Part shown: positions 1 to 64,000 of the stretch, one piece after another | How positions within the stretch are numbered: position 1 is the first letter of the stretch | Layout: every line of letters starts with the position of its first letter | NCBI RefSeq assembly: GCF_002933815.1 | Contig: NZ_BEYR01000002.1 | Location: forward strand, 310,001 to 374,000 | DNA length: 64,000 nt | Origin: Sphingobacterium sp. HMA12 | Lineage (GTDB): Bacteria; Bacteroidota; Bacteroidia; Sphingobacteriales; Sphingobacteriaceae | Reading direction: 5' to 3' | Program-made: the position numbers and the translations under genes | Notes under the pieces: model-generated | The model's database searches: none | The model's input: only the letters and a program-made list of their open reading frames with translations | Told to the model about the DNA's origin: nothing

Positions 1-1346
1 GGATGATCGGTACCGCACTCTCCGGTGTGACCTTTATCTCAGTTCCGGGCGCCGTGGGAGCATCTGAATTCAGCTATTTTCAATTTGTTCTCGGAAATGC
101 AGTCGGCTTTGTCATTATCGCTTATGTATTGCTCCCCTTGTATTATAGAATGAACCTGACCTCCATCTATACGTATTTGGAGGAGCGTTTTGGACATACG
201 ACTTATAAAACCGGCGCGGCGATTTTCTTGGTTTCCCGTACCATCGGTTCGGCCTTTCGCTTATACCTGGTCGCTATTGTCTTGCAGCATTTTATTTTTG
301 ATGCCTGGAACGTACCTTTCGCAGTTACTGTAATAATCTGTCTGGTGCTTATTTGGCTATATACGAATAAAGGTGGCTTAAAGACGATCATTGTAACAGA
401 TACCCTACAGACTACCTTTTTAGTGACTGCCGTTATTCTTTCGATCTATTTTATGGCCAAAGGACTGGATTTTGGAATTGTGGATACTTTCGAAGCAGTG
501 AAAGAAAGCAGTTATTCCAAAATCTTCTTCTGGGATGATTTTGTAGGCAGTAAAGCCAATTTTTGGAAACAATTCCTGGGCGGGGTTTTTGTTACGATTG
601 CCATGACAGGGCTTGATCAGGATCTGATGCAAAAAAACCTGTCCATGGGAACGATCAAAGAAGCGCAGAAGAATATGATTACATTCACAAGCGTATTTGT
701 GGTGATCAATATTTTCTTTTTGGCTGTGGGGGCCTTATTATATATCTACGCCGCAAAAAATGGTATTGATGTCTCACAATTAGCGACCCGTGATTACCTT
801 TACCCGGAGATTGCATTGAATCACCTGGCTATTGTTCCGGCGATCATCTTTATGATGGGGCTGACAGCGGCGACTTTTGCAACAACCGATAGCGCGCTTA
901 CGGCATTGACAACATCGTTCTGTGTGGATTTTCTGAACTTCAATAAAAAGGAAAATCCGAATGATCCTGCTCTTGTCAAACAGCGTAATTATGTTCACTT
1001 TGCTTTCTCGATTGTCATGTTGCTGGTTATTCTTGTATTTAAGCTGATCAATGACGATTCTGTCGTGAACGCAATATTTACTGCGGCGAGCTATACCTAT
1101 GGGCCATTGTTGGGGCTGTTTGTTTTCGGGATTTTTACAAAATCGGCTGTGCGAGATAAAGCGGTGCCTTATATTTGTGTGCTTTCGCCAACCCTATTGT
1201 ATTTGCTGAAAACATATGTGATTGAGGTGTATACGCCTTATGTGATCGGATTGGACCTGATTATTATCAATGGTTTTATCACTTTCCTGATGCTTTTAGT
1301 CAGCTCTCCGGGCAAAGCAAGTGAAAAGGCGCTTTCGCATAACTAA
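1..1346 (+). CDS. Sodium:solute symporter (SSS family), 5'-truncated by window edge
   Basis: Integral inner-membrane transporter that would couple Na+ entry to uptake of a small solute. The readable 448 or so residues are a run of roughly a dozen hydrophobic segments, starting with the SSS-typical stretch SGVTFISVPGA that normally lies 50-70 residues into the protein. The true start therefore lies upstream of the window and the Met at position 3 is internal. A TAATFATTDSALTALTTSF stretch resembles the conserved Na+-site helix of the family. The substrate cannot be read from sequence. The next gene is a purine nucleoside phosphorylase with its own promoter, so a link to nucleoside or pentose uptake is possible but only an inference. 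No separate terminator follows the stop; the inverted repeat at 1365-1416 might serve as one. Confidence 0.85.
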   Translation, partial: MIGTALSGVTFISVPGAVGASEFSYFQFVLGNAVGFVIIAYVLLPLYYRMNLTSIYTYLEERFGHTTYKTGAAIFLVSRTIGSAFRLYLVAIVLQHFIFDAWNVPFAVTVIICLVLIWLYTNKGGLKTIIVTDTLQTTFLVTAVILSIYFMAKGLDFGIVDTFEAVKESSYSKIFFWDDFVGSKANFWKQFLGGVFVTIAMTGLDQDLMQKNLSMGTIKEAQKNMITFTSVFVVINIFFLAVGALLYIYAAKNGIDVSQLATRDYLYPEIALNHLAIVPAIIFMMGLTAATFATTDSALTALTTSFCVDFLNFNKKENPNDPALVKQRNYVHFAFSIVMLLVILVFKLINDDSVVNAIFTAASYTYGPLLGLFVFGIFTKSAVRDKAVPYICVLSPTLLYLLKTYVIEVYTPYVIGLDLIIINGFITFLMLLVSSPGKASEKALSHN

Positions 1347-1360
1347 GCAACGATATTTGA

Positions 1361-1420
1361 TTTGTACGTACAAAAAAATTAAGTTAAGTTTGAGATACTT
1401 AGTTTTTTTGTACGTATGTA
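1361..1420 (+). promoter_or_regulatory. PNP promoter enclosed by a 20-bp inverted repeat with palindromic operator TTTGTACGTACAAA
   Basis: A Bacteroidota-type promoter is visible: TTG at 1362-1364, exactly 20 nt, then TAAGTTTG at 1385-1392. The spacer 1365-1384 is the left arm of an inverted repeat whose right arm is 1397-1416 (outer 14 bp perfect, then one T-G pair and five more pairs). TTTGTACGTACAAA at 1361-1374 is a perfect palindrome overlapping the -33 box. A second, partial copy (TTTGTACGTA, 1407-1416) runs into the ATG. The TTGTACGTACAA core resembles operators of GntR-type (AraR-like) winged-helix regulators; assignment to that family is inference. Confidence 0.6.
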
Positions 1421-2231
1421 TCATAGCATAAATGAAACAACGGAGTTTATCCGTAGAAAAATTGGAGATTTTACTCCAGAATTCGGTATCATCCTCGGTA
1501 CTGGCTTGGGTAAATTGGTTGATGAGATTGAGATCGAATATCAGCTGATGTATTCCAATATTCCTAATTTTCCCATCTCTACAGTAGAATTCCATTCCGG
1601 TAAATTGATTTTTGGAAAATTAAATGGTAAGAATGTTGTTGCTATGCAAGGAAGACTTCATTATTATGAGGGGTATGATATGCAACAGATTACTTTTCCT
1701 ATTCGTATCATGAAAGTGCTGGGTATCAAAAAACTCTTTGTGTCAAACGCTGCCGGTTCTTTGAATCCGGAGATCAGAAATGGGGATCTGGGTATTATTG
1801 AAGACCATATCAACCTCTTGCCCGACAATCCATTGCGTGGGCAGAACCTGACTGAATTTGGACCTCGTTTTCCGGATATGAGCGAACCTTATAATCGTGT
1901 TATGATTGACCAGGCAATTGAAATTGCATCAAAGCATGGAATTACAGCGCGAAAGGTTGTGTATGTATCCTCGCAGGGGCCAAATCTAGAAACAAAAGCT
2001 GAATACCGCTTTATGCGAACTATTGGTGGGGATGTGGTCGGCATGAGTACCGTACCAGAGGTAATTGTTGCCAATCATATGGCTCTTCCGGTGTTCGCGA
2101 TATCTGTTGTTACGGATGAGGGCTTTCACGATGTGTTAAAACCTGTCTCTTTGCAGGAAATCGTCGCTGTTGCGGAGAAAGCGGAACCTAAGATGACATT
2201 AATTTTGAAAGAATTGATAGCTTTGCAGTAA
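1416..2231 (+). CDS. punA: Purine-nucleoside phosphorylase (trimeric, NP-II type)
   Basis: Cytosolic salvage enzyme cleaving purine (deoxy)nucleosides with phosphate to free base and (deoxy)ribose-1-phosphate. The 271 residues are full length for the trimeric class. Visible motifs are GTGLG (28-32, phosphate loop), QGRLHYYEG with H82, SNAAG (110-114), LET with E192, and GMSTVPE with M210. The residue equivalent to human Asn243, which contacts the purine 6-position, is Asp234 here (VTDEG instead of ITNKV), so base preference may extend to 6-aminopurines. The start is the only Met in frame after an upstream stop at 1380 and matches family N-termini. The A of the ATG lies inside the inverted repeat at the promoter. 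A porin gene follows 23 nt after the stop, probably co-transcribed. Confidence 0.93.
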   Translation: MYHSINETTEFIRRKIGDFTPEFGIILGTGLGKLVDEIEIEYQLMYSNIPNFPISTVEFHSGKLIFGKLNGKNVVAMQGRLHYYEGYDMQQITFPIRIMKVLGIKKLFVSNAAGSLNPEIRNGDLGIIEDHINLLPDNPLRGQNLTEFGPRFPDMSEPYNRVMIDQAIEIASKHGITARKVVYVSSQGPNLETKAEYRFMRTIGGDVVGMSTVPEVIVANHMALPVFAISVVTDEGFHDVLKPVSLQEIVAVAEKAEPKMTLILKELIALQ

Positions 2232-2254
2232 ATTTAGACTATATACAATTTTAG

Positions 2255-4324
2255 ATGAAGTTGATCGTACGCGTATTAGCCGCACTGTGTGTCTTACTTG
2301 TTTGTTCCATGGATGTTATTGCACAAAGCAAGGAGGAATGGAGCAGCGCATTGGATTCAGCGAGAGCCAAAGAAGATGGAAAAAAAGATTCGGTTATCCT
2401 GTCTGCAAAGTATATCCGTTATGCGACATTGGATATGCTGAAAAAAGGAACTTATACAAGGCAAATAGATACTTCACACCATAATTACCAATATTATAAT
2501 CCCCAAAATACGCCCTGGAATCCCAGTATAAATCTGGGGTCTTACGGTCTTGCCACACGCGATTTATTATTTCAACCCAAAAAGACAATTGGATTTCAGT
2601 CTGGATTTACTGCCTTGGAGCGTTATCTATTGAACCCGGATTCTGTTCAATATTTTAGGGCAAGGGCACGCTATTCGGAATTGTCGGCAGTGGGATTCTT
2701 TTTTAATGATCAGGTCTTCAGGGCGCGGGTTGCGCAAAATATCAATTCGCAATGGAATATGAATGTGGATTTTCATTCGACGAAAACGGATGGTTTTTAT
2801 TTAGGTCAGAGCTATTCTGATTTGAAAGCATCCATTGCCTCTTGGTATGAGTCCAAAAATAACCGGTATAATCTCCTAATTAATGCTGTATTCAATCGTT
2901 TGGATGCAATGGAAAATGGCTCCATTATCGAAGACCGGCCATTTGCTCCTGAAAATAGGCAAGCTCCGGATCGGTTTATTCCTAAGTTTTATGATGCAGG
3001 CAGAACCGGGATACCGCGGTCAAAATGGTGGGATAATTCGCTGTTCCTGCGACAATCTTTATATGTTGGCAGAATCGACACGGTAGACAAAGGAAAACCG
3101 ACCATGCAGATTTATCCAACAAACAGTATGGCGCACAATACAAGGATCCGGAAGCAGACATATAACTTCTTTAAAAATATGAATGATCAAAATGCTGCGT
3201 TACCTTACAATAATCAAGCATTGACGTTGAATAATGATAAAACAGGTATTACGAATGTCTCCAATGAGTTTGAATACAATTTCTTTCTGCGTGGTAAATC
3301 AATTTTTAAAAATGAGGCTAAGCTAAATCTGGCTTTCCAGCATGATATGAACTGGGTGGAACAAAGCCAGGTAGACTCCTTGCGTTACTATACCAATCAG
3401 GCCGCATACCCTGAGCCATTGAAGAAATTGCCGGATAGTACAACATTTGATCGTTTCTATCAAAATGGGATTGTCAAGGGTGAGCTGGGCTACAAATTTT
3501 CTGATCGGCTGGATTTCAGCCTGAAAGCCAACCAAATTGTTTTCGGACATAATATTGGTGATTTTCTCTATGAAGCAAAGGCGGATATTTCCATGGGGGA
3601 TAAAATCGGAAAGGTGACACTTTCTGCTTATTCACAAAATAAATCACCCGAAATGGTTTTTGAAAACCTGAATTATACCTATGCAAAATGGAATGATCTG
3701 GATCTAAAAAAGACCAAAATACAAAATTTGACATTCCAGTACCGTAATCCGACATTGGGATTCAATGGAAAGGTCGAATATTTTCGGATGAATAATTATA
3801 CTTATTTTGAAGAATTATCGAATCCGCAGAATGATCGGAAGAAAGATAAGTGGATCAATCCTGCGCAATTGGATAACGCGAATTTGCTGAAGGTGAGTGT
3901 GGGGCAGAAGTTTAAACTTAATCATTTTACCCTGGACAACCTGGTGGTTTATCAAAAGACGGATCAGCAGAATGTACTGGCGATTCCTGAGCTTTATACC
4001 TGGCATAGTCTCTATTATAGTAATCTTTTTTATAAAGTCATTGATTACAGTATCGGTATTGACGCTAAATTTAATACACCTTATGCCAATCCGAATTATT
4101 CGATAGGGACAGGACAGTTTTATAACGCGTATCAGCAGATCGAATTTTCTACTTATCCCATTATGGACTTATGGGTCACGGCAAATATACAGCGGGTCAA
4201 TATGTTTTTAAGTTATAATTTCCTAAATCAGAATTTTTATCCGAATGGCTATTATACGGTAAGGCGTTATCCAATGAATACAGCAAACTTTAGATTTGGT
4301 ATTTCGTGGAAGTTCTATGATTAA
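2255..4324 (+). CDS. Putative porin (Bacteroidota outer-membrane beta-barrel)
   Basis: Predicted outer-membrane protein of 689 residues. It begins with a clear signal peptide (basic MKLIVR, hydrophobic core, cleavage near VIAQ, about residue 24). The rest is rich in aromatic and polar alternating stretches typical of beta-strands and ends in a C-terminal strand finishing in aromatic residues (FGISWKFYD), as in barrel proteins. Overall character matches the Bacteroidota putative-porin family (formerly DUF4289); I assign that from resemblance rather than from a catalytic motif. It starts 23 nt after the phosphorylase stop, so the two are likely one transcript, which would be consistent with, but does not prove, a role in admitting nucleosides or similar solutes. 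No terminator is evident before the tRNA promoter. Confidence 0.75.
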   Translation: MKLIVRVLAALCVLLVCSMDVIAQSKEEWSSALDSARAKEDGKKDSVILSAKYIRYATLDMLKKGTYTRQIDTSHHNYQYYNPQNTPWNPSINLGSYGLATRDLLFQPKKTIGFQSGFTALERYLLNPDSVQYFRARARYSELSAVGFFFNDQVFRARVAQNINSQWNMNVDFHSTKTDGFYLGQSYSDLKASIASWYESKNNRYNLLINAVFNRLDAMENGSIIEDRPFAPENRQAPDRFIPKFYDAGRTGIPRSKWWDNSLFLRQSLYVGRIDTVDKGKPTMQIYPTNSMAHNTRIRKQTYNFFKNMNDQNAALPYNNQALTLNNDKTGITNVSNEFEYNFFLRGKSIFKNEAKLNLAFQHDMNWVEQSQVDSLRYYTNQAAYPEPLKKLPDSTTFDRFYQNGIVKGELGYKFSDRLDFSLKANQIVFGHNIGDFLYEAKADISMGDKIGKVTLSAYSQNKSPEMVFENLNYTYAKWNDLDLKKTKIQNLTFQYRNPTLGFNGKVEYFRMNNYTYFEELSNPQNDRKKDKWINPAQLDNANLLKVSVGQKFKLNHFTLDNLVVYQKTDQQNVLAIPELYTWHSLYYSNLFYKVIDYSIGIDAKFNTPYANPNYSIGTGQFYNAYQQIEFSTYPIMDLWVTANIQRVNMFLSYNFLNQNFYPNGYYTVRRYPMNTANFRFGISWKFYD

Positions 4325-4394
4325 TTGTTGCGAAAATTATGTCCGTGTTTTTTAGCTTGTTGCGGTTTTTGCGGTAGAAAATCTTTGAAAATAA

Positions 4395-4425
4395 TTTTGA
4401 GAATAGAATTTTTAAGCTATATTTG
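4395..4425 (+). promoter_or_regulatory. Promoter of the tRNA-Val cluster
   Basis: TTTTG at 4395-4399 followed by 18 nt and TATATTTG at 4418-4425 fits the Bacteroidota -33/-7 consensus (TTTG ... TAnnTTTG). The first tRNA starts 38 nt downstream, leaving a short 5' leader. Confidence 0.7.
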
Positions 4426-4462
4426 CACACGCAATTAGGGAACGGCGTTCTTTAAAAAGTAT

Positions 4463-4540
4463 GGAGGCTTAGCTCAGCTGGTTCAGAGCATCTGCCTTAC
4501 AAGCAGAGGGTCACTGGTTCGAATCCAGTAGCCTCCACCA
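4463..4540 (+). tRNA. tRNA-Val (anticodon TAC), copy 1, CCA encoded
   Basis: Complete cloverleaf of 75 nt (4463-4537) plus encoded CCA. Acceptor GGAGGCT pairs with AGCCTCC. The anticodon stem TCTGC/GCAGA encloses loop CTTACAA, giving TAC with U33, and the T-arm is ACTGG-TTCGAAT-CCAGT. Identical in body to copy 3. Confidence 0.97.
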
Positions 4541-4549
4541 TACAAAGAC

Positions 4550-4627
4550 GGAGAATTAGCTCAGCTGGTTCAGAGCATCTGCCTTACAAGCAGAGGGTCA
4601 CTGGTTCGAATCCAGTATTCTCCACCA
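4550..4627 (+). tRNA. tRNA-Val (anticodon TAC), copy 2 with altered acceptor stem, CCA encoded
   Basis: Same D, anticodon, variable and T arms as copies 1 and 3, but acceptor stem GGAGAAT/ATTCTCC. Two base pairs (5-68 and 6-67) are changed from G-C and C-G to A-T and A-T with full compensation. CCA is encoded at 4625-4627. It starts 9 nt after copy 1, in the same transcript. Confidence 0.97.
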
Positions 4628-4636
4628 ATCCAAAAC

Positions 4637-4711
4637 GGAGGCTTAGCTCAGCTGGTTCAGAGCATCTGCCTTACAAGCAGAGGGTCACTGGTTCGAATCC
4701 AGTAGCCTCCA
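4637..4711 (+). tRNA. tRNA-Val (anticodon TAC), copy 3, CCA not encoded
   Basis: The 75-nt sequence is identical to copy 1 up to the discriminator A (4711). The following bases are CAA, so the 3' end must be completed by CCA-adding enzyme, unlike copies 1 and 2. Confidence 0.97.
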
Positions 4712-4712
4712 C

Positions 4713-4740
4713 AAAGCATCATCAAATGGTGCTTTTTTTT
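4713..4740 (+). terminator. Weak intrinsic terminator-like hairpin between tRNA genes
   Basis: AAGCATC, a 7-nt loop, then GGTGCTT (one G-T pair) followed by a run of T. It lies between tRNA copy 3 and the GAC tRNA and could give partial termination, or act as a processing hairpin. Confidence 0.5.
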
Positions 4741-4745
4741 CGTTA

Positions 4746-4820
4746 GGGGATTTAGCTCAGCTGGTTTAGAGCACTACCTCGACAAGGTAGGGGTCACTGG
4801 TTCGAATCCAGTAATCCCCA
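4746..4820 (+). tRNA. tRNA-Val (anticodon GAC) with C at position 33
   Basis: 75-nt cloverleaf: acceptor GGGGATT/AATCCCC, D-stem GCTC/GAGC, anticodon stem CTACC/GGTAG, loop TCGACAA, T-arm identical to the TAC copies. The anticodon is GAC (Val, codons GUC/GUU). Position 33 is C rather than the near-universal U. CCA is not encoded. It shares the T-arm and variable loop with its neighbours, consistent with origin by duplication. Confidence 0.93.
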
Positions 4821-4823
4821 CAA

Positions 4824-4855
4824 TAAAAAAAGCGTTCTTATGAACGCTTTTTTTA
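4824..4855 (+). terminator. Intrinsic terminator of the tRNA operon
   Basis: A-tract, stem AGCGTTC (4831-4837), loop TTAT, GAACGCT (4842-4848), then a T run. Four nt after the last tRNA. Confidence 0.9.
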
Positions 4856-4862
4856 TGCAGTT

Positions 4863-4898
4863 TAAAGGGTGCTTTATAATGCCCCTTATTTTTTTAGC
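4863..4898 (+). terminator. Second terminator-like hairpin downstream of the tRNA operon
   Basis: AAGGGTGC, loop TTTATAAT, GCCCCTT (one bulge), then ATTTTTTT. Oriented like the first; probably a back-up terminator between the tRNA operon and the convergent deacylase gene. Confidence 0.5.
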
Positions 4899-4922
4899 AT
4901 GCGCAGGTGCTACTAGCAACTG

Positions 4923-6119
4923 TTAATTGCTGACTGGATTTGCCCGTTTCTTACCCAGCCTAAATCCATACCCTGTTGTCCACTCGATAAAGTCTGCTTT
5001 ACCGCCATGTGCTTTAATGGAAACTCCGGCAAAGAAATCTTTGTACACTTTATAGCGTACGCCTGCCCTTAGGTATACAGGCGTGCTTTCACCATTGAAT
5101 TTATTGCGGTGCAAGTATACGCCGACATTTCCATTGATATATAGTCTGGAATTTAATACATGGTCAATGTAGAACGCAGGGCCATAGGAAAATAATGCTC
5201 CAAAGCTCCCTGCTTTGTCACCAGCGACTTTCTCATCATTTCCGCTTGCGGAATAAAAAGCATCCATTCCAGCGCCAAGACGCCATTTGTATCCCAAATG
5301 CCTGCTATAAAAAGCCCCTAACGTCGATTTAAAATATTGACTGTCATGTTCGCGATCAATCTGTTTGAAACCAAAAGCGTAATTGAAATGCAATTCTTCG
5401 GTTTCTTCCATTTTTGGAACGCTAGTTTTCCTGTAATCGAAAGGTTTGCTTGTTGGGGTGTACGAAACCGAAAGACTTAAAGGAAGCAGGTTTATTCCTG
5501 TATTTGGCAATGCCAATGCACCATTGCTAAAATGATGGAACGCAACACCTGCACCCACTTGGAATTTTTGACTTAGACGGTAATTGGCCTGAAGTCCAAA
5601 GTCAATAAATACATTGTTTTTACTTCCTATCAGGAGGTTAAAAGGGTTATCCTCCTCGTTGTATGGATTGAATCTGCCCGAGAGACCAAGTGCAATCCGG
5701 TAGTTGAAATTCCATCTCGAATTTATTTTGGGTTTAATCGGTATCGCTACAAAACCATAGAGTGCGAACGGTCGTCCCAAATGTTCCTGTCCAAAAGTGC
5801 TGCTATAGATTCCCACACCATAGATGGGGTAGTTGTATATTTCATTGTAAATGCTCTTTAAGGAGTCTTGAAACTGTGTCTGGAAACCAACCCGAAAATT
5901 AAGTCCGCTATAGTAAGAGTCGGCAAGGGTTTCTTTTGAACGCTCATTGAATTTGAGTTCACCACCACTCTCGTGTTCAAGTTGAAATATTAATCTAGTT
6001 TTTGCCGGTGTGGGGCTATTTAACGTATCTTTCTGATTTTCTATTCTGGGGGTGACCTGCGCATTTGTACGAAAGGAAAGAAGCGCGAAGATCACAAAAA
6101 CAAGTATGCTTGATCTCAT
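4923..6119 (-). CDS. Acyloxyacyl hydrolase, PagL-like lipid A 3-O-deacylase
   Basis: Predicted outer-membrane beta-barrel enzyme that would remove an ester-linked acyl chain from lipid A. The signal peptide is MRSSILVFVIFALLSFRTNA with cleavage before Q21. The PagL signature is clear at residues 195-208 (HHFSNG followed by a Gly/Asn-rich stretch), with H196 and S198 as the likely catalytic pair. At 398 residues it is longer than Pseudomonas PagL (about 150 mature), but the Bacteroidota members are commonly this size, with extra strands before and after the motif. The remaining sequence alternates aromatic and polar residues in barrel fashion. It stands alone on the minus strand between the tRNA cluster and the divergent M16 peptidase and has its own promoter at 6153-6183. 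Confidence 0.82.
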   Translation of the reverse strand: MRSSILVFVIFALLSFRTNAQVTPRIENQKDTLNSPTPAKTRLIFQLEHESGGELKFNERSKETLADSYYSGLNFRVGFQTQFQDSLKSIYNEIYNYPIYGVGIYSSTFGQEHLGRPFALYGFVAIPIKPKINSRWNFNYRIALGLSGRFNPYNEEDNPFNLLIGSKNNVFIDFGLQANYRLSQKFQVGAGVAFHHFSNGALALPNTGINLLPLSLSVSYTPTSKPFDYRKTSVPKMEETEELHFNYAFGFKQIDREHDSQYFKSTLGAFYSRHLGYKWRLGAGMDAFYSASGNDEKVAGDKAGSFGALFSYGPAFYIDHVLNSRLYINGNVGVYLHRNKFNGESTPVYLRAGVRYKVYKDFFAGVSIKAHGGKADFIEWTTGYGFRLGKKRANPVSN

Positions 6120-6152
6120 GAATTAAAACGTTAGCGTTTTTTAAAATTTTTG

Positions 6153-6183
6153 CAAAAGTAAGAATGATAAATCATTGTAGCAA
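6153..6183 (-). promoter_or_regulatory. Promoter of the PagL-like gene
   Basis: On the minus strand TTG (6183-6181), exactly 20 nt, then TACTTTTG (6160-6153). This is a full match to TTG-N20-TAnnTTTG, about 34 nt before the ATG. The leader contains the small hairpin AAAACG-TTAG-CGTTTT at 6124-6139. Confidence 0.65.
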
Positions 6184-6297
6184 TTTTCCTTTAACAGTTG
6201 GTTAATTACGGGGCATAAATTGACGCTTTTCAGCGACAGAGAAACATGTACAACAACAGCGGAGCTTAATAATTGTTTTTATATGTTCGTAATTATA

Positions 6298-6328
6298 TTG
6301 CATATCCACAGCAATTTATCTAAGTTTG
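6298..6328 (+). promoter_or_regulatory. Promoter of the M16 peptidase gene
   Basis: TTG at 6298-6300, 20-nt spacer, TAAGTTTG at 6321-6328, 21 nt before the ATG at 6350. The 17 nt AATTTATCTAAGTTTGA (6313-6329) recur exactly at the GT51 promoter (37578-37594). A GAAAAAGGAAAT purine stretch precedes the start codon. Confidence 0.7.
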
Positions 6329-6349
6329 AGTTGAAAAGAAAAAGGAAAT

Positions 6350-9295
6350 ATGATTAAAAATCTATTTAAAATTACCGCTGTAACGTTTGCTCTAACAACA
6401 GCGGGGGGAGCTTTGTTTGCCCAAAATGCCAAATTTGACTGGAAAGAAGCTTCTGAGGGGGGGTACGTATACAAGTATGTGACCAATGACCCCACCCATT
6501 CAAGATTCTATAAACTTAAAAATGGCCTAACCGTTATTCTAAGTCCAACCAAAAAAGAACCACGTATCCAGACCTACATTGCGACAAAAGCAGGAAGTAA
6601 AACCGATCCGAAGGACCATACTGGTTTGGCGCATTATCTGGAGCACATGCTCTTCAAAGGGACCGATAAATTTGGATCCAAAGATTGGGCAAAAGAAAAG
6701 CCTTTGTTGGATGAGATTGACGCGCTCTATGAAAAGTACAACGGTACGACTGATGAGACACAGCGGAAAGCAATATACAAGGAAATTGACCGTGTGTCCG
6801 GTGAAGCTGCAAAGTATGCAATCGCAAATGAGTACGATAAGCTGATGGCATCCATGGGGGCCGAAGGAACAAATGCATTTACCTCATTTGAACAGACGGT
6901 ATACCAGGAGCAGATTCCAAGTAATGTGATGGATAAATATCTTGCGGTACAGGCCGAACGTTTTAGAAATCCGATACTGCGTCTGTTCCATACGGAACTG
7001 GAGGCGGTCTATGAAGAGAAAAATATCGGATTGGATAAAGACAGCCGCAAAGCTGTTGAGGCTATGTTTGAAGCGGCATTCCCAAATAATAATTACGGAA
7101 AGCAGACTACGATCGGTACAGTGGAACATCTGAAAAACCCGTCATTAAAAGCAATCCGTGAATATTTTCATACTTATTATGTACCCAACAATATGGGGGT
7201 GATCATGTCTGGTGATTTTGATCCTACGGAGGTTGTAAAGAAAGTGGACCGGAGTTTTGCTTTTATGCAGCCAAAAGAAATACCGCCATATACTTTTGAT
7301 CCTGAAAAACCTATTTTAAGTCCGATTGTTCGGGAGGTTAAAGGGCCGGATGCGGAATTTATGTTTATGGGATTCCGTTTCCCGGGGGCCGCGACCAAGG
7401 ATGCCCAACTATTAAATCTGATGAGTCAGATTCTGACGAACGGGTCAGCGGGTCTGATCGATCTGGATCTGGTAAAGAATCAGAAATTGCTGGGTGCAGG
7501 AGCCTTCCCCTATGTCTTGAAAGATTATTCCTTATTGATTCTACAGGGCAATCCAAGCCAAGGACAGAGCCTGGAGGAGGTGCAGCAATTGTTACTTAAA
7601 GAACTGGACAAATTGCGAAAAGGTGAGTTTTCTGATGACCTGATAGGCGCGATTGTCAATAATGCAAAAAAAGATGAGATCAAACAGAATGAAAGTTACG
7701 GTGACCGTGCCGAAGCTTTGATGGATGCTTTCACCTCAGGTCAGGACTGGGCGTCGGTGGTTAGTTATTCTGATGGACTCAATAAGATTACAAAACAGGA
7801 TATCGTCGATTTTGCCAATAAATATCTAAACGCTAATAACTATGTTGTCGTTTATAAACGCAAAGGGGTAGACAATAATGTCGTTAAGGTTGTGAAGCCG
7901 GAAATTACACCGGTCACTGTCAATCGTGACGATCAATCTGATTTTCTGAAGACAGTGGAAGCAATGCCTGAGGATAAAATCCAGCCGGTGTGGGTAGACT
8001 ACAATAAAGATGTTCAGAAAGCTAGCGCGAATGGCCTGCCTGTACTTGCGGTAAAGAATAATGATAACGAATTATTCTCGCTTTCCTATCGTTTTGATGT
8101 AGGTAAATGGAATAATAAATTACTTTCGCTGGCAGCAGGTTACCTGGAGTTTTTGGGGACAAAAGATAAATCCAGTGAGCAATTCAGTAAGGATTTTTAT
8201 CAATTGGCGTCTGATTTTTCGGTGTCTGCCGGAAACGAGGAGACATTGGTTTCAATTTCGGGTTTAAATTCGAATTTTATCGCTACACAATCTTTAATTC
8301 AGGATTTATTGCGCAATTGTGTTGCTGATCAGGAAGCTTTCAAAATGTATATTGCGCGCCTCAAGAAGTCCAGAGCCAATGCTAAGGAAAACAAAGGTGC
8401 TATCATGGAGGGCCTAAAATCGTATGCAAAATACGGTGCCAAAAACCCATTCAATAATGTGTTTACAGATGCGGAACTGGATGCGTTGAAGGCGGAAGAT
8501 TTGGTAAAAGCACTGCATGATCTGGCCAATATGAAGCACACTATGCTTTATTTCGGGCCATTGAGCGCCAGTGAGTTTGTGGCAAAGGCAAAGCCATTGA
8601 AACTGGGTACAGGGGACTACGTGAAAGGAGCAAAAAGTTTGGTGTTTACTGAACTACCAACAACTAAAAATCAGGTGCTATTTGCTGATTTTGATATGAA
8701 GCAAGCCGAAGTATTCTGGTATAGAACATCCGGTCTGTACTCGAACCCATTAACACCAACAGTGTCGTTGTTCAATAATTATTTTGGCGGTGGCATGGGA
8801 AGTATTGTCTTTCAGACTATTCGTGAGTCAAAAGCGCTGGCCTATTCTACTTACGCATTCTATGGACAGCCCTATAAAAAAGAAAATCATTATACAGTAG
8901 GCGCTTATGTCGGCACACAGGCTGATAAATTTAATGAAGCGATCAAGGGTATGAATGAATTATTGGATGTGCTGCCTGAAAGTGCGAAAGGGTTGGATAT
9001 TGCAAAGGTAAGCTTACAGAAATCCATCGCCAGTGAGCGGGTGCTGAACGCATCTATTTTAAGCAGCTATCTGGCAGCTCAACGCCTGGGCAATACAACA
9101 GATATCCGTAAAGTTGTTTATGAACAGGCGCCTAAGTTGACTTATGGCGACTTAAATATGTTCCACAAGAATGAAATGAGCCAAAAACCGTATGTGTACT
9201 GTATTGTAGCGAAGGAAGATGGCATCAAACAGGAAGATCTTGCTAAATTGGGCGAAGTGAAAAAACTTGACTTAAAAGAATTGTTTGGGTATTAG
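6350..9295 (+). CDS. Secreted M16-family zinc metallopeptidase, two-domain
   Basis: Peptidase of the insulinase/pitrilysin family, exported by an N-terminal signal peptide (MIKNLFKITAVTFALTTAGG, cleavage near LFAQ25). The inverted zinc motif HxxEH is H95-Y-L-E98-H99. The third ligand is a Glu in HTELEAVYEEK around residues 214-224. The 981 residues contain an active N-terminal half and a second, catalytically silent M16 repeat (FGGGMGSIVFQTIRESKALAYSTYAFY, about 815-845), the usual clam-shell architecture. It probably degrades peptides in the periplasm or at the cell surface; the substrate is unknown. Promoter at 6298-6328 and terminator at 9331-9362 suggest a single-gene transcript. Family usual length is 900-980, so it is intact. 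Confidence 0.92.
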   Translation: MIKNLFKITAVTFALTTAGGALFAQNAKFDWKEASEGGYVYKYVTNDPTHSRFYKLKNGLTVILSPTKKEPRIQTYIATKAGSKTDPKDHTGLAHYLEHMLFKGTDKFGSKDWAKEKPLLDEIDALYEKYNGTTDETQRKAIYKEIDRVSGEAAKYAIANEYDKLMASMGAEGTNAFTSFEQTVYQEQIPSNVMDKYLAVQAERFRNPILRLFHTELEAVYEEKNIGLDKDSRKAVEAMFEAAFPNNNYGKQTTIGTVEHLKNPSLKAIREYFHTYYVPNNMGVIMSGDFDPTEVVKKVDRSFAFMQPKEIPPYTFDPEKPILSPIVREVKGPDAEFMFMGFRFPGAATKDAQLLNLMSQILTNGSAGLIDLDLVKNQKLLGAGAFPYVLKDYSLLILQGNPSQGQSLEEVQQLLLKELDKLRKGEFSDDLIGAIVNNAKKDEIKQNESYGDRAEALMDAFTSGQDWASVVSYSDGLNKITKQDIVDFANKYLNANNYVVVYKRKGVDNNVVKVVKPEITPVTVNRDDQSDFLKTVEAMPEDKIQPVWVDYNKDVQKASANGLPVLAVKNNDNELFSLSYRFDVGKWNNKLLSLAAGYLEFLGTKDKSSEQFSKDFYQLASDFSVSAGNEETLVSISGLNSNFIATQSLIQDLLRNCVADQEAFKMYIARLKKSRANAKENKGAIMEGLKSYAKYGAKNPFNNVFTDAELDALKAEDLVKALHDLANMKHTMLYFGPLSASEFVAKAKPLKLGTGDYVKGAKSLVFTELPTTKNQVLFADFDMKQAEVFWYRTSGLYSNPLTPTVSLFNNYFGGGMGSIVFQTIRESKALAYSTYAFYGQPYKKENHYTVGAYVGTQADKFNEAIKGMNELLDVLPESAKGLDIAKVSLQKSIASERVLNASILSSYLAAQRLGNTTDIRKVVYEQAPKLTYGDLNMFHKNEMSQKPYVYCIVAKEDGIKQEDLAKLGEVKKLDLKELFGY

Positions 9296-9330
9296 TTTTT
9301 TTAGCTATTCCTATTTTAGGTAGGGGATTT

Positions 9331-9362
9331 GAAGCCTTCGCTATGTCGAAGGCTTCTTTTTT
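9331..9362 (+). terminator. Intrinsic terminator of the M16 gene
   Basis: Perfect 10-bp stem GAAGCCTTCG (9331-9340), loop CTATGT, CGAAGGCTTC (9347-9356), then six T. Confidence 0.93.
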
Positions 9363-9487
9363 ATGATTCGGTCACCCATTATATCCTTCTCTTGGCAAAT
9401 GATCCGCACTGTTGCGCGTAAAATATATGAAACGCTCCAATGTACCTGTTGGGGGAATGCGCAAAGGCCAATACCTGCAATAATGGA

Positions 9488-10009
9488 TTAAAACCGTACG
9501 ATTTCTTCAATCTGTTCGTTGATAAATTGGAGCGTGTCTTCTTTAAATAATTCTCCGTTTTCGTTCAGTTCCTGTTGCACATTGGGGAGGAATATCTTGA
9601 GCGGGAGGACATGCATTCTGAGGTAGTGGCATATTCCGGTGAGATGATCTATTCCGCGTAGGTTGCCATATCTTCCAGAAGATAATCCTACCAACGCAAC
9701 TTTTTTGTGGTAAAAGCTAATTGGGAAGGTACAGCAGTCAATAAAAAGTTTGAGCGCGCCGGGAATACTTCCATTGTATTCAGGGGCGACAAAAATAAAC
9801 ATATCGGCTTGGCTGACCTTTTGCTGGATCGGTTCAAAAGCGGTGCTTCTTTTTCCGTAAAGATCTGTTTCTAAAATATTTGCAGGGAGATCTGATAGCG
9901 AAAGGATCTCGTTCTCAACGGATTTACGATTAAGTAACTGTTGGTAGCATTTTGCTATTTTTAACGTCTTACTATGAGGACGGTTTGTTCCGGATATTAT
10001 TAAAATCAT
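9488..10009 (-). CDS. NADPH-dependent FMN reductase family protein
   Basis: Flavodoxin-fold NAD(P)H:FMN or quinone oxidoreductase of the YieF/ArsH-like group, 173 residues, cytosolic. Recognised from the N-terminal strand-loop MILIISGTNRPHSKT (phosphate loop for FMN, with GTNRPxSKT) and the conserved APEYNGSIPGALKLFIDCC segment, where PEYNGSIPG is the family signature. The open frame extends 32 codons further upstream to a TTG, but the fold begins at MILIISG, so the ATG at 10009 is chosen. It stands alone, divergent from parA. Its physiological acceptor (quinone, flavin or metal) cannot be inferred. Confidence 0.87.
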   Translation of the reverse strand: MILIISGTNRPHSKTLKIAKCYQQLLNRKSVENEILSLSDLPANILETDLYGKRSTAFEPIQQKVSQADMFIFVAPEYNGSIPGALKLFIDCCTFPISFYHKKVALVGLSSGRYGNLRGIDHLTGICHYLRMHVLPLKIFLPNVQQELNENGELFKEDTLQFINEQIEEIVRF

Positions 10010-10236
10010 TGTGTTGTTGATACTTATAAAAAGCACTATTTCAAAGTGGATACATATCCTGATTTTTTGTATCTTAGCATCCTGAGGATATGTGCTTTTG
10101 ATCAATCAAAAGTACAAAATATGCTGAATTTGTTAGGCTAATTTAAATTTAGCGTAAATATTTGGACAAATTGATCTTCAGGAAAGTGAAATGTAGTGTA
10201 AAATGACATTTTAATTAAGAAAGGTTTTCATTCAAG

Positions 10237-11034
10237 ATGGGAAAAGTAATCGCAATCGCAAACCAAAAGGGTGGGGTCGGAAAAACCACAACGTCAATTA
10301 ACTTGGCGGCTAGTTTGGCGGTTTTAGAATATAAAACATTGTTGGTGGATGCGGATCCTCAAGCAAACTCCACTTCTGGGATTGGTTTTGACCCTCGTAC
10401 AATCAATGAAAGTATATATGAATGTTTGGTTAATGATCTGAACCCAAGAGACGCTATTCAGTCCACTGAAACGCCCAATCTTGATCTTTTACCGGCTCAT
10501 ATTGACTTGGTAGGTGCAGAGATTGAAATGATCAATATGCACGAGCGCGAGTACAAGATGAAAAAGATCTTGGATCAAGTAAAAGATGATTATGACTTTG
10601 TCATCATTGATTGCTCACCCTCATTAGGATTAATTACCATTAATGCCCTATCAGCATCCGATTCAGTAATCATACCGGTTCAATGTGAGTATTTTGCATT
10701 GGAAGGTTTGGGGAAATTACTGAACACAATTAAAATTGTTCAAAACCGTTTAAATACTAGTTTGGAGATCGAGGGTATTTTATTGACGATGTATGATGTG
10801 CGTTTAAGGCTTTCCAATCAAGTTGTTGAAGAGGTGAAAACGCATTTTACTGATTTAGTTTTTGATACCATCATTCAACGTAATACCCGTTTAAGTGAAG
10901 CTCCTAGTTTCGGTATCTCTGTTATCATGCACGACGCCTCCTGTAAAGGTGCGATCAATTATTTGAATTTGGCGCGTGAAATATTGCAGAAAAACGGGCA
11001 TCTTAATGAAATGAATACAACAGTAACCGCATAA
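10237..11034 (+). CDS. parA: Chromosome-partitioning ATPase ParA (Soj)
   Basis: Deviant Walker ATPase that binds DNA non-specifically and moves ParB-parS complexes, 265 residues. Motifs: the deviant Walker A NQKGGVGKTT (residues 9-18, with the signature Lys11), LLVDADPQANST (Walker A' Asp), and FVIIDCSPSLG (Walker B). It is the first gene of a tight operon with parB (1 nt between stop and start) and a DUF5683 protein. parAB pairs of this type are chromosomal and usually lie near the replication origin; I saw no TGTTTCACGTGAAACA-like parS site in this window, so proximity to the origin is untested. Confidence 0.97.
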   Translation: MGKVIAIANQKGGVGKTTTSINLAASLAVLEYKTLLVDADPQANSTSGIGFDPRTINESIYECLVNDLNPRDAIQSTETPNLDLLPAHIDLVGAEIEMINMHEREYKMKKILDQVKDDYDFVIIDCSPSLGLITINALSASDSVIIPVQCEYFALEGLGKLLNTIKIVQNRLNTSLEIEGILLTMYDVRLRLSNQVVEEVKTHFTDLVFDTIIQRNTRLSEAPSFGISVIMHDASCKGAINYLNLAREILQKNGHLNEMNTTVTA

Positions 11035-11035
11035 T

Positions 11036-11971
11036 ATGGCAGCACATCAGCGTAAAACAGGACTGGGAAGAGGTTTAGGTGCGCTATTAAACGATAGTGT
11101 AGAAGCTCCTGCTAAAAATAATCAGCAAGTAGAGGAAGCTCCTCTAGTGACGCCCTCTACAGCAAATACAACGAAAGAAAATGGCAGCATCAGCCACGTC
11201 CGCGTAGAAGAAATATCGGTGAATCCGTTTCAACCTCGTACGGAATTTGATCCGGTTGCGTTACAGGAACTAGCTGAATCCATTAGCTTACAAGGTTTGA
11301 TCCAGCCGATTACCGTACGCAAAATTTCGAATGGAAACTACCAGTTGATCTCCGGGGAGCGACGTCTTCGGGCTTCAAGACTGGCGGGAATGACGGAGAT
11401 TCCAGCCTATATCCGTACGGCCAATGATCAGCAGATGCTGGAAATGGCATTGATCGAGAATATCCAACGTGAAAACTTAAATGCCATTGAAGTGGCATTA
11501 AGCTTCCAGCGCATGATCGAGGAATGTAATTTAAAGCAAGAGGAGTTGGGCGAGCGCGTCAGCAAAAACCGTTCGACGGTAACGAATTATTTGCGCTTAC
11601 TAAAACTTCCACCGGTCATCCAAGCAGCCATACGTGACGGAGCGCTGACTATGGGCCATGCGCGCGCATTGATCAATATCTCAGAAGTAGATAAACAGCT
11701 CTATATCTTTAAATTGATCATTGACCAAGGTCTTTCGGTTAGAAAAGCCGAAGAGCTGGTGCGTGAGCTTCAAAAAGGGGGTAAGAAAAAAGCTGGTAAG
11801 GACAAAACTCCAATGTCATTTCAGCTGCAGAAAATTGAAGATGATCTGGCTTCGAAATTTTCGTCAAGAGTGAAATTGAATTTAAAGAGCACCAAAGGTA
11901 AGGGAGCTATTGAGATTCCTTTCGAATCTGAGGATGATCTGAGCCGTATTCTTGAACTTTTAGATTGGTAA
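11036..11971 (+). CDS. parB: Chromosome-partitioning protein ParB (Spo0J)
   Basis: DNA-binding CTPase-type partition protein, 311 residues. It opens with GLGRGLGALL, the conserved ParB N-terminus that contacts ParA, followed by a variable linker. The ParB/Srx domain carries NPFQPR and LISGERRLRAS, where the GERR motif is the CTP site. A helix-turn-helix lies about residues 160-190 (QEELGERVSKNRSTVTNYLR), and a short C-terminal dimerisation domain follows. It starts 1 nt after parA and ends 1 nt before the DUF5683 gene, so the three are co-translated. Confidence 0.97.
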   Translation: MAAHQRKTGLGRGLGALLNDSVEAPAKNNQQVEEAPLVTPSTANTTKENGSISHVRVEEISVNPFQPRTEFDPVALQELAESISLQGLIQPITVRKISNGNYQLISGERRLRASRLAGMTEIPAYIRTANDQQMLEMALIENIQRENLNAIEVALSFQRMIEECNLKQEELGERVSKNRSTVTNYLRLLKLPPVIQAAIRDGALTMGHARALINISEVDKQLYIFKLIIDQGLSVRKAEELVRELQKGGKKKAGKDKTPMSFQLQKIEDDLASKFSSRVKLNLKSTKGKGAIEIPFESEDDLSRILELLDW

Positions 11972-11972
11972 T

Positions 11973-12695
11973 ATGACCAAGTTAATTAGTTTGTTTTTTG
12001 CCCTATTTGCTGTACTCATGGTGCATGGACAGGCTGTCGATACAATTCCAAAAAAGACGGTTCAAACGATCAAAACAGAAAGCTTGAAGCCAAAATCAGC
12101 GCAGGATACAGTAAAAAAGGAATCCCGAAAAGAACGTAAAAAACGTGAAAAGGAGGAAGCCAAAGCGAAGGAGAAGGTCGTATTTAAAGATTCTACGCGT
12201 TTAGCGATTGAAGCAAAGAATAAACAGGCCTGGAAACGTTCTTTGGTACTTCCCGGTTGGGGGCAGTATACTAATGGTGGTGTATGGTGGATAAAAGTTC
12301 CTGCGATCTATGGCGGATTGGCGACTACAGTGCTCGTATTCGATTTTAATAATAAATATTACAAAGAACTTCTGGGGGTGCTAAAGGCGAGGGAAGACGG
12401 GTTGCCGGAGGATCCTTTTTATCAAGGTCGTCCATCAGAAGCAATTATTCGTGCAAAAGATAATGCAAGGCGAGACCGCGATCTGATGGTATTACTCACA
12501 CTTGGTGTGTACGGATTGAACGTCGCCGAAGCTTATATCGATTCGATGCTAAAATATCGCTGGAGTATCGGGGATGATAAGCCCAAAAAGACGGCTTTTT
12601 CTATTGGACCTACATTAATGGATGCGAGTCTTGCATCTGGTTCGTTTACTTTTAAACCTACTGTTGGATTAAAGTTGTCCATGAAATTCAATTAA
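11973..12695 (+). CDS. DUF5683 domain-containing secreted or membrane protein
   Basis: Protein of unknown function, 240 residues. It starts with a signal peptide (MTKLISLFFALFAVLMVHGQ). A Lys/Glu-rich linker (about 45-70, KESRKERKKREKEEAKAKEK) follows. The conserved DUF5683 block is about 75-200: AWKRSLVLPGWGQYTNGGVWWIKVPAIYGG, a TM-like stretch, and LLTLGVYGLNVAEAYIDSML. The LPGWGQ-Y motif followed by two hydrophobic helices is the recognisable core. Position directly after parAB and before dapB is a recurring Bacteroidota arrangement, suggesting an envelope role linked to growth; that is inference. Confidence 0.8.
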   Translation: MTKLISLFFALFAVLMVHGQAVDTIPKKTVQTIKTESLKPKSAQDTVKKESRKERKKREKEEAKAKEKVVFKDSTRLAIEAKNKQAWKRSLVLPGWGQYTNGGVWWIKVPAIYGGLATTVLVFDFNNKYYKELLGVLKAREDGLPEDPFYQGRPSEAIIRAKDNARRDRDLMVLLTLGVYGLNVAEAYIDSMLKYRWSIGDDKPKKTAFSIGPTLMDASLASGSFTFKPTVGLKLSMKFN

Positions 12696-12867
12696 AACTT
12701 CGGGTCGGAGTGCGTATTAAGTATCATTGGATGATGATTTAAGGTTCTTATTGGTCTTTGAATAGGGACACTTTTAATAAAAAATCGTTGTTAACCACGG
12801 TTTTGTATCTGTTTTTCACTGGAATTTTTTAATTTTAAAAATAAACTATACTTTATTTTCTAGATAT

Positions 12868-13611
12868 ATGAACATCATTCTCTTGGGATATGGCAAAATG
12901 GGGCAGATTATCGAAAGGTATGCACTGAAAAGAGGCCATCAGATTTTTTTAGTTGTGGATGAAAATAATCGTCCCGGCCTGACAGTTGATGATATTAAGG
13001 GAGCTGATGTAGCGATCGACTTTAGTGTGCCATCTGCTGCTCTGGATAATATGAATCTTTGCCTGGAAGCTGGTGTGCCGATTGTTGTAGGGACAACGGG
13101 CTGGTACGATCAACTGGAAAGTGTCAGAGAAAAATGTTTGGACTCAGGGGGAACCATTTTATATGGTTCAAATTTTTCGATCGGCGTGAATGTGTTCTTC
13201 CATATCAACCGTATGTTGGCACAGGCTTTACAGCCTTATAAACAATATGATGTTCAGGTAGAAGAAATCCACCATATCCACAAATTGGATGCACCGAGCG
13301 GCACAGCAATCACCATTGCGGAAGGTATCTTGGATCACAGTGATGTGAAGACAAACTGGGTCAATACTGTCGTGGGCGAGCAGGATGAAATTATTCCTAA
13401 GCCACAAGAACTTCTCATAGAGAGCCATCGAATTGAAGAAGTTCCGGGTACACATACCGTGTTGTACAGTTCCGAAGTAGATCAGATAGAATTTAAGCAC
13501 ACCGCACATAGCCGCGACGGCTTTGCTTTGGGTGCGGTAGTCGCTGCTGAGTGGCTGAACGGTAAAAAGGGATTTTATCAAGTGACAGAAATTTTCGATT
13601 TTAATAAATAG
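12868..13611 (+). CDS. dapB: 4-hydroxy-tetrahydrodipicolinate reductase
   Basis: Second committed step of lysine/diaminopimelate synthesis: NAD(P)H-dependent reduction of HTPA to tetrahydrodipicolinate. 247 residues, usual length. Visible motifs: GYGKMGQ (nucleotide loop, residues 7-13), AIDFSVPSAA, VVGTTGWYD, SNFSIGVNVFF, and the catalytic/substrate block EIHHIHKLDAPSGTA (HH pair and the Lys of KLDAPSGTA). It lies 172 nt after the DUF5683 gene, so it may have its own promoter, and lepB follows 16 nt later. Together with dapF at 30450 this gives two DAP-pathway genes in the window, needed for meso-DAP peptidoglycan. Confidence 0.96.
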   Translation: MNIILLGYGKMGQIIERYALKRGHQIFLVVDENNRPGLTVDDIKGADVAIDFSVPSAALDNMNLCLEAGVPIVVGTTGWYDQLESVREKCLDSGGTILYGSNFSIGVNVFFHINRMLAQALQPYKQYDVQVEEIHHIHKLDAPSGTAITIAEGILDHSDVKTNWVNTVVGEQDEIIPKPQELLIESHRIEEVPGTHTVLYSSEVDQIEFKHTAHSRDGFALGAVVAAEWLNGKKGFYQVTEIFDFNK

Positions 13612-13627
13612 TACTAATTAATAGATT

Positions 13628-15196
13628 ATGTGGTTAATTATCTTTGCGGTTTTAACGGCAATAGCAGGATATGGATTGTGGCAATTGTTTGTTAAAGCTG
13701 GCAGAAAAGGCTGGGAAGCAATCGTACCTTTTTATAGTCAATATATTCAAGCCAAATTAACAGGACGGCCAACCTGGTGGGTGATCTTATTGCTGATTCC
13801 GATCGTTAATATTTTTGTTTTCTATAACCTATATCTCGACTTTATCCATTGTTTTGGCAAGCGTCGCTTTTGGGAGAACGCAGCGGCTGTTTTGGCGCCG
13901 TTTATTGTACTGCCAATGTGGGCAAAAGATAATAATGTACGTTTTTTAAATGGCTTGTATGCTAAAAATCTGAAGACTGCCGCACAGGAAGGCGTGGAAT
14001 TGACTGAGGAAAAGCGTGCAGAAATTGAGCAGGAGTCCTATAAGGAATACAAGATTAAATACCCTTATAAAAAATCTATGGTGCGTGAATGGGCTGACGC
14101 CATTGTGTTTGCAACTGTTGCCGCATCACTTATTCGTGGATTTCTAATTGAAGCTTACATGATCCCTACCGGATCAATGGAACGCACTTTATTGATCGGT
14201 GATTTTCTATTTGTGAGTAAATTGAATTATGGCCCCCGGGTGCCTAATACGCCGATTGCTTTTCCATTTGCGCATCATACCATGCCGATAACTGGTGGTA
14301 AAGCCTACTCTGAGCTTATCGAGCTGCCTTACAAACGTCTGCCGGGCTTTCAAAAGATCGAACGGAATGATGTTGTTGTCTTTAATTTCCCTGCAGGGGA
14401 TACAGTGGCCCTGGAAAATCAGAATGCAAGTTACTATGATCTTGTAAGAGCATATGGTTGGCAAACAGTTAATGCACAATTCACCATTCAGGCCCGACCA
14501 ATAGATAAACGTGAAAATTATATCAAACGTTGTGTAGGTTTGCCGGGAGATAAGATCTCAATGAAGGATGCAAAGCTATTTGTCAACGACCAGCCCGGAT
14601 TTGACCCACCTGAAAGTCAATTGGATTATCTGGTGCTGACCGATGGGACGCCATTGAACATGGATCGTCTTCGGGAATTGAGAATAGAGGCTGTAGGCTC
14701 TGATCAACAGCCAGGAGTTTATCAGTTGTTTATGACCAAGGATGAGCTGGCATTGGTGAAATCCTGGTCAAATGTAAAAGAAATCAGAAGAAGTCCAGTA
14801 GGGGAGGGGGCCTATCCATATGACCCTCAGTATAAGTGGGATTTTGATAACTTCGGTCCTATACTTATTCCTAAAAAGGGCTGGACGGTTGCGCTGAACG
14901 CGCAGACGCTACCAATTTATGAACGTGCAATTCACGTCTATGAAAATAATAAATTGGAGAAACGGGCTGACGGAATTTATATCAATGATGTCAAAGCGGA
15001 TAGCTACACTTTTAAAATGGATTATTTTTGGATGATGGGAGATAACCGTCACAATTCCCTGGATTCAAGAGGGTGGGGCTTTGTCCCTGAAGATCATATC
15101 GTGGGTAAGGCATTATTCACCTGGATGAGCTGGGATGAAATCGGTTCGGGCTTTTCTAAAATCCGCTGGAACCGTATATTTAAGGGTATTCATTAA
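13628..15196 (+). CDS. lepB: Signal peptidase I with N-terminal DUF5684-like membrane domain
   Basis: Membrane serine protease removing signal peptides from exported proteins. The first 100 residues form a separate small domain with three hydrophobic helices (GWEAIVPFYSQYIQAKLTGRP is typical of DUF5684). After a charged linker comes the S26 catalytic part: a TM helix at about 156-176, nucleophile S183 in IPTGSM, general base K300 in YIKRCVGLPGD, and the late box MGDNRHNSLDSRGWGFVP. At 522 residues it is about twice the length of minimal enzymes because of the N-terminal domain and a large insertion between the catalytic boxes, as in other Bacteroidota LepB proteins. Operon with dapB (16 nt). 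Confidence 0.95.
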   Translation: MWLIIFAVLTAIAGYGLWQLFVKAGRKGWEAIVPFYSQYIQAKLTGRPTWWVILLLIPIVNIFVFYNLYLDFIHCFGKRRFWENAAAVLAPFIVLPMWAKDNNVRFLNGLYAKNLKTAAQEGVELTEEKRAEIEQESYKEYKIKYPYKKSMVREWADAIVFATVAASLIRGFLIEAYMIPTGSMERTLLIGDFLFVSKLNYGPRVPNTPIAFPFAHHTMPITGGKAYSELIELPYKRLPGFQKIERNDVVVFNFPAGDTVALENQNASYYDLVRAYGWQTVNAQFTIQARPIDKRENYIKRCVGLPGDKISMKDAKLFVNDQPGFDPPESQLDYLVLTDGTPLNMDRLRELRIEAVGSDQQPGVYQLFMTKDELALVKSWSNVKEIRRSPVGEGAYPYDPQYKWDFDNFGPILIPKKGWTVALNAQTLPIYERAIHVYENNKLEKRADGIYINDVKADSYTFKMDYFWMMGDNRHNSLDSRGWGFVPEDHIVGKALFTWMSWDEIGSGFSKIRWNRIFKGIH

Positions 15197-15228
15197 TAAG
15201 AACTTCATCTTCTTCTGACGGTGGATTT

Positions 15229-15281
15229 AAAACAAATAGAAAAGGCTTTCTTCTCGCAAGAAAGCCTTTTCTATTTGTTTT
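15229..15281. terminator. Bidirectional terminator with perfect 24-bp stem (lepB / pdxJ)
   Basis: Left arm 15229-15252 and right arm 15258-15281 are perfectly complementary around the 5-nt loop CTCGC. A-rich and T-rich ends make it function in both orientations between convergent genes. Confidence 0.9.
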
Positions 15282-15485
15282 CTCCATATTTTGGAAGGGC
15301 TCTTTAACCTTGTCTTTTTTGCGACGATATGCAACTGTGGTTTGGGGGCACCCAGCTGCTTGGACAAAATACATGCGCTGACCGGACCGCTTCCCCCCTT
15401 TTGGAGTTATCCTACTCATCCGCTATCTTTAACAACATGTACTTTAGCAGTGCTGTAACAGCATAGCCAGCCTTCATCGCATCGT

Positions 15486-16202
15486 TTATTTTAAGCAGGC
15501 AAGATAGCGTTTGATTGTTTCTTCAAGTCCAAGGTATAGCGCGTCTGAAATTAAGGCATGGCCAATGCTGACTTCCAGTAATTCAGGTATATGCTGATTA
15601 AAATACTGGAGGTTGTTTAAATCAAGGTCATGACCGGCATTCAGTCCTAATCCGACTTCGCGCGCTTTCAGTGCAGCTTTGAAATAGGGGCTGATGGCGG
15701 CATCTTTATCAAAACCATATTCGCTCGCGAAGCCTTCTGTATATAACTCGATGCGATCTGTACCTGTTTCTGCTGCTGCCTCGACCATCTCTTCAACGGG
15801 GTCCACAAAGATCGAAACACGTATACCTGCATCTTTGAACAATTGGCACATGTCCTTTAAGTAGGCTTTGTTTTTGATCGTATCCCAGCCATGATTGGAG
15901 GTCAACTGCCCTTCAGCATCTGGGACCAAGGTTACCTGGGCGGGTTTGTTGGCCAGAACAAGATCAATGAATTTCTGTTCCTGACAATTGCCTTCGATAT
16001 TGAGTTCGGTCTGAATTTCGGCTTTTAAATCAAATACATCCTGGTAGCGGATGTGCCTTTCGTCCGGTCTTGGATGGACAGTGATACCCTGCGCTCCAAA
16101 ACGTTCGCAGGCTAATGCAGCAGCCACAAGATTAGGATTATTGCCTCCTCTTGAATTTCTGAGTGTTGCGATTTTATTGATATTTACTGAAAGTCTAGTC
16201 AT
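15486..16202 (-). CDS. pdxJ: Pyridoxine 5'-phosphate synthase
   Basis: TIM-barrel enzyme of de novo vitamin B6 synthesis (DXP-dependent route), condensing deoxyxylulose 5-phosphate with 3-amino-2-oxopropyl phosphate. 238 residues, normal length. Signature segments are [16 protein letters not shown] (N-terminal substrate strand), [13 protein letters not shown] (HPRPDxRHI motif), [26 protein letters not shown] (VPE/D loop), RIELYTE, and [13 protein letters not shown] (GHDL phosphate site). Divergent from cdaA with a 61-nt intergenic region, so their promoters must lie back to back. Confidence 0.96.
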
Positions 16203-16263
16203 TTTTCCTGTATGTTATAGGGTAAAAATACGAATAATATCTATTTTTTTTTAACTTGCATAT

Positions 16264-17058
16264 ATGGATGGAATCGATTATAGCTTGTTTAGTGGCTTTC
16301 GCCTATTGGACGTTATCGATATTATATTGGTGGCGATTATTATCTACTATATCTATAGTCTGATTCGGGGTACCATTGCAGTGAATATCCTGATCGGTGT
16401 AGCTTTATTTTATGGGGTTTATATTGTCGTCAAACAGATGCACATGCGTCTATTGACCGAGATATTCGGCGGATTTATATCCGTTGGGTCCATAGCGCTT
16501 ATTGTTGTATTCCAGCAGGAAATCAGGCGTTTTTTGCTGCATGTGGGCAAGAACATATCGATGAAGCGAAAAAAGGTTTTCTGGTCTTTTTTGGGAAATA
16601 AAAAAGCGATACAGAAGGACCTGACCGAGGATTTAAGGCCGGTTGTGGAGGCTTGTAGAAGCATGTCGCGTACGCGAACCGGGGCGCTATTGGTTTTCTC
16701 AAAATATTTTGATGAGGAATACTATCAGAGCAGCGGCGAATATATTGACGCCCACATTTCGAAACGTTTAATCGAGAGCATCTTCCATAAAAATAGCCCT
16801 TTGCATGATGGTGCGGTAGTAATCGTCGATTTTAAAATTATGACGGCTTCCTGTGTATTGCCTCTTTCGGATAGTGAGGATTTACCGCTACAATTTGGCT
16901 TGCGGCACCGGGCGGCGATCGGGGTGACGGAAATCTCTGATGCTATAGCGGTCATTGTCTCTGAAGAAACCGGAGAGATATCTTTTGCAAAGGACGGCAA
17001 TGTGAACATGAATGTCTCGCCCGAAGAATTGGAACAACTGCTGAAAGATGAGTTATAG
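16264..17058 (+). CDS. cdaA: Diadenylate cyclase (c-di-AMP synthase), membrane CdaA type
   Basis: Synthesises cyclic di-AMP from two ATP; this messenger commonly controls turgor, potassium and cell wall. 264 residues: three hydrophobic segments in the first about 85 residues (IDIILVAIIIYYIYSLI, IAVNILIGVALFYGVYIVV, FISVGSIALIVVF), then the DAC domain. Catalytic motifs are DGA in HDGAVVIVD (about 181-183) and RHRAA (about 214-218). The CdaA architecture is complete. Divergent from pdxJ; no cdaR-like partner is adjacent. Ends before a strong bidirectional terminator. Confidence 0.95.
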   Translation: MDGIDYSLFSGFRLLDVIDIILVAIIIYYIYSLIRGTIAVNILIGVALFYGVYIVVKQMHMRLLTEIFGGFISVGSIALIVVFQQEIRRFLLHVGKNISMKRKKVFWSFLGNKKAIQKDLTEDLRPVVEACRSMSRTRTGALLVFSKYFDEEYYQSSGEYIDAHISKRLIESIFHKNSPLHDGAVVIVDFKIMTASCVLPLSDSEDLPLQFGLRHRAAIGVTEISDAIAVIVSEETGEISFAKDGNVNMNVSPEELEQLLKDEL

Positions 17059-17136
17059 AAGTGAAGTCGGCCAAGGGTAAAAGCGAGCTCCTTGCCCATT
17101 GAATGTTTGAGGATAGGCTCACAAATATAAATAACG

Positions 17137-17176
17137 AAAAATGGGGGGATTCCAATCTTTTGGATCCCCCCATTTT
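17137..17176. terminator. Bidirectional terminator between cdaA and DUF2911 gene
   Basis: AAAATGGGGGGATTCCAA, short loop, TTGGATCCCCCCATTTT: a 17-bp stem with one bulged T, with A and T flanks for both orientations. Confidence 0.88.
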
Positions 17177-17196
17177 CTTATCCGATTATTACTGCT

Positions 17197-18042
17197 TTAT
17201 TTTTTTGCCGCATTGATAATCTGCGTATTCAATTTGATGTATTCGCTATTTTTACCCTCAGTAGCAACTTCGACACCTTTCGTAGCTGTTTCTATGGCAC
17301 CTTTCTTATCGCCGGCTTTGAGTTGCGCTTTCGCCTTCCAGTACAACACATGGGCTGCTTTAGGCTGTGCTTTCGCCGCTTCGTCAAACCAAGCTAATGC
17401 TTTCTTCTCGTCTATATTATTGTTGAAATAATATTGGGCAGCAGCGAAATAAGGCTTTTTCTCACCTTTCATTGCTTCTTCAATGGAAGCGATGATTTTT
17501 GCCTGTTGATTGACTTTAAGATCAACTTTTATTGCTGTTTTCTCCCATGCAAGACTTAATACAGCATCTGTTGGTGTGACATTGTCGAAAGAAATCGTAA
17601 ATGTTTCGACCGGACTGCTTAAATTCTGTGGTTTAACATTGAAACGAAGTGCATCTTCAGACTGATTATAGGTGTAGGCACCCCATTGCTTGGTATTCTT
17701 GCTGATAATTACAGTCCACTCGTTCTTGTTAGGGATGGTGAATAGCGCATAGGTCCCAGCAGCGAGTTTATTGCCGTTGATTGTAACATCACCTTCAAAG
17801 GTCAACGTTGTATTGGTATTGGCGCCTGTACGCCATACCTCATTATAAGGTACCAGGTCACCAAAGATTTTACGGCCATTCATGCTCGGACGGCTGTAGT
17901 TGAGGGTTACATTTTCAATCCCTAATCCCTGTGTAACTGTTTGGGCACTACTTGCTGCCGGTAATTTTAACTGGGCAAAGGATGCATTGGCAGTAAACAT
18001 TAAGGCTGCTGCAAATGCAATGGCAAAGAATTTCTTTTTCAT
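17197..18042 (-). CDS. DUF2911 domain-containing secreted protein
   Basis: Exported protein of unknown function, 281 residues. The signal peptide is MKKKFFAIAFAAALMFTANASFAQ. The DUF2911 block follows (about 35-175): VTLNYSRPSMNGRKIFGDLVPYNEVWRTGAN, LAAGTYALFTIP, WTVIISKN, WGAYTYN. The Tyr-Ser-Arg-Pro and WRTGAN motifs are the family hallmarks. The last 80 residues are helical with a TPR-like repeat (KALAWFDEAAKAQPKAAHVLYWKAKAQLKAGDKKGAIETATKGVEVA). Single gene with a convergent terminator to cdaA. A carbohydrate- or ligand-binding role is sometimes assumed for the fold, but nothing here identifies a ligand. Confidence 0.87.
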   Translation of the reverse strand: MKKKFFAIAFAAALMFTANASFAQLKLPAASSAQTVTQGLGIENVTLNYSRPSMNGRKIFGDLVPYNEVWRTGANTNTTLTFEGDVTINGNKLAAGTYALFTIPNKNEWTVIISKNTKQWGAYTYNQSEDALRFNVKPQNLSSPVETFTISFDNVTPTDAVLSLAWEKTAIKVDLKVNQQAKIIASIEEAMKGEKKPYFAAAQYYFNNNIDEKKALAWFDEAAKAQPKAAHVLYWKAKAQLKAGDKKGAIETATKGVEVATEGKNSEYIKLNTQIINAAKK

Positions 18043-18204
18043 TTGTTCGATAATTACTTTTTTGGGCCAATTAGCCCGGTGATTTATGAATATAGAATTT
18101 TGCTAATTAATAGCTAATGCTTTTTTTGTATAAAAACACGTCGCATGATCTGTAATCGAGAAATCCGTGCTGTAACTGAACTTGGATTTATCTCTTAAAA
18201 ATAG

Positions 18205-18262
18205 GAAGAATTTCACAAAAAAGGGCATCTATTTTTAGATGCCCCTTTTTGTGAAATTCTTC
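18205..18262 (-). terminator. Very long terminator hairpin downstream of the MFS permease
   Basis: A 26-nt left arm (18205-18230) and 26-nt right arm (18237-18262) pair with one mismatch around a 6-nt loop. The stem contains both A and T tracts. It starts 11 nt after the permease stop and separates it from the DUF2911 gene's promoter region. Confidence 0.85.
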
Positions 18263-18272
18263 GGTATTTGTA

Positions 18273-19565
18273 TTAAGCTTTTTTCCCAATTTTATGACCA
18301 GCTATTGAAAAGTACATGATATATAAATATCCGGGAATCATAGCATAAAGGAACGCATGTTGGAAATCAATATGCAAGTGATCTTTTAAATAACCATAGA
18401 CTAGAGGCCAAATAGCACCACCTGCGATTCCCATAATCATAATGGCCGATCCAGTTTTTGTGAATTTTCCTAGCCCTTTGATTCCTAGTGGGAAAATCGC
18501 AGGCCACATTAAGGAGTTTGCAATTCCTAATAAGGCAACAAACACGAATGATGTGGTTCCGGTTGTGAAAACAGATATAAGTGTAAATGTAATTCCTATA
18601 ATGGTACAGATTCGTAGTGCCATTTGTTGAGATACATATTTAGGAATCGAGATGATACCGATAATGTACCCGATCAGCATACACGAAAGTGTAAAAGCTG
18701 TGGCATATGTTGTAAAGAACGGATCTACTTTTAGCTCACGTGCGTAGACACCAATGATATCTCCCGCCATTACTTCAACAGCAACACAAAAGAAAATGGC
18801 GAGTGCCCCTAAGAATAGATGTGGGAACTGAAAGATCGAGGTCTTTTTCACTATGACATTACCATTTTCTTCGCCACTTTCTTCTTCTGCATCAACGTCG
18901 ACTTCAGGAAGATGTGTGAATTTTAAGAAAATTGCGAATGCAACAAAGATTATAGCAAGGGAGATGTAAGGCGTGTGAACGCGTTGGAGGAGGTCATCTA
19001 AAATTGCATTTTTTTGCACTAGATCTGCTGTAGCTTCTAATTTAGCCGTCACATTTTGTGCGTCTTTTAAAAAGAGTGTTCCAAATAATATGGGTACGAT
19101 AATTCCTGCGGATTTATTAAAGAATCCCGCTATAGAGATCCGTTGTGCAGCACTATCTATTGGGCCAATAATACTTAAATATGGATTGACAGCGGTTTGA
19201 AGTAAGGCCATACCCGATCCCTGAATAAATATCCCCGTTAAAAATAACCCATAACTTCTGCTATCGGCCGCAGGGATGAAAATCAAGGATCCCAAACCTA
19301 ATATAACAAGACTGACTACCAGGCCATTTTGGAAGCCAATTTTTTTTATAATAACTGAACTTGGAAGTGCCAGAAAAAAATAAGCAATATAAGATGCGAA
19401 GGTTACAAAAAATGCTTGCAAGTCTGTTTCTAAATTACAAGCAATCTTTAAGAACGGAATTAACGTTCCGTTTGCCCAGGTAATAAAACCGAGGATAAAA
19501 AATAATCCACAGCAAATGGCCATAGGGCGAAAAGCTGTTTTACCAACGTTAGGATTAGTGGTCAT
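18273..19565 (-). CDS. Sugar MFS permease, FucP/GluP family
   Basis: H+-coupled sugar importer of the fucose/glucose/galactose permease family, 430 residues with 12 hydrophobic segments. The N-terminal half carries the family signatures FILGFITWANGTLIPFLK and FVTFASYIAYFFLALPSSVIIKKIGFQNGL. QGSGMALLQTAVNPYLSIIGP is the diagnostic TAVNPY motif, in which the Asn is a substrate-path residue in FucP. A cytoplasmic loop about 215-235 is acidic (EVDVDAEEESGEENG). The sugar cannot be told from sequence. Apparently monocistronic, with a long terminator just after it. Confidence 0.9.
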   Translation of the reverse strand: MTTNPNVGKTAFRPMAICCGLFFILGFITWANGTLIPFLKIACNLETDLQAFFVTFASYIAYFFLALPSSVIIKKIGFQNGLVVSLVILGLGSLIFIPAADSRSYGLFLTGIFIQGSGMALLQTAVNPYLSIIGPIDSAAQRISIAGFFNKSAGIIVPILFGTLFLKDAQNVTAKLEATADLVQKNAILDDLLQRVHTPYISLAIIFVAFAIFLKFTHLPEVDVDAEEESGEENGNVIVKKTSIFQFPHLFLGALAIFFCVAVEVMAGDIIGVYARELKVDPFFTTYATAFTLSCMLIGYIIGIISIPKYVSQQMALRICTIIGITFTLISVFTTGTTSFVFVALLGIANSLMWPAIFPLGIKGLGKFTKTGSAIMIMGIAGGAIWPLVYGYLKDHLHIDFQHAFLYAMIPGYLYIMYFSIAGHKIGKKA

Positions 19566-19747
19566 GTTTTATTTTATATATTTAGTTAAGTTATCGTTCA
19601 CGGATTTGTCCATTCAGTAAAAAATAGCTTTAGACAAACGATTGCATGCTATTTTTGTTGATTTTTAAAATATCCATCTTACAAGACTACTTAATTTTCT
19701 TGAATATCGGAAATAAATAAAGCGGGATTCTGATAATTATTTGGCAA

Positions 19748-19785
19748 AAAAAAGAAGAATAAATTGTGAAAATTATTCTTCTTTG
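19748..19785 (-). terminator. Terminator of the HK-DinB-thioesterase operon
   Basis: On the minus strand AAAGAAGAATAA, 10-nt loop, TTATTCTTCTTT, then a T run: a perfect 12-bp stem about 60 nt after the thioesterase stop. Confidence 0.75.
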
Positions 19786-19846
19786 CTTGTTAATATTGTT
19801 GATCTCGAATTACATGGGTTGGTAAATCGAGTTAGCAAACCCGGAC

Positions 19847-20272
19847 TTATTTTGGCACGATAGCTACTGTAAGTCTTGAGATACAATTCAACTTATTGAA
19901 GCGGTCATACATTTTTATCTCCCAGATATGTGTCGATCGGCCAATATGAATTGGGCTGCATTTTGCCGTAATATTTCCACTGCTTACTGGGCGGATGTGA
20001 TTTGCATTGACTTCAAGTCCTACACCGCGATATTTATCTGGGTCGACGACCAGATTAGATGCAATGCTTCCTAAAGATTCTGCTAGCACCACGGATGCAC
20101 CACCATGTAGGATGCCATGAGGTTGTTTCACATTATCTGTGACGGGCATGGTTGCCGTAATGCTGTTGTCATCTATTTCGGTGGCGCTGATTTCCAATAA
20201 ACCGGATAGGTATTTATTGAAAAAGACATTTATTTCCTCAATGCTGTAAGGCTGAAACCAAATTTTTGACAT
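19847..20272 (-). CDS. Hotdog-fold thioesterase, PaaI/MenI-like
   Basis: Small acyl-CoA thioesterase, 141 residues, cytosolic. Hallmarks are QPHGILHGGASVVLAESLGSIAS (HGG hotdog helix with catalytic acid-like Glu in LAES) and the strand VGLEVNANHIRPVSSG. The closest functional classes are 1,4-dihydroxy-2-naphthoyl-CoA hydrolase and phenylacetyl-CoA thioesterases; sequence alone does not separate them. The ATG lies 35 nt inside the preceding dinB-like gene, so translation is probably coupled. No menaquinone or phenylacetate genes are near. Confidence 0.85.
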   Translation of the reverse strand: MSKIWFQPYSIEEINVFFNKYLSGLLEISATEIDDNSITATMPVTDNVKQPHGILHGGASVVLAESLGSIASNLVVDPDKYRGVGLEVNANHIRPVSSGNITAKCSPIHIGRSTHIWEIKMYDRFNKLNCISRLTVAIVPK

Positions 20273-20786
20273 CGTCTGAGTTTAAATAACGTTCCTGAAT
20301 AATAATCCGATGGTGATTAAGATGTCCAGCAATCACATATAATAATGCCTTGACACTGGTCAGACGTTCTGACGCCATGCCCTTACGTTCTAACTCCGCA
20401 TCGTTGAAGCTATTGAATAACATCAGGTTTGCTTTGCGCAGGTAAGTAAACTCTTTGCTTAGGCTTTCCAATGTACGGTCATTGTAACGGGAGTGTTGGA
20501 TGAAATAGTCTTGATCATAACCGGCCAGCTCTTTCAGGTCGTTGCGTGAAAATCGTAGTGCACGGTAAGCCATGATACGCTCATTGTCAATAACATGACC
20601 AACTACTTCTTTGATTGTCCATTTGTCTTCGGCATATTTGAAATTACCTCTTTCTTCTGGAATGGTATCCAGAAATGCTGGAAAAGAGAGTGTTTGTTCT
20701 TCCAATACATCTAATACGTTATCGACTACAGTCTCAATATAGGGAGCATATACTGCCGGATATTCGTCAGATTTGAGTGGCTTCAT
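20238..20786 (-). CDS. DinB superfamily metal-binding protein
   Basis: Four-helix-bundle protein of the DinB/YfiT superfamily, 182 residues. These carry a three-histidine metal site and act as thiol-dependent transferases or hydrolases; the particular reaction is unknown. Candidate ligands are the His in WTIKEVVGHVIDNERIMAYR (about residue 64) and the HLNHHR cluster near residues 153-157. It overlaps the upstream histidine-kinase gene by 20 nt and the downstream thioesterase by 35 nt, the tightest packing in the window. Not related to DNA polymerase DinB despite the name. Confidence 0.85.
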   Translation of the reverse strand: MKPLKSDEYPAVYAPYIETVVDNVLDVLEEQTLSFPAFLDTIPEERGNFKYAEDKWTIKEVVGHVIDNERIMAYRALRFSRNDLKELAGYDQDYFIQHSRYNDRTLESLSKEFTYLRKANLMLFNSFNDAELERKGMASERLTSVKALLYVIAGHLNHHRIIIQERYLNSDDVKNLVSALQH

Positions 20787-21996
20787 ATTTTAAGTTGCTT
20801 TTTAAGATTATTCGAAATGTTGTTCCTTTACCTATTTCAGATTCTTTAACAAAGATTTGTCCTTGGTGATACCGCACCATTCGTTTGGTTAAGCTAAGGC
20901 CAAGACCCCAACCTCTTTTACGTGTTGTAAAACCCGGCTGGAAGACAGATTCAAAATTTGACCTTGGAATTCCTTTGCCCGTATCACTAATGTCTACAAA
21001 AATTTCTTCTTTCGCAATATTTTCTGAAATATTAACAATTATCTTTCCTTCTGTGCCAATTGCATTTACGCCGTTTTTCAATAAATTTTCGATAATCCAG
21101 TCGAAGAGTGGAATATTAAGTTTGGCCTCTACATGGGTATCTCCCGTTAATTCGAATGTAATTTTATTACTTGTCCGTATCCGGAAATAATCCATGTAAT
21201 TTTTGATGACCTCATAGAGGTTGTGATTGGTCAGCACTGGGGTTGAACCTATTTTTGAAAAACGATCGGCGACAATCTCCAATCGTTTAATATCATTTTC
21301 CATTTCATTCAGCGTATCGTCTTCCTCAGCATCAAATTTGATACGAATTAGCTCCAGCCAGCCCATTAATGAAGATATGGGAGTCCCCAATTGATGGGCA
21401 GCCTCTTTTGTTAGCCCCACCCAGACAAGGTTCTGCTCGGATTTTCGAATGGAATTGAAAACGGTATAAGCAATAATCAGAAAGAGGGCAATAAGGGATA
21501 ACTGAACATAAGGAAATACCCGTAGCTGTTGCAAAAACCAAGAGTCTTTATAGTATACATGCCATTTTTGACCATTTTCCAATTCCAGGGTAATGGGCGG
21601 ATGACTTTTTTTCATAAAGGCAAGCTGTTTCTGGAAATAAATTGGATCATAATCCAGATGCTTTGTAACACTGTCATTATGGATAGGCTTGATATTGGTC
21701 TTGGTGGAATCCAGATTGCGCCAGAAAATGATATCGTCTTTATCGTCGGTGATGATTGCAGGTAGATTTAAACTATCTCTGACAGCATAGATGAATGTAA
21801 TGAATTCATCGTCCACATCGGGCATGGTCATGATATTTTTGGTACTCATTGCCCATACTTCAGCCTTGGAACGTTCGGCGTGTGCGAGATTCCGGACAAG
21901 ATAATTGGTATAAACCAAGGATGCGATGGCAATGATCGCCGCAAAGATGAGTAAAATAAATTTCCAGCGTTGTTGGCTTATCTGAGAGGGTTTCAT
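20767..21996 (-). CDS. Membrane sensor histidine kinase (orphan)
   Basis: Two-component sensor, 409 residues from the ATG at 21996; a TTG nine codons upstream is less likely because the basic, TM-preceding N-terminus begins at MKPSQIS. Order: TM1 (about 12-33), extracytoplasmic domain (about 35-160), TM2 (about 162-180), H-box EAAHQLGTPISSLMGW with H201, N-box ENLLKNGVNAIG (about 303-314), G1 DTGKGIP, and G2 GWGLGLSLTKRMV. The HQLGTP H-box is a Bacteroidota variant. No response regulator is adjacent; it is followed by overlapping DinB and thioesterase genes. The extracytoplasmic domain has no motif I recognise. Confidence 0.92.
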   Translation of the reverse strand: MKPSQISQQRWKFILLIFAAIIAIASLVYTNYLVRNLAHAERSKAEVWAMSTKNIMTMPDVDDEFITFIYAVRDSLNLPAIITDDKDDIIFWRNLDSTKTNIKPIHNDSVTKHLDYDPIYFQKQLAFMKKSHPPITLELENGQKWHVYYKDSWFLQQLRVFPYVQLSLIALFLIIAYTVFNSIRKSEQNLVWVGLTKEAAHQLGTPISSLMGWLELIRIKFDAEEDDTLNEMENDIKRLEIVADRFSKIGSTPVLTNHNLYEVIKNYMDYFRIRTSNKITFELTGDTHVEAKLNIPLFDWIIENLLKNGVNAIGTEGKIIVNISENIAKEEIFVDISDTGKGIPRSNFESVFQPGFTTRKRGWGLGLSLTKRMVRYHQGQIFVKESEIGKGTTFRIILKSNLKYEATQI

Positions 21997-22103
21997 GATT
22001 CCGTATTTTGTACTCAACTGCAAATTAATGAATAAATGTCTGTTTTATGCACTTTTATTTTACCTTAGAAGTCATCCTGTTATCCAAATCAAAAATTTTG
22101 TGG

Positions 22104-22111
22104 TAATTTTG
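22104..22111 (+). promoter_or_regulatory. Candidate -7 box directly before gltX ATG
   Basis: TAATTTTG fits TAnnTTTG and ends 4 nt before the start codon. If it is the promoter, transcription would start at or beside the A of ATG, giving a leaderless mRNA. A -33 TTG at the expected spacing is not clear, which lowers confidence. Confidence 0.4.
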
Positions 22112-22115
22112 CGAC

Positions 22116-23636
22116 ATGAGTTCAGAAAGAAGAGTAAGAGTGCGCTTTGCACCGAGCCCTACTGGTGGTCTTCACCTTGGAGGAGTACGTACAGCTTTGT
22201 TTAATTTTCTCTATGCACGTCAGCATCAGGGAGATTTTATTTTACGTGTCGAGGATACGGACCAAACTCGTTTTGTCCCGGGAGCGGAGGAGTATATTAA
22301 CGAATGTCTAGCTTGGTGTGGCCTGACCCCAGATGAAAGTCCGTTGCAAGGTGGTCAATATGGCCCTTACCGTCAAAGTGAACGAAAGCCATCTTACCGC
22401 AAATATGCAGAACAGTTGATCGATAATGGATACGCTTATTACGCATTCGATACAGCTGAGGAATTGGAAGAGCAGCGTAAGCTACAGCCTAATTTCCGTT
22501 ATAGCCATGAAAACAGGTTGCAATTGCGTAATTCTTTGAGCTTAAGCGAGGCTGAAACACAACGATTACTGGATGCGGGAACACCGCATACCATCCGGAT
22601 AAAGATCCCTACGGAGGAAACTGTATCATTCACGGATATGATCCGTGGGAAAGTTGCCTTTGATACCAACCTTGTCGATGATAAGGTATTGCTTAAAGCT
22701 GATGGAATGCCTACTTACCATTTAGCTGTTGTTGTGGATGATAAGGCAATGGAGATATCCCATGTCTTCCGTGGTGAAGAATGGTTGCCTTCGGCACCGA
22801 TCCATATTCTGTTGTGGGAATATTTGGGATGGGGTGAGCACATGCCGCAATGGGCACATCTTCCGCTGATCCTTAAACCTGATGGTAATGGAAAATTAAG
22901 TAAACGTGATGGTGACCGTTTGGGCTTCCCTGTTTATGCCATGAACTGGACGGATGTCAAATCTGGTGATACGACAAAGGGTTTCCGTGAAATGGGTTTC
23001 TTGCCTGAGGCTTTTGTCAATATGCTTGGTGTATTGGGCTGGAATGACGGTACTGAACAGGAATTATTCTCGTTGGAGGAACTGATTCAAAAGTTCAGCG
23101 TCGAGCGCATTAGCAAAGCCGGAGCAAAATTTGATTTTGAGAAAGCAAAATGGTTCAATCACGAATGGATTAAACGTTCTTCGAGCGATTCTTTATTCCC
23201 TCAGATCAAGGAGGTGTTAGCTCATCATCAAATAGAAGCGGAAGAAGGTTATGTAAACCGCGTATTGGCAGCAGTCAAAGAGCGTTTAACTTTTGTCGAA
23301 GATTTCTGGGGACAAGCTGCTTTCTTTTTTGTACAGCCTGTTGAATACGATCTGAATGCCGTAAAACCAAAATGGTCTGCGGAGAAGACAGCATTTTTTG
23401 AAAATATCATCCCGTCGTTTGAAGGCTTTTCGGATTGGAAAGCAGCTGAGCTCGAGGCATTTTTTAAAGAAGCGATTCAGAACTCAGGAATGAAGATGGG
23501 GGAATTGATGATGCCATTCCGGATTATGCTGGTCGGTGGTAAGTTTGGTCCCGATGTATTTCAAATCGTTGAATTACTCGGTCAGGACGAAGTTATAGAG
23601 CGTATAAAGAAGGCTCTTCTAGCGTTTAACGCCTAG
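22116..23636 (+). CDS. gltX: Glutamate--tRNA ligase
   Basis: Class I aminoacyl-tRNA synthetase charging tRNA-Glu, 506 residues. The HIGH-type motif is FAPSPTGGLHLGG (residues 11-23) and the KMSKS-type motif is KLSKRDGDR (about 267). HVFRGEEWLPSAPIHILLWEYLGW is the GluRS-specific block. The C-terminal anticodon-binding region is complete. A separate glnS occurs at 59823, so this enzyme is expected to be discriminating rather than to rely on amidation of Glu-tRNA-Gln. Divergent from the histidine-kinase operon; promoter-like box 4 nt before the ATG. Strong terminator at 23661-23694. Confidence 0.97.
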   Translation: MSSERRVRVRFAPSPTGGLHLGGVRTALFNFLYARQHQGDFILRVEDTDQTRFVPGAEEYINECLAWCGLTPDESPLQGGQYGPYRQSERKPSYRKYAEQLIDNGYAYYAFDTAEELEEQRKLQPNFRYSHENRLQLRNSLSLSEAETQRLLDAGTPHTIRIKIPTEETVSFTDMIRGKVAFDTNLVDDKVLLKADGMPTYHLAVVVDDKAMEISHVFRGEEWLPSAPIHILLWEYLGWGEHMPQWAHLPLILKPDGNGKLSKRDGDRLGFPVYAMNWTDVKSGDTTKGFREMGFLPEAFVNMLGVLGWNDGTEQELFSLEELIQKFSVERISKAGAKFDFEKAKWFNHEWIKRSSSDSLFPQIKEVLAHHQIEAEEGYVNRVLAAVKERLTFVEDFWGQAAFFFVQPVEYDLNAVKPKWSAEKTAFFENIIPSFEGFSDWKAAELEAFFKEAIQNSGMKMGELMMPFRIMLVGGKFGPDVFQIVELLGQDEVIERIKKALLAFNA

Positions 23637-23660
23637 TGGCTAAAAAATATACCGTAAAGG

Positions 23661-23694
23661 AAAGCTGTTGCATTGAATTGCAACAGCTTTTTTT
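23661..23694. terminator. Bidirectional terminator, gltX / efflux permease
   Basis: AAAGCTGTTGCA (23661-23672), 6-nt loop, TGCAACAGCTTT (23679-23690), then T. Perfect 12-bp stem between convergent genes; the permease stop codon overlaps its edge. Confidence 0.9.
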
Positions 23695-25270
23695 ATAAAT
23701 ATGGTATTCTCAACCGCATGAACAGTGCCTTGGCGGGGGCAAATAGAAAAATGATCAAGGTAATGGCACCACCCAATATCCCGAGATAGGTAAAGATCTC
23801 CATATTGCTGATCAGGGATGCCTGCTGGCTAATTGTTGTCTGAAGACTTTTACTGGCAAGATTCGTTGCCAATTGCTCACCGGATGTCCCCAAGTATTTT
23901 TCGACCAGAGCGCTCCAATAGGTGACTGTGATCGGATTACTCGTATTTAAGTGTTGTTCGATCTGGATAAAATGTTTTTGATTTAAGGTGTAACTGATGT
24001 TCTGAATCAGCGCAAAACCAATATTGGTGCTCCAGAATCTAACGGTCGTGCCCATTAAACCCGCATTGCCCGCATGATGTGGGGCAACCCCTGTTATAAT
24101 ATAGATCACAAGTGGCGTAAAGAGCCAGCCCTGTCCGATTCCCTGAATAAATAGCGGAAGGCCTATCGCCCAAACTGTGGTATCGGGATAAAACGTGGGG
24201 ACAAACAAAAAGCAGGATGTGGTCAATATCAGGAAGCCCAGTCCGAAGATGTATTTGGGTGATACATCGCGTAATAAAAGTATTCCTGAGCTACCTACTC
24301 CCACTATGGTCCCCAGTACATTAATGTATTGGATGTCGACAATGTAATGCCAGGGCCATCGCCACACATTGGACATGACAGTGTAAACGTTGTTGAGGCT
24401 GCTCCGGATCAGATAAAATAGAAAAAATAGGATCACGCCAAAAATAACGTTCTTATAGCTCAAAATTTCAAAATGAAACAGTGGTCTTCTTACGAGATAT
24501 TGTTTGATCATAAAAAGCGCTCCGAAAATCAGGAAAAGCGCAAGGTTAATTGCGATCGCGTTATGTTCGAGCCAATAATATTTACGGCCATAAATCAACA
24601 CATATGCTCCACAGCTTAACGAAAGCAGTAGAAAGAGACAACTAGCCAGATCCAATTGATAAAGTGGGAATTTCCGGCTTAATCTCTTGTTGTTCAAAAG
24701 TAGTAAAGCAATCGCGATGACCATCAAATGCCAATAGAGCACAACATGAATCATATCCTCCCAACCATAATCCATAATACTTTCTTTTAAGAGGGATGTC
24801 GTTATTGTTCCGCCCGTAAGCATAAAAGTATACAAGAAGAAATAAGCAATGATGCGGCTTTTGGAATGCCTGATCTGCATCATCAACAAAGGAAGAAAAC
24901 AGGCGCCTTCAAGTACACAGAAAATACCCTCGATCACTCGAAGCACGGCAATGAGGAAGGGATCTCTGGTCATAGAAATGGCCAATAAAATGAGGATGGA
25001 TACGGTACAGGTCAGCAGGATATATGTCCTTACCCGAAAGAAGGCAAATAGCCGTTGAAATATCAACAGCGCTACGACAATAGCACCATACATCAATGAA
25101 AGAAAATACTGAATATCTTCCATTTCGATTGCTAATGTCGAAGCGGTAAAAGCGGTGTTCGAATGAAACAGGGACATCAGCATCAAATGTGGAAACATGG
25201 CCAAAATCATCATGGGAAGTTTAAGCCATTCGGGAACCCAGCTGTAATATAAAGATTTGCTTGAACTCAT
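23693..25270 (-). CDS. DHA2-type MFS multidrug efflux permease (EmrB-like)
   Basis: Inner-membrane drug:H+ antiporter, 525 residues with about 14 hydrophobic segments, the DHA2 count. Recognisable stretches: GAIVVALLIFQRLFAFFRVRTYILL (motif A region, atypical), IAVLRVIEGIFCVLEGACFLPLLMMQI, and GLPLFIQGIGQGWLFTPLVIYIITGVAPHHAGNAGLMGTTVRFWSTNIGFAL, a typical motif C/late-helix pattern of EmrB. The C-terminal third has an extracytoplasmic loop (about 425-480). It begins 6 nt after the HlyD-like gene, forming a two-gene EmrAB-like operon. No TolC-like outer-membrane gene is adjacent; one would have to be supplied elsewhere. The substrate is unknown. Confidence 0.85.
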   Translation of the reverse strand: MSSSKSLYYSWVPEWLKLPMMILAMFPHLMLMSLFHSNTAFTASTLAIEMEDIQYFLSLMYGAIVVALLIFQRLFAFFRVRTYILLTCTVSILILLAISMTRDPFLIAVLRVIEGIFCVLEGACFLPLLMMQIRHSKSRIIAYFFLYTFMLTGGTITTSLLKESIMDYGWEDMIHVVLYWHLMVIAIALLLLNNKRLSRKFPLYQLDLASCLFLLLSLSCGAYVLIYGRKYYWLEHNAIAINLALFLIFGALFMIKQYLVRRPLFHFEILSYKNVIFGVILFFLFYLIRSSLNNVYTVMSNVWRWPWHYIVDIQYINVLGTIVGVGSSGILLLRDVSPKYIFGLGFLILTTSCFLFVPTFYPDTTVWAIGLPLFIQGIGQGWLFTPLVIYIITGVAPHHAGNAGLMGTTVRFWSTNIGFALIQNISYTLNQKHFIQIEQHLNTSNPITVTYWSALVEKYLGTSGEQLATNLASKSLQTTISQQASLISNMEIFTYLGILGGAITLIIFLFAPAKALFMRLRIPYL

Positions 25271-25276
25271 GAATAG

Positions 25277-26326
25277 TTAGGATTGGTGGGCTGCATGTAC
25301 CACGACATTCATTCCTGCACGTAGTTTTGTCAAATCCTGTTTTGGTGCAAAAACAATTTTGATCGGTATGCGTTGCTCGATTTTAACGAAGTTTCCGGTT
25401 GCATTATCCTGAGGTATGACCGAAAATCTGGATCCTGATGCCGGAGAAAAAGAATGAATTTTTCCTTTCAGATGTAATTTCGGAAAAGCGTCTACCTGTA
25501 TGGTAACTTCGGTTCCTTCGTTCAGGTCCGCTAATTGTGTTTCTCTAAAATTTGCGTTAATCCATTTCTCTTCGCTGACGACATTAACTAAAGTCTGTCC
25601 TTCTTTAACAAATTGGCCCGGTTGGATCGTTTTCTTCCCAACAAAACCGTCATAGGGTGCCGTCACTACGGTATAGGACAGGAAGACTTCGGCATTGTTT
25701 TTTGCTGCTTTTTTAATATCAATATTGGCTCTGGCAGGTAGTTCGCTAGCTTTTTCTTTACTTGTATTTAATTGTGCCGAGTTGTATTCTTCCTGAATGG
25801 CATTGAGCTGAGCCAGAGAAATGTCGTACGCTGCCTTGGCATTATCGTATTGTTGCCTGGTTGCGGCATCTGCTTCATACAAATTTTTAAATCGCCTGTA
25901 ATCTTGTTCAGTTTGCCACACACTTACTTTGGCTGCTTCTAATCTTGCTTTTTGGACGGAAATGCTAGTGGCGGTGACATTTGCGCTTTTGGCGATCACT
26001 TCGGCATTCCGCTGACTACTTCGAAGTTCGGCATTCGCCATATCTACTTTGGTCTGATACTCGCTGGCGTCTATGCGCAATAATGTGTCTCCACGATGTA
26101 CATATTGATTTTCTTCAAACCTGACCTCCTTCACAAAGCCTGATATTCGACTTGCTACTGGCGTTACATATTGATCAACCTGAGCATCGTTTGTCGTTAC
26201 ATGTTGACTTGTAAATAACAGATGTTTGCCCAAAATACCGATTCCGACAAGGAGCAGGACCACGGCAAATACGACTAAAACTTTATTAAATCCTTTTGTC
26301 CTGTCTTTATTTTCTTCTTTACCCAT
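25277..26326 (-). CDS. HlyD/EmrA-family membrane-fusion (periplasmic adaptor) protein
   Basis: Adaptor bridging the MFS pump to an outer-membrane channel, 349 residues. Short basic N-terminus, one TM helix (about 15-35, VLVVFAVVLLLVGIGILG), then a biotinyl-lipoyl-like half-motif (VTNDAQVDQYVTPVASRISGFVKEVRFEENQYVHRGDTLLRID). A long coiled coil follows (about 80-200), then the second lipoyl half (VTAPYDGFVGKKTIQPGQFVKEGQTLVNVV) and a beta-barrel with FPKLHLKGKIHSFSPASGSRFSVIPQDNATGNFVKIEQRIPIKI, diagnostic of EmrA. First gene of the efflux operon, divergent from an AraC regulator 274 nt away. Confidence 0.93.
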   Translation of the reverse strand: MGKEENKDRTKGFNKVLVVFAVVLLLVGIGILGKHLLFTSQHVTTNDAQVDQYVTPVASRISGFVKEVRFEENQYVHRGDTLLRIDASEYQTKVDMANAELRSSQRNAEVIAKSANVTATSISVQKARLEAAKVSVWQTEQDYRRFKNLYEADAATRQQYDNAKAAYDISLAQLNAIQEEYNSAQLNTSKEKASELPARANIDIKKAAKNNAEVFLSYTVVTAPYDGFVGKKTIQPGQFVKEGQTLVNVVSEEKWINANFRETQLADLNEGTEVTIQVDAFPKLHLKGKIHSFSPASGSRFSVIPQDNATGNFVKIEQRIPIKIVFAPKQDLTKLRAGMNVVVHAAHQS

Positions 26327-26410
26327 TCTTGTTTTATGAATATTTATTGCTTTTCCTTCTATTCTCTAGTTAATCTGCCGGTTGCGGTTTGGATGATTGA
26401 CTCCTAATGT

Positions 26411-26452
26411 TTCAACGGCAATTTCAGAGTAGGCTGACAAATTGCCGTTGAA
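26411..26452. promoter_or_regulatory. 14-bp perfect inverted repeat between efflux operon and araC-type gene
   Basis: TTCAACGGCAATTT (26411-26424) and AAATTGCCGTTGAA (26439-26452) separated by 14 nt. It lies in the 274-bp divergent intergenic region. Spacing and symmetry suit a dimeric regulator on two helical turns; it could alternatively form an RNA hairpin in one of the leaders. No T run follows in either orientation, so a terminator is unlikely. Confidence 0.6.
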
Positions 26453-26600
26453 TCAGGGTCGTCCGGATACGCTGTATAGGCTTGAGCATGGAGGGAAACT
26501 TTGCACAAAGATACTGCCGGAGGTGGAGATTTAGTTTTGTATAGTCGGACGGATATCTGTTCATTTACGCCATATAATGAAAAAAGTGTAATTTTAAATT

Positions 26601-27410
26601 ATGGAACAGGAACAACTGGTGGCTATAGATGACGACCGAAACGACTTTTATGTGTGTCATACACATGTAGATCGGATTGATCCGCGTGAATATATACACC
26701 AAAAAGCGCGCTTACTTTATGCCGACGGTGGTATTATACATGTGTTTACTGCTACAAAGCATTGGTATTTGCCGGGCCGGTTTTATATGTGGATTCCAGC
26801 AAATACTATATACCATCTGGAAAGTTCTAGTTCTCGTATTCACTTGTATAGTTTTTACTTTAAAGAACGGTCGGGAGTTCACCCCGTTATGTTGGAGCCG
26901 AATATATTTCTGAGCAATGACCTAATGCGGGAAATGTTTTTGTTTGCGCAGGATTGGGAAGGTGGAATCAGTAAAAAAAACGACTATTCAAAGTTTTGTT
27001 TATTACGGGCGATGATGGCTATTATTCCGGAGATGAGTCCGCCGATAGACTCTTTCCCTATGCAACATCCCTATCCTAAGAATGAAAAGCTTCGGCGTAT
27101 AGCGCGGTATCTAAACACGAATATTGATCAAGCTTTTACAATCGAGCAGGTAGCGGCACAATTTGGCATGAGTAGCCGGTCCCTTTCACGGCTGTTTAAG
27201 GAAGATATGGGGATTAGCTATATCCGTTTTTTGAGAGCTATACGCATTGCGAAAGCATTGGAACTGATGGCTGAGAACACTTATTCTATCCTAGAAATTG
27301 CGATGCGCATTGGCTACAATGAACTTTCGTCGTTTAGTAATATCTTTATGCGTGTTACGGGTATTCGCCCTTCGGTCTATATGTCGAAAATTAATGAATA
27401 CAAAAATTGA
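26601..27410 (+). CDS. AraC-family transcriptional regulator
   Basis: 269-residue regulator. The N-terminal about 150 residues form a cupin-like sensor (KARLLYADGGIIHVFTATKHWYLPGRFYMWIPANTIYHLESSS, where PGRxxWIPxxxxH is typical of AraC ligand domains). The C-terminal about 100 residues contain two helix-turn-helices: FTIEQVAAQFGMSSRSLSRLFKEDMG and TYSILEIAMRIGYNELSSFSNIFMRVTGIRPSVY, the canonical signature ending in G-x-P-S. It is divergent from the EmrAB-like operon and is its probable regulator (inference). Its stop is 12 nt from the stop of the convergent SNF2 helicase, and I see no terminator between them. Confidence 0.93.
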   Translation: MEQEQLVAIDDDRNDFYVCHTHVDRIDPREYIHQKARLLYADGGIIHVFTATKHWYLPGRFYMWIPANTIYHLESSSSRIHLYSFYFKERSGVHPVMLEPNIFLSNDLMREMFLFAQDWEGGISKKNDYSKFCLLRAMMAIIPEMSPPIDSFPMQHPYPKNEKLRRIARYLNTNIDQAFTIEQVAAQFGMSSRSLSRLFKEDMGISYIRFLRAIRIAKALELMAENTYSILEIAMRIGYNELSSFSNIFMRVTGIRPSVYMSKINEYKN

Positions 27411-27422
27411 TCGCACGTTAAA

Positions 27423-30308
27423 TTAAGCCAGAAGCTCATGCAAATCTTCCTGAGAAAGTGATTTTATAAAGCTTTCTTCTGTTGTTATGAGGCTTTGGGC
27501 AATGGATCTCTTCCGGTTCTGTAATGCCAATATTTTTTCTTCGACGGTATCTTTACTAATAAATTTGTAAATAAATACATTGCGTGTCTGTCCAATACGA
27601 TGTGAGCGGTCTACTGCTTGTTGTTCTACAGCAGGATTCCACCAAGGATCCAATATAAAGACATAATCTGCTTCGATCAGATTAAGACCAACACCGCCGG
27701 CTTTGATTGATATCAGAAAAAGTTTGGTGTTGTTGTTTTTGCGGAATTGGCTAACGGCTTCGTCGCGGTTTTTAGTTCCACCATCTAAGTAGGCATAGTT
27801 TGTTCCCTTTTTATCAAAATATTGCCTGAAGATATTAAGCTGTTTGACGAATTGGGAGAAAATAAGGACCTTGTTTCCTCGTTGCATCACCATTTCGAGG
27901 GTTTCAATGACAGCGTCAAATTTTCCCGAATCACCTATAAAGTCCTCGTCGACCATTCTAGGGTGATTGGCTAGCTGGCGAAGCTTGGTCAATCCCTGTA
28001 ATAAAGCAATCTGGGTTGATTTTGGCTTGTTGTCCAATTGCCCGTCGAGAATGGCGTTGCGATACTCGGATTTGACCTTTTCATAAAGTTCCGATTGCTT
28101 ATCGGTCATTTCACAATACAGTACCTGTTCTGTTTTGGGAGGAAGTTCTGTTGCGACCTGGTCTTTTGTACGTCTTAAGATAAACGGTTTGACGATCGCC
28201 TGAAGACGTTGTGCTTTTTCTTCATCCTTTTTCTTTTCAATGGGCTGTACAAATTCTTTTTGAAAGTAGGTGTAACTTCCCAATAAACCTGGATTGGTAA
28301 AATGCATTTGTGCCCAAAGATCGGAAACAGAGTTTTCAACAGGAGTCCCGCTTAAAGCCAGTTTATTTTTACTCTTCAGACTTTTTATGGCCTTAAATGA
28401 TTTTGAGGTCGGATTTTTAATATTCTGACTTTCATCGAGGATAATGTAATTGAAATAAAAGCTACTCAGTATATCCTCATCAATACGCGCGATGCCATAA
28501 GTTGTAATAACCAGGTCATACTTAGCAAATAGTGTGGCGTCTTTAATACGGTTATTTCCGGTATGCAAATGGATTTTAAGTTGTGGGGCAAACTGGTGTG
28601 CTTCCTTTTGCCAATTGTAAACGAGGGATGTTGGTAACACCAGGAGTGAAGTGTGTACTTCCTGCTGGTCTGCAAGCTGCTCTTTTTGTTGCTGCAACAG
28701 GGCTAAAGTTTGTATGGTTTTTCCCAATCCCATGTCATCTGCGAGACAGCCACCGAATTTATACTGTTTTAGAAAGTTAAACCAGTTATAGCCTGCTTTC
28801 TGATAGGGTCGAAGATTTCCTTTAAAATGCTTTGGTTCCGGAATATCTGCAATTTCCTCAAACGTCGCAAGATTTTGCAATTTACGATTGAAAACCAATT
28901 TGGTGTGTTCGCTGATCTCAAAGAGCAGACCGATATGCACTTTGTTCAATTTAAGTTCATGTCTATCGGCAGAAAACTGAAAGAGATGGTTGTATTGGGC
29001 AAACCATTCCTCAGGGATCATGGCGATTTCCCCATTTGGCAGGGTAAATTCTTTGATATTGTTTAGAATATGGTTTCGTAAATTTATAAAAGGGATTTCA
29101 TATGGGCCGAACTTGGCAATGGCGCTGATATCGAACCAGTCATTATCTTCATCAATAGCGATGTCCAATGAAGTGTGGCCAATGAAAAAGCGTTTCTGTT
29201 CGCTGTTTTGTATGATTTCAAATCCCAAGGCTTTTATTTGTTCTTGATGGTTATTTATCCAGTCAAATACAGAGATCCGTTTTCCGGACTGAATAGACGG
29301 GGCGAGCAACCCCAGCTGACGGTCCATATCTTCCAGCCCCAGGGCTTTTAAATTCCCCTGTTGTTGTTCTTCCCATTGTAAAGAGCGTTTGACCCGATGG
29401 AAGATATACTGGTCTTTCTCCTCATTATATTCCATTCTGACGGTCACTTTATTTTCCGCTCCTGCAGTAAATGTATGCGGGCCATATCTGAATTGCAACT
29501 GTAATTGTGAAGCGCCATCTTCCACATAGATCAAGTGCAGTAAGGGGATTGCCTGATGTTGATGTGTTTGTATTTCAAAACCCTCGGCGTAAACATGGTA
29601 ACGTTCGATCAATCCACAGACAAAAGTTTCAAAATATTTTTTTTCGGTACTTCTCCCCACAGAAATGTATCGTTTATTGAGAAAGGGGCTCAGCTTCTTT
29701 CCTTCCAGCGCCTGATCAAAATAGTATAACGTATTGTTTAAAATTAGCCATGCCTGTGCATTGGTTAAAACAATAGCATTCTTAAACATAAACTCCAAGC
29801 GTTGGTTTTCGTACTTTATGGTTGGAAAATAACGCGTTTCCTCATCATTTCGACGAAAATGAAATAAGATAGATGCAGCAGATGCCGCCAATTTTATTTC
29901 CTGATCTGCCGGGTAACCGTCTTTGCTCATCATAAAGAGTGGTTTATCTCCGATAGACTCAAAAAATTGAATCATCTTTTCATCAATCTTAGGTCGCAGC
30001 AGGTCATAGAGTTTTTTGTCAAAGACTTTGGAGAAAAAATCTACAGGTCTGATTGCTTTTTTATAATATTTTTTGATGAGGTTTGTCTGTTCGATATCGT
30101 CGAGCAGTCGGATCAGCTTATAATCTACCTCATCCAATTCTGCGGCATAAGCATCTACGGTATTGCTAAATATACGTTGGTATCGTAGTGAGTAGGTCCC
30201 GTTCGGATTGAGTTTGACCATGTGTGGCTCAATGAGATAGCCAAGATAGGGGTGCTCACAAATAGAATAAACGATTTTATATACTGGAAATGACTTTGAC
30301 TGTTGCAT
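27423..30308 (-). CDS. SNF2-family DEAD/DEAH-box ATPase with large N-terminal region
   Basis: Swi2/Snf2 (RapA/HepA-like) ATP-dependent DNA translocase, 961 residues. The motor occupies about 495-950: GCLADDMGLGKTIQTLALLQ (motif I), DESQNIKNP (motif II, DESQ rather than DEAH), LALSGTPVENSVSDLW (motif III), GGVGLNLIEADYVFILDPWWNP (motif V), and QAVDRSHRIGQTRNVFIYKFI (motif VI). The first about 490 residues contain no zinc finger or other domain I recognise and look like a compact alpha/beta region. Such proteins in bacteria remodel RNA polymerase or DNA-bound proteins; the precise role here is unknown. Monocistronic on the minus strand. Confidence 0.93.
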   Translation of the reverse strand: MQQSKSFPVYKIVYSICEHPYLGYLIEPHMVKLNPNGTYSLRYQRIFSNTVDAYAAELDEVDYKLIRLLDDIEQTNLIKKYYKKAIRPVDFFSKVFDKKLYDLLRPKIDEKMIQFFESIGDKPLFMMSKDGYPADQEIKLAASAASILFHFRRNDEETRYFPTIKYENQRLEFMFKNAIVLTNAQAWLILNNTLYYFDQALEGKKLSPFLNKRYISVGRSTEKKYFETFVCGLIERYHVYAEGFEIQTHQHQAIPLLHLIYVEDGASQLQLQFRYGPHTFTAGAENKVTVRMEYNEEKDQYIFHRVKRSLQWEEQQQGNLKALGLEDMDRQLGLLAPSIQSGKRISVFDWINNHQEQIKALGFEIIQNSEQKRFFIGHTSLDIAIDEDNDWFDISAIAKFGPYEIPFINLRNHILNNIKEFTLPNGEIAMIPEEWFAQYNHLFQFSADRHELKLNKVHIGLLFEISEHTKLVFNRKLQNLATFEEIADIPEPKHFKGNLRPYQKAGYNWFNFLKQYKFGGCLADDMGLGKTIQTLALLQQQKEQLADQQEVHTSLLVLPTSLVYNWQKEAHQFAPQLKIHLHTGNNRIKDATLFAKYDLVITTYGIARIDEDILSSFYFNYIILDESQNIKNPTSKSFKAIKSLKSKNKLALSGTPVENSVSDLWAQMHFTNPGLLGSYTYFQKEFVQPIEKKKDEEKAQRLQAIVKPFILRRTKDQVATELPPKTEQVLYCEMTDKQSELYEKVKSEYRNAILDGQLDNKPKSTQIALLQGLTKLRQLANHPRMVDEDFIGDSGKFDAVIETLEMVMQRGNKVLIFSQFVKQLNIFRQYFDKKGTNYAYLDGGTKNRDEAVSQFRKNNNTKLFLISIKAGGVGLNLIEADYVFILDPWWNPAVEQQAVDRSHRIGQTRNVFIYKFISKDTVEEKILALQNRKRSIAQSLITTEESFIKSLSQEDLHELLA

Positions 30309-30449
30309 TAAAAATAGCGGACCTTGTAAATAAAGGTATCTAATATACGATAAAATAAGGTCAAAAGTGAAAATTAAAATTAAAAGAGGAGAGAGAACGT
30401 TCGTATGACGTAGGCTTGTGCAGAGAATCTCAGTACGAACTACTCAATA

Positions 30450-31229
30450 TTAAAAAAGCCCTTCAAAAACAAATTGGGCAGGGCCTTTGAGAAAAACATT
30501 TGTAAAGCTATTTCCGTCTCTACGGAAGGAAATGTACAGTTGTCCACCTAATACGCGGATTGGGATAAGAATATCGCCTTGTAAGTTTGTTTCTAACGCT
30601 ACTGCCATTGCTGCTGCGGTAGCGCCTGTACCGCAGGCGTAAGTTTCGTCCTCTACACCTCGCTCAAATGTACGTAGAAAATAGCCGTTTTCCTCTTGCT
30701 CGATGAAATTGACATTGATACCATCTCGGGCGTAGATCGCGTTATTTCGGATTGTGTATCCGTCCTGAAAAACATTTTTTTCTTTTAGGTTTGTAACAAA
30801 GCTAACATAATGTGGCGAGCCAGTCTGCAGAATATAAGCATTCCCATCACGTCCAAATTCGTTGACATCGATCATCTGTAGATTGACAAGTTCTTCGGAT
30901 AAGAAGGCGTGATGCGGACCGTCTACTGCCAAAAAGGCAGTTTTGTCAGTGATAATGCCTAAATCATGAGCAAAGGCGACAATACAGCGCCCACCATTGC
31001 CGCACATGCTGCCTTCACGCCCATCTGCATTGTAATAAATCATCTCAAAATCGTAATTTTCTTTGTCCTGAAGTAGCATGAGCCCATCTGCACCTATGCC
31101 AAATCTGCGGTCACAAAGCCTTTTTACGAGCGCTTCGTCCGCACGGTCAAATAAATTGTTGCGATTGTCCACTAAAATGAAATCATTTCCCGCTCCCTGA
31201 TATTTTGAAAATCTTACTTTCGATGCCAT
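30450..31229 (-). CDS. dapF: Diaminopimelate epimerase
   Basis: PLP-independent racemase converting LL-DAP to meso-DAP for peptidoglycan and lysine. 259 residues from the ATG at 31229; a TTG seven codons upstream is disfavoured because the conserved fold starts at VRFSKYQGAGNDFILVDNR. Both catalytic thiols are present: C76 in SMCGNGGRC and C199 in YACGTGATAAA. RRFGIGADGLMLL is also typical. It stands alone between the SNF2 gene and the divergent DegQ-like gene. With dapB in the same window it supports meso-DAP type wall synthesis. Confidence 0.96.
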   Translation of the reverse strand: MASKVRFSKYQGAGNDFILVDNRNNLFDRADEALVKRLCDRRFGIGADGLMLLQDKENYDFEMIYYNADGREGSMCGNGGRCIVAFAHDLGIITDKTAFLAVDGPHHAFLSEELVNLQMIDVNEFGRDGNAYILQTGSPHYVSFVTNLKEKNVFQDGYTIRNNAIYARDGINVNFIEQEENGYFLRTFERGVEDETYACGTGATAAAMAVALETNLQGDILIPIRVLGGQLYISFRRDGNSFTNVFLKGPAQFVFEGLF

Positions 31230-31347
31230 TATGTTGGTTTGAAGTAACAAAAATACGTTTTTTTGTTACAAAAAAATCTTATAAAGTTAAGATTTGTTAA
31301 AATTATTGCATTTGTCTAGCAATTAACATTTTTTAACGTGCCGGATT

Positions 31348-31378
31348 TTCCGAAGGCCTTGAAATGGTATTACATTTG
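31348..31378 (+). promoter_or_regulatory. Probable promoter of the DegQ-like gene
   Basis: TACATTTG at 31371-31378 is a full -7 match; at the 20-nt spacing the -33 is TTC rather than TTG. It gives a leader of about 75 nt. Upstream, AATTAACATTTTT (31321-31333) recurs before the GT117 gene. Confidence 0.45.
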
Positions 31379-31459
31379 AACATATCCGAATAAAATCGGT
31401 AATTTTAAGAGCAAAAATTATCAGCTTATATTAAGACATTTTAAAATATAGATAAGTTT

Positions 31460-33016
31460 ATGAATAAGGTCGGTTTAACGCTATTAACAGCTGTTTTCGG
31501 TGGAGCAGTAGCATTAGGTGGTTACAAGCTTATTGAGAATAAGAAATTCGATGGCATGTCTTTCGAAGACAAACAGAAAGTTTATTTTGCCAATAATCCT
31601 ACAGGAGTGATGTCTTCGACAGGCAATCCTGATTTTACACAAGCTTCTGCCGCTGTAGCTCCGGGTGTAGTACATATTAAGACAACATATAGCAGAAAGG
31701 GGTCACAACAATCACAAGGGTCTCCTTTCGATATGTTTGAAGAATTCTTTGGTATGCCACAGGGTGGAGGACGTCGTCAGATGCAGGCGCAGCCAGTGCA
31801 GGCTTCGGGTTCCGGTGTTATTATTTCGGACGATGGTTATATCGTTACCAATAATCACGTGGTCGAGGATGCGGATAAGATCGAGGTTGTGCTGACAGAC
31901 AAACGTACATTTGAGGCAAAATTAATCGGCCGTGATCCAAATACAGATTTAGCGTTATTGAAGGTAGCTTCAAAAGGGCTTCCGGTTGTGAAATTAGGTA
32001 ACTCAGATAATGTGAATGTGGGGGAATGGGTACTGGCCTTCGGCTATCCGCTAGGACTTCAATCGACAGTAACTGCTGGTATTATCAGTGCAAAAGGTCG
32101 TCAGATCGGTATTTTGAGTGAAGGGCAACAACAACGTGGTAATCCATTTGGTGGCGGAGCAGAGCAGCCCCTTGCGAGTTCGGCTATTGAGTCTTTTATC
32201 CAAACTGATGCTGTGATCAATAAAGGGAATAGTGGCGGTGCTTTGACAAATGCCTCAGGTGAATTGATCGGTATCAACTCAGCTATTGCGTCACCAACAG
32301 GTGTATATGCAGGATACGGTTTTGCGATTCCGGTTAATCTGGTGAAAAAGATAGTGGATGATTTTGTTGAGTTTGGTAATGTAAAACGTGGTTATATCGG
32401 TGTTACTTACTCTGAGATATCACCGGAATTAGCAAAAGAAAAAGGTTTTACGGATGTTGACGGATTGTATGTTCAGGATGTGGTCGGTAGTGGTGCTGCT
32501 GAAGCTGCAGGCATCAAAAAAGGTGATATCTTGACTAAGATCAACGGTAAGACCATCACCGGCTCTCCGGTATTAAGTGAAACGATCGGCCGTCTGCGTC
32601 CGGGTGATAAAGTAAATATTACCTTCAAACGCGACGGTAAAGAAAAACAGGTGTCGTTGACCTTGAAAGGTGAAGAGTCTCTAAAATCAGCTTCCGGTGC
32701 AAGTGGAAAAGCTTCAAAAAGTGCAACTGAAATTTACAATAAATTGGGTGCAAGCTTTATTCCTGCTTCTGCCGCGAAGAAGAAAGAACTGGGCGTAAAC
32801 TCTGGTGTTGTGGTAACACAAGTGAACCGTGGTGGTATATTTGACTACTTTGGTGTCGAAAGAGGATTGGTGATCACAGAAGTCAATGGAAAAGCGGTCA
32901 ACAGTGTCGACGATGTGGAATCTGCATTGGGTACAACACAACGCAATATTGTACGCCTAAAAGGTGTATCTCCACAAGGTGGTGCAGTCCAGTTGAGCTT
33001 CCCAGTGGAATATTAA
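31460..33016 (+). CDS. degQ: Periplasmic serine protease/chaperone, Do (DegP/DegQ) family
   Basis: HtrA-type protease for envelope protein quality control, 518 residues. A short N-terminal hydrophobic segment (MNKVGLTLLTAVFGGAVALGGY) is a signal peptide or anchor. The trypsin-like domain has the catalytic triad H133 (TNNHVVED), D163 (NTDLALLKV) and S258 (GNSGGAL). Two PDZ domains follow: about 310-400 (RGYIGVTYSEISPELAKEKGF) and about 425-515 (GVVVTQVNRGGIFDYFGVERG). A Gly/Gln-rich LA loop (about 80-105) includes FFGMPQGGGRRQ. It has its own promoter and terminator. A stress-response role is expected from the family; no sigma-E type promoter is apparent. Confidence 0.95.
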   Translation: MNKVGLTLLTAVFGGAVALGGYKLIENKKFDGMSFEDKQKVYFANNPTGVMSSTGNPDFTQASAAVAPGVVHIKTTYSRKGSQQSQGSPFDMFEEFFGMPQGGGRRQMQAQPVQASGSGVIISDDGYIVTNNHVVEDADKIEVVLTDKRTFEAKLIGRDPNTDLALLKVASKGLPVVKLGNSDNVNVGEWVLAFGYPLGLQSTVTAGIISAKGRQIGILSEGQQQRGNPFGGGAEQPLASSAIESFIQTDAVINKGNSGGALTNASGELIGINSAIASPTGVYAGYGFAIPVNLVKKIVDDFVEFGNVKRGYIGVTYSEISPELAKEKGFTDVDGLYVQDVVGSGAAEAAGIKKGDILTKINGKTITGSPVLSETIGRLRPGDKVNITFKRDGKEKQVSLTLKGEESLKSASGASGKASKSATEIYNKLGASFIPASAAKKKELGVNSGVVVTQVNRGGIFDYFGVERGLVITEVNGKAVNSVDDVESALGTTQRNIVRLKGVSPQGGAVQLSFPVEY

Positions 33017-33051
33017 AAATTGAATTAAGAATTGGTTGATTAATATAGTTT

Positions 33052-33088
33052 AGGTGGCTCTAACCGTGAGGTTAGGCCACCTTTTTTA
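33052..33088 (+). terminator. Intrinsic terminator of degQ
   Basis: AGGTGGC...TAACC, loop GTGA, GGTTA...GCCACCT followed by TTTTTTATT; about 12 bp with a small internal bulge. Confidence 0.88.
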
Positions 33089-33092
33089 TTCA

Positions 33093-33227
33093 TTAAAGAT
33101 CGTATTTGTCGGAAGAGAAATCGTAGAAGTCTGTTTGCGCGATGAAACCATGGCGACAGAATTGTAAATTTCCAGTCATCACAAACCATCCTAAGGTTGA
33201 AATAGCAATAAGAAAATATGATTTCAT
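33093..33227 (-). CDS. Small hydrophobic/acidic protein, 44 residues
   Basis: A complete frame from ATG (33227-33225) to TAA (33095-33093). The first about 18 residues are hydrophobic (MKSYFLIAISTLGWFVMT), like a short TM anchor or signal peptide. Then NLQFCRHGF and a polar, aromatic/acidic tail TDFYDFSSDKYDL. Composition is protein-like: no rare repeats, a single Cys, and aromatic residues spaced FYDF/KY. It lies antisense in the degQ-phosphatase gap and does not overlap the degQ terminator stem. I do not recognise a family. Because it is under 60 codons it would be missed by many gene callers. An obvious promoter was not found. Confidence 0.5.
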   Translation of the reverse strand: MKSYFLIAISTLGWFVMTGNLQFCRHGFIAQTDFYDFSSDKYDL

Positions 33228-33468
33228 CAGGATTGTTTCTTTAATAGTTTAAGTTTAGTTATTTTGTGCAATAAAATCTGATAGACCGATCTTGTTTGGA
33301 ATCATAGATAGGGATGAGGTCTATGACTTATTGTTACATAGCATCTGTTATGGATATTTAAAGAGTTTTTTACAATAAAAATGTGATCTGGCCTAACGTC
33401 GATAGCAATTTAGCCAGCGGACTTGTCGCATTGCTCTTTATGGTTCATAGCTTTATAAAAATATTTTA

Positions 33469-33915
33469 ATGAAAATTTTAATGGTTTGTTTGGGAAATAT
33501 CTGTCGTTCGCCACTGGCGCACGGGATATTGAAGCAAAAAGTAAAAGATAAGCAATTAAACTGGATCGTAGAATCCGCAGGTACGGGCGACTGGCATATT
33601 GGTGAAGCGCCAGACCGAAGGGCAATTGCTATAGCAAAGAAATATGGGGTCGATATATCCGGCCAACGGGCAAGACATTTTCAGCCGGCATTTTTCGAAG
33701 AATATGACCTTATTTTTGTCATGGACCGTCAAAACTTTGCAGATGTATGTGCACAAGCTGACAATAAAGAGAGCCTGGAGAAAGTGCAATTGTTTTTAGC
33801 TGATGATATTGTTCCGGATCCATATTTTGATGATAATTTATTCGATCCGGTCTTTCAGATGATTGACAAGCGCTGCACGGAGGTGATCGATAAAATCTCG
33901 AAGAAGAAGGAATAA
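33469..33915 (+). CDS. Low-molecular-weight protein-tyrosine phosphatase
   Basis: Cytosolic phosphatase, 148 residues, usual family length. The N-terminal P-loop CX5R is C7-LGNIC-R13-S (MKILMVCLGNICRSPLAHGIL). The general-acid region is VPDPYFDD, with the catalytic Asp in DPY, about 118. The family dephosphorylates protein tyrosines, including those of capsule/BY-kinases, but no such kinase is adjacent. It is upstream of a small conserved gene (121 nt) and a cyclophilin, all on the plus strand. The start is the Met opening the first beta strand, as in homologues. Confidence 0.93.
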   Translation: MKILMVCLGNICRSPLAHGILKQKVKDKQLNWIVESAGTGDWHIGEAPDRRAIAIAKKYGVDISGQRARHFQPAFFEEYDLIFVMDRQNFADVCAQADNKESLEKVQLFLADDIVPDPYFDDNLFDPVFQMIDKRCTEVIDKISKKKE

Positions 33916-34036
33916 TATTGGGTTTGTCGTTGCGCTTGCGTTATGGGTAATGACGTTAATGTGTGATTTTTTGTACCGGAGACATGTGACTTGCATACCA
34001 AGTTGAAATTGTCTTCGTTTGTTTAAATGAAAAAAA

Positions 34037-34384
34037 ATGAAAGCAGCAGAAGTAAACAAGAAATGGAGCACGCTACAGAGTGAAATCGCGTCTTTATTTG
34101 ATATGGAAAAACCTGACATCAAGGTGTGTTTATTCCTTATTGGTGTACAGGAATTGGGAAAAGGCCCCCAGAATTTCTCGAAACGCCAGAAAGAGGAACT
34201 GATGCATATTGCCACATGCCGTCTGTTCAGTTCGATGGGGTTTTATAACCTCAAAGGATTGGATGAAGAAGGATGGCCACATTGGGAACTGATAAAACCT
34301 ATTCCCAACTATACATTATTGGAGCAAGAGCTTATCATGAAGTCCTTGATTATTGATTATTTTGAAGAATTAAACGTCATCTAA
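34037..34384 (+). CDS. Conserved hypothetical protein, 115 residues
   Basis: Not recognised. Soluble, no signal peptide or membrane segment, mixed helical character. Notable stretches are KPDIKVCLFLIGVQELGKGPQNFSKRQKEELMHIATCRLFSSMGFYNLKGLDEEGWPHWEL, which looks like a short conserved domain, and an acidic C-terminus (IDYFEELNVI). Codon use matches neighbours and the stop lies only 3 nt before the cyclophilin start, so it is a real, co-transcribed gene. The phrase LIGVQELG with a following helix suggests a small helical adaptor, but no function should be assigned. Confidence 0.75.
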   Translation: MKAAEVNKKWSTLQSEIASLFDMEKPDIKVCLFLIGVQELGKGPQNFSKRQKEELMHIATCRLFSSMGFYNLKGLDEEGWPHWELIKPIPNYTLLEQELIMKSLIIDYFEELNVI

Positions 34385-34387
34385 AGC

Positions 34388-35146
34388 ATGAGATTTTTAA
34401 AAGTTTGTTTAGTAGCAGTATTTTGCTTTTTGCAGGTTATGGCATTTGCGGCTAAACCTGAGTATAAATATGTTCAGATTATTACGGATAAGGGAACCTG
34501 TGTATTGCGATTGTATAATGAAACACCTCAACATCGGGACAACTTTGTAAAATTGGCAAAAAGTAAATATTATGATGGCACATTGTTCCATCGGGTTATT
34601 CAAAACTTTATGATTCAAGGGGGCGATCCGGATTCAAGAAATGCAGTCGGTGGAGCTCAATTGGGAAATGGAGGACCGGGTTATACAATCCCTGCAGAAA
34701 TCCAGGATGGATTATTCCATAAAAAGGGTGCTATTGGTGCTGCACGGGACAATAATCCCGCAAAAGCATCTTCTGGATCTCAATTTTATCTGGTTCAGGG
34801 CAAGGTGTTCACTCCCGAAGATCTTGACCGCCTCGAACAGACGCGGATGAACGGAAAGAAGTTTTCTGAAGCACAGCGCCAGGCTTATACAACAATCGGT
34901 GGTGCTCCACATCTGGACTGGAATTATACCGTATTTGGTGAATTAGTGAGGGGAATAGAAGTGATCGACCAGATTGCGCAAGTAAAAACAGACAAGCATG
35001 ACCGGCCAGAGGTGGATCAGAAAATGACGATGCATCTGTTGACCAGACGTGAGGCACTTAATCTAGAACGTGAACTGAAAGGTCTAAAACCACAGACTGG
35101 ATTCTTTACAAAGATTGGCGACCTGTTCTCTTCCAAAGATTATTAA
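34388..35146 (+). CDS. Secreted peptidyl-prolyl cis-trans isomerase, cyclophilin type
   Basis: Protein-folding catalyst, 252 residues, exported: signal peptide MRFLKVCLVAVFCFLQVMAFAA. Cyclophilin core motifs: FVKLAKSKYYDGTLFHRVIQNFMIQGGDP (FHRVI and FMIQGGDP with the catalytic Arg), GAARDNNPAKASSGSQFYLVQG (SSGSQFY), and YTVFGELVRGIEVIDQIA. An insertion of about 35 residues (FTPEDLDRLEQTRMNGKKFSEAQRQAYTTIGGAPHLD) interrupts the core, common in Bacteroidota periplasmic cyclophilins. It starts 3 nt after the hypothetical gene at 34037, indicating translational coupling. Confidence 0.94.
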   Translation: MRFLKVCLVAVFCFLQVMAFAAKPEYKYVQIITDKGTCVLRLYNETPQHRDNFVKLAKSKYYDGTLFHRVIQNFMIQGGDPDSRNAVGGAQLGNGGPGYTIPAEIQDGLFHKKGAIGAARDNNPAKASSGSQFYLVQGKVFTPEDLDRLEQTRMNGKKFSEAQRQAYTTIGGAPHLDWNYTVFGELVRGIEVIDQIAQVKTDKHDRPEVDQKMTMHLLTRREALNLERELKGLKPQTGFFTKIGDLFSSKDY

Positions 35147-35267
35147 ATTGTCGTTGATTGATTTCTGTCCTACGAAAGAATGAACTGAGTTTTTCCGTGT
35201 TATCGGATCATAACAATCAAAATATGGCGCTGTTTCGTAAGCCTCGGGCTTTCGGATGTAAAGTTTT

Positions 35268-35299
35268 AAATCTTAAATCTCAATACTCATATCTAAATA
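35268..35299 (+). repeat. 7-nt periodic repeat leading in phase into the xth start codon
   Basis: Four consecutive 7-mers, AAATCTT, AAATCTC, AATACTC, ATATCTA (35268-35295), each with CT at positions 5-6, then AATA and the ATG, so the start codon occupies the next unit's CTN slot. The same pattern and 4-nt spacing occur before rimM (52584-52622). Confidence 0.55.
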
Positions 35300-36067
35300 A
35301 TGAAAATAGTAACCTATAATGTGAACGGTTTGCGAGCTGCTTTAAAGAAGGATTGGTTAGGCTGGCTGAAAAATGTGGATGCAGATGTCATATGTCTTCA
35401 GGAGATTAAAGCTACTCCGGACCAGATTCCAGAAATTACGCTACTGGAGGAGATGGGGTATGAACATTACTGGTATCCGGCTCAAAAGAAGGGATATAGC
35501 GGTGTTGCTCTCTTTACCAAAATTTCGCCAACGCATGTTGAATATGGCTGTGGTCATGAAGACTATGATTTTGAGGGGCGTATTATTCGTGCTGATTTTG
35601 ATAAAGTTTCGGTAATGAGTACTTATTTTCCATCTGGAACAACTGGAGATGTAAGACAGGATTTTAAATATCGTTTTTTGGACGATTTTCAGTTGTACAG
35701 TGATAAGATGTTGGTAGAGCGGCCAAATTTGGTCGTATGCGGGGATTATAATATTTGTCATCGTGCTATTGATATCCATAATCCAAAATCAAATGCAAAC
35801 TCATCCGGATTTTTGCCCGAGGAACGCGAATGGATGGAAAATTTCATTAATTCAGGATATATCGACTCTTTCCGTCATTTGAATCCGGAACCGCATAACT
35901 ATACCTGGTGGAGCTACCGTGCGGGGGCACGGGCACGCAATTTGGGGTGGCGCATCGACTATAATATGGTCTCAAAACCGTTGGAAGGGCAGATCAAAGC
36001 TTCGCAGATTTTGGCGAATGCCGTCCATTCGGATCACTGTCCGGTTTTGTTGGAATTGGACGTTTAA
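35300..36067 (+). CDS. xth: Exodeoxyribonuclease III (AP endonuclease)
   Basis: Mg-dependent 3'-5' exonuclease and abasic-site endonuclease of base-excision repair, 255 residues. Motifs of the EEP fold: MKIVTYNVNGLRAALKK (metal Asn), DVICLQEIKA (catalytic Glu), YSGVALFTK, RIIRADF, YFPSGT, VVCGDYNICHRAIDIHNPK (GDxN motif), FIDSFRHLNPEPHNYTWWSYR (DxxR...YTWW), GWRIDYNMVS (RIDY), and HSDHCPVLLEL (catalytic SDH). Complete. The leader carries the heptad repeat. Independent of the cyclophilin gene (153 nt). Convergent with mrp across a perfect hairpin. Confidence 0.96.
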   Translation: MKIVTYNVNGLRAALKKDWLGWLKNVDADVICLQEIKATPDQIPEITLLEEMGYEHYWYPAQKKGYSGVALFTKISPTHVEYGCGHEDYDFEGRIIRADFDKVSVMSTYFPSGTTGDVRQDFKYRFLDDFQLYSDKMLVERPNLVVCGDYNICHRAIDIHNPKSNANSSGFLPEEREWMENFINSGYIDSFRHLNPEPHNYTWWSYRAGARARNLGWRIDYNMVSKPLEGQIKASQILANAVHSDHCPVLLELDV

Positions 36068-36088
36068 CTAAGGCCTATTTTAATATTA

Positions 36089-36127
36089 TATCAGAAAGGC
36101 TTTCAGTTAATGAAAGCCTTTCTGATA
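36089..36127. terminator. Bidirectional terminator, perfect 17-bp stem (xth / mrp)
   Basis: TATCAGAAAGGCTTTCA (36089-36105), loop GTTAA, TGAAAGCCTTTCTGATA (36111-36127). Stem perfect, but no strong T tract follows on the plus strand. Confidence 0.75.
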
Positions 36128-36216
36128 AAGTAAACTTTGATAGATCACGTTTAAATAGAGTCGTATGCGCATTAAGCAGCGGTTGTATCGGACAGTTGCC
36201 TACAAATGTCGCGCGC

Positions 36217-37278
36217 TTAGACCTGACTCTGAATGATGGAAAGTTGCTGTGCAACTTTCTCTGCAATCGTTAAAAAGGATTTTGTTACAGGATCTTCCTG
36301 ATCTGTTGCGATCGGGAAACCATTGTCACCTGCGTCGGAAATGCCTTTAAGCAATGGTATCTCACCAAGGAAGGGTACCTTATATTCTTCGGCCAGGCGT
36401 TTTCCGCCGTCTTTGCCAAAAATATAATATTTATTGTCCGGTAGTTCTGCAGGGGTAAAATAAGCCATATTTTCCACAACTCCCAAGAGCGGAATATTGA
36501 TACTGTCCATTAAGAACATTCCGATTCCCTTGACGGCATCGGCAAGTGCTACATGCTGTGGTGTCGTGACAATGACTGCTCCCGCAATTGGGAAGGTTTG
36601 CGATACCGTAATATGGATATCACCGGTGCCCGGGGGCATATCAACTACAAGGTAATCCAACTCGCCCCAATTAGCATCATTAAATAGCTGTTTGATGGCT
36701 GAAGTGGTCATTGGACCACGCCATGGAATAGGTTGGTTGGGGTCGGTAAAGAAACCGATGGAAAGTAATTTTAGACCAAACTTTTCAATAGGCTCAATTT
36801 TAACCTGGCCGTCTGGCATTTCAACAGATCCGGGTTTTGCACCCTCCAATCCAAACATAATCGGCAGCGAAGGGCCATAGATATCGGCGTCCAAGAGGCC
36901 TGTTTTTGCGCCCTTGGCATGAAGTGCCAAAGCCAAGTTTGCTGCGACTGTCGACTTCCCGACACCGCCCTTGCCCGATGAAACCAGAATGATATTTTTA
37001 ATCCCTGAAACCTGCGCCCCCTGTTTACCGACCACATTGGAAGTCATGTTTATTTGTACTTCAAGATTTTTATCAATAAAATGTGTTATGGCATTGCGGC
37101 AAGCATGCTCAATATGATCTTTTAGTGGACAGGCGGGCGTAGTCAATATGACATCAAAGGCTATTTTTTGGCCTTCGATCTGAATATTTTGAATCATATT
37201 CAATGTTACAAGATCCTTTTTTAGATCAGGCTCTTCAACATAGGATAATGCATTTAATATTTGTTCTTTGGTAACCAT
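36217..37278 (-). CDS. mrp: Mrp/NBP35-family Fe-S cluster carrier ATPase
   Basis: P-loop ATPase that binds and delivers [4Fe-4S] clusters to apoproteins, 353 residues. An N-terminal MIP18/DUF59-type domain (about 1-85: ILNALSYVEEPDLKKDLVTLNMIQ, TTPACPLKD) is followed by the ATPase: SSGKGGVGKSTVAANLALAL (deviant Walker A with two Lys), GLLDADIYGPSLPIMFG, and LVVDMPPGTGDIHITVSQ (switch II). The usual C-terminal CxxC cluster ligands are not obvious; VENMAYFTPAELPDNKYYIFG replaces the common CPxCG, so cluster binding would need other residues. Convergent with xth. Confidence 0.93.
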   Translation of the reverse strand: MVTKEQILNALSYVEEPDLKKDLVTLNMIQNIQIEGQKIAFDVILTTPACPLKDHIEHACRNAITHFIDKNLEVQINMTSNVVGKQGAQVSGIKNIILVSSGKGGVGKSTVAANLALALHAKGAKTGLLDADIYGPSLPIMFGLEGAKPGSVEMPDGQVKIEPIEKFGLKLLSIGFFTDPNQPIPWRGPMTTSAIKQLFNDANWGELDYLVVDMPPGTGDIHITVSQTFPIAGAVIVTTPQHVALADAVKGIGMFLMDSINIPLLGVVENMAYFTPAELPDNKYYIFGKDGGKRLAEEYKVPFLGEIPLLKGISDAGDNGFPIATDQEDPVTKSFLTIAEKVAQQLSIIQSQV

Positions 37279-37562
37279 CTATTATTCATTTGAAATCATG
37301 GAATACAAAACTACTCATTGCCGATCAATTTCATGTCATTTGTTTGTTTTTAATGGAATTCCATTAGATCACTGTCCTTAATGGATGACCCTGCCACCGT
37401 AAAGAAAATTGAAGCAAAGTCGAATTGGCTGAATAATGTGTTTCCGTTTTGGCTCTGCTAGAAAAGTTTTCTTTATTTCAGGAATTGGGTCGACAATTCA
37501 GCGTTCAGTTTGACCGGCTTTGATAACGAGACGCAGCTACGCAGGTTTCGGTGTAATTATAA
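37279..37562. other. Intergenic region mrp-GT51, with a 16-bp palindrome
   Basis: About 280 nt of divergent intergenic DNA. The one clear element is the perfect palindrome TAATGGAATTCCATTA (37351-37366), a candidate operator 73 nt before the mrp start. A 26-codon frame at 37381-37461 is noted but not called. Nothing else is recognisable. Confidence 0.5.
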
Positions 37563-37593
37563 TTGTATATAAAGGCAAATTTATCTAAGTTTG
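37563..37593 (+). promoter_or_regulatory. Promoter of the AsmA-like/GT51 gene
   Basis: TTG at 37563-37565, 20-nt spacer, TAAGTTTG at 37586-37593, a full consensus match. Transcription would start near 37599, which excludes the earliest in-frame Met at 37598 and supports the ATG at 37631. Confidence 0.7.
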
Positions 37594-37630
37594 ACTATTG
37601 ATATGCATGGATTTGCATGAAATTGTAATT

Positions 37631-39835
37631 ATGTCCAATCGATTTATAACATCTCTGAAGTCCCGCAAGTGGCGATGGCTTTATATTACTTTGGCTGCTT
37701 TCTTGATTTTGGTAATCGCAGTAGGTGTTTATGCTTACCAAAAGAGAGATGGGATGCTCATGGGGGCTATCAATAAAGCAAAAGCCAAATTGTTGGAAAA
37801 GTATGACATGGATTTGAAAATCCAGTATTATGCTTTTCAGGGGATTAATGCCGTGCAGTTTAAAAATATACAGTTGCTACCTAAAAATAGAGCACCTCTT
37901 GCGCAAATTAATGACCTGACTGTATCCGTTAAATTATGGCCTCTTTTATTCGGTGATGTGAAGCTAGGGGAGGTTATAATGGATAATGCCACCGTATCAA
38001 TGGTCAAAAAAGATTCGATCAGTAACTATGATTTTTTGTTTAAGAAACAAAAGAAGGATACCATTGAGAATGATAACCCAAAGCAGAATTTGGCCGCATT
38101 GGCGGACCGCTTGCTAAAAAATGTATTCTTTAAGATTCCGAATGATCTCGATCTCAAAAATTTTGAGCTTTCCTACAAAGATGACAGTACTTCACAACGT
38201 ATTGTTATTCCTTCCGCCGTTATTGATGGTGGTGATATGGAATCCAAATTTTTATTGAATGATCATGAGGCTGCTTGGAACCTAACAGGGACGATAGATT
38301 CGGACAATCAGGAGTGTGACTTACGTCTTTTTTCGGATAAGAAGGAAGTGAATCTCCCTTTATTACAGCGTAAATTTGGCTTAGCAGTTAGTTTTGATGA
38401 GATATCCTTTCGGTTGGACAAGGCCGATCGACGAAATAAGGAACTGTTGGAATTGCATGGACAATGGGGATTTAAAAACCTGAAAGTAAATCATTGGCGT
38501 ATTTCCAGTAAAGACGTTATTTTTCCTGAAGCGACCATGCAGGGGGCGCTCAACATAGGAGCCTCTTCTATTGAGGTAAGCAAAGAAAGTACCGTACAGG
38601 TAAAAGATTTTGTTTTTTCTCCTTATATCAAATATGTACATAAGCCTGAAAAAGAAATTTTTCTGGCTATTCACACGGATAAAATTAAGGCGCAGGACTT
38701 TTTTGATGCGATGCCCGTTGGGTTATTTCCGGGGTTGGATGGAATTCAGGTTGAGGGACATATTCAATATGACCTAAATTTCGCTTTGGAATTAAAAAGA
38801 CCCGATAAGCTCCTTTTTTCTTCCAAGATGGACGATCGCGATCTGCAGGTCGTTAAATGGGGTGAAGCTAACATTGGAATGCTAAATACCCCTTTTACCT
38901 ATACGGCTTATGAAGATGGAAAACCCATGCGTGAGATTGTGGTCGGCCCGCAAAATCCAAATTTTACGCCAATGGATAAAATTTCCCGTTATATGCAGAT
39001 CAGTCTGATCAATACCGAAGATCCATTTTTCTTTAAACATAAAGGATTTGAGGAGAAGGCTTTCAAACTCTCCATTGTCACAAATATTAAAGAAAAAGGG
39101 TTTAAACGTGGCGCAAGCACCATATCCATGCAATTGGTGAAGAATGTGTTTCTAAACCGGAATAAGACCGTCGTTCGGAAATTGGAGGAAATTTTGTTGG
39201 TTTGGCTGATGGAACATTCGCAGCAGGTCAGTAAAAAACGGATGTACGAGGTTTATCTCAATGTTATCGAGTGGGGTAATAATGTCTATGGGATCACCGA
39301 AGCGGCCCGCTATTATTTTGGAAAAACTCCAGCGCAACTCGGACTTGGAGAAAGTATCTTTTTGTCCAGTATCGTGCCGCGTCCGAAGAAAGGACTTAAC
39401 TTTTTTGACTGGACAGGGCATCTGAAAGGAAATATGTTGCGTTATTTCAACATCTATGGTCATATCATGACCAAAACAGGGCAGATAGGTGTTGATTCGA
39501 CCACATCGGCCTATGGTTTCTATGAGGTCGTGTTGCAACCGCATCTGCGGGCTGCCAGACCTGCGGTTGTAGATTCGATAGATACATTGGATATGGGCGA
39601 TGACCCGCTGCTGTTCGATGACCTGGGCAATGGGGGAGCAGTTGATAATCTGGAAGGCATTTCTCTTCCTAAAACGATAAAAAAGATGTCTCATCCTGAA
39701 AAGCAGGACGAGGAAATGGCCGAGCCGGAAAAACATAAAAGATCTATTTTCGATAAGATCCTGGGCCGAAACAAAGAGGAAAAGGAAAAAACGGAGACGG
39801 AGACAACCAAAGACCAAAAAAAATCGCAGAAATAG
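37631..39835 (+). CDS. AsmA-like domain fused to GT51 peptidoglycan glycosyltransferase
   Basis: Membrane-anchored protein, 734 residues from the ATG at 37631 (start chosen from promoter position). One TM helix (about 18-40, YITLAAFLILVIAVGVYAY) is followed by about 400 periplasmic residues of AsmA/translocation-like beta-rich sequence (FKNIQLLPKNRAPLAQINDLTVSVKLWPLLFGDVKLGEVIMDNATVSM). The monofunctional transglycosylase domain follows: catalytic E463 in INTEDPFFFKHKGFEEKAF, RGASTISMQLVKNVFLNRNKT, YEVYLNVIEWGNNVYGITEAARYYFGK and LFLSSIVPRPKK-like late box. No transpeptidase domain. The C-terminal 50 residues are highly charged (KEEKEKTETETTKDQ). It should polymerise lipid II into glycan strands; the role of the AsmA-like part is unknown. 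Confidence 0.88.
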   Translation: MSNRFITSLKSRKWRWLYITLAAFLILVIAVGVYAYQKRDGMLMGAINKAKAKLLEKYDMDLKIQYYAFQGINAVQFKNIQLLPKNRAPLAQINDLTVSVKLWPLLFGDVKLGEVIMDNATVSMVKKDSISNYDFLFKKQKKDTIENDNPKQNLAALADRLLKNVFFKIPNDLDLKNFELSYKDDSTSQRIVIPSAVIDGGDMESKFLLNDHEAAWNLTGTIDSDNQECDLRLFSDKKEVNLPLLQRKFGLAVSFDEISFRLDKADRRNKELLELHGQWGFKNLKVNHWRISSKDVIFPEATMQGALNIGASSIEVSKESTVQVKDFVFSPYIKYVHKPEKEIFLAIHTDKIKAQDFFDAMPVGLFPGLDGIQVEGHIQYDLNFALELKRPDKLLFSSKMDDRDLQVVKWGEANIGMLNTPFTYTAYEDGKPMREIVVGPQNPNFTPMDKISRYMQISLINTEDPFFFKHKGFEEKAFKLSIVTNIKEKGFKRGASTISMQLVKNVFLNRNKTVVRKLEEILLVWLMEHSQQVSKKRMYEVYLNVIEWGNNVYGITEAARYYFGKTPAQLGLGESIFLSSIVPRPKKGLNFFDWTGHLKGNMLRYFNIYGHIMTKTGQIGVDSTTSAYGFYEVVLQPHLRAARPAVVDSIDTLDMGDDPLLFDDLGNGGAVDNLEGISLPKTIKKMSHPEKQDEEMAEPEKHKRSIFDKILGRNKEEKEKTETETTKDQKKSQK

Positions 39836-39991
39836 CTTACCGAAAATGGTTGTGGTCGGTTGCCTTACTCTTGAGAAAGCTTTTGATATATTGATTGACA
39901 TCAGGTGTGGATACTAAAATTCAGCTGGTAGAAGATCTTGGAAACTCTATCTCGGAGATGGAAATGATATCGATAAAAATAATTTAGTGGA

Positions 39992-40531
39992 ATGAAAAAA
40001 ATAGAAATTGACGGATTGCTTTTTGAACCGCTTTTTGAAGAAGAACAGATCCAGAAAAGGGTTCGTTTGATGGGGATAGACATCAGTCTACGATATGAGC
40101 ATAAGCAGCCTGTTTTTATAGGCGTTTTGAACGGTTGTTTTATGTTTATGGCCGATCTGCTCAAACAGATAGAAGTTCCCTGTGAGATGTCTTTTATTAA
40201 ATTAGCCTCTTATATCGGTACAGGCCAGTCTGAGTTAAATGAGCTTCTAGGATTGGGTATTGATCTGGAAGGGCGTGATGTCATTATTGTGGAAGATATC
40301 GTCGACTCCGGACATTCGTTGAAGCATACGCTAGATGCTGTGAAGCGGTTGAACCCAGCAAGTGTCATTGCTTGTGCACTTTTGGTAAAGCCAGAAGCAT
40401 TACAATATCATTTTGAAGAGCTGACTTATATTGGCTTTGAGATTAGCAAAGAGTTTGTCGTGGGATATGGAATGGATTTTAACGGTCTTTGCCGCAACTT
40501 ACCAGATATCTATAAGAATGTTCCGGTTTAG
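39992..40531 (+). CDS. hpt: Hypoxanthine phosphoribosyltransferase
   Basis: Purine salvage: hypoxanthine (and guanine) plus PRPP to IMP (GMP). 179 residues, typical length. Motifs: PVFIGVLNGCFMFMADLL (loop I), SFIKLASYIGTGQ (flexible loop), VIIVEDIVDSGHSLKHTL (PRPP-binding EDIVDTG motif, about 95-110), and FVVGYGMDFNGLCRNLPDIY (C-terminal base/PRPP contact). It complements the phosphorylase at 1416, which would supply its base substrate. A 26-codon GTG-started frame (39907-39987) ends 4 nt before this ATG and may be a leader peptide or chance. Confidence 0.95.
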   Translation: MKKIEIDGLLFEPLFEEEQIQKRVRLMGIDISLRYEHKQPVFIGVLNGCFMFMADLLKQIEVPCEMSFIKLASYIGTGQSELNELLGLGIDLEGRDVIIVEDIVDSGHSLKHTLDAVKRLNPASVIACALLVKPEALQYHFEELTYIGFEISKEFVVGYGMDFNGLCRNLPDIYKNVPV

Positions 40532-40688
40532 ATTTTAGAATTAAGATAGTGTGATGAGAGATTTGAATCGGGATATTTTGATTTGGTAAGATCGATTTTG
40601 GAGTTGAAAATAGATCAAGGAACAATAGAAGCATCCTTCCGCAAGGTCGTCTGTCTTATATCTTTTTTCCTTGATCCTATAATCCAGT

Positions 40689-41255
40689 TTAATATTTAAA
40701 GGAACAGCTTTCAATATGATCATTGACCATGCCTACTGCTTGCATGTAAGCATAGCAAATGGTAGAGCCAAAAAATTTGAAACCTCTTTTTTTCATGTCT
40801 TTTGCTATTTTATCAGAAATCACGGTCGTTGCCGGGACCTGTTGTAAGCTCGGCCAATGGTTGATTAAGGGTTGTTGTTCGGGTAAAAATGTGTATAGGT
40901 AATTGTAAAAACTACCATATTCAGCCTGGACCTTTTTGAACAGTTGCGCATTGGTAATGGTCGACTCAATTTTATTTCGATGTTTAATAATACCGGAGTC
41001 TTTTAAGAGCGCCTCGACATGAGCTGTCGTATAAGCGGCGACTTTATTGACGTCAAAATTAGCAAATGCTTCTTGATAAGCCGATCTCCGACGGAGGATC
41101 GTAATCCAGCTTAAACCAGCCTGTGCTGATTCAAGTACCAAAAATTCGAAAAGAGTTTTATCATCTTTTACCTGTCGTCCCCATTCTTTATCGTGATAGG
41201 CTACATATTGTTCGTCAGATTTGCACCATTGACAGCGTATTATTTCTTTTGGCAT
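40689..41255 (-). CDS. tag: DNA-3-methyladenine glycosylase I
   Basis: Base-excision repair glycosylase removing 3-methyladenine, 188 residues, HhH superfamily with a structural zinc. Motifs: MPKEIIRCQWCKSDEQYVAYHDKEWG (N-terminal Cys and His ligands and the HDxEWG motif), LVLESAQAGLSWITILRRRSAYQEAF (E-AQAGLSW base-pocket helix), KRGFKFFGSTICYAYMQAVGMVNDH (G-S-T-CYAYMQAxGxVNDH, C-terminal zinc ligands). Complete. Convergent with hpt; the 157-nt gap contains a long-range complementary pair (about 40611-40623 with 40666-40680) but no compact terminator. Confidence 0.96.
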   Translation of the reverse strand: MPKEIIRCQWCKSDEQYVAYHDKEWGRQVKDDKTLFEFLVLESAQAGLSWITILRRRSAYQEAFANFDVNKVAAYTTAHVEALLKDSGIIKHRNKIESTITNAQLFKKVQAEYGSFYNYLYTFLPEQQPLINHWPSLQQVPATTVISDKIAKDMKKRGFKFFGSTICYAYMQAVGMVNDHIESCSFKY

Positions 41256-41375
41256 GTTCTATAAAGATTTTTTGAATGCAATATAACTTTTTATCCTAAC
41301 TTTACGACCATAAAAGAGTTTCGAATCTAAGCGGTCTATGATTTCTGAATGGCCGATAAGGGACAATTTATTTCA

Positions 41376-42347
41376 ATGAAAGTTAACGTCTTTAGATATT
41401 ATATTGTATTTGTAATCCTCTTTGTGTTTTCAGCTGTAAAGTTGAGTGCGCAGCGGCGGATATCACGACAGCCTGTTCGAGATAGTGTGACTGTAACTGA
41501 TAGTACACTTATGTTAAGAGATTCAGTGCTGTCGCCAAACCAGGAGGTGTTGGCATCTTTGAATCCGACTCTTCAAGAACAATATCGGATTGTTACGGTG
41601 GAAGCAGAAGGGCTGGTTATCCACAATATGTATGATTATGATGTAAAACAATATTTCAAAGGAGAGAAACGTGCTAATGCTCTGGAACGGCAATATGGAA
41701 CACCTAAGCCGCATCGGGAGAACTGGATATTATTTACGGTGCTCTTTTTGATATTTGGCGTTGGGTTAATCCGTGTATTTTTTCCTTCCGATATAAAATT
41801 GGTATTTCAGGGTTATTTTGATGACAGGGTATTGCTATCCGTTAGTAAAGAGGATACGATCTTGACTTCATGGCCATTTATTTTCCTATTTATATTATTC
41901 TCGGGAGCAATGGCTTTGTTTGTCAGCCTATTTTATGCTTACGAACTAAACCGTTTCGATTTTATTACCTTTCCCAATTATATGAAGACTGTTGGTATGG
42001 TCGGGGGGCTGTTTGCTTTTAAAATTGGGTTTATCAGATTTTTGTCTTTTGTTTTTGAAATCAGAAAACTTGTCAAAGAATATGTGACTGTATTATATCT
42101 GATTTATTTTAATACGCTTTTCCTGATGCTTCCGGTGCTATTGATATTGAGTCTTGTCCCTTTATCCTCCGTTGGTGTAGTTTTGCATCTGGCAATTATT
42201 GGAGCCATCCTGCTATTCTTATATAGATTTCTTAAGACGGCGGCCCATATTATGTCGATGTATAAATTTTCAATTTCCTATTTAATTTTGTACCTTTGTT
42301 GCCTAGAAATAGCACCAATATTAATACTGTTAAGATTATTGAGCTAA
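41376..42347 (+). CDS. DUF4271 membrane protein
   Basis: Bacteroidota-specific membrane protein of unknown function, 323 residues from the ATG at 41376. An earlier Met at 41349 is possible, but MKVNVFRYYIVFVILFVFSAVKLSAQ reads as a proper signal peptide. After an extracytoplasmic segment (about 25-130) come about seven TM helices carrying the DUF4271 core (ILFTVLFLIFGVGLIRVFFPSDIKLVFQGYFDDRVL; FPNYMKTVGMVGGLFAFKIGFIRFLSFVF). The next gene, a uroporphyrinogen-III synthase-like protein, starts 11 nt after the stop; this DUF4271-HemD pairing is common in the phylum and suggests joint expression, although the link in function is unknown. Confidence 0.82.
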   Translation: MKVNVFRYYIVFVILFVFSAVKLSAQRRISRQPVRDSVTVTDSTLMLRDSVLSPNQEVLASLNPTLQEQYRIVTVEAEGLVIHNMYDYDVKQYFKGEKRANALERQYGTPKPHRENWILFTVLFLIFGVGLIRVFFPSDIKLVFQGYFDDRVLLSVSKEDTILTSWPFIFLFILFSGAMALFVSLFYAYELNRFDFITFPNYMKTVGMVGGLFAFKIGFIRFLSFVFEIRKLVKEYVTVLYLIYFNTLFLMLPVLLILSLVPLSSVGVVLHLAIIGAILLFLYRFLKTAAHIMSMYKFSISYLILYLCCLEIAPILILLRLLS

Positions 42348-42358
42348 AACTGGTTAAT

Positions 42359-43129
42359 ATGCAAACTTCAGACGTAGAAAGAGCAAAGAAGGTAAAAAGT
42401 GTACTGGTGACTTTACCAAAGCCTGAAAACGATAAGTCCCCTTATTATGATTTAGCAAAGAAATACGGGTTAAAATTAGACTTTCGGGGTTTTATACACG
42501 TAGAGGGAGTTCCCGCCAAAGATGTGCGTAGGGATAAAGTAAATTTGGCAGATTATACTGCAGTAATATTTACGAGTAGAAATGCTGTAGATCATTATTT
42601 TAGGATATGTGAGGAGATGCGGTTTGAAGTGTCTGCAGAAATGAAATATTTCTGTATTTCAGAAACAATCGCCCTCTATCTTCAAAAATATATTCAGTAT
42701 AGGAAACGCAAAATATTCTTCGGTAAACAGACGGCTAAAGATTTGGAAGAGGTGCTGAAAAAGCATAAAGCAGAAAATTTTCTGTTCCCTTGTTCGGATG
42801 TTGCCAATGAGGAAACAAGCAACTGGTTGCAGCAGAACGGTTACAAATTTACACCTGCAGTTCTGTTTAGAACAGTCGTAAGTGACTTGAGTGATCTTAA
42901 AGATGTATTTTACGATGTAATCGTATTCTTTAGTCCTTCCAGTGTGCAGTCTTTATATGACAACTTCCCGGACTTTAAGCAAAACAATACCCGTATAGCT
43001 GCGTTTGGAGCTTCGACACAACAGGCCCTTTTGGAGCATGGATTGATATTGGATATTCCTGCGCCCACACCAAAGGCACCTAGCATGACAATGGCCGTAG
43101 AAGAATATATCAAAAAAGTGAATAAATAA
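42359..43129 (+). CDS. hemD: Uroporphyrinogen-III synthase family protein
   Basis: Two-domain HemD-fold protein, 256 residues from the ATG at 42359. The frame opens further upstream only with a TTG inside the preceding gene, so that start is rejected. Recognisable are VLVTLPKPENDKSPYYDLAKKYGLKLDFRGFIHVEGV, YTAVIFTSRNAVDHYF (FTSxNAV, the strongest HemD motif), FLFPCSDVANEET, DVIVFFSPSSVQSLYDNFPDF (FFSPSSV), and AAFGASTQQALLEHGL. Catalyses D-ring inversion of hydroxymethylbilane in heme and siroheme synthesis, if active; HemD sequences are very divergent, so specificity is assigned with moderate confidence. Operon with DUF4271. Confidence 0.82.
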   Translation: MQTSDVERAKKVKSVLVTLPKPENDKSPYYDLAKKYGLKLDFRGFIHVEGVPAKDVRRDKVNLADYTAVIFTSRNAVDHYFRICEEMRFEVSAEMKYFCISETIALYLQKYIQYRKRKIFFGKQTAKDLEEVLKKHKAENFLFPCSDVANEETSNWLQQNGYKFTPAVLFRTVVSDLSDLKDVFYDVIVFFSPSSVQSLYDNFPDFKQNNTRIAAFGASTQQALLEHGLILDIPAPTPKAPSMTMAVEEYIKKVNK

Positions 43130-43152
43130 TACCTATCTTAGGTCAATAATAT

Positions 43153-43179
43153 AAAGGGTTTTTTCAAAACCCTTTTTTT
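43153..43179 (+). terminator. Terminator of the DUF4271-hemD operon
   Basis: AAAGGGTTTT, a TTC loop, AAAACCCTTT followed by T residues; about 24 nt after the stop. Confidence 0.88.
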
Positions 43180-43514
43180 GTTGAATCCGGAACCTGTAAG
43201 GTAAATGATACTTGAATAGCAGTTGTCAAATACTATGATCACAATAAACATATTAGTTTCGTTTTCACACCGTTGATAAGGAAACTTGACGAAAGTATGA
43301 TCGGGGCATACAGTTTGTAGATAATTGGAAGAGGTGACAGATGGTACCTCCGATTTGTTAAAATGATTTTTTTAATAGATAAAGGGTCGGATTGTTATAA
43401 GGGAAAAATGTATCAAAAGTGACAGGTGTCATTGAGATTTTAATATATTTCCATTAAATTGTATTTGGGTTATTTGTTCCAATTAAAAATAAAGTGTATG
43501 CATTATTTTTAAAA
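43180..43514. other. Intergenic region hemD-cupin, no gene seen
   Basis: About 335 AT-rich nt. Only frames under 15 codons. TGACAG occurs twice (near 43335 and 43421), the second within the short inverted repeat TGACA-GG-TGTCA. Nothing else is recognised. Confidence 0.4.
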
Positions 43515-43542
43515 TTTGGTAGAAATATTTTTTTTATGTTTG
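43515..43542 (+). promoter_or_regulatory. Candidate promoter of the cupin-like gene
   Basis: TTTG (43515-43518), 16 nt, TATGTTTG (43535-43542). The -7 is a full match but the spacer is shorter than the 18-20 nt seen elsewhere in the window. The GTG start is 23 nt downstream. Confidence 0.45.
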
Positions 43543-43565
43543 TAATTAAGCAAAATTAGTCAGTC

Positions 43566-44435
43566 GTGAAGTTAAAGCAAGTTGATAAAATTTCGGGCAT
43601 TCGATCAGAAGACTTTTTAAAAAAATATCTGAAACCTGGGTTTCCGGTGGTTATAAAAGATTTTATTAGTGCTGATAGTCCTGCATGGAAGAAATGGAGT
43701 TATGATTACTTTAAGGAAATAGCCGGTGATATTAAGATTGATGTCTATGGAAAAGAAGAAGATTCAATGGATCGTGCTGCCAGTGCTCCCGTGGGGCAAA
43801 TGACATTTGCGGAATATTTGGATCTTATTACCAAAGAACCTACCGAGCTACGATTGTTTCTGTTCAATCTGCTCAAGATACGTCCCGAACTAAAGCAGGA
43901 TGTTATCTATAATGATGTAACAGGAGGGAAAGTGTTGCAGTGGTTGCCTTTTATGTTTTTCGGAGGCGAAGGTTCAAGTACACGAAATCATTTTGATATC
44001 GATATGTCCCATGTGTTCATATCACAGTTTCAGGGACTTAAACGTATTTGGCTTTTTCCGAATGATCAATCCGATCTGATGTATAAGCTTCCGTATAACT
44101 TCCATAGTATTGCTAATCCAAAGTACAGCAATGTGGAAGAATTTCCGGGAATAGAATATCTGGAGGGCTATGAAGCGGTGATCCACCCGGGAGAAACGCT
44201 TTATATGCCTGCAGGCTGGTGGCACTACATACAATATGAGACAGAAGGTTATTCTATTTCAGTAAGGGCATTGGCAAATTCGATCAGTGAGAAATTAAAA
44301 GGAGCACGTAACCTTTTTATAACTAGACATTTTGATAATACAATGCGTAAGATCTTTAAAGATCATTGGTTTCATTATAAAATAAATACCGCTAAACGGC
44401 GAGCGAATAATGCAATTAAGAAAAATAACCGCTAA
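43566..44435 (+). CDS. Cupin-like (JmjC/cupin_8) Fe(II)/2-oxoglutarate-type oxygenase homologue
   Basis: 289 residues, GTG start. Belongs by motif to the cupin_8/JmjC group of hydroxylase-like proteins. The iron facial triad is visible as H-x-D in TRNHFDIDMSHVFISQFQG (about residues 139-141) and the distal His in LYMPAGWWHYIQYETEGYSISV (about 218). PGFPVVIKDF at the N-terminus is the typical opening (bacterial homologues read PV-I-G). Such enzymes hydroxylate proteins or small molecules; the substrate is unknown. It has its own promoter-like sequence and an immediate terminator, so it is a single-gene unit unrelated to its neighbours. The C-terminal 40 residues are basic. Confidence 0.85.
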   Translation: MKLKQVDKISGIRSEDFLKKYLKPGFPVVIKDFISADSPAWKKWSYDYFKEIAGDIKIDVYGKEEDSMDRAASAPVGQMTFAEYLDLITKEPTELRLFLFNLLKIRPELKQDVIYNDVTGGKVLQWLPFMFFGGEGSSTRNHFDIDMSHVFISQFQGLKRIWLFPNDQSDLMYKLPYNFHSIANPKYSNVEEFPGIEYLEGYEAVIHPGETLYMPAGWWHYIQYETEGYSISVRALANSISEKLKGARNLFITRHFDNTMRKIFKDHWFHYKINTAKRRANNAIKKNNR

Positions 44436-44472
44436 AACAAAGGGGGACATTCATTTATTCCCCCTTTGTTTT
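44434..44472. terminator. Bidirectional terminator, cupin gene / AddB-like gene
   Basis: AAAACAAAGGGGG (44434-44446) pairs perfectly with CCCCCTTTGTTTT (44460-44472) over 13 bp around a 13-nt loop. It overlaps the cupin stop codon. Confidence 0.85.
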
Positions 44473-44513
44473 GGTATTCAAGCGCTTTAGATTTCATGAA
44501 ATAAAGGTTCTGC

Positions 44514-47399
44514 CTAAACAGATTCTTCATTTTCCGCCCATTTACTGGCTTCTCTATAAAACAAGGTGTAGGGGTCGCTGGGATAGATAACAGCATCCGG
44601 ATTATGTTTAAAGGAAATTTCGGGATTGAAAATTTCATGAAGTATGTCCCTTAAAAATTTGATAAAATTCTCTTTCTGGAAAGCCAAAAAATCCGCTGTC
44701 AATATGCCTTCTTTTCCATTGAATAAAGTTCCTTCTTCACGCATTTTTCGGGCGACATATAGGTGTGGTTCCAGTTGCTTTCGTCCTGTTTTTTGTTCAA
44801 ATACATAGGCGTAGAAAAGTGTTTGTATCAGCGCTTTATTTTCCGTATTGGGGGCAAAAACCTGATCCATATCTTTAAAGATAACAGAATCACCTCCTGT
44901 TTTGTAATCGACAATCCGGCTGATGATCCGGTCGTCATACGTGATGACTTCGTCAACACGGTCAATGATACCATATAAAGTAACCTGTTCCTCTTTACCA
45001 TTGACTTCAATAGTGAATGGAAGTGTATAGTCGGTGTCGTTTTCCAATTCTATGATGCGAAAAGCCTTGTAGTTGGCTATATCGTATTCAAGGTACATCT
45101 TGACATATTCACAGGCAATCTTTAGCATGATGCGCTGTAAACTGTTTAAACCATCTATAGATTTTAATTCCAACTGATACTGTATGCCTATTTCCCGAAT
45201 AACAAAAGATTCGATCTGATTGAGCTGTTGCTGCAGGATATGGGTCGGGATAAAGTCTTTCTGGCCCTTGAAGGGCAAGAATATTTTCTCCATGACATTA
45301 TGGATGACAGTTCCCAATTTGTTCATCTCAAACTCCTGTGAAATAGAAGGCGGTTCTTTGATATTTGCAATATGCTTGAGGAAAAACTGCAATGGAGATT
45401 GCAAATAAGTTGTTAATGCGGTTGCTGATATTCGCTTCTGATCGACAATAAAGTCCTTGTACATCTTGGCCCAGACTTCGCCCTTTTTTTCGATGATAAT
45501 CTCTGCCGTTTTATCAGCGAACTGGATCGTCTGTTGCTGGACTTTTCGTTCAAAATTAAACCTGCTCTCAAATTCCAACTGTTTGATAAACCGACTTTCC
45601 TCTCCTGTTGAGTTTTCATCTACCAATCCGTTATAAAAGATATGGATGCCCTCACTATATTGAAAGTGCCTGTAAAATAAATAGGCTGACAATGCATCTT
45701 GATTTTCCAATATCGGAAGCCCATAAGCTCTTCTCAGACTATTGGGAATAAACGTTGGTGAATTGGATATTTTGGGTAAGATACCTTCGTTGGCCCCCAG
45801 GATGTACACGTTGTCAAAATTTAAACATCGGCTTTCCAAAAGCCCCATAATCTGAATGCCTTCTAGCGGATTTCCCTCTATCGCAGAATTTATCGGTGAT
45901 ATGGCCTTTTTAATCAAGCCGATCTGGAAGTTGATGCTCAAAGGTGCAACGGTATCAAATCCCAATAACAACTGGTTGAGTGTCTTTTTGGTTTCTATCA
46001 GCAAGTTATTGTCAATTTGACGGATACGTTCATATGATGATATACTGTGCAGCAAGTCTTCAACGATGTTGATTAGCGAAGGAATCAAATGGGCGGCATG
46101 TTCAATCGGAACGAAAAATTGGGGTAAGGAACTTTTGAAATGAAGTTCATCCAATGCGATTTCAAATAACTGCCTATCGGCAATTTCTTTCTGAATTTGC
46201 AATTTATCTTCCAAAGAGACTTGTGTCAGCGGATGATTGATAAAGGTCTCAATGGTCTGATAAGAGATCTTGCGTTTTTTTAACTGTGATATTTCTAAAT
46301 GTACTTCCATCCATAAGTCCAATAGTCCATAGATAGGAGATTGGGTTAGGGGATATCCGGTCGTAATATTGGGATTAACATCGGGGAGGCTTTGGAGCAA
46401 AGGAACTAATAGATTCTCATCTGCCAATAAGATGGCCGAAGTTTGATCTGTGCTATTTTGCTTTTCGAGGATATCATAAAGCAATTTTGTCTGACTTATT
46501 TTTCCTGTACTCGCATATAGGTTTACTGTTGAGGTTCTGTTACCGATAATATTCGGACTATCGCCAAGTGCATTGACAAGCCCAGTCTGAAAGATATTTC
46601 GACGAATAAATAGGCCAGCTTCTTGCATATTGTCCTCCAGATAGTAGGCGTCTGCATCGAAGTAGAACAGTGCTTTTCCTTCTTCTTGCCATTTGCGGAA
46701 TAATTTAGCCTCGGCTTTATTTAATGCATTGAAACCAACAAAAAGGATCTGCTGAAAAGATGATGTAAAGTCCTGATTTGTGGCTCTGCCCTCAACCAGA
46801 TCACGATAGATTGTAGGATAATTGGTTTGGCCTTCTGCTTTAAGCTTTTCTTTGAATCTAGTGTATAATATCGGGAGTCTTTTCCATAATTGTAAAAAGC
46901 GTTCTTGTACACCGCTATGCCCGGCTATGGAAAAAGATTGCCAAAACTGACGGATGAATCCCTGTTGCTCTGGCGTAAGATGTTGAAAAGCAATGTCAAT
47001 TTTCGTGTTGTCATAAAGTTCCAGATAGATCTGGTCGATCGGAACCAGATCATAATCCAGTTGTCCAAAGTCACTTAATATAATCTCCGCAATAGGGTAG
47101 AACTCTTCTAAAGTCTCCGTTTGTTTTCCCTCTGCGGCCAATAGGTCATTATGGATTTTAAAGAGCTGAAAGAATTGTGCTAAGGCATTCGCGTCGGTAT
47201 CGTTGGTTGATAATTTAAAGAATTCTTGTATGGTGAAAAATTGAGGGGACCAGATGGCCTGTCTGTAGACATCGGCAAGATGTTTTTTGAGGTACGTAAT
47301 TGGGCGTTTATTGTTAAACACGATGGCAATCTCACTCAAATCGTTTCCAAAACGTTTTTGAATATCCGCTGCTACTAATTTTAAAAAGGCTGTCTGCAT
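44514..47399 (-). CDS. PD-(D/E)XK nuclease, AddB-like subunit
   Basis: Predicted partner subunit of a RecBCD-like helicase-nuclease, 961 residues. The first about 650 residues resemble a helicase-like but Walker-less AddB fold (IAIVFNNKRPITYLKKHLADVY; FDNVYILGANEGILPKISNSPTFIPNSLRRAYGLP, the latter typical of AddB/RecC-like inactive helicases). The C-terminal PDDEXK_1 nuclease (about 680-950) contains QEFEMNKLGTVIHNVMEKIF and YGIIDRVDEVITYDDRIISRIVDYKTGGD, with catalytic D...DYK. No four-Cys iron-sulfur cluster is evident. It starts 9 nt after the AddA-like gene, so both are one operon for double-strand-break resection. Confidence 0.87.
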   Translation of the reverse strand: MQTAFLKLVAADIQKRFGNDLSEIAIVFNNKRPITYLKKHLADVYRQAIWSPQFFTIQEFFKLSTNDTDANALAQFFQLFKIHNDLLAAEGKQTETLEEFYPIAEIILSDFGQLDYDLVPIDQIYLELYDNTKIDIAFQHLTPEQQGFIRQFWQSFSIAGHSGVQERFLQLWKRLPILYTRFKEKLKAEGQTNYPTIYRDLVEGRATNQDFTSSFQQILFVGFNALNKAEAKLFRKWQEEGKALFYFDADAYYLEDNMQEAGLFIRRNIFQTGLVNALGDSPNIIGNRTSTVNLYASTGKISQTKLLYDILEKQNSTDQTSAILLADENLLVPLLQSLPDVNPNITTGYPLTQSPIYGLLDLWMEVHLEISQLKKRKISYQTIETFINHPLTQVSLEDKLQIQKEIADRQLFEIALDELHFKSSLPQFFVPIEHAAHLIPSLINIVEDLLHSISSYERIRQIDNNLLIETKKTLNQLLLGFDTVAPLSINFQIGLIKKAISPINSAIEGNPLEGIQIMGLLESRCLNFDNVYILGANEGILPKISNSPTFIPNSLRRAYGLPILENQDALSAYLFYRHFQYSEGIHIFYNGLVDENSTGEESRFIKQLEFESRFNFERKVQQQTIQFADKTAEIIIEKKGEVWAKMYKDFIVDQKRISATALTTYLQSPLQFFLKHIANIKEPPSISQEFEMNKLGTVIHNVMEKIFLPFKGQKDFIPTHILQQQLNQIESFVIREIGIQYQLELKSIDGLNSLQRIMLKIACEYVKMYLEYDIANYKAFRIIELENDTDYTLPFTIEVNGKEEQVTLYGIIDRVDEVITYDDRIISRIVDYKTGGDSVIFKDMDQVFAPNTENKALIQTLFYAYVFEQKTGRKQLEPHLYVARKMREEGTLFNGKEGILTADFLAFQKENFIKFLRDILHEIFNPEISFKHNPDAVIYPSDPYTLFYREASKWAENEESV

Positions 47400-47408
47400 C
47401 GCGATTGT

Positions 47409-50400
47409 TTATTTTACTTCAATTAATTGATTTGATTTGGCATAGTATAGATAGGCTTTAACATTATTGTAGCCTAGGTTTACCAAATTTTTTTTATAGT
47501 TGTCTACCTGATATTTATGTCCGATGTAGTCTGTTTGCGTAAACTTAAAATCCAGTACAATTGTTTCTTCTTCGGAGGTGAAGACTTTGTCGGGTCGGAT
47601 GGTTTCTCCTTTAGCGGTAATGATACTGGCTTCATTCCAGATTTTATATTTTCCGGTGAGCCACTGATTGATAGTGGGATGGTGCCAGATCTGGTTGATT
47701 TCTTGCATCAGAAAGGGTTCGTCCTCTTTTGAGAGTATACCTTCTTGAATCAGCTGCCGTACCAATCTGGAGATATCTTTTTCTCGAGAAATCTGGGACA
47801 TGATCTCATGGGCCAATATCCCATACTGAGCTGCTTTCTCCAGCATCATGATGTCGTTCATCGTACGTGTGCTGGATTTTTCTAAGGCCATTTCCAGTTC
47901 TTTGGAAATAGGGTAGTGGCTGAGTGAAATGATGTTGTTCTCTTGAATTTGATGATCTTTTTGTTCGATAGTCTGGTCGATCTTAACAGAGGTACCTTCC
48001 AATGTAAATGGAGCGGAAGTTGAATCTAATACTTGATATAGTATATCACTTATATACTCATCCTTGATATCATAGCCCGTAATTTCTCCCGTCTTCTTGT
48101 CAATGGACTCTTTAAATAAAGGAGCTGTAATATAGAGATGTTCAATAGCACGTGTTGTCGCTACATAGAATGTATTGAGCGCGTCCATATAATTGAATAG
48201 CATTTCCTCAAAATACTGTTTGAAAAACACAGATTTTCCAACTGTTGCTGTATATTTTATGGGAATTTTTCCCAATTGGGCAAACGGCGTTTCATGGGTA
48301 TCTATCCAAAAATCCCCATTGATCATTCCGTCCAGGTCCCAGGAACAGAACGGGAGCATGACAACATCATAGGCAAGTCCTTTTGATTTATGGATTGTCG
48401 TTACCTCAATTGCATTGATTTCTCCATTGGATGGTAGTACTGCGCGATTACCATCCTCTTCCCAAAATTCCAGGAATTGAATAATTCCGCGTTCGCCGTT
48501 GGAAGAGAAGCCCGAAATCATATCTTTGAATGCCAGCAGGTAAGGCAGATGGATGTTTTGCTCAGTTGTGAAGCCGTAAATTTCGATCAGTTTTTCTATG
48601 AGGTGAACCAATGGCTGTTTCTGCCAGGTTTCCCAAGAGTCGATCAGAGGCTGGGGAAGAAAATCTTTCAGCGCACGGATGTCATTTGAAGCAAATGCTA
48701 GCCAAGCATTTTGACTGACTGTATTTTTCTGTATAGTCTGATAGAGATAGACCATTTTTGCTTTGTGTATGCTGTGTTTGTCCGAATTGTAGACGAGTGC
48801 TTTTAATGTTTCTATCAGCAAAAGAACAGCATCGTTGCCGGCCAGAATCAGTGCATCGCCGGAGATGACCTCAAAGGTCAGATTGTGCTCTTTTTTGAAA
48901 TCCATTAATTTTTGGATGACCAATTTGGCCTGCGCATTACTGCGGACAAGGATACCAATTTGTTTGGCATGATATCTTCCGGTATGAAACCATTCTTCTA
49001 TTTTTTTACATAAAAAAAGAAGTGATTCCTCAACGACTTGATTTCTTCTATAGCGGCCATCTGACACGGGGATATATGCTATTTCAATGGAACCCAACTT
49101 GTCTAGGTCTCCCTTTTTGTGTGCGGGGATTTCCTGCTGACTGTTTTCGTAGGCTTTGATAAGCATCTTATCATTACCTGAGGCGGCCCACCAACGTTTC
49201 CCATTTTCGTCTAAGCTTTCGTCAACCTTTTTATTAAGAACCTCTTGCAAATGTTGAGGAATACTGCTAAAAAGATAATTGTTTAGCTGGATGATATTTG
49301 GAAGACTCCGAAAATTGGTGTCAAGACTTCCGTTTTCGATAAAGGTAGTTTTGGCACTTTCATCGAGGTGAAATGCATGACCAATTTGTTGTTCGACCTG
49401 ATGGAGCAATATACGCCAATCTCCGTTCCGCCAGCGGTATATACTCTGTTTGACATCGCCGACAATCAGATGTTCGCTCAGGGTACCATTTGCATCTGCA
49501 AGTGCATTGATCAGTAGTGGGCTATAGTTTTTCCATTGGATACGTGAGGTATCCTGAAATTCGTCAAATAAAAAATAATTGAAGCGATTGCCTATTTTTT
49601 CCCAGATAAATGTCGGATCGCTGTTCTCATCGATCCCGAGTTTATTTAACAGGATCTGTGAATCTGAGATTAACTGTGCGCCGTTCTCCTTGCGCCACTG
49701 GGTCAGCAGGTCGCTCATTTCTTTAAGCAAGCGCAAGTAATAGAGGTTGTTCTGTACCGCCTGATAGGCAATATAAGCCGGTAGATTCTCCTGTAGCGTC
49801 TGAAAAGATTTTAGGATGGGAGTAAGTGCTGACAGAAGATCATGGCGTATATTTTTGTCACTAGCTGTAAATGCGTCTTCATTGTCTATTAGCTGTACAT
49901 ATTTGTCCAATATTTTGGCAATTTCGGAAGAACTTAATTTGTCTGTCTTTTTACTGGTTTTGCTCGCTGATATAATCTTGTTGCGTGATTTTCCCTTGAG
50001 CTCATTTTCACTGATGTTGAATCTTTTGAAGGTTTCACTGAAGGCTTCAATGGTCAGCGAAAGTGCTTCTGTAAAGGAATTTATTTTTTGTTCGATTTCC
50101 TGGTTCAGGAGATTGAAAACTTCTCTCGGATTGGCCGAATTAATATAGCTGTCAAACTCCTGGAAATTTTCAGAGAAAATGAGGTTGGCCAGTCCCATCA
50201 ATTGTTGTCGATAGTTCCAGTTCTCATTTTTGGCTATTTTTTTCTCCGCATAGGCGATGATCCAATCGAGTAGGTCCGGGCGTTCATCCAGTAGCTGATT
50301 GAGCATGACTGTCAGCTCATTTTTGACTTTATTGACATTCATCTCAATCTTGTATGCCGCATCAAGATTAAGTTCGTAGGTGAATGCACGGATGACTTTT

Positions 50401-50759
50401 TGGGAAAAACCATCTATTGTACTTATTGTAAAATGGCTATAGTCGTGTAAGATCTGGCGGTAAACGCGATAAGATTTCTCCTGGATCAGATAGGCAGTCC
50501 AATCGGGGTGCTGCTGCAGTAATAATTTTCTAAAATCTTCGATTTTGGGACTGGCGTCTCCGATAGCCAGGCCATGGAGTACAGTGAGTATGCGCTCTTT
50601 CATTTCTGCGGTGGCCTTATTGGTAAATGTCACAGCAAGTATCTCTTTGTAGCTATTTTCATTGGATAGCAGTAAAGTGATATAATGCAGTGTCAGGCTG
50701 AAGGTTTTTCCGGAACCGGCCGAAGCTTTAAGTATTTTTAATGGCGCAACAGATTTCAT
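47409..50759 (-). CDS. UvrD/RecB-like helicase-nuclease, AddA-like subunit
   Basis: 1116-residue SF1A helicase with C-terminal nuclease. Motifs: LKASAGSGKTFSLTLHYI (Walker A, K18), ILAVTFTNKATAEMKERIL (Ia), FNYFLFDEFQDTSRIQW (II), HLIVGDVKQSIYRWRNGDW (III), TNFRSLPNIIQLN (IV), IEVTTIHKSKGLAYDVVMLPFCSWD (V), TFYVATTRAIEHLYIT (VI). Near the C-terminus, ETIRPDKVFTSEEETIVLDFKFTQ supplies D...DFK of a PD-(D/E)XK nuclease. First gene of the addAB-like operon; processes DNA ends for RecA. Full length for AddA (1100-1250). Confidence 0.93.
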   Translation of the reverse strand: MKSVAPLKILKASAGSGKTFSLTLHYITLLLSNENSYKEILAVTFTNKATAEMKERILTVLHGLAIGDASPKIEDFRKLLLQQHPDWTAYLIQEKSYRVYRQILHDYSHFTISTIDGFSQKVIRAFTYELNLDAAYKIEMNVNKVKNELTVMLNQLLDERPDLLDWIIAYAEKKIAKNENWNYRQQLMGLANLIFSENFQEFDSYINSANPREVFNLLNQEIEQKINSFTEALSLTIEAFSETFKRFNISENELKGKSRNKIISASKTSKKTDKLSSSEIAKILDKYVQLIDNEDAFTASDKNIRHDLLSALTPILKSFQTLQENLPAYIAYQAVQNNLYYLRLLKEMSDLLTQWRKENGAQLISDSQILLNKLGIDENSDPTFIWEKIGNRFNYFLFDEFQDTSRIQWKNYSPLLINALADANGTLSEHLIVGDVKQSIYRWRNGDWRILLHQVEQQIGHAFHLDESAKTTFIENGSLDTNFRSLPNIIQLNNYLFSSIPQHLQEVLNKKVDESLDENGKRWWAASGNDKMLIKAYENSQQEIPAHKKGDLDKLGSIEIAYIPVSDGRYRRNQVVEESLLFLCKKIEEWFHTGRYHAKQIGILVRSNAQAKLVIQKLMDFKKEHNLTFEVISGDALILAGNDAVLLLIETLKALVYNSDKHSIHKAKMVYLYQTIQKNTVSQNAWLAFASNDIRALKDFLPQPLIDSWETWQKQPLVHLIEKLIEIYGFTTEQNIHLPYLLAFKDMISGFSSNGERGIIQFLEFWEEDGNRAVLPSNGEINAIEVTTIHKSKGLAYDVVMLPFCSWDLDGMINGDFWIDTHETPFAQLGKIPIKYTATVGKSVFFKQYFEEMLFNYMDALNTFYVATTRAIEHLYITAPLFKESIDKKTGEITGYDIKDEYISDILYQVLDSTSAPFTLEGTSVKIDQTIEQKDHQIQENNIISLSHYPISKELEMALEKSSTRTMNDIMMLEKAAQYGILAHEIMSQISREKDISRLVRQLIQEGILSKEDEPFLMQEINQIWHHPTINQWLTGKYKIWNEASIITAKGETIRPDKVFTSEEETIVLDFKFTQTDYIGHKYQVDNYKKNLVNLGYNNVKAYLYYAKSNQLIEVK

Positions 50760-50868
50760 GGAATGAAGGTAGAAAGTAAAATGTGAATTGGCAAAAATGC
50801 CGAAGATTATTTTAACTGAGAAAAATATACTTAATTTGCTTCTAATTTATTGACCAAATTATTGTTTT

Positions 50869-51795
50869 ATGAAATATGTAGTGGGTATTCTTCTATTGTC
50901 ATGTGCTACCTTTAATTATTCTTGTAAAAAAGACGGATCTGAAAAGGATAATACTCGACTTGTCTTATTTAAAAGTGCGACGCAATTTAATTCAGATATA
51001 AGTCAAAGTAGCTATGAGTTTCAATATGATGCCCAAGGGCGGGTAACAAAAGTGAATGAGCAACAGTTTCATTATGGGGCAAATGGGCGAGTCGATTATT
51101 CGCGTATTGCGCTCCAAGGTAAAACGGGCGGAATGGAAAGGGAGAAGATCGTGCGTTTAAGCTATCATTGGGATGAACAGAATCGTCTGAAGAGTGTATT
51201 TGTTGATAGTTTGTATAGTAAGAACTCGCCGATTAAAGATGGAATTAACAGTATTGGAAGTGAATCGCTCATTAAAGATAAATTATTAACAAGCTATTCT
51301 TATACTTCGAACATGTCTGTACCCTTCAAAATTGTCTATCGGAAACTGGAGAAATTCTATGAACAAATTGGAGAGGAGCAGGAGTTGACCTTTACCTATA
51401 ATGGCGATAATATCCAAAAACTGAAAAGCTTTCTATATTTCTCGTCGCTTTTCGATATTCCAGGAGACCCTAAACTTGAGTTCACCGTATTCTCCTTTTT
51501 TCAATATTCCACTACAATAAATCCTCTTTACCCTATTTACAAACAAATGGGGTTTAATCCGATTGATATTAATCAGGTTGTGTCCAAGAATTTGGAAAAT
51601 GCTTTTTTCTCTACCTCGGTCCAGGGAAAGACCAATCAAGAAATCCAGCCAGATTGGACAAAGAAAACAGCTGTAAAAATTACCTTGGGTGTTGACGGCA
51701 AAGCTAGTGCAATGAGTTATGTTGTAAAAGGAGATATTCAGGATGTTAAGGATGTCATTTTCAGCGAAGTTTTATTAAATTATGTCTATGAATAG
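50869..51795 (+). CDS. Predicted lipoprotein with YD-like repeat, unknown function
   Basis: Lipoprotein of 308 residues: signal MKYVVGILLLSCATFNYSC with lipobox Cys19 followed by KKDG, the usual Bacteroidota outer-membrane lipoprotein style. The N-terminal part contains two beta-hairpin-like YD repeats (YEFQYDAQGRVTKVN; LSYHWDEQNRLKSV), as seen in RHS-related and DUF4595-type cell-surface proteins. The remainder is unrecognised. Divergent from the addAB-like operon; the rpsP promoter box lies 11 nt after its stop and no terminator separates them. Confidence 0.7.
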   Translation: MKYVVGILLLSCATFNYSCKKDGSEKDNTRLVLFKSATQFNSDISQSSYEFQYDAQGRVTKVNEQQFHYGANGRVDYSRIALQGKTGGMEREKIVRLSYHWDEQNRLKSVFVDSLYSKNSPIKDGINSIGSESLIKDKLLTSYSYTSNMSVPFKIVYRKLEKFYEQIGEEQELTFTYNGDNIQKLKSFLYFSSLFDIPGDPKLEFTVFSFFQYSTTINPLYPIYKQMGFNPIDINQVVSKNLENAFFSTSVQGKTNQEIQPDWTKKTAVKITLGVDGKASAMSYVVKGDIQDVKDVIFSEVLLNYVYE

Positions 51796-51806
51796 AAAAA
51801 AATAAC

Positions 51807-51814
51807 TATCTTTG
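51807..51814 (+). promoter_or_regulatory. -7 box of the rpsP promoter
   Basis: TATCTTTG, full TAnnTTTG match, 58 nt before the rpsP ATG, just after the preceding stop. At the expected -33 distance only TATG is present. Confidence 0.5.
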
Positions 51815-51872
51815 CATCCCCTCTAGTATGAAGCTCGGGGGATATGTTGAATACATAAAATAAAATTAAGAA

Positions 51873-52394
51873 ATGGCAACTAAAATCAGATTGCAAAGAC
51901 ATGGTAAAAAAGGACGTCCTTTTTACCACGTAGTCGTAGCGGATTCTCGCGCTCCACGTGATGGTAAATTCATCGAACGTATTGGTTCTTACAACCCAAA
52001 CACAAATCCTGCAACTATCGTTTTGGATTTTGAAAAAGCTTTGGATTGGATGAATAAAGGTGCTCAACCTACTGACACAGCTCGTGCTATCCTTTCTTAC
52101 AAAGGTGTTCTTTACAAAAAACACTTACAAGGTGGTGTGAAAAAAGGTGCTTTTGACGAAACTGCTGCTGAAGCTAAATTCACTGCTTGGACTGAAGCTC
52201 AAGAAGCTAGAATCTCTGGTAAAAAAGATGGTTTAGCGCAATCAAAAGCTGATGCTAAAAAAGCTGCCTTAGCTGCTGAAGCGAAGAAAAAAGAAGAAAA
52301 AGCTGCTGCTGTAGCTGCTAAAAATGCTCCTGTAGCAGAAGAGCCTGCTGCTGAAGAGACTGAAGCTCCTGCATCAGAAGAAACTGAAGGTTAA
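51873..52394 (+). CDS. rpsP: 30S ribosomal protein S16 with extended C-terminal tail
   Basis: Ribosomal protein bS16, 173 residues. The first about 85 form the normal S16 fold ([42 protein letters not shown], with KIRLxRxG and the RxGxYxP motif). The last about 75 residues form a low-complexity Ala/Lys/Glu tail ([34 protein letters not shown]), roughly doubling the usual length; such tails occur across Bacteroidota S16 proteins. Codon use is strongly biased as for highly expressed genes (repeated GCT, GGT). Followed by a terminator, so rimM is transcribed separately or by read-through. Confidence 0.96.
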
Positions 52395-52415
52395 TTCTTT
52401 CATAAAGTATTCGAG

Positions 52416-52447
52416 AAAGCCGACTCAATCTTGAGCCGGCTTTTTTT
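52416..52447 (+). terminator. Terminator between rpsP and rimM
   Basis: AAGCCGACTCAA, 2-nt tip, TTGAGCCGGCTT (one A-C mismatch), then T7. It would limit read-through into rimM. Confidence 0.85.
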
Positions 52448-52583
52448 AATAAACTTGTTTATGGGTTAAAATGGAATGCTGATTGCGCTACGCATACGCA
52501 AAGGCTGGCCATACCATTATATCTTCATACAAAAAGGTGAAAATTAAATAGATGCTCGGTATATAGCGAAGCTGATAAAAATA

Positions 52584-52622
52584 GCATCTCAATACTAATA
52601 TCTCAAAACGCAATACTACCAA
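52584..52622 (+). repeat. 7-nt periodic repeat leading in phase into the rimM start codon
   Basis: Five 7-mers, GCATCTC, AATACTA, ATATCTC, AAAACGC, AATACTA (52584-52618), with CT (once CG) at positions 5-6, then CCAA and the ATG. Same period, phase and 4-nt distance to the ATG as before xth. Confidence 0.55.
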
Positions 52623-53147
52623 ATGACTGTCGATCAAAGTTTTTATATAGGCTACATCAGCAAAACGAGAGGTCTTAAAGGCGAAATGCAATTGTTTTTC
52701 GAATTTGAAGACTACGAAAGCCTGGATATGGATGTCGTTTTCCTGGAGGTCAACAAAAAGCTTGTGCCTTATTTTATCGATGCTATAAAACTGCAGAAAA
52801 ATAGTACGGCCTATGTGACATTTGAAGATGTCGATCACATCGACAAGGCACAGGTACTTGTCCGCAAAAAGGTTTATCTACCTAATGATAAAATGCCAGA
52901 ACGGGATCCAGATGATTTTAGATATACGGATTTAATCGGCTTTTTGGTGATCGATGAAACTCATGGTGAGCTGGGAGAAATTACGGATGTACAGGAATTT
53001 CCACAGCAATTCGTCGCCACAGTTGATATGAATGGTAAAGAATTGATGTTCCCGCTATCCGATGATTTAATTTTAGGAATAGATGGTGAAGAAGAGATTA
53101 TTGAAGTCGCATTGCCTGAAGGGCTAGTCGATCTCTATAAAGAATAA
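52623..53147 (+). CDS. rimM: Ribosome maturation factor RimM
   Basis: 16S rRNA processing factor that binds S19 in the 30S head, 174 residues. N-terminal RimM domain: FYIGYISKTRGLKGEMQLFFEF (family signature G-x-I-x-KxxGLKGE), then LVRKKVYLP; C-terminal PRC-barrel: FRYTDLIGFLVIDETHGELGEITDVQEFPQQFVATVDMNGKELMFPLSDDLI. Located after rpsP, the classical rpsP-rimM neighbourhood, but trmD and rplS do not follow. An rpsP terminator lies between, and the 5' leader carries the heptad repeat, suggesting independent control. Confidence 0.95.
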   Translation: MTVDQSFYIGYISKTRGLKGEMQLFFEFEDYESLDMDVVFLEVNKKLVPYFIDAIKLQKNSTAYVTFEDVDHIDKAQVLVRKKVYLPNDKMPERDPDDFRYTDLIGFLVIDETHGELGEITDVQEFPQQFVATVDMNGKELMFPLSDDLILGIDGEEEIIEVALPEGLVDLYKE

Positions 53148-53162
53148 CAGAGACGGTCTTAG

Positions 53163-53270
53163 CTCTTAAATCCCTTGTCCAGACCGGGATTTAAGAGTAT
53201 TTCTTGATTCGCGTAAATACCAACAAACAGGTTCAAATTCGTAAGCGAGGTTTTGAACCTATTTTTGTTT
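53163..53270 (+). terminator. Two tandem hairpins downstream of rimM
   Basis: Hairpin 1: CTCTTAAATCCC (53163-53174) with GGGATTTAAGAG (53186-53197), perfect 12 bp, 11-nt loop, weak T tract. Hairpin 2: AGGTTCAAA (53229-53237) with TTTGAACCT (53252-53260), then ATTTTTGTTT. The second resembles a terminator more than the first. Confidence 0.7.
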
Positions 53271-53395
53271 CATTGGGTTTAGGTCACAATTATTGGCTGA
53301 ATTCACTTGTCGAAATGATCTGGTGTATCTTACTTTGACGGATTTTGAGTATATTGGTACTAAATAATCAATATATTGACCATACTAAATGATCC

Positions 53396-54250
53396 GTGTT
53401 GAGACCATTATTGATCCTTATTTCAACGATATTTTTGTCCTCCTGTATTTTTCTGGGAAAGGACAAGGAGTTTCCGACCGGAAATTACCAGGTTATCTGC
53501 GGTTATACCAATGAGGTTTATTTAAAGGCTAAAGCCGATAATCCGCTCAATGTTGAGCCTGATGCCCGTTGTGATCATCCGCTTTATCATCGTTCCTTTC
53601 TTTCCCTTCAGGATAAAGACCATTTTGTCCTCGCCATAGACGATATCCTGCTGTATGGTAAATACGCATTTAACAGAAATAAACTTGAGCTTATAGATGC
53701 TGCAAAGGGAAAACTTTCCTTGGATATTATCCAGGTAAAAAAGGATTTTGTGCAATTGAAAGGTGATTTCTCTCCGTTCAACTCTGCGCATTTGCCAAAT
53801 ACCGAACGATTGTATATCAATTTCGAATTGGACAAGACACCTATTCGCGAGCAGCCAAGTAAATTTGATAGTGGAATCAACCTTTGGCGTAATATTCCAA
53901 CAAAAGCTGAGAATGACCAAGAGATAAAGGCCCGTGCATTGAATTTTTTAGATTATTCAATTGCCTATTTTCAGCACATCTCTAATTCTGGCGTTCATGA
54001 TGATTACAAGATAGACGGAGTTGAATCGCCGATTACCTATGCCCAAAATGGAATTGTATTAAAGGAATGGGAAGATGTTCCCGTCTCGTGGAAGGAGCTG
54101 TTTTACAATGAGGAGAATGCATTGGTCGCCTATAAATATTTGCTGGCTGGATTTAAGTATGGACAAAAGGAGAAGTATAGTGTGAAGGGGCTGCTATTAA
54201 TTACATTTTATTTGAAGAATTTACGTAACTCACTATCGACTTTGGGATAA
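53396..54250 (+). CDS. Predicted lipoprotein, unknown function
   Basis: 284 residues beginning with a GTG (or TTG one codon later). Lipoprotein signal MLRPLLILISTIFLSSC with lipobox Cys17. The mature part has no repeat or motif I recognise. The segment CGYTNEVYLKAKADNPLNVEPDARCDHPLYHRSFLSL holds two further Cys, and the C-terminal 100 residues look helical (ALNFLDYSIAYFQHISNSG; LVAYKYLLAGFKYGQKEKYSV). Codon use is like the neighbours. It lies between rimM and the riboswitch of metF, on the same strand, probably transcribed alone. Confidence 0.68.
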   Translation: MLRPLLILISTIFLSSCIFLGKDKEFPTGNYQVICGYTNEVYLKAKADNPLNVEPDARCDHPLYHRSFLSLQDKDHFVLAIDDILLYGKYAFNRNKLELIDAAKGKLSLDIIQVKKDFVQLKGDFSPFNSAHLPNTERLYINFELDKTPIREQPSKFDSGINLWRNIPTKAENDQEIKARALNFLDYSIAYFQHISNSGVHDDYKIDGVESPITYAQNGIVLKEWEDVPVSWKELFYNEENALVAYKYLLAGFKYGQKEKYSVKGLLLITFYLKNLRNSLSTLG

Positions 54251-54354
54251 TTTAGTTGGATAAAGCCATAAGAAAGACAGCTTTATTGATATAATTTATA
54301 GATTTTCGAAAAAATATTTTTGTTGTTTGGTTTTTTAAAACGATATTAGCAACG

Positions 54355-54453
54355 CTTATAGAGAAAGGCCGAGGGACTAGACCCAGTGAAGCCTTAGCAA
54401 CCTGTATTGTTCAAGGTGCTAAATTCTACCCTGCTCCATGTGGGAAAGATAAG
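54355..54453 (+). ncRNA. SAM-I (S-box) riboswitch upstream of metF
   Basis: P1 is CTTAT (54355-54359) with ATAAG (54449-54453). Then GAGAAAGGCCGAGGGACTAG, the K-turn and P2 core, and ACCCAGTGAAGCC-TTAGCAACC, the near-invariant SAM-I motif. P3 is formed by TAGCA...GGTGCTA, P4 by CCC...GGG before AAAGATAAG. The order and spacing match the family and the downstream gene is methionine-pathway metF, so SAM should switch expression off. No U-tract terminator is visible between P1 and the ATG; a TTACAT/ATGTAA pair lies in the linker, so control may be translational. Confidence 0.93.
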
Positions 54454-54526
54454 TTACATGCAGATAGACATATCCTCGACTTGTGCGTTTCGATGTAAGC
54501 CAACCCAAACTTAAAACAGTTTTTTA

Positions 54527-55483
54527 ATGAAGATTACCGACCATATCCAGAATGCTAAAGGAAAAACATTGTTTTCTTTTGAGCTATTGCCTCCTGCCAA
54601 AGGACAAGGCATCCAAAGTATTTTTAAAACAATGGATGAACTGATGGAATTTAAGCCACCTTTTATAGATGTAACCTATCATCGTGAAGATTACATCTAT
54701 AAGGAACATGCGAGCGGGCTATTGGAACGTGTATCCTATCGTAAGCGGCCGGGAACTGTCGCGATATGTGCTGCTATCATGAATAAATATAAGGTAGACG
54801 CAGTCCCGCACCTGATATGCGGTGGCTTTACCAAAGAGGAAACGGAAAATGCTTTGATCGACCTAAATTTTCTGGGTATTGACAATGTATTGGTGCTGCG
54901 AGGTGATGCGCGCAAAGGAGATGCTGATTTTATTCCGACTGAAGGCGGTCATGCTTTTGCAACGGATCTATTGGAACAGGTCACGGATATGAATAAGGGG
55001 AAGTATCTCCACGAAGATATAATTACATCTGAAAAAACTGATTTTTGTATCGGAGTTGCGGGATATCCGGAGAAACATTTTGAATCGCCTAATTTCAACA
55101 CGGACTTTAAATACCTGAAGCAGAAAGTCGATATGGGGGCCGAATTTATTGTGACGCAGATGTTCTTTAATGTAGAAAAATATAAGGAATTTGTGACCAA
55201 ATGCCGCGACAACGGAATTCATGTACCTATTATTCCGGGACTCAAACCTTTGACGACCAAAAAACAGTTGGTTACATTGCCACGAATTTTCCACTTGGAT
55301 ATTCCAGAGGAATTGAGTGATGCAGTTGCATCATGTAAAACCAATGCTGATGTGAGGCAAGTAGGTGAAGAATGGCTTGTGCAGCAATGTCAGGAACTGA
55401 TTAAATTTGGTGCGCCAGTGTTGCATTTTTATACCATGAGCAATCCCGGACCAACGAAAAAGATCGTTGAAAAATTGGCCTAA
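54527..55483 (+). CDS. metF: Methylenetetrahydrofolate reductase [NAD(P)H]
   Basis: Reduces 5,10-methylene-THF to 5-methyl-THF, the methyl donor for methionine synthase. FAD enzyme of the MetF TIM-barrel family, 318 residues. Motifs: FSFELLPPAKGQG (F-E-xxPP start), PFIDVTYH (VT-H), AVPHLICGGFTKEETENAL (HL-C), NVLVLRGDARKGD (ALRGDxP-like), FCIGVAGYPEKHFESPNF (GVAGYPExH), MGAEFIVTQMFFNVEKY (ADFxxTQxFF), VPIIPGLKPLTTKKQL (PGIxP). Controlled by the SAM-I riboswitch immediately upstream. No metE/metH in view. Confidence 0.96.
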   Translation: MKITDHIQNAKGKTLFSFELLPPAKGQGIQSIFKTMDELMEFKPPFIDVTYHREDYIYKEHASGLLERVSYRKRPGTVAICAAIMNKYKVDAVPHLICGGFTKEETENALIDLNFLGIDNVLVLRGDARKGDADFIPTEGGHAFATDLLEQVTDMNKGKYLHEDIITSEKTDFCIGVAGYPEKHFESPNFNTDFKYLKQKVDMGAEFIVTQMFFNVEKYKEFVTKCRDNGIHVPIIPGLKPLTTKKQLVTLPRIFHLDIPEELSDAVASCKTNADVRQVGEEWLVQQCQELIKFGAPVLHFYTMSNPGPTKKIVEKLA

Positions 55484-55489
55484 AAATAT

Positions 55490-55526
55490 AAAAAGAGCGA
55501 GGGACTTTTCCCTCGCTCTTTTTATT
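55490..55526 (+). terminator. Terminator of metF
   Basis: AAAAAGAGCGAGGGA (55490-55504), loop CTTT, TCCCTCGCTCTTTTT (55509-55523): perfect 15-bp stem whose 3' arm ends in the T tract. Confidence 0.92.
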
Positions 55527-55792
55527 GAATCTCTAGAAGGAATATTTCTATACCTATGTGAAAAAATTCTTATCCATCCAATTGTTGCCCGTCGAGTATA
55601 TGCCGCCAAAAAATGGCATTCCTTCCCTTTTTGGAAAACTGTTATTTCTCTTTTCATTATAGAAGTAACTTCTTTAGAAAAATATTTTTAGATAAATCAT
55701 GATGTTAAATAGTGTTAATTAACATTTTTAAATCGATATAACTGTTTAATTTAAAGTGCTAAAAGGAATAAAGATTTAGACCAATTGACCTT
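55527..55792. other. Intergenic region metF-GT117, no gene seen
   Basis: About 265 nt of AT-rich sequence. Contains the palindrome TGTTAATTAACA (55713-55724) and the 13-mer AATTAACATTTTT (55717-55729) shared with the degQ upstream region. No convincing -7/-33 pair or small frame is visible. Confidence 0.4.
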
Positions 55793-58700
55793 ATGACGTA
55801 CAATAAATTAAATACACTATTTGGTTTGAGCTGTGGCCTCATTGCCACGCTTGTCTACATTTCCACTGTCGAAAAGACAGTGAGCTGGTGGGATTGTGGT
55901 GAGTTTATTGCCTGTGCCTACAAACTTGAGGTTGCCCATCAGCCTGGCGCACCCTTATTTTTGCTCATCCAGAATGTTTTTTCCAATCTTGCACTCGGTA
56001 ACACGGGGCAGATAGCCTATTGGATGAATATTGGTTCAGCGATCTGTAGTGGACTGACCGTGGCATTTTTGTTTTGGACAATCACCGCTATAGCCAAGAA
56101 GATTTTGAAGGAGCCACAGCAGCCTGCTTTCTCCCACTACCTACAGCTTTTCGCTGCAGGGACAGTCGGGGCAATGGCTTTCAGCTTTAGTGATACATTT
56201 TGGTATTCCGCTGTGGAATCTGAAGTGTACGCGATGTCCTCGCTTTGTACGGCAGTGGTTTTCTGGGCAATTTTCAAATGGGAAGCGCGGGCGGATCAGC
56301 AAGGAAGCGACCGCTGGTTGATTTTCATTGCTTTTGTCATGGGGCTTTCGATCGGAGTTCACCTATTGAATCTGTTGGCGATTCCAGCCATAGCCATGGT
56401 GGTCTATTTTAAAAGAACTTCGCAAATGAATCTAAAAGGTATTTTAACGGCATTTTTATTGGGCTTGTTGGTTTTGGCAGCAATTCTTTGGGGTGTCATT
56501 CAGTGGTTGGTGGCTTTTGCTTCCAAAATAGATCTGTTGTTTGTGAATTCGCTCGGACTAGGATTTGGTTCTGGAATTCTCTTTTTGTGCGTATTTATCG
56601 GTGGCGGCATTGTATATGGTCTTTTTTATTCACATAGAAACCGGAAGTATACGTTAAATACGGCCTTATTGGTGTTTTGTTTTATTCTGTTTGGCTATAG
56701 TTCCTATACCATGGTATTGATCCGTGGAAAAGCGAATCCATCCCTAAATAATAACGCACCTGATAATGTATTTTCGTTTTTGGGCTACTTGGGACGCGAA
56801 CAGTACACACGGGAACCTTTGGTGAAAGGACCATATTACGATTCGAAAGCGGTAGACATAAAAAGTAAGACTGGTTATCGGAAAGATGAGTCCAATTATA
56901 CATCATTTACACAGGTGGATAACTATGATTTTGATCGAGAAACATTTTTTCCGCGTATCTATAGCCAGGATGCAAATCACCAAGCTTACTATAGAAGTTA
57001 TCTCAAGTTAAAAGACGGTGAAAAGCCGCAGTTTTCCGATAACTTTAAGTTTTTCTTTCATTTTCAATTGGGAGAAATGTATGCACGTTATTTCTTATGG
57101 AATTTTGTAGGAAGACAGAATGATAAGCAGGGTTATGGAACATATACCGATGGGAATTGGCTTTCGGGATTGAAACCATTGGATAATTGGCGTCTTGGCG
57201 GACAATATGACCTTTCGGAATCACAGCAAAATGATCCCAGCCGAAATACATATTTTTTCCTGCCTTTATTATTGGGTATAGCTGGAGCAATTTGGTTATA
57301 TAGACACAATAAGCCCTATACTTTGGTGTTAACTTTGTTATTCGTTTTCACGGGTATAGCGATTGTCGTGTATCTCAACCAGACACCGTTACAACCCCGT
57401 GAGCGTGATTATGCTTATGCGGGGTCCTTTTATGCTTTTGCTATTTGGATCGGACTTGGCGCAATAGCATTGGTGCGCTTTTTTAAGCGTTTCCTTCATA
57501 CCCGGTATGCCTTGGCTACCGGGTTATCTTTTGCGGTTTTGGGAGGACCGATTATTCTGGTACATCAAAACTGGGATGATCATAATCGTTCCGAAAAATC
57601 CCTGGCGCGGGATGTTGCACGTAATTACCTTGAAACCTGCGCACCGAATGCGATTTTGTTTACCTATGGTGATCATGATACCTTTCCGTTATGGTATTTG
57701 CAGGAGGTGGAAGGTGTGCGTCCGGACGTAAGAATAGTTGTATTGAGTTACTTAACGGGTGATTGGTATATGCAGCAGGCCAAGAAACCAACCTATCAGG
57801 CTGCGGGACTTCCGATTGCGATACCTGCCGAAAAAACAAAAAAGGGTATTCGGGATTATATCCCATTTGTGGATCGACAGTTGAATGCTGCAGTTGATAT
57901 TCAACAATTATTGCAATTTGTTACTTCCGATAACGCCGATTATAAAGTTCAGCTGAATTCGGGAAATCTGGAGAATTATTTTCCGTCTAAGAAGGTCAGA
58001 TTGGCTATTGATAAAGCCGAGGTGTTGAGAAAAAACGCCGTACCGGCCAATTTACAGCATGCAGTTGTTTCAACAATGGAATGGGAAATCCCCGGGGATC
58101 ACTTAAGTCGATCAGATTTGACTTTGCTTTCCCTTCTTGAAAATAATCATTGGGATCGGCCGATCTATTTTTCAAATATGCTGCCCGGTGATATTAAGCT
58201 GGGGCTGGATAAATATCTTGTCAATGAAGGATTTGCTTCAAGGCTGATGCCGGTCGCTGCTACCAGTGAACAGCAAACGAATGCTGAGGAAATACCTGCT
58301 TTGGTCAACGTTGAAGCCTTATATGATAATATCATGCATAAATATCATTGGGGAAATGTCAAAAATGCGGCCTATTTGGATACTGATTCCTTTCGCTTTA
58401 CCAGTATGTACGCCCGGGATATTTTTGGAAAGACGGCCCGGTTGCTGTTAGAAAAAGGGCAGGTAAAGCAGGCTGGAAAAGTTGCTAAGAAAGCATATGA
58501 CCAATTGCCGGATCGTGTATATGCGATGTCGGATGCGATTAACTATGCGGATATCATTGACAGCTTATACCGTTCTGGACAAGGACACCTGGCCGGAAAT
58601 ATCGTAGACAGAAACTTAGACTATGTTTCACAAAATATGGACTATTTACACCAATTGGTATTAGATAAAAAAAATTTAGGCTTTGAATGGAGCGATATGC

Positions 58701-58822
58701 AGACGGCATTAGACTCGGTCGATCGTTATCGAGATATCTTATTGGCGGCCAAAGATAGCAAACGACTGGCACGTGTCGAGGGACTTAGAAAGCAGTATCA
58801 GCAATGGTATGGTATTGAGTAG
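55793..58822 (+). CDS. GT117/DUF2723 family membrane glycosyltransferase-like protein
   Basis: Large polytopic membrane protein, 1009 residues, of the DUF2723 (GT117, protein O-mannosyltransferase-like) family found in Bacteroidota. About 12 hydrophobic segments occupy the first about 600 residues. The family opening is clear: TVEKTVSWWDCGEFIACAYKLEVAHQPGAPLFLLIQNVFSNLALG, where the WDxGEF/HPPGxP-type acidic loop corresponds to the catalytic loop of GT-C enzymes. The periplasmic C-terminal about 400 residues carry NQTPLQPRERDYAYAGSFYAF and NAILFTYGDHDTFPLWYLQEVEGVRPDVRIV, conserved in the family. It presumably transfers a sugar from a lipid carrier to exported proteins; acceptor unknown. Monocistronic. 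Confidence 0.85.
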   Translation: MTYNKLNTLFGLSCGLIATLVYISTVEKTVSWWDCGEFIACAYKLEVAHQPGAPLFLLIQNVFSNLALGNTGQIAYWMNIGSAICSGLTVAFLFWTITAIAKKILKEPQQPAFSHYLQLFAAGTVGAMAFSFSDTFWYSAVESEVYAMSSLCTAVVFWAIFKWEARADQQGSDRWLIFIAFVMGLSIGVHLLNLLAIPAIAMVVYFKRTSQMNLKGILTAFLLGLLVLAAILWGVIQWLVAFASKIDLLFVNSLGLGFGSGILFLCVFIGGGIVYGLFYSHRNRKYTLNTALLVFCFILFGYSSYTMVLIRGKANPSLNNNAPDNVFSFLGYLGREQYTREPLVKGPYYDSKAVDIKSKTGYRKDESNYTSFTQVDNYDFDRETFFPRIYSQDANHQAYYRSYLKLKDGEKPQFSDNFKFFFHFQLGEMYARYFLWNFVGRQNDKQGYGTYTDGNWLSGLKPLDNWRLGGQYDLSESQQNDPSRNTYFFLPLLLGIAGAIWLYRHNKPYTLVLTLLFVFTGIAIVVYLNQTPLQPRERDYAYAGSFYAFAIWIGLGAIALVRFFKRFLHTRYALATGLSFAVLGGPIILVHQNWDDHNRSEKSLARDVARNYLETCAPNAILFTYGDHDTFPLWYLQEVEGVRPDVRIVVLSYLTGDWYMQQAKKPTYQAAGLPIAIPAEKTKKGIRDYIPFVDRQLNAAVDIQQLLQFVTSDNADYKVQLNSGNLENYFPSKKVRLAIDKAEVLRKNAVPANLQHAVVSTMEWEIPGDHLSRSDLTLLSLLENNHWDRPIYFSNMLPGDIKLGLDKYLVNEGFASRLMPVAATSEQQTNAEEIPALVNVEALYDNIMHKYHWGNVKNAAYLDTDSFRFTSMYARDIFGKTARLLLEKGQVKQAGKVAKKAYDQLPDRVYAMSDAINYADIIDSLYRSGQGHLAGNIVDRNLDYVSQNMDYLHQLVLDKKNLGFEWSDMQTALDSVDRYRDILLAAKDSKRLARVEGLRKQYQQWYGIE

Positions 58823-58829
58823 AAATTCA

Positions 58830-58861
58830 GAGGCACCTTTTGATCGATCAGAAGGTGCCTC
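58830..58861. terminator. Bidirectional terminator, GT117 / OmpW-like genes
   Basis: GAGGCACCTT (58830-58839) and AAGGTGCCTC (58852-58861) pair perfectly; the internal TGATCGATCA is itself self-complementary, lengthening the stem. Convergent genes on either side. Confidence 0.85.
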
Positions 58862-58888
58862 ATTTTATATAGGGAGTTTAAAGAAATG

Positions 58889-59548
58889 CTAGAACTTCAT
58901 GCCGAAACCGACCCCTAGAAGAAAGGGGTTGATATCAACTTTCGCCGGTATTGATAAGTTCGGAGCCAAATTGGAAGCATCCACTTGAACATCCGTCTTC
59001 AAAAGGATATACTTAGCATCCAAATTCAGAAAATATTTTTCTGAAAGCTTGACATCAATACCGAGTTGTGTGGCAAATCCAAACGCATTATCATACTTTA
59101 CGTTTTTGACCGTGGGGCCCTCATTTGCACTATAGAAAATTGTATAGTTTATCCCTGCACCTACATAGGGCCTGAGGTCTCCATCCGGAAGAAAATGATA
59201 TTGCGCTGTCAAGGTCGGAGGCAGGAGCCATACACTACCTAAATCTACGTTTGCTGAGGTGTTACCTCCAATGGTACTTAAGTTGGAGCCAACGGTATTG
59301 ACCTTATGTTTGGTTGTCCCTAAAATCAACTCCGCGGCGATATTTTTGGTAAAGAAATAAGTGAAATCTAGTTCTGGGATAAATTTTGTGTTGATCGCAA
59401 TGTCGCCACCAATAGTACTGATATTGGCCGATTCGTTGGGCATTACCGCGACTCCTCTAAGACGCATCTGCCAGCGTTGCTCAGGACTGTTCTGTGCCTG
59501 TAAATTTAAAGTACCGAATGTAAGTGCAAGAATTAGTAACTTTTTCAT
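58889..59548 (-). CDS. OmpW/AlkL-family outer-membrane beta-barrel
   Basis: Small eight-stranded barrel, 219 residues. Signal peptide MKKLLILALTFGTLNLQAQ. OmpW features: WQMRLRGVAVMPNESANIS (mature start GxxxxxPN), ELDFTYFFTKNIAAELILGTTKHKV (DxTYF...N-AAELIxGTxKH), VWLLPPTLTAQYHFLPDGDLRPYVGAGINYTIFY (LPPTLxAQYHF, RPYVGAGINY), and a terminal strand ending in FGMKF. These channels admit hydrophobic small molecules across the outer membrane. Its upstream region holds the inverted repeat GTAAAAC-TATTT-GTTTTAC (59572-59590), a possible operator. Alone on the minus strand. Confidence 0.92.
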   Translation of the reverse strand: MKKLLILALTFGTLNLQAQNSPEQRWQMRLRGVAVMPNESANISTIGGDIAINTKFIPELDFTYFFTKNIAAELILGTTKHKVNTVGSNLSTIGGNTSANVDLGSVWLLPPTLTAQYHFLPDGDLRPYVGAGINYTIFYSANEGPTVKNVKYDNAFGFATQLGIDVKLSEKYFLNLDAKYILLKTDVQVDASNLAPNLSIPAKVDINPFLLGVGFGMKF

Positions 59549-59764
59549 ATCGTTAATGGTATTTGTTTGCTGTAAAACTATTTGTTTTACGGCATTGAGT
59601 GAATGACGATAATCAAGTTAAAAACTGAATGAAATAATTTATTGGCCAACAGAAAAGATGTACCTTTATCATTTGCTGTTCTTCTAAATGTGGACAAGCG
59701 GTGTTGTCTGTGTATGTTTAGAAAGAGAGCGATGGCCGATTTAAATGGAACATTATTTTACGAT

Positions 59765-59810
59765 AGAAAAAGCAAAGGGTCGGAAACAATTCCGACCCTT
59801 TGCTTTTTCT
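59765..59810 (-). terminator. Terminator of glnS with perfect 21-bp stem
   Basis: Arms 59765-59785 and 59790-59810 are perfectly complementary around the tetraloop ACAA, with A/T outer segments. Thirteen nt after the glnS stop. Confidence 0.9.
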
Positions 59811-59822
59811 TGTTTGGTTTAC

Positions 59823-61493
59823 TTAACCATTTTTCTTTACTTCTTTTCCCCAGGAATCTTTCAACGTCACTGTACGGTTAAAGACCAGATGCGCTGGAGT
59901 CGAATGTGTGTCTAGCGTAAAGTAACCTAAACGTATAAATTGATATCCTTTACCGGGAGTCGCATTCGCTAAGTCCGGCTCGATATAGGCACGTTCTACC
60001 ACATGTAAACTTGCCGGGTTGATAGATTCTTTGAAATTTTCAGCTGCAGCTGGATTTTCATCATTGAACAACCTGTCATATAATCTTACTTCGGCTTCCT
60101 TTGCATGCGGAACAGAAATCCAATGGATTGTTCCCTTTACTTTTAGTCCAGATGTGTCTTCACCTGATTTAGAATTCGGGACATACGTACAATGCACTTC
60201 TGTTATCTTTCCATTTTCATCTTTGACGAAATCGTTACAGGTAACAATATAAGCGTGTTTTAGACGAACTGAAAGCCCAGGGCCAAGACGGAAGAATTTT
60301 TTTGGAGCATCTTCCATAAAATCTTCACGCTCAATCCAAAGTTCTTTGGAGAAAGGTATGATTCTATGCCCCTCACCACCTTCAACTTCAGGGTTATTTT
60401 CACCGACTAAATCTTCTACTTGGCCTTCTGGATAATTTGTGATCAATAATTTGATCGGATCGAGGACAGCCATTCTACGCCAGGCAGTTTTGTTGAGATC
60501 CTCACGGATGCAGAATTCCAATAGACTGACGTCAATCATGTTTTCCCGTTTTTGAACGCCAATCCTATCGCAGAAGTTACGAATACTCGCGGGAGTATAA
60601 CCTCTTCTTCTTAAGCCAGAGATTGTTGGCATACGAGGGTCATCCCAGCTTTCCACAAACTTATCATTGACCAGTTGCAATAGTTTACGCTTACTCATGA
60701 CTGTATATGTCATGTTTAAACGTGCAAACTCATATTGTTTGGATGGGAAAATTTCCAATTTGTCAATACACCAATCATAAAGTGGACGATGTGGAATAAA
60801 TTCCAGTGTACAGATCGAATGTGTGATTTTCTCAATTGAATCCGATTGACCATGTGCAAAATCATACATCGGATAGATGCACCATTGATTGCCTGTCCGA
60901 TGGTGGTGGGCGTGTTTGATGCGGTACAATAAAGGGTCACGCAGGTGCATATTTGGATTAGCCAAATCTATCTTTGCCCGGAGAACCTTCTCACCATCCT
61001 TATATTTTCCTGCTCGCATATCTGCGAATAGAGCTAGATTTTCGGCGATAGATCGGTCGCGGTATAGCGTCGGAACTCCCGGTTCCGTCGGAGTGCCTTT
61101 TGCTGCTGCAATTTCTTCCGCTGTGCTATCGTCCACATACGCTAAACCTTTTTTTATGAGCTCAACAGCGTAGCTGTAAAGTGTTTCAAAATAATCCGAA
61201 GTATATAATTCTTCCGCCCACTGAAATCCTAGCCATTGAATATCTTTTTTGATGCTTTCAACATATTCGGTATCCTCAGTGACAGGGTTAGTGTCATCAA
61301 AACGTAGATTAGTCTTGCCGTTATATTGCTGTGCCAATCCAAAATTTAAACAGATGGATTTGGCGTGACCAATGTGGAGGTAACCATTTGGTTCAGGAGG
61401 AAAACGTGTCAATACACGTCCGCCATGTTTTCCTGTACGAAGATCTTCTTCGACAATTTCCTCGATAAAATTTAATGATTTTTCTTCACTCAT
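59823..61493 (-). CDS. glnS: Glutamine--tRNA ligase
   Basis: Class I synthetase charging tRNA-Gln directly, 556 residues, full length. HIGH-type motif RFPPEPNGYLHIGHAKS (about 30-46), LRFDDTNPVTEDTEYVESIKKDIQWLG (GlnRS-specific), MYDFAHGQSDSIEKITHSICTLEF (family-specific block), YTVMSKRKLLQLV (KMSKS variant), and two C-terminal beta-barrels for anticodon recognition (LRPGLSVRLKHAYIV-like region). Its presence together with gltX explains why an amidotransferase route for Gln-tRNA is not required. Start codon preceded at 4 nt by a -7-like box (leaderless candidate). Confidence 0.97.
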   Translation of the reverse strand: MSEEKSLNFIEEIVEEDLRTGKHGGRVLTRFPPEPNGYLHIGHAKSICLNFGLAQQYNGKTNLRFDDTNPVTEDTEYVESIKKDIQWLGFQWAEELYTSDYFETLYSYAVELIKKGLAYVDDSTAEEIAAAKGTPTEPGVPTLYRDRSIAENLALFADMRAGKYKDGEKVLRAKIDLANPNMHLRDPLLYRIKHAHHHRTGNQWCIYPMYDFAHGQSDSIEKITHSICTLEFIPHRPLYDWCIDKLEIFPSKQYEFARLNMTYTVMSKRKLLQLVNDKFVESWDDPRMPTISGLRRRGYTPASIRNFCDRIGVQKRENMIDVSLLEFCIREDLNKTAWRRMAVLDPIKLLITNYPEGQVEDLVGENNPEVEGGEGHRIIPFSKELWIEREDFMEDAPKKFFRLGPGLSVRLKHAYIVTCNDFVKDENGKITEVHCTYVPNSKSGEDTSGLKVKGTIHWISVPHAKEAEVRLYDRLFNDENPAAAENFKESINPASLHVVERAYIEPDLANATPGKGYQFIRLGYFTLDTHSTPAHLVFNRTVTLKDSWGKEVKKNG

Positions 61494-61497
61494 AATA

Positions 61498-61505
61498 CAA
61501 AGTTA
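61498..61505 (-). promoter_or_regulatory. Candidate -7 box directly before glnS ATG
   Basis: TAACTTTG on the minus strand, full TAnnTTTG match ending 4 nt before the start codon, the same geometry as gltX. A -33 TTG at 20 nt is absent. Confidence 0.4.
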
Positions 61506-61624
61506 ATTATTAGAAGCGAGATATTAGCTAGGATATGATAGATATTCAGCTTAGTCTGAGCAGGTAATCAATCGAAAAATACCCACTATAGTCGCGACTG
61601 CTGGCGCAGCAATGATCTGAAATA

Positions 61625-61655
61625 AAAAAGGGACGAAGATCCGTCCCTTTTTACC
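61625..61655. terminator. Terminator of the carbonic anhydrase gene
   Basis: AAAAAGGGACG, short loop, CGTCCCTTTTT; flanked by A and T tracts on both sides, so able to work in either direction. Confidence 0.88.
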
Positions 61656-61664
61656 GATTTGTTA

Positions 61665-62312
61665 CTATTTGAAAGCGAATACCTTTCCAAGGGATTCATT
61701 GCTTGTAAATGTACAACTTTGATCAATCAATTGACCTGTTCCGATATTGATTACCATACCATGCACAGCAAGTGCCTGGCCATTTTTCCATGCATTTTGG
61801 ATGATGGAAGTAGAACAAAGATTAAAAACCTGTTCCTTGACATTGAGTTCAACTAAGCGGTCTATTTTCTTTTCATTTTCTTCGATGCCATCAATCTCTT
61901 CGCTATGCAAACGGTAGACATCTTTGATGTGGCCAAGCCAGTTATCAATGATACCGTATTGATTGCGGCTTAAAGATGCGGCCACACCACCACAGCCATA
62001 GTGTCCAGCTACGATAACCTGTTTTACTTTTAACACGTTGACCGCATAATCCAGTACACTCAATAAGCTCATGTCCGAGTGGATAACCATATTGGCGATG
62101 TTACGGTGCACGAAAACCTCGCCTGGTTTTGTACCGGTCAACTCGTTGGCTGGTACACGGCTGTCTGCACAGCCGATCCAAAGAATTTCTGGATTTTGAC
62201 CTTTTGCAAGTTGTTGGAAACGTCCTGTGGTATCATTTTTTACAAAATCCATCCACTCTTTGTTCCCTTTAATAATATTGTCAAATCCTATTTTTAAATC
62301 TTTATTTTCCAT
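61665..62312 (-). CDS. can: Beta-class carbonic anhydrase
   Basis: Zinc enzyme interconverting CO2 and bicarbonate, 215 residues. Zinc ligands C48 (WIGCADSRV), H104 and C107 (AGHYGCGG); D50-R52 form the conserved dyad. GEVFVHRNIANMV is also typical. The sequence matches the Can-type of Proteobacteria and Bacteroidota. It is 79 nt downstream of a SulP anion transporter on the same strand, so the pair may couple bicarbonate uptake or export to hydration; this is contextual inference. The intergenic 79 nt have no terminator, supporting co-transcription. Confidence 0.96.
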   Translation of the reverse strand: MENKDLKIGFDNIIKGNKEWMDFVKNDTTGRFQQLAKGQNPEILWIGCADSRVPANELTGTKPGEVFVHRNIANMVIHSDMSLLSVLDYAVNVLKVKQVIVAGHYGCGGVAASLSRNQYGIIDNWLGHIKDVYRLHSEEIDGIEENEKKIDRLVELNVKEQVFNLCSTSIIQNAWKNGQALAVHGMVINIGTGQLIDQSCTFTSNESLGKVFAFK

Positions 62313-62391
62313 ATTCTCTATTTGCCCAAAAGGCGTTTTTTCAATTTTATATTAATACAAATTTCTAAATCTATTGTTTATTCAAACAACT

Positions 62392-63927
62392 TTATTTTTT
62401 ATATACGACCTGTAAAAGCTCGATGTCCTTGCCTTTACTTTTTGCGTTCTGTTCGAAGTCCTTGATGACTTCAATAACGTCTTTGTCGATAAATTTACTG
62501 AATGTCCCATCGATAAGGATCTTACTTACTGATTTTGGCAAACTATACAGTTTCTGTTGGATAGGAACCTTATTCAGAAATGACACTTCCTCCGCTAATG
62601 TGATCACCGCCTTATCTTCTTCGTTGTCTTTTTCGATCTTATACTTAAAGGCATTTTTCATATTTGCCCGGAGAATATAGAACGTAGCCACAACGATTCC
62701 GATGCCAACACCCATTAATAGATCTGTCATTACAATCGCTACAATAGTCACAAAAAATGGAATGAATTGATCCAGCCCTTTTCGATACATTGATGTAAAT
62801 AAGCTTGGTTTAGCTAATTTATATCCCGTATGAAGTAGAATTGCAGCAAGACATGCCAACGGAATCATATTTAACATGGTCGGGATAGCTAGCATGGCGA
62901 CAAGTAGCCAGATGCCGTGTAGAATTGCGGATTGCCTTGTCTTTCCACCCGCATTGACGTTGGCTGATGAGCGTACAATAACGGAGGTCAATGGCAAACC
63001 TCCAAGAAGTCCGCTTGTCATATTCCCGATTCCCTGGGCAACCAGCTCGCGGTTAGTGGGGGTATTGCGTTTATATGGATCAATCTTGTCTACGGCTTCA
63101 ATACTCAATAGCGTCTCCAAGCTGGCAATAATGGCAATGGTAAATGCCGCAATCCATACTTCTTTATTGACGATCTGGGTGAAGTCAGGTAATGTGAATA
63201 GACCTGTAAACTCAGCAAACGATCCTACAATTGGCACGAGCACAAATTGTTTGTCGTGTAATTGAAATGTAGAGCCATTAAAAAGATAAGCCAAAGCGAC
63301 ACCGACAATCACGACTACCAGCGGAGCAGGCACTTTATTCAATTTTGGGATTGCTGGCCAAAAGATCAGAATCGCTAAGGATAGGGCACAGATAATCAAT
63401 GCGCCAAAATTGATGGCTGAGACCACAGTGTCAAAATATGCACCTATACCGTGTCCGTTGTCCAATTCAAAAGCATGTGTTTCGATCAATCCCAAGGCTA
63501 AAGGGATTTGTTTCATGATAATGGTAATACCAATAGCGGCCAACATACCGACAATAACGGCGGAAGGGAAATAATTTCCGATCATACCCGCTTTTAGAAT
63601 ACCAAGAATCACCTGAACTACACCTGCGATGACAACCGCAAGGAGAAAGGTTTCATAAGCACCTAGGCTCTGAATGGCGCCTAGAACAATAACTGTGAGG
63701 CCAGCAGCTGGCCCACTTACGCTGAGTGGTGATTTACTGATTGAAGCAACAACGATTCCACCAATTACACCAGTCAATAATCCTGCAAACAATGGCGCAC
63801 CCGAGGCCATTGCAATTCCCAAACATAATGGAAGTGCCACCAAAAACACCACAACACTAGCAGGGAAATCATATTTTAAGTCTCTTTTCGAAAGTTTCAG
63901 AAAAGCCGACGTACGAATTCCAAACAT
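62392..63927 (-). CDS. SulP-family inorganic anion transporter (bicarbonate-type candidate)
   Basis: Inner-membrane anion transporter of the SLC26/SulP family, 511 residues. About 12 hydrophobic segments. Starts LSKRDLKYDFPASVVVFLVALPLCLGIAMASGAPLFAGLLTGVIGG (SulP signature D-x-xA-xxVxLxxxPxxxxxAxxxG) and VSGPAAGLTVIVLGAI; the second inverted repeat contains ELVAQGIGNMTSGLLGGLPLTSVIVRSSANVNAGGKTR. The C-terminal STAS-like part is short (about 430-505; VSKILIDGTFSKFIDKDVIEVI). Adjacent carbonic anhydrase supports bicarbonate as substrate, as in Vibrio or cyanobacterial SulP pairs, but sulfate remains possible. Confidence 0.92.
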   Translation of the reverse strand: MFGIRTSAFLKLSKRDLKYDFPASVVVFLVALPLCLGIAMASGAPLFAGLLTGVIGGIVVASISKSPLSVSGPAAGLTVIVLGAIQSLGAYETFLLAVVIAGVVQVILGILKAGMIGNYFPSAVIVGMLAAIGITIIMKQIPLALGLIETHAFELDNGHGIGAYFDTVVSAINFGALIICALSLAILIFWPAIPKLNKVPAPLVVVIVGVALAYLFNGSTFQLHDKQFVLVPIVGSFAEFTGLFTLPDFTQIVNKEVWIAAFTIAIIASLETLLSIEAVDKIDPYKRNTPTNRELVAQGIGNMTSGLLGGLPLTSVIVRSSANVNAGGKTRQSAILHGIWLLVAMLAIPTMLNMIPLACLAAILLHTGYKLAKPSLFTSMYRKGLDQFIPFFVTIVAIVMTDLLMGVGIGIVVATFYILRANMKNAFKYKIEKDNEEDKAVITLAEEVSFLNKVPIQQKLYSLPKSVSKILIDGTFSKFIDKDVIEVIKDFEQNAKSKGKDIELLQVVYKK

Positions 63928-64000
63928 AAAATTTGTGTTTATCTGTATAATAAATCTTCTTGAATCCGCCTATTGCAATAGCAATGGTACCGATTGAAGG

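Follow-up and report, generated by a model that had tools for sequence, protein, structure and literature searches.

A degenerate heptad array before rimM in Sphingobacterium sp. HMA12 and a dispersed family of intergenic heptanucleotide repeats

The rimM leader and its counterparts in relatives

The window, i.e., the whole 64,000-nucleotide stretch of the Sphingobacterium sp. HMA12 genome that was analysed, contains the rpsP and rimM genes, and the region between them holds an inverted repeat and an array of heptads (Table 1). Direct reading of the sequence bore out the original prediction of five heptads before rimM, with regard to both their coordinates and the 4 nt that separate them from the ATG. 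It had also been claimed, correctly, that AATACT occurs in the leaders of both rimM and xth and that the last heptad of each ends 4 nt before the ATG. The inverted repeat predicted between rpsP and rimM is present and nearly invariant in relatives, with no substitution in 44-45 aligned nt in five of seven relatives, and with one and four substitutions in the remaining two. In addition, a possible stem adjoins the first rimM heptad on its 5' side and overlaps it; among eight sequences, a two-sided change was seen at one of the nine predicted pairs of this stem.

Table 1. Coordinates of the repeat arrays and neighbouring features in the window.
Feature	Position	Strand	Basis or remark
Hairpin TAAGCC-TC-GGGCTT, family type, 5' of the xth heptads	35238..35251	+	
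Heptads AAATCTT AAATCTC AATACTC ATATCTA before xth (ATG 35300)	35268..35295	+	
rpsP (30S ribosomal protein S16)	51873..52394	+	NF011094
Inverted repeat then T7, 3' of rpsP, probable terminator	52408..52451	+	
Possible stem AGATGCT/AGCATCT, 52550-52556 with 52583-52589	52550..52589	+	Weak
Five degenerate heptads before rimM: GCATCTC (52584-52590), AATACTA (52591-52597), ATATCTC (52598-52604), AAAACGC (52605-52611), AATACTA (52612-52618)	52584..52618	+	Sequence; orthologues
CCAA gap and rimM ATG (52623)	52619..52625	+	ATG position same in relatives
rimM	52623..53147	+	TIGR02273, 101.3 bits, cut-off 66.2

Elsewhere in the window, a tandem repeat of period 87 at 4469-4712 resembles two to three consecutive tRNA genes, and ORFs that appear parA- and parB-like by eye (10237-11971) are consistent with an origin-side position of the window. 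Positions 51000-54500 were compared with Rfam 15 at the gathering score; no match was found at the rimM leader, and the sole sequence to pass was a SAM riboswitch (RF00162, 68.7 bits) at 54353-54455, before an ORF at 54527 that by eye is methylenetetrahydrofolate reductase-like. Scans for sigma-70 promoters and terminators gave no useful result for this phylum.

When the window alone is considered, the rimM heptads do not differ significantly from chance. AATACTA occurs seven times in the window, where 9.2 occurrences are expected, and thus shows no enrichment, and a score as high as that of the rimM array is reached at seven separate places in the 64 kb. Tandem Repeats Finder at score 30 did not report the array, which is therefore a poor fit to a perfect microsatellite (SSR/LSSR). 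With the genome and the relatives included, the heptads are beyond chance.

A protein search yielded 53 rimM loci, mostly from Sphingobacterium. Heptads, some of them worn, precede rimM at the same place and in the same phase in all 12 nearest named loci (L002-L013). For example, five heptads with one substitution relative to the window are present in S. puteale and S. athyrii, four in S. prati, which is exactly 7 nt shorter, and four worn units behind a much shorter spacer in the S. multivorum group. Between HMA12 and S. athyrii, the heptads differ at 1 of 34 sites, the spacer at 24 of 129 and the four-fold sites at 8 of 57; the corresponding values for S. puteale are 1/34, 19/129 and 10/59. 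The remaining relatives show a similar pattern of divergence, though these comparisons are not independent. The slow divergence of the heptads in these alignments may be a sign of constraint, although the same could hold for any stretch so near a start codon.

An exact TAnnTTTG box, which we take to be the consensus of the Bacteroidota -7 box, is absent from the 228 nt before the rimM ATG, where one match with a single mismatch lies at 52450. Likewise, none of the 12 heptad-bearing loci L002-L013 has an exact box. It was found in 17 of 18 loci from more distant species (L014-L031), in which a promoter-like stretch replaces the heptads. Transcription of rimM may start from a promoter of its own or result from read-through of the rpsP terminator.

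A dispersed family of heptad arrays

A genome-wide scan, as proposed with the original prediction, confirmed that the repeat recurs elsewhere. Three successive units of the pattern AWWWCTM, with at most one mismatch, matched 54 times in the 6.47-Mb genome versus nine times for a reversed-pattern control, and the matches collapse to 31 distinct arrays. In 36 Sphingobacterium genomes, the exact pattern gave 361 matches versus 18 for the control (per-genome rows were summed, and overlapping matches counted separately), and 24 of the 36 genomes have at least one match. At the family level, matches occur in 103 of 151 genomes, a figure that is not specific because the reversed control is equally high in some genomes. 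In the open-licence literature, we found nothing on a heptad repeat of Sphingobacterium.

The typical units are AATACTM, ATATCTM and AAATCTM. In most HMA12 copies, an A-rich arm is followed by GTAAGCC-nnn-GGCTTGTACAACC, then by AAAATCTC and more heptads, and finally, mostly after 2-7 bases, by the gene. The hairpin that precedes the heptads reads AAGCC-nnn-GGCTT in most copies. At xth, the second member of the family in the window, the stem is AAGCC/GGCTT in HMA12 and AAGTC/GACTT in S. athyrii, which is a compensatory difference. Over 18 copies, two pairs are changed on both sides, versus 0.4 in shuffles, and 26 of 500 shuffles were as high; the covariation of the predicted hairpin is suggestive only. 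A covariance model built on the hairpin and the first heptads, and used to score 150 of 2014 first-look candidates, matched 37 places at E ≤1. The rimM copy, which was outside the training set of the model, is a weak match (E 0.083) at C2:362551-362604, equivalent to 52551-52604 of the window. A motif-blind autocorrelation at period 7 in the sequences before start codons gave a z of 2.9 on contig C2 (211 leaders) and 0.2 on contig C1 (171 leaders), and no rise was seen at stop codons (z -0.8 on C2).

Orientation, turnover and chromosomal distribution

Gene edges were defined by simple ORF calling, with no annotation, and one HMA12 array inside a called ORF (1/31) and four S. mizutaii arrays were dropped. 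The arrays are polarised. A gene edge lies within -20 to +25 nt of the 3' side in 28 of the 30 intergenic HMA12 arrays and of the 5' side in two, and the nearer edge is on the 3' side in 26 of 30 (p = 6e-5). In 21 cases the edge in question is a start codon, with a gap that is most commonly 4-6 nt, and in nine it is a stop codon whose gene runs on the opposite strand. None of the 30 arrays is located between convergent genes, an arrangement found in 28 of 189 longer intergenic regions in the sampled part of C2. In S. mizutaii, too, the 3' side is the one nearer to a gene edge in 31 of 38 arrays (p = 1e-4); 25 of the 38, often as inverted arrays, lie between convergent genes and thus between two stop codons; the sample consisted of 17 regions picked for holding arrays. 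At L155-L159 of this species, long inverted heptad arrays fill the convergent intergenic regions and show, by eye, a higher-order periodicity of about 45-50 nt.

The arrays also adjoin rRNA genes. In S. athyrii, the 23S-5S spacer holds an array directed at 5S on three contigs, and on one contig an array separates a tRNA from the 16S 3' end, so translation is not the common function. These rRNA-operon arrays of S. athyrii (G015) are found at L201, L202, L203 and L204:668-712. In HMA12, a gene that is ruvX-like by eye has the -7 box TACTTTTG between the heptads and the ATG, and its array would therefore sit upstream of transcription. The original prediction placed the repeat in a leader that probably belongs to rimM's own mRNA and named recurrence elsewhere as a check; the recurrence stands, and a leader role as the general rule does not, given the 9 of 30 arrays that face antisense stops, the rRNA spacers and the ruvX-like copy. 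The polarity rule embraces starts, stops and rRNA genes.

Comparison of eight arrays between HMA12 and S. athyrii revealed differences at 0 of 28 to 13 of 21 sites, some arrays being near-identical and others hardly alike; therefore, we claim no general purifying selection. The array at C6:140040 differs in length by exactly 7 nt between the two species, and at C2:392668 the units have been replaced in the same register, with differences at 9 of 21 sites.

At ilvC, a gene assigned by eye on its first residues, the leader has been replaced altogether. HMA12 and 13 other genomes have a conserved leader free of heptads, a leader with hairpin and heptads is common to S. athyrii and genome G217, whose other genes differ, and G024 has a short heptad leader. 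In the pairwise alignment, a 67-nt block of hairpin and heptads separates S. athyrii from HMA12. We rejected a clean insertion, since the comparison of 17 genomes revealed that the A-rich stretch and the end of the upstream gene differ too; with the upstream gene's end also different, we read the change as a spacer exchange. The two forms of the leader across the 17 genomes (L091 near 4312; L216-L231) are unrelated, and the heptad form is patchy. Such a patchy distribution suggests that leaders may be exchanged by recombination. Inspection of the compared sequences by eye revealed neither target duplications nor terminal repeats.

The arrays are unevenly distributed over the HMA12 chromosome. 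Contig C1, which makes up 3.2 of the 6.47 Mb, is free of arrays (p about 7e-10 with sites assumed to be uniform and independent), and all 31 are on other contigs, of about 2.6 Mb. Only one of the 37 covariance-model matches, a weak one, lies on C1, and in 440 kb sampled from this contig three two-mismatch matches were obtained versus five for the control. At about 1.4 Mb of C1, the GC skew changes sign, from plus to minus, in a terminus-like manner, and C1 appears to span the chromosome terminus. In S. mizutaii, the arrays extend from 0.14 to 3.92 Mb of the 4.65-Mb chromosome with no clear gap, among the matches listed (100 of 114).

Known systems and possible explanations

The closest known system is that of the TAACTGA heptamer direct repeats (MacGregor 2015, PMC4679880), which occur in Beggiatoaceae, cyanobacteria and five Bacteroidetes. 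These repeats resemble the Sphingobacterium arrays in their tandem 7-base units, mostly intergenic position and unrelated gene functions; many lie a few nt before starts and some beside stops, no exchange mechanism is evident, and strains differ by 7-nt indels, as seen here at S. prati rimM and C6:140040 (PMC4679880). On the other hand, the TAACTGA copies described there are identical, whereas the Sphingobacterium unit AWWWCTM lacks G and occurs in mixed degenerate variants, and the Sphingobacterium family differs further from that description in the hairpin and A-rich arm before the array, the arrays in rRNA spacers and a fixed polarity to stops as well as starts (PMC4679880). The TAACTGA trait of being mostly forward and near a start is found in 21 of 30 HMA12 arrays; of the 38 S. 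mizutaii arrays sampled, 25 have a stop codon on either side. The string 'sphingobacter' does not occur in the main text of PMC4679880. Among the long simple sequence repeats of Mrazek 2007, as cited in PMC4679880, those with heptanucleotide units form the most abundant class, and slippage by 7 nt has been proposed for them; they are near-perfect and long, whereas the Sphingobacterium arrays are short and worn, with a sequence common to sites. Thus, heptamer repeats are a known kind, and what is new relative to TAACTGA is the unit, its degeneracy, the hairpin and the polarity.

The STRR heptanucleotide repeats of heterocystous cyanobacteria are likewise dispersed intergenic tandem repeats, with units unlike those of Sphingobacterium. 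REP/BIME elements with their RAYT transposase are short dispersed intergenic repeats bearing hairpins, and tandem heptads are not part of REPs. Identity with the REP/RAYT system was rejected, as Y1_Tnp (PF01797) gave no match in the HMA12 genome; five of 14 control genomes were matched.

We consider it probable that the rimM array is one copy of a lineage-specific, dispersed intergenic heptanucleotide family that evolves through 7-nt steps and the exchange of spacers and is tolerated as a passive leader. Because the same repeat is found at the edges of about 30 other genes, at starts and ends alike, the array looks like a spreading, slippage-prone spacer rather than a rimM switch, and not like a dedicated regulatory site or translation leader. 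Slipped-strand replication would allow the arrays to grow and shrink in 7-nt steps, homologous recombination would swap whole spacers between species, and selection would retain only those copies that end short of the gene, which would amount to tolerance and not to selection for function. At rimM, the heptads would be part of the transcribed leader and could offer ribosomes a passive landing stretch, A/U-rich, AUG-free and weakly folded, in a phylum with no Shine-Dalgarno sequence. A-rich, AUG-poor starts without Shine-Dalgarno are normal for this phylum (PMC6847099). However, free slippage and random insertion fail to account for the CT strand pointing into the gene and for the small gap, and the absence of arrays from C1 is also not accounted for by this explanation. 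The slow divergence of the rimM heptads, with its hint of constraint, counts against it as well.

A regulatory translation leader, in which the heptads would be repeated sites for S1, a cold-shock protein or another RNA-binding protein and would define a regulon including rimM and xth, seems unlikely. The start codon faced by 21 of 30 arrays, most commonly at 4-6 nt, and the slow divergence of the rimM heptads would agree with it, and the same idea has been put forward for the TAACTGA repeats (PMC4679880); however, nine arrays face antisense stop codons, the ruvX-like copy is followed by a -7 box, most of the sampled S. mizutaii arrays occupy convergent intergenic regions, arrays exist in rRNA spacers, the ilvC leader can be a wholly unrelated sequence, and several start-side arrays are poorly conserved. 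It is similarly improbable that hairpin and heptads constitute a small mobile or copied non-autonomous element, inserted with fixed polarity at gene edges by an enzyme or through gene conversion. The dispersed copies do have the A-rich arm, hairpin and heptads in common, as the 37 model matches attest, and a 67-nt block of hairpin and heptads sets S. athyrii apart from HMA12 in the pairwise alignment at ilvC, but a genome without Y1_Tnp does not have the usual REP/RAYT system, the compared sequences lack visible target duplications or terminal repeats, and in 17 genomes the ilvC case is a whole-leader swap. Distinctly unlikely, in our judgement, is a polarised element that seeks gene edges, to which transposition, template switching or gene conversion would add heptads with the CT strand running into any gene edge, be it the start or the stop of a coding or an rRNA gene, and in this clade chiefly on the half of the chromosome away from the terminus.

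Sites bound by protein, or structured DNA, with a role in the nucleoid, recombination or replication, would fit both the polarity, strongly marked in two species, and a restriction to part of the chromosome, as implied by the absence of all 31 arrays from C1 and by its terminus-like skew switch at about 1.4 Mb. We nevertheless regard this possibility as very unlikely: the S. mizutaii arrays, among the matches listed, are spread from 0.14 to 3.92 Mb of 4.65 Mb, the polarity tracks gene edges, oddly for a nucleoid signal, and C1 may just hold more accessory genes. Chance low-complexity sequence before rimM, with which the window statistics alone would be compatible, is extremely improbable, as place and phase are conserved in relatives, the genome-wide excess over the control already disfavours it, and the model matched the rimM copy, albeit weakly, from outside its training set.

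If the explanation as a tolerated, slippage-prone spacer is true, the leaders of Sphingobacterium core genes such as rimM, xth and, in S. athyrii, ilvC would belong to an exchangeable spacer family, and the heptads would supply variants of leader length in 7-nt steps. It would also call for caution, in that such repeats should not be taken for binding sites.
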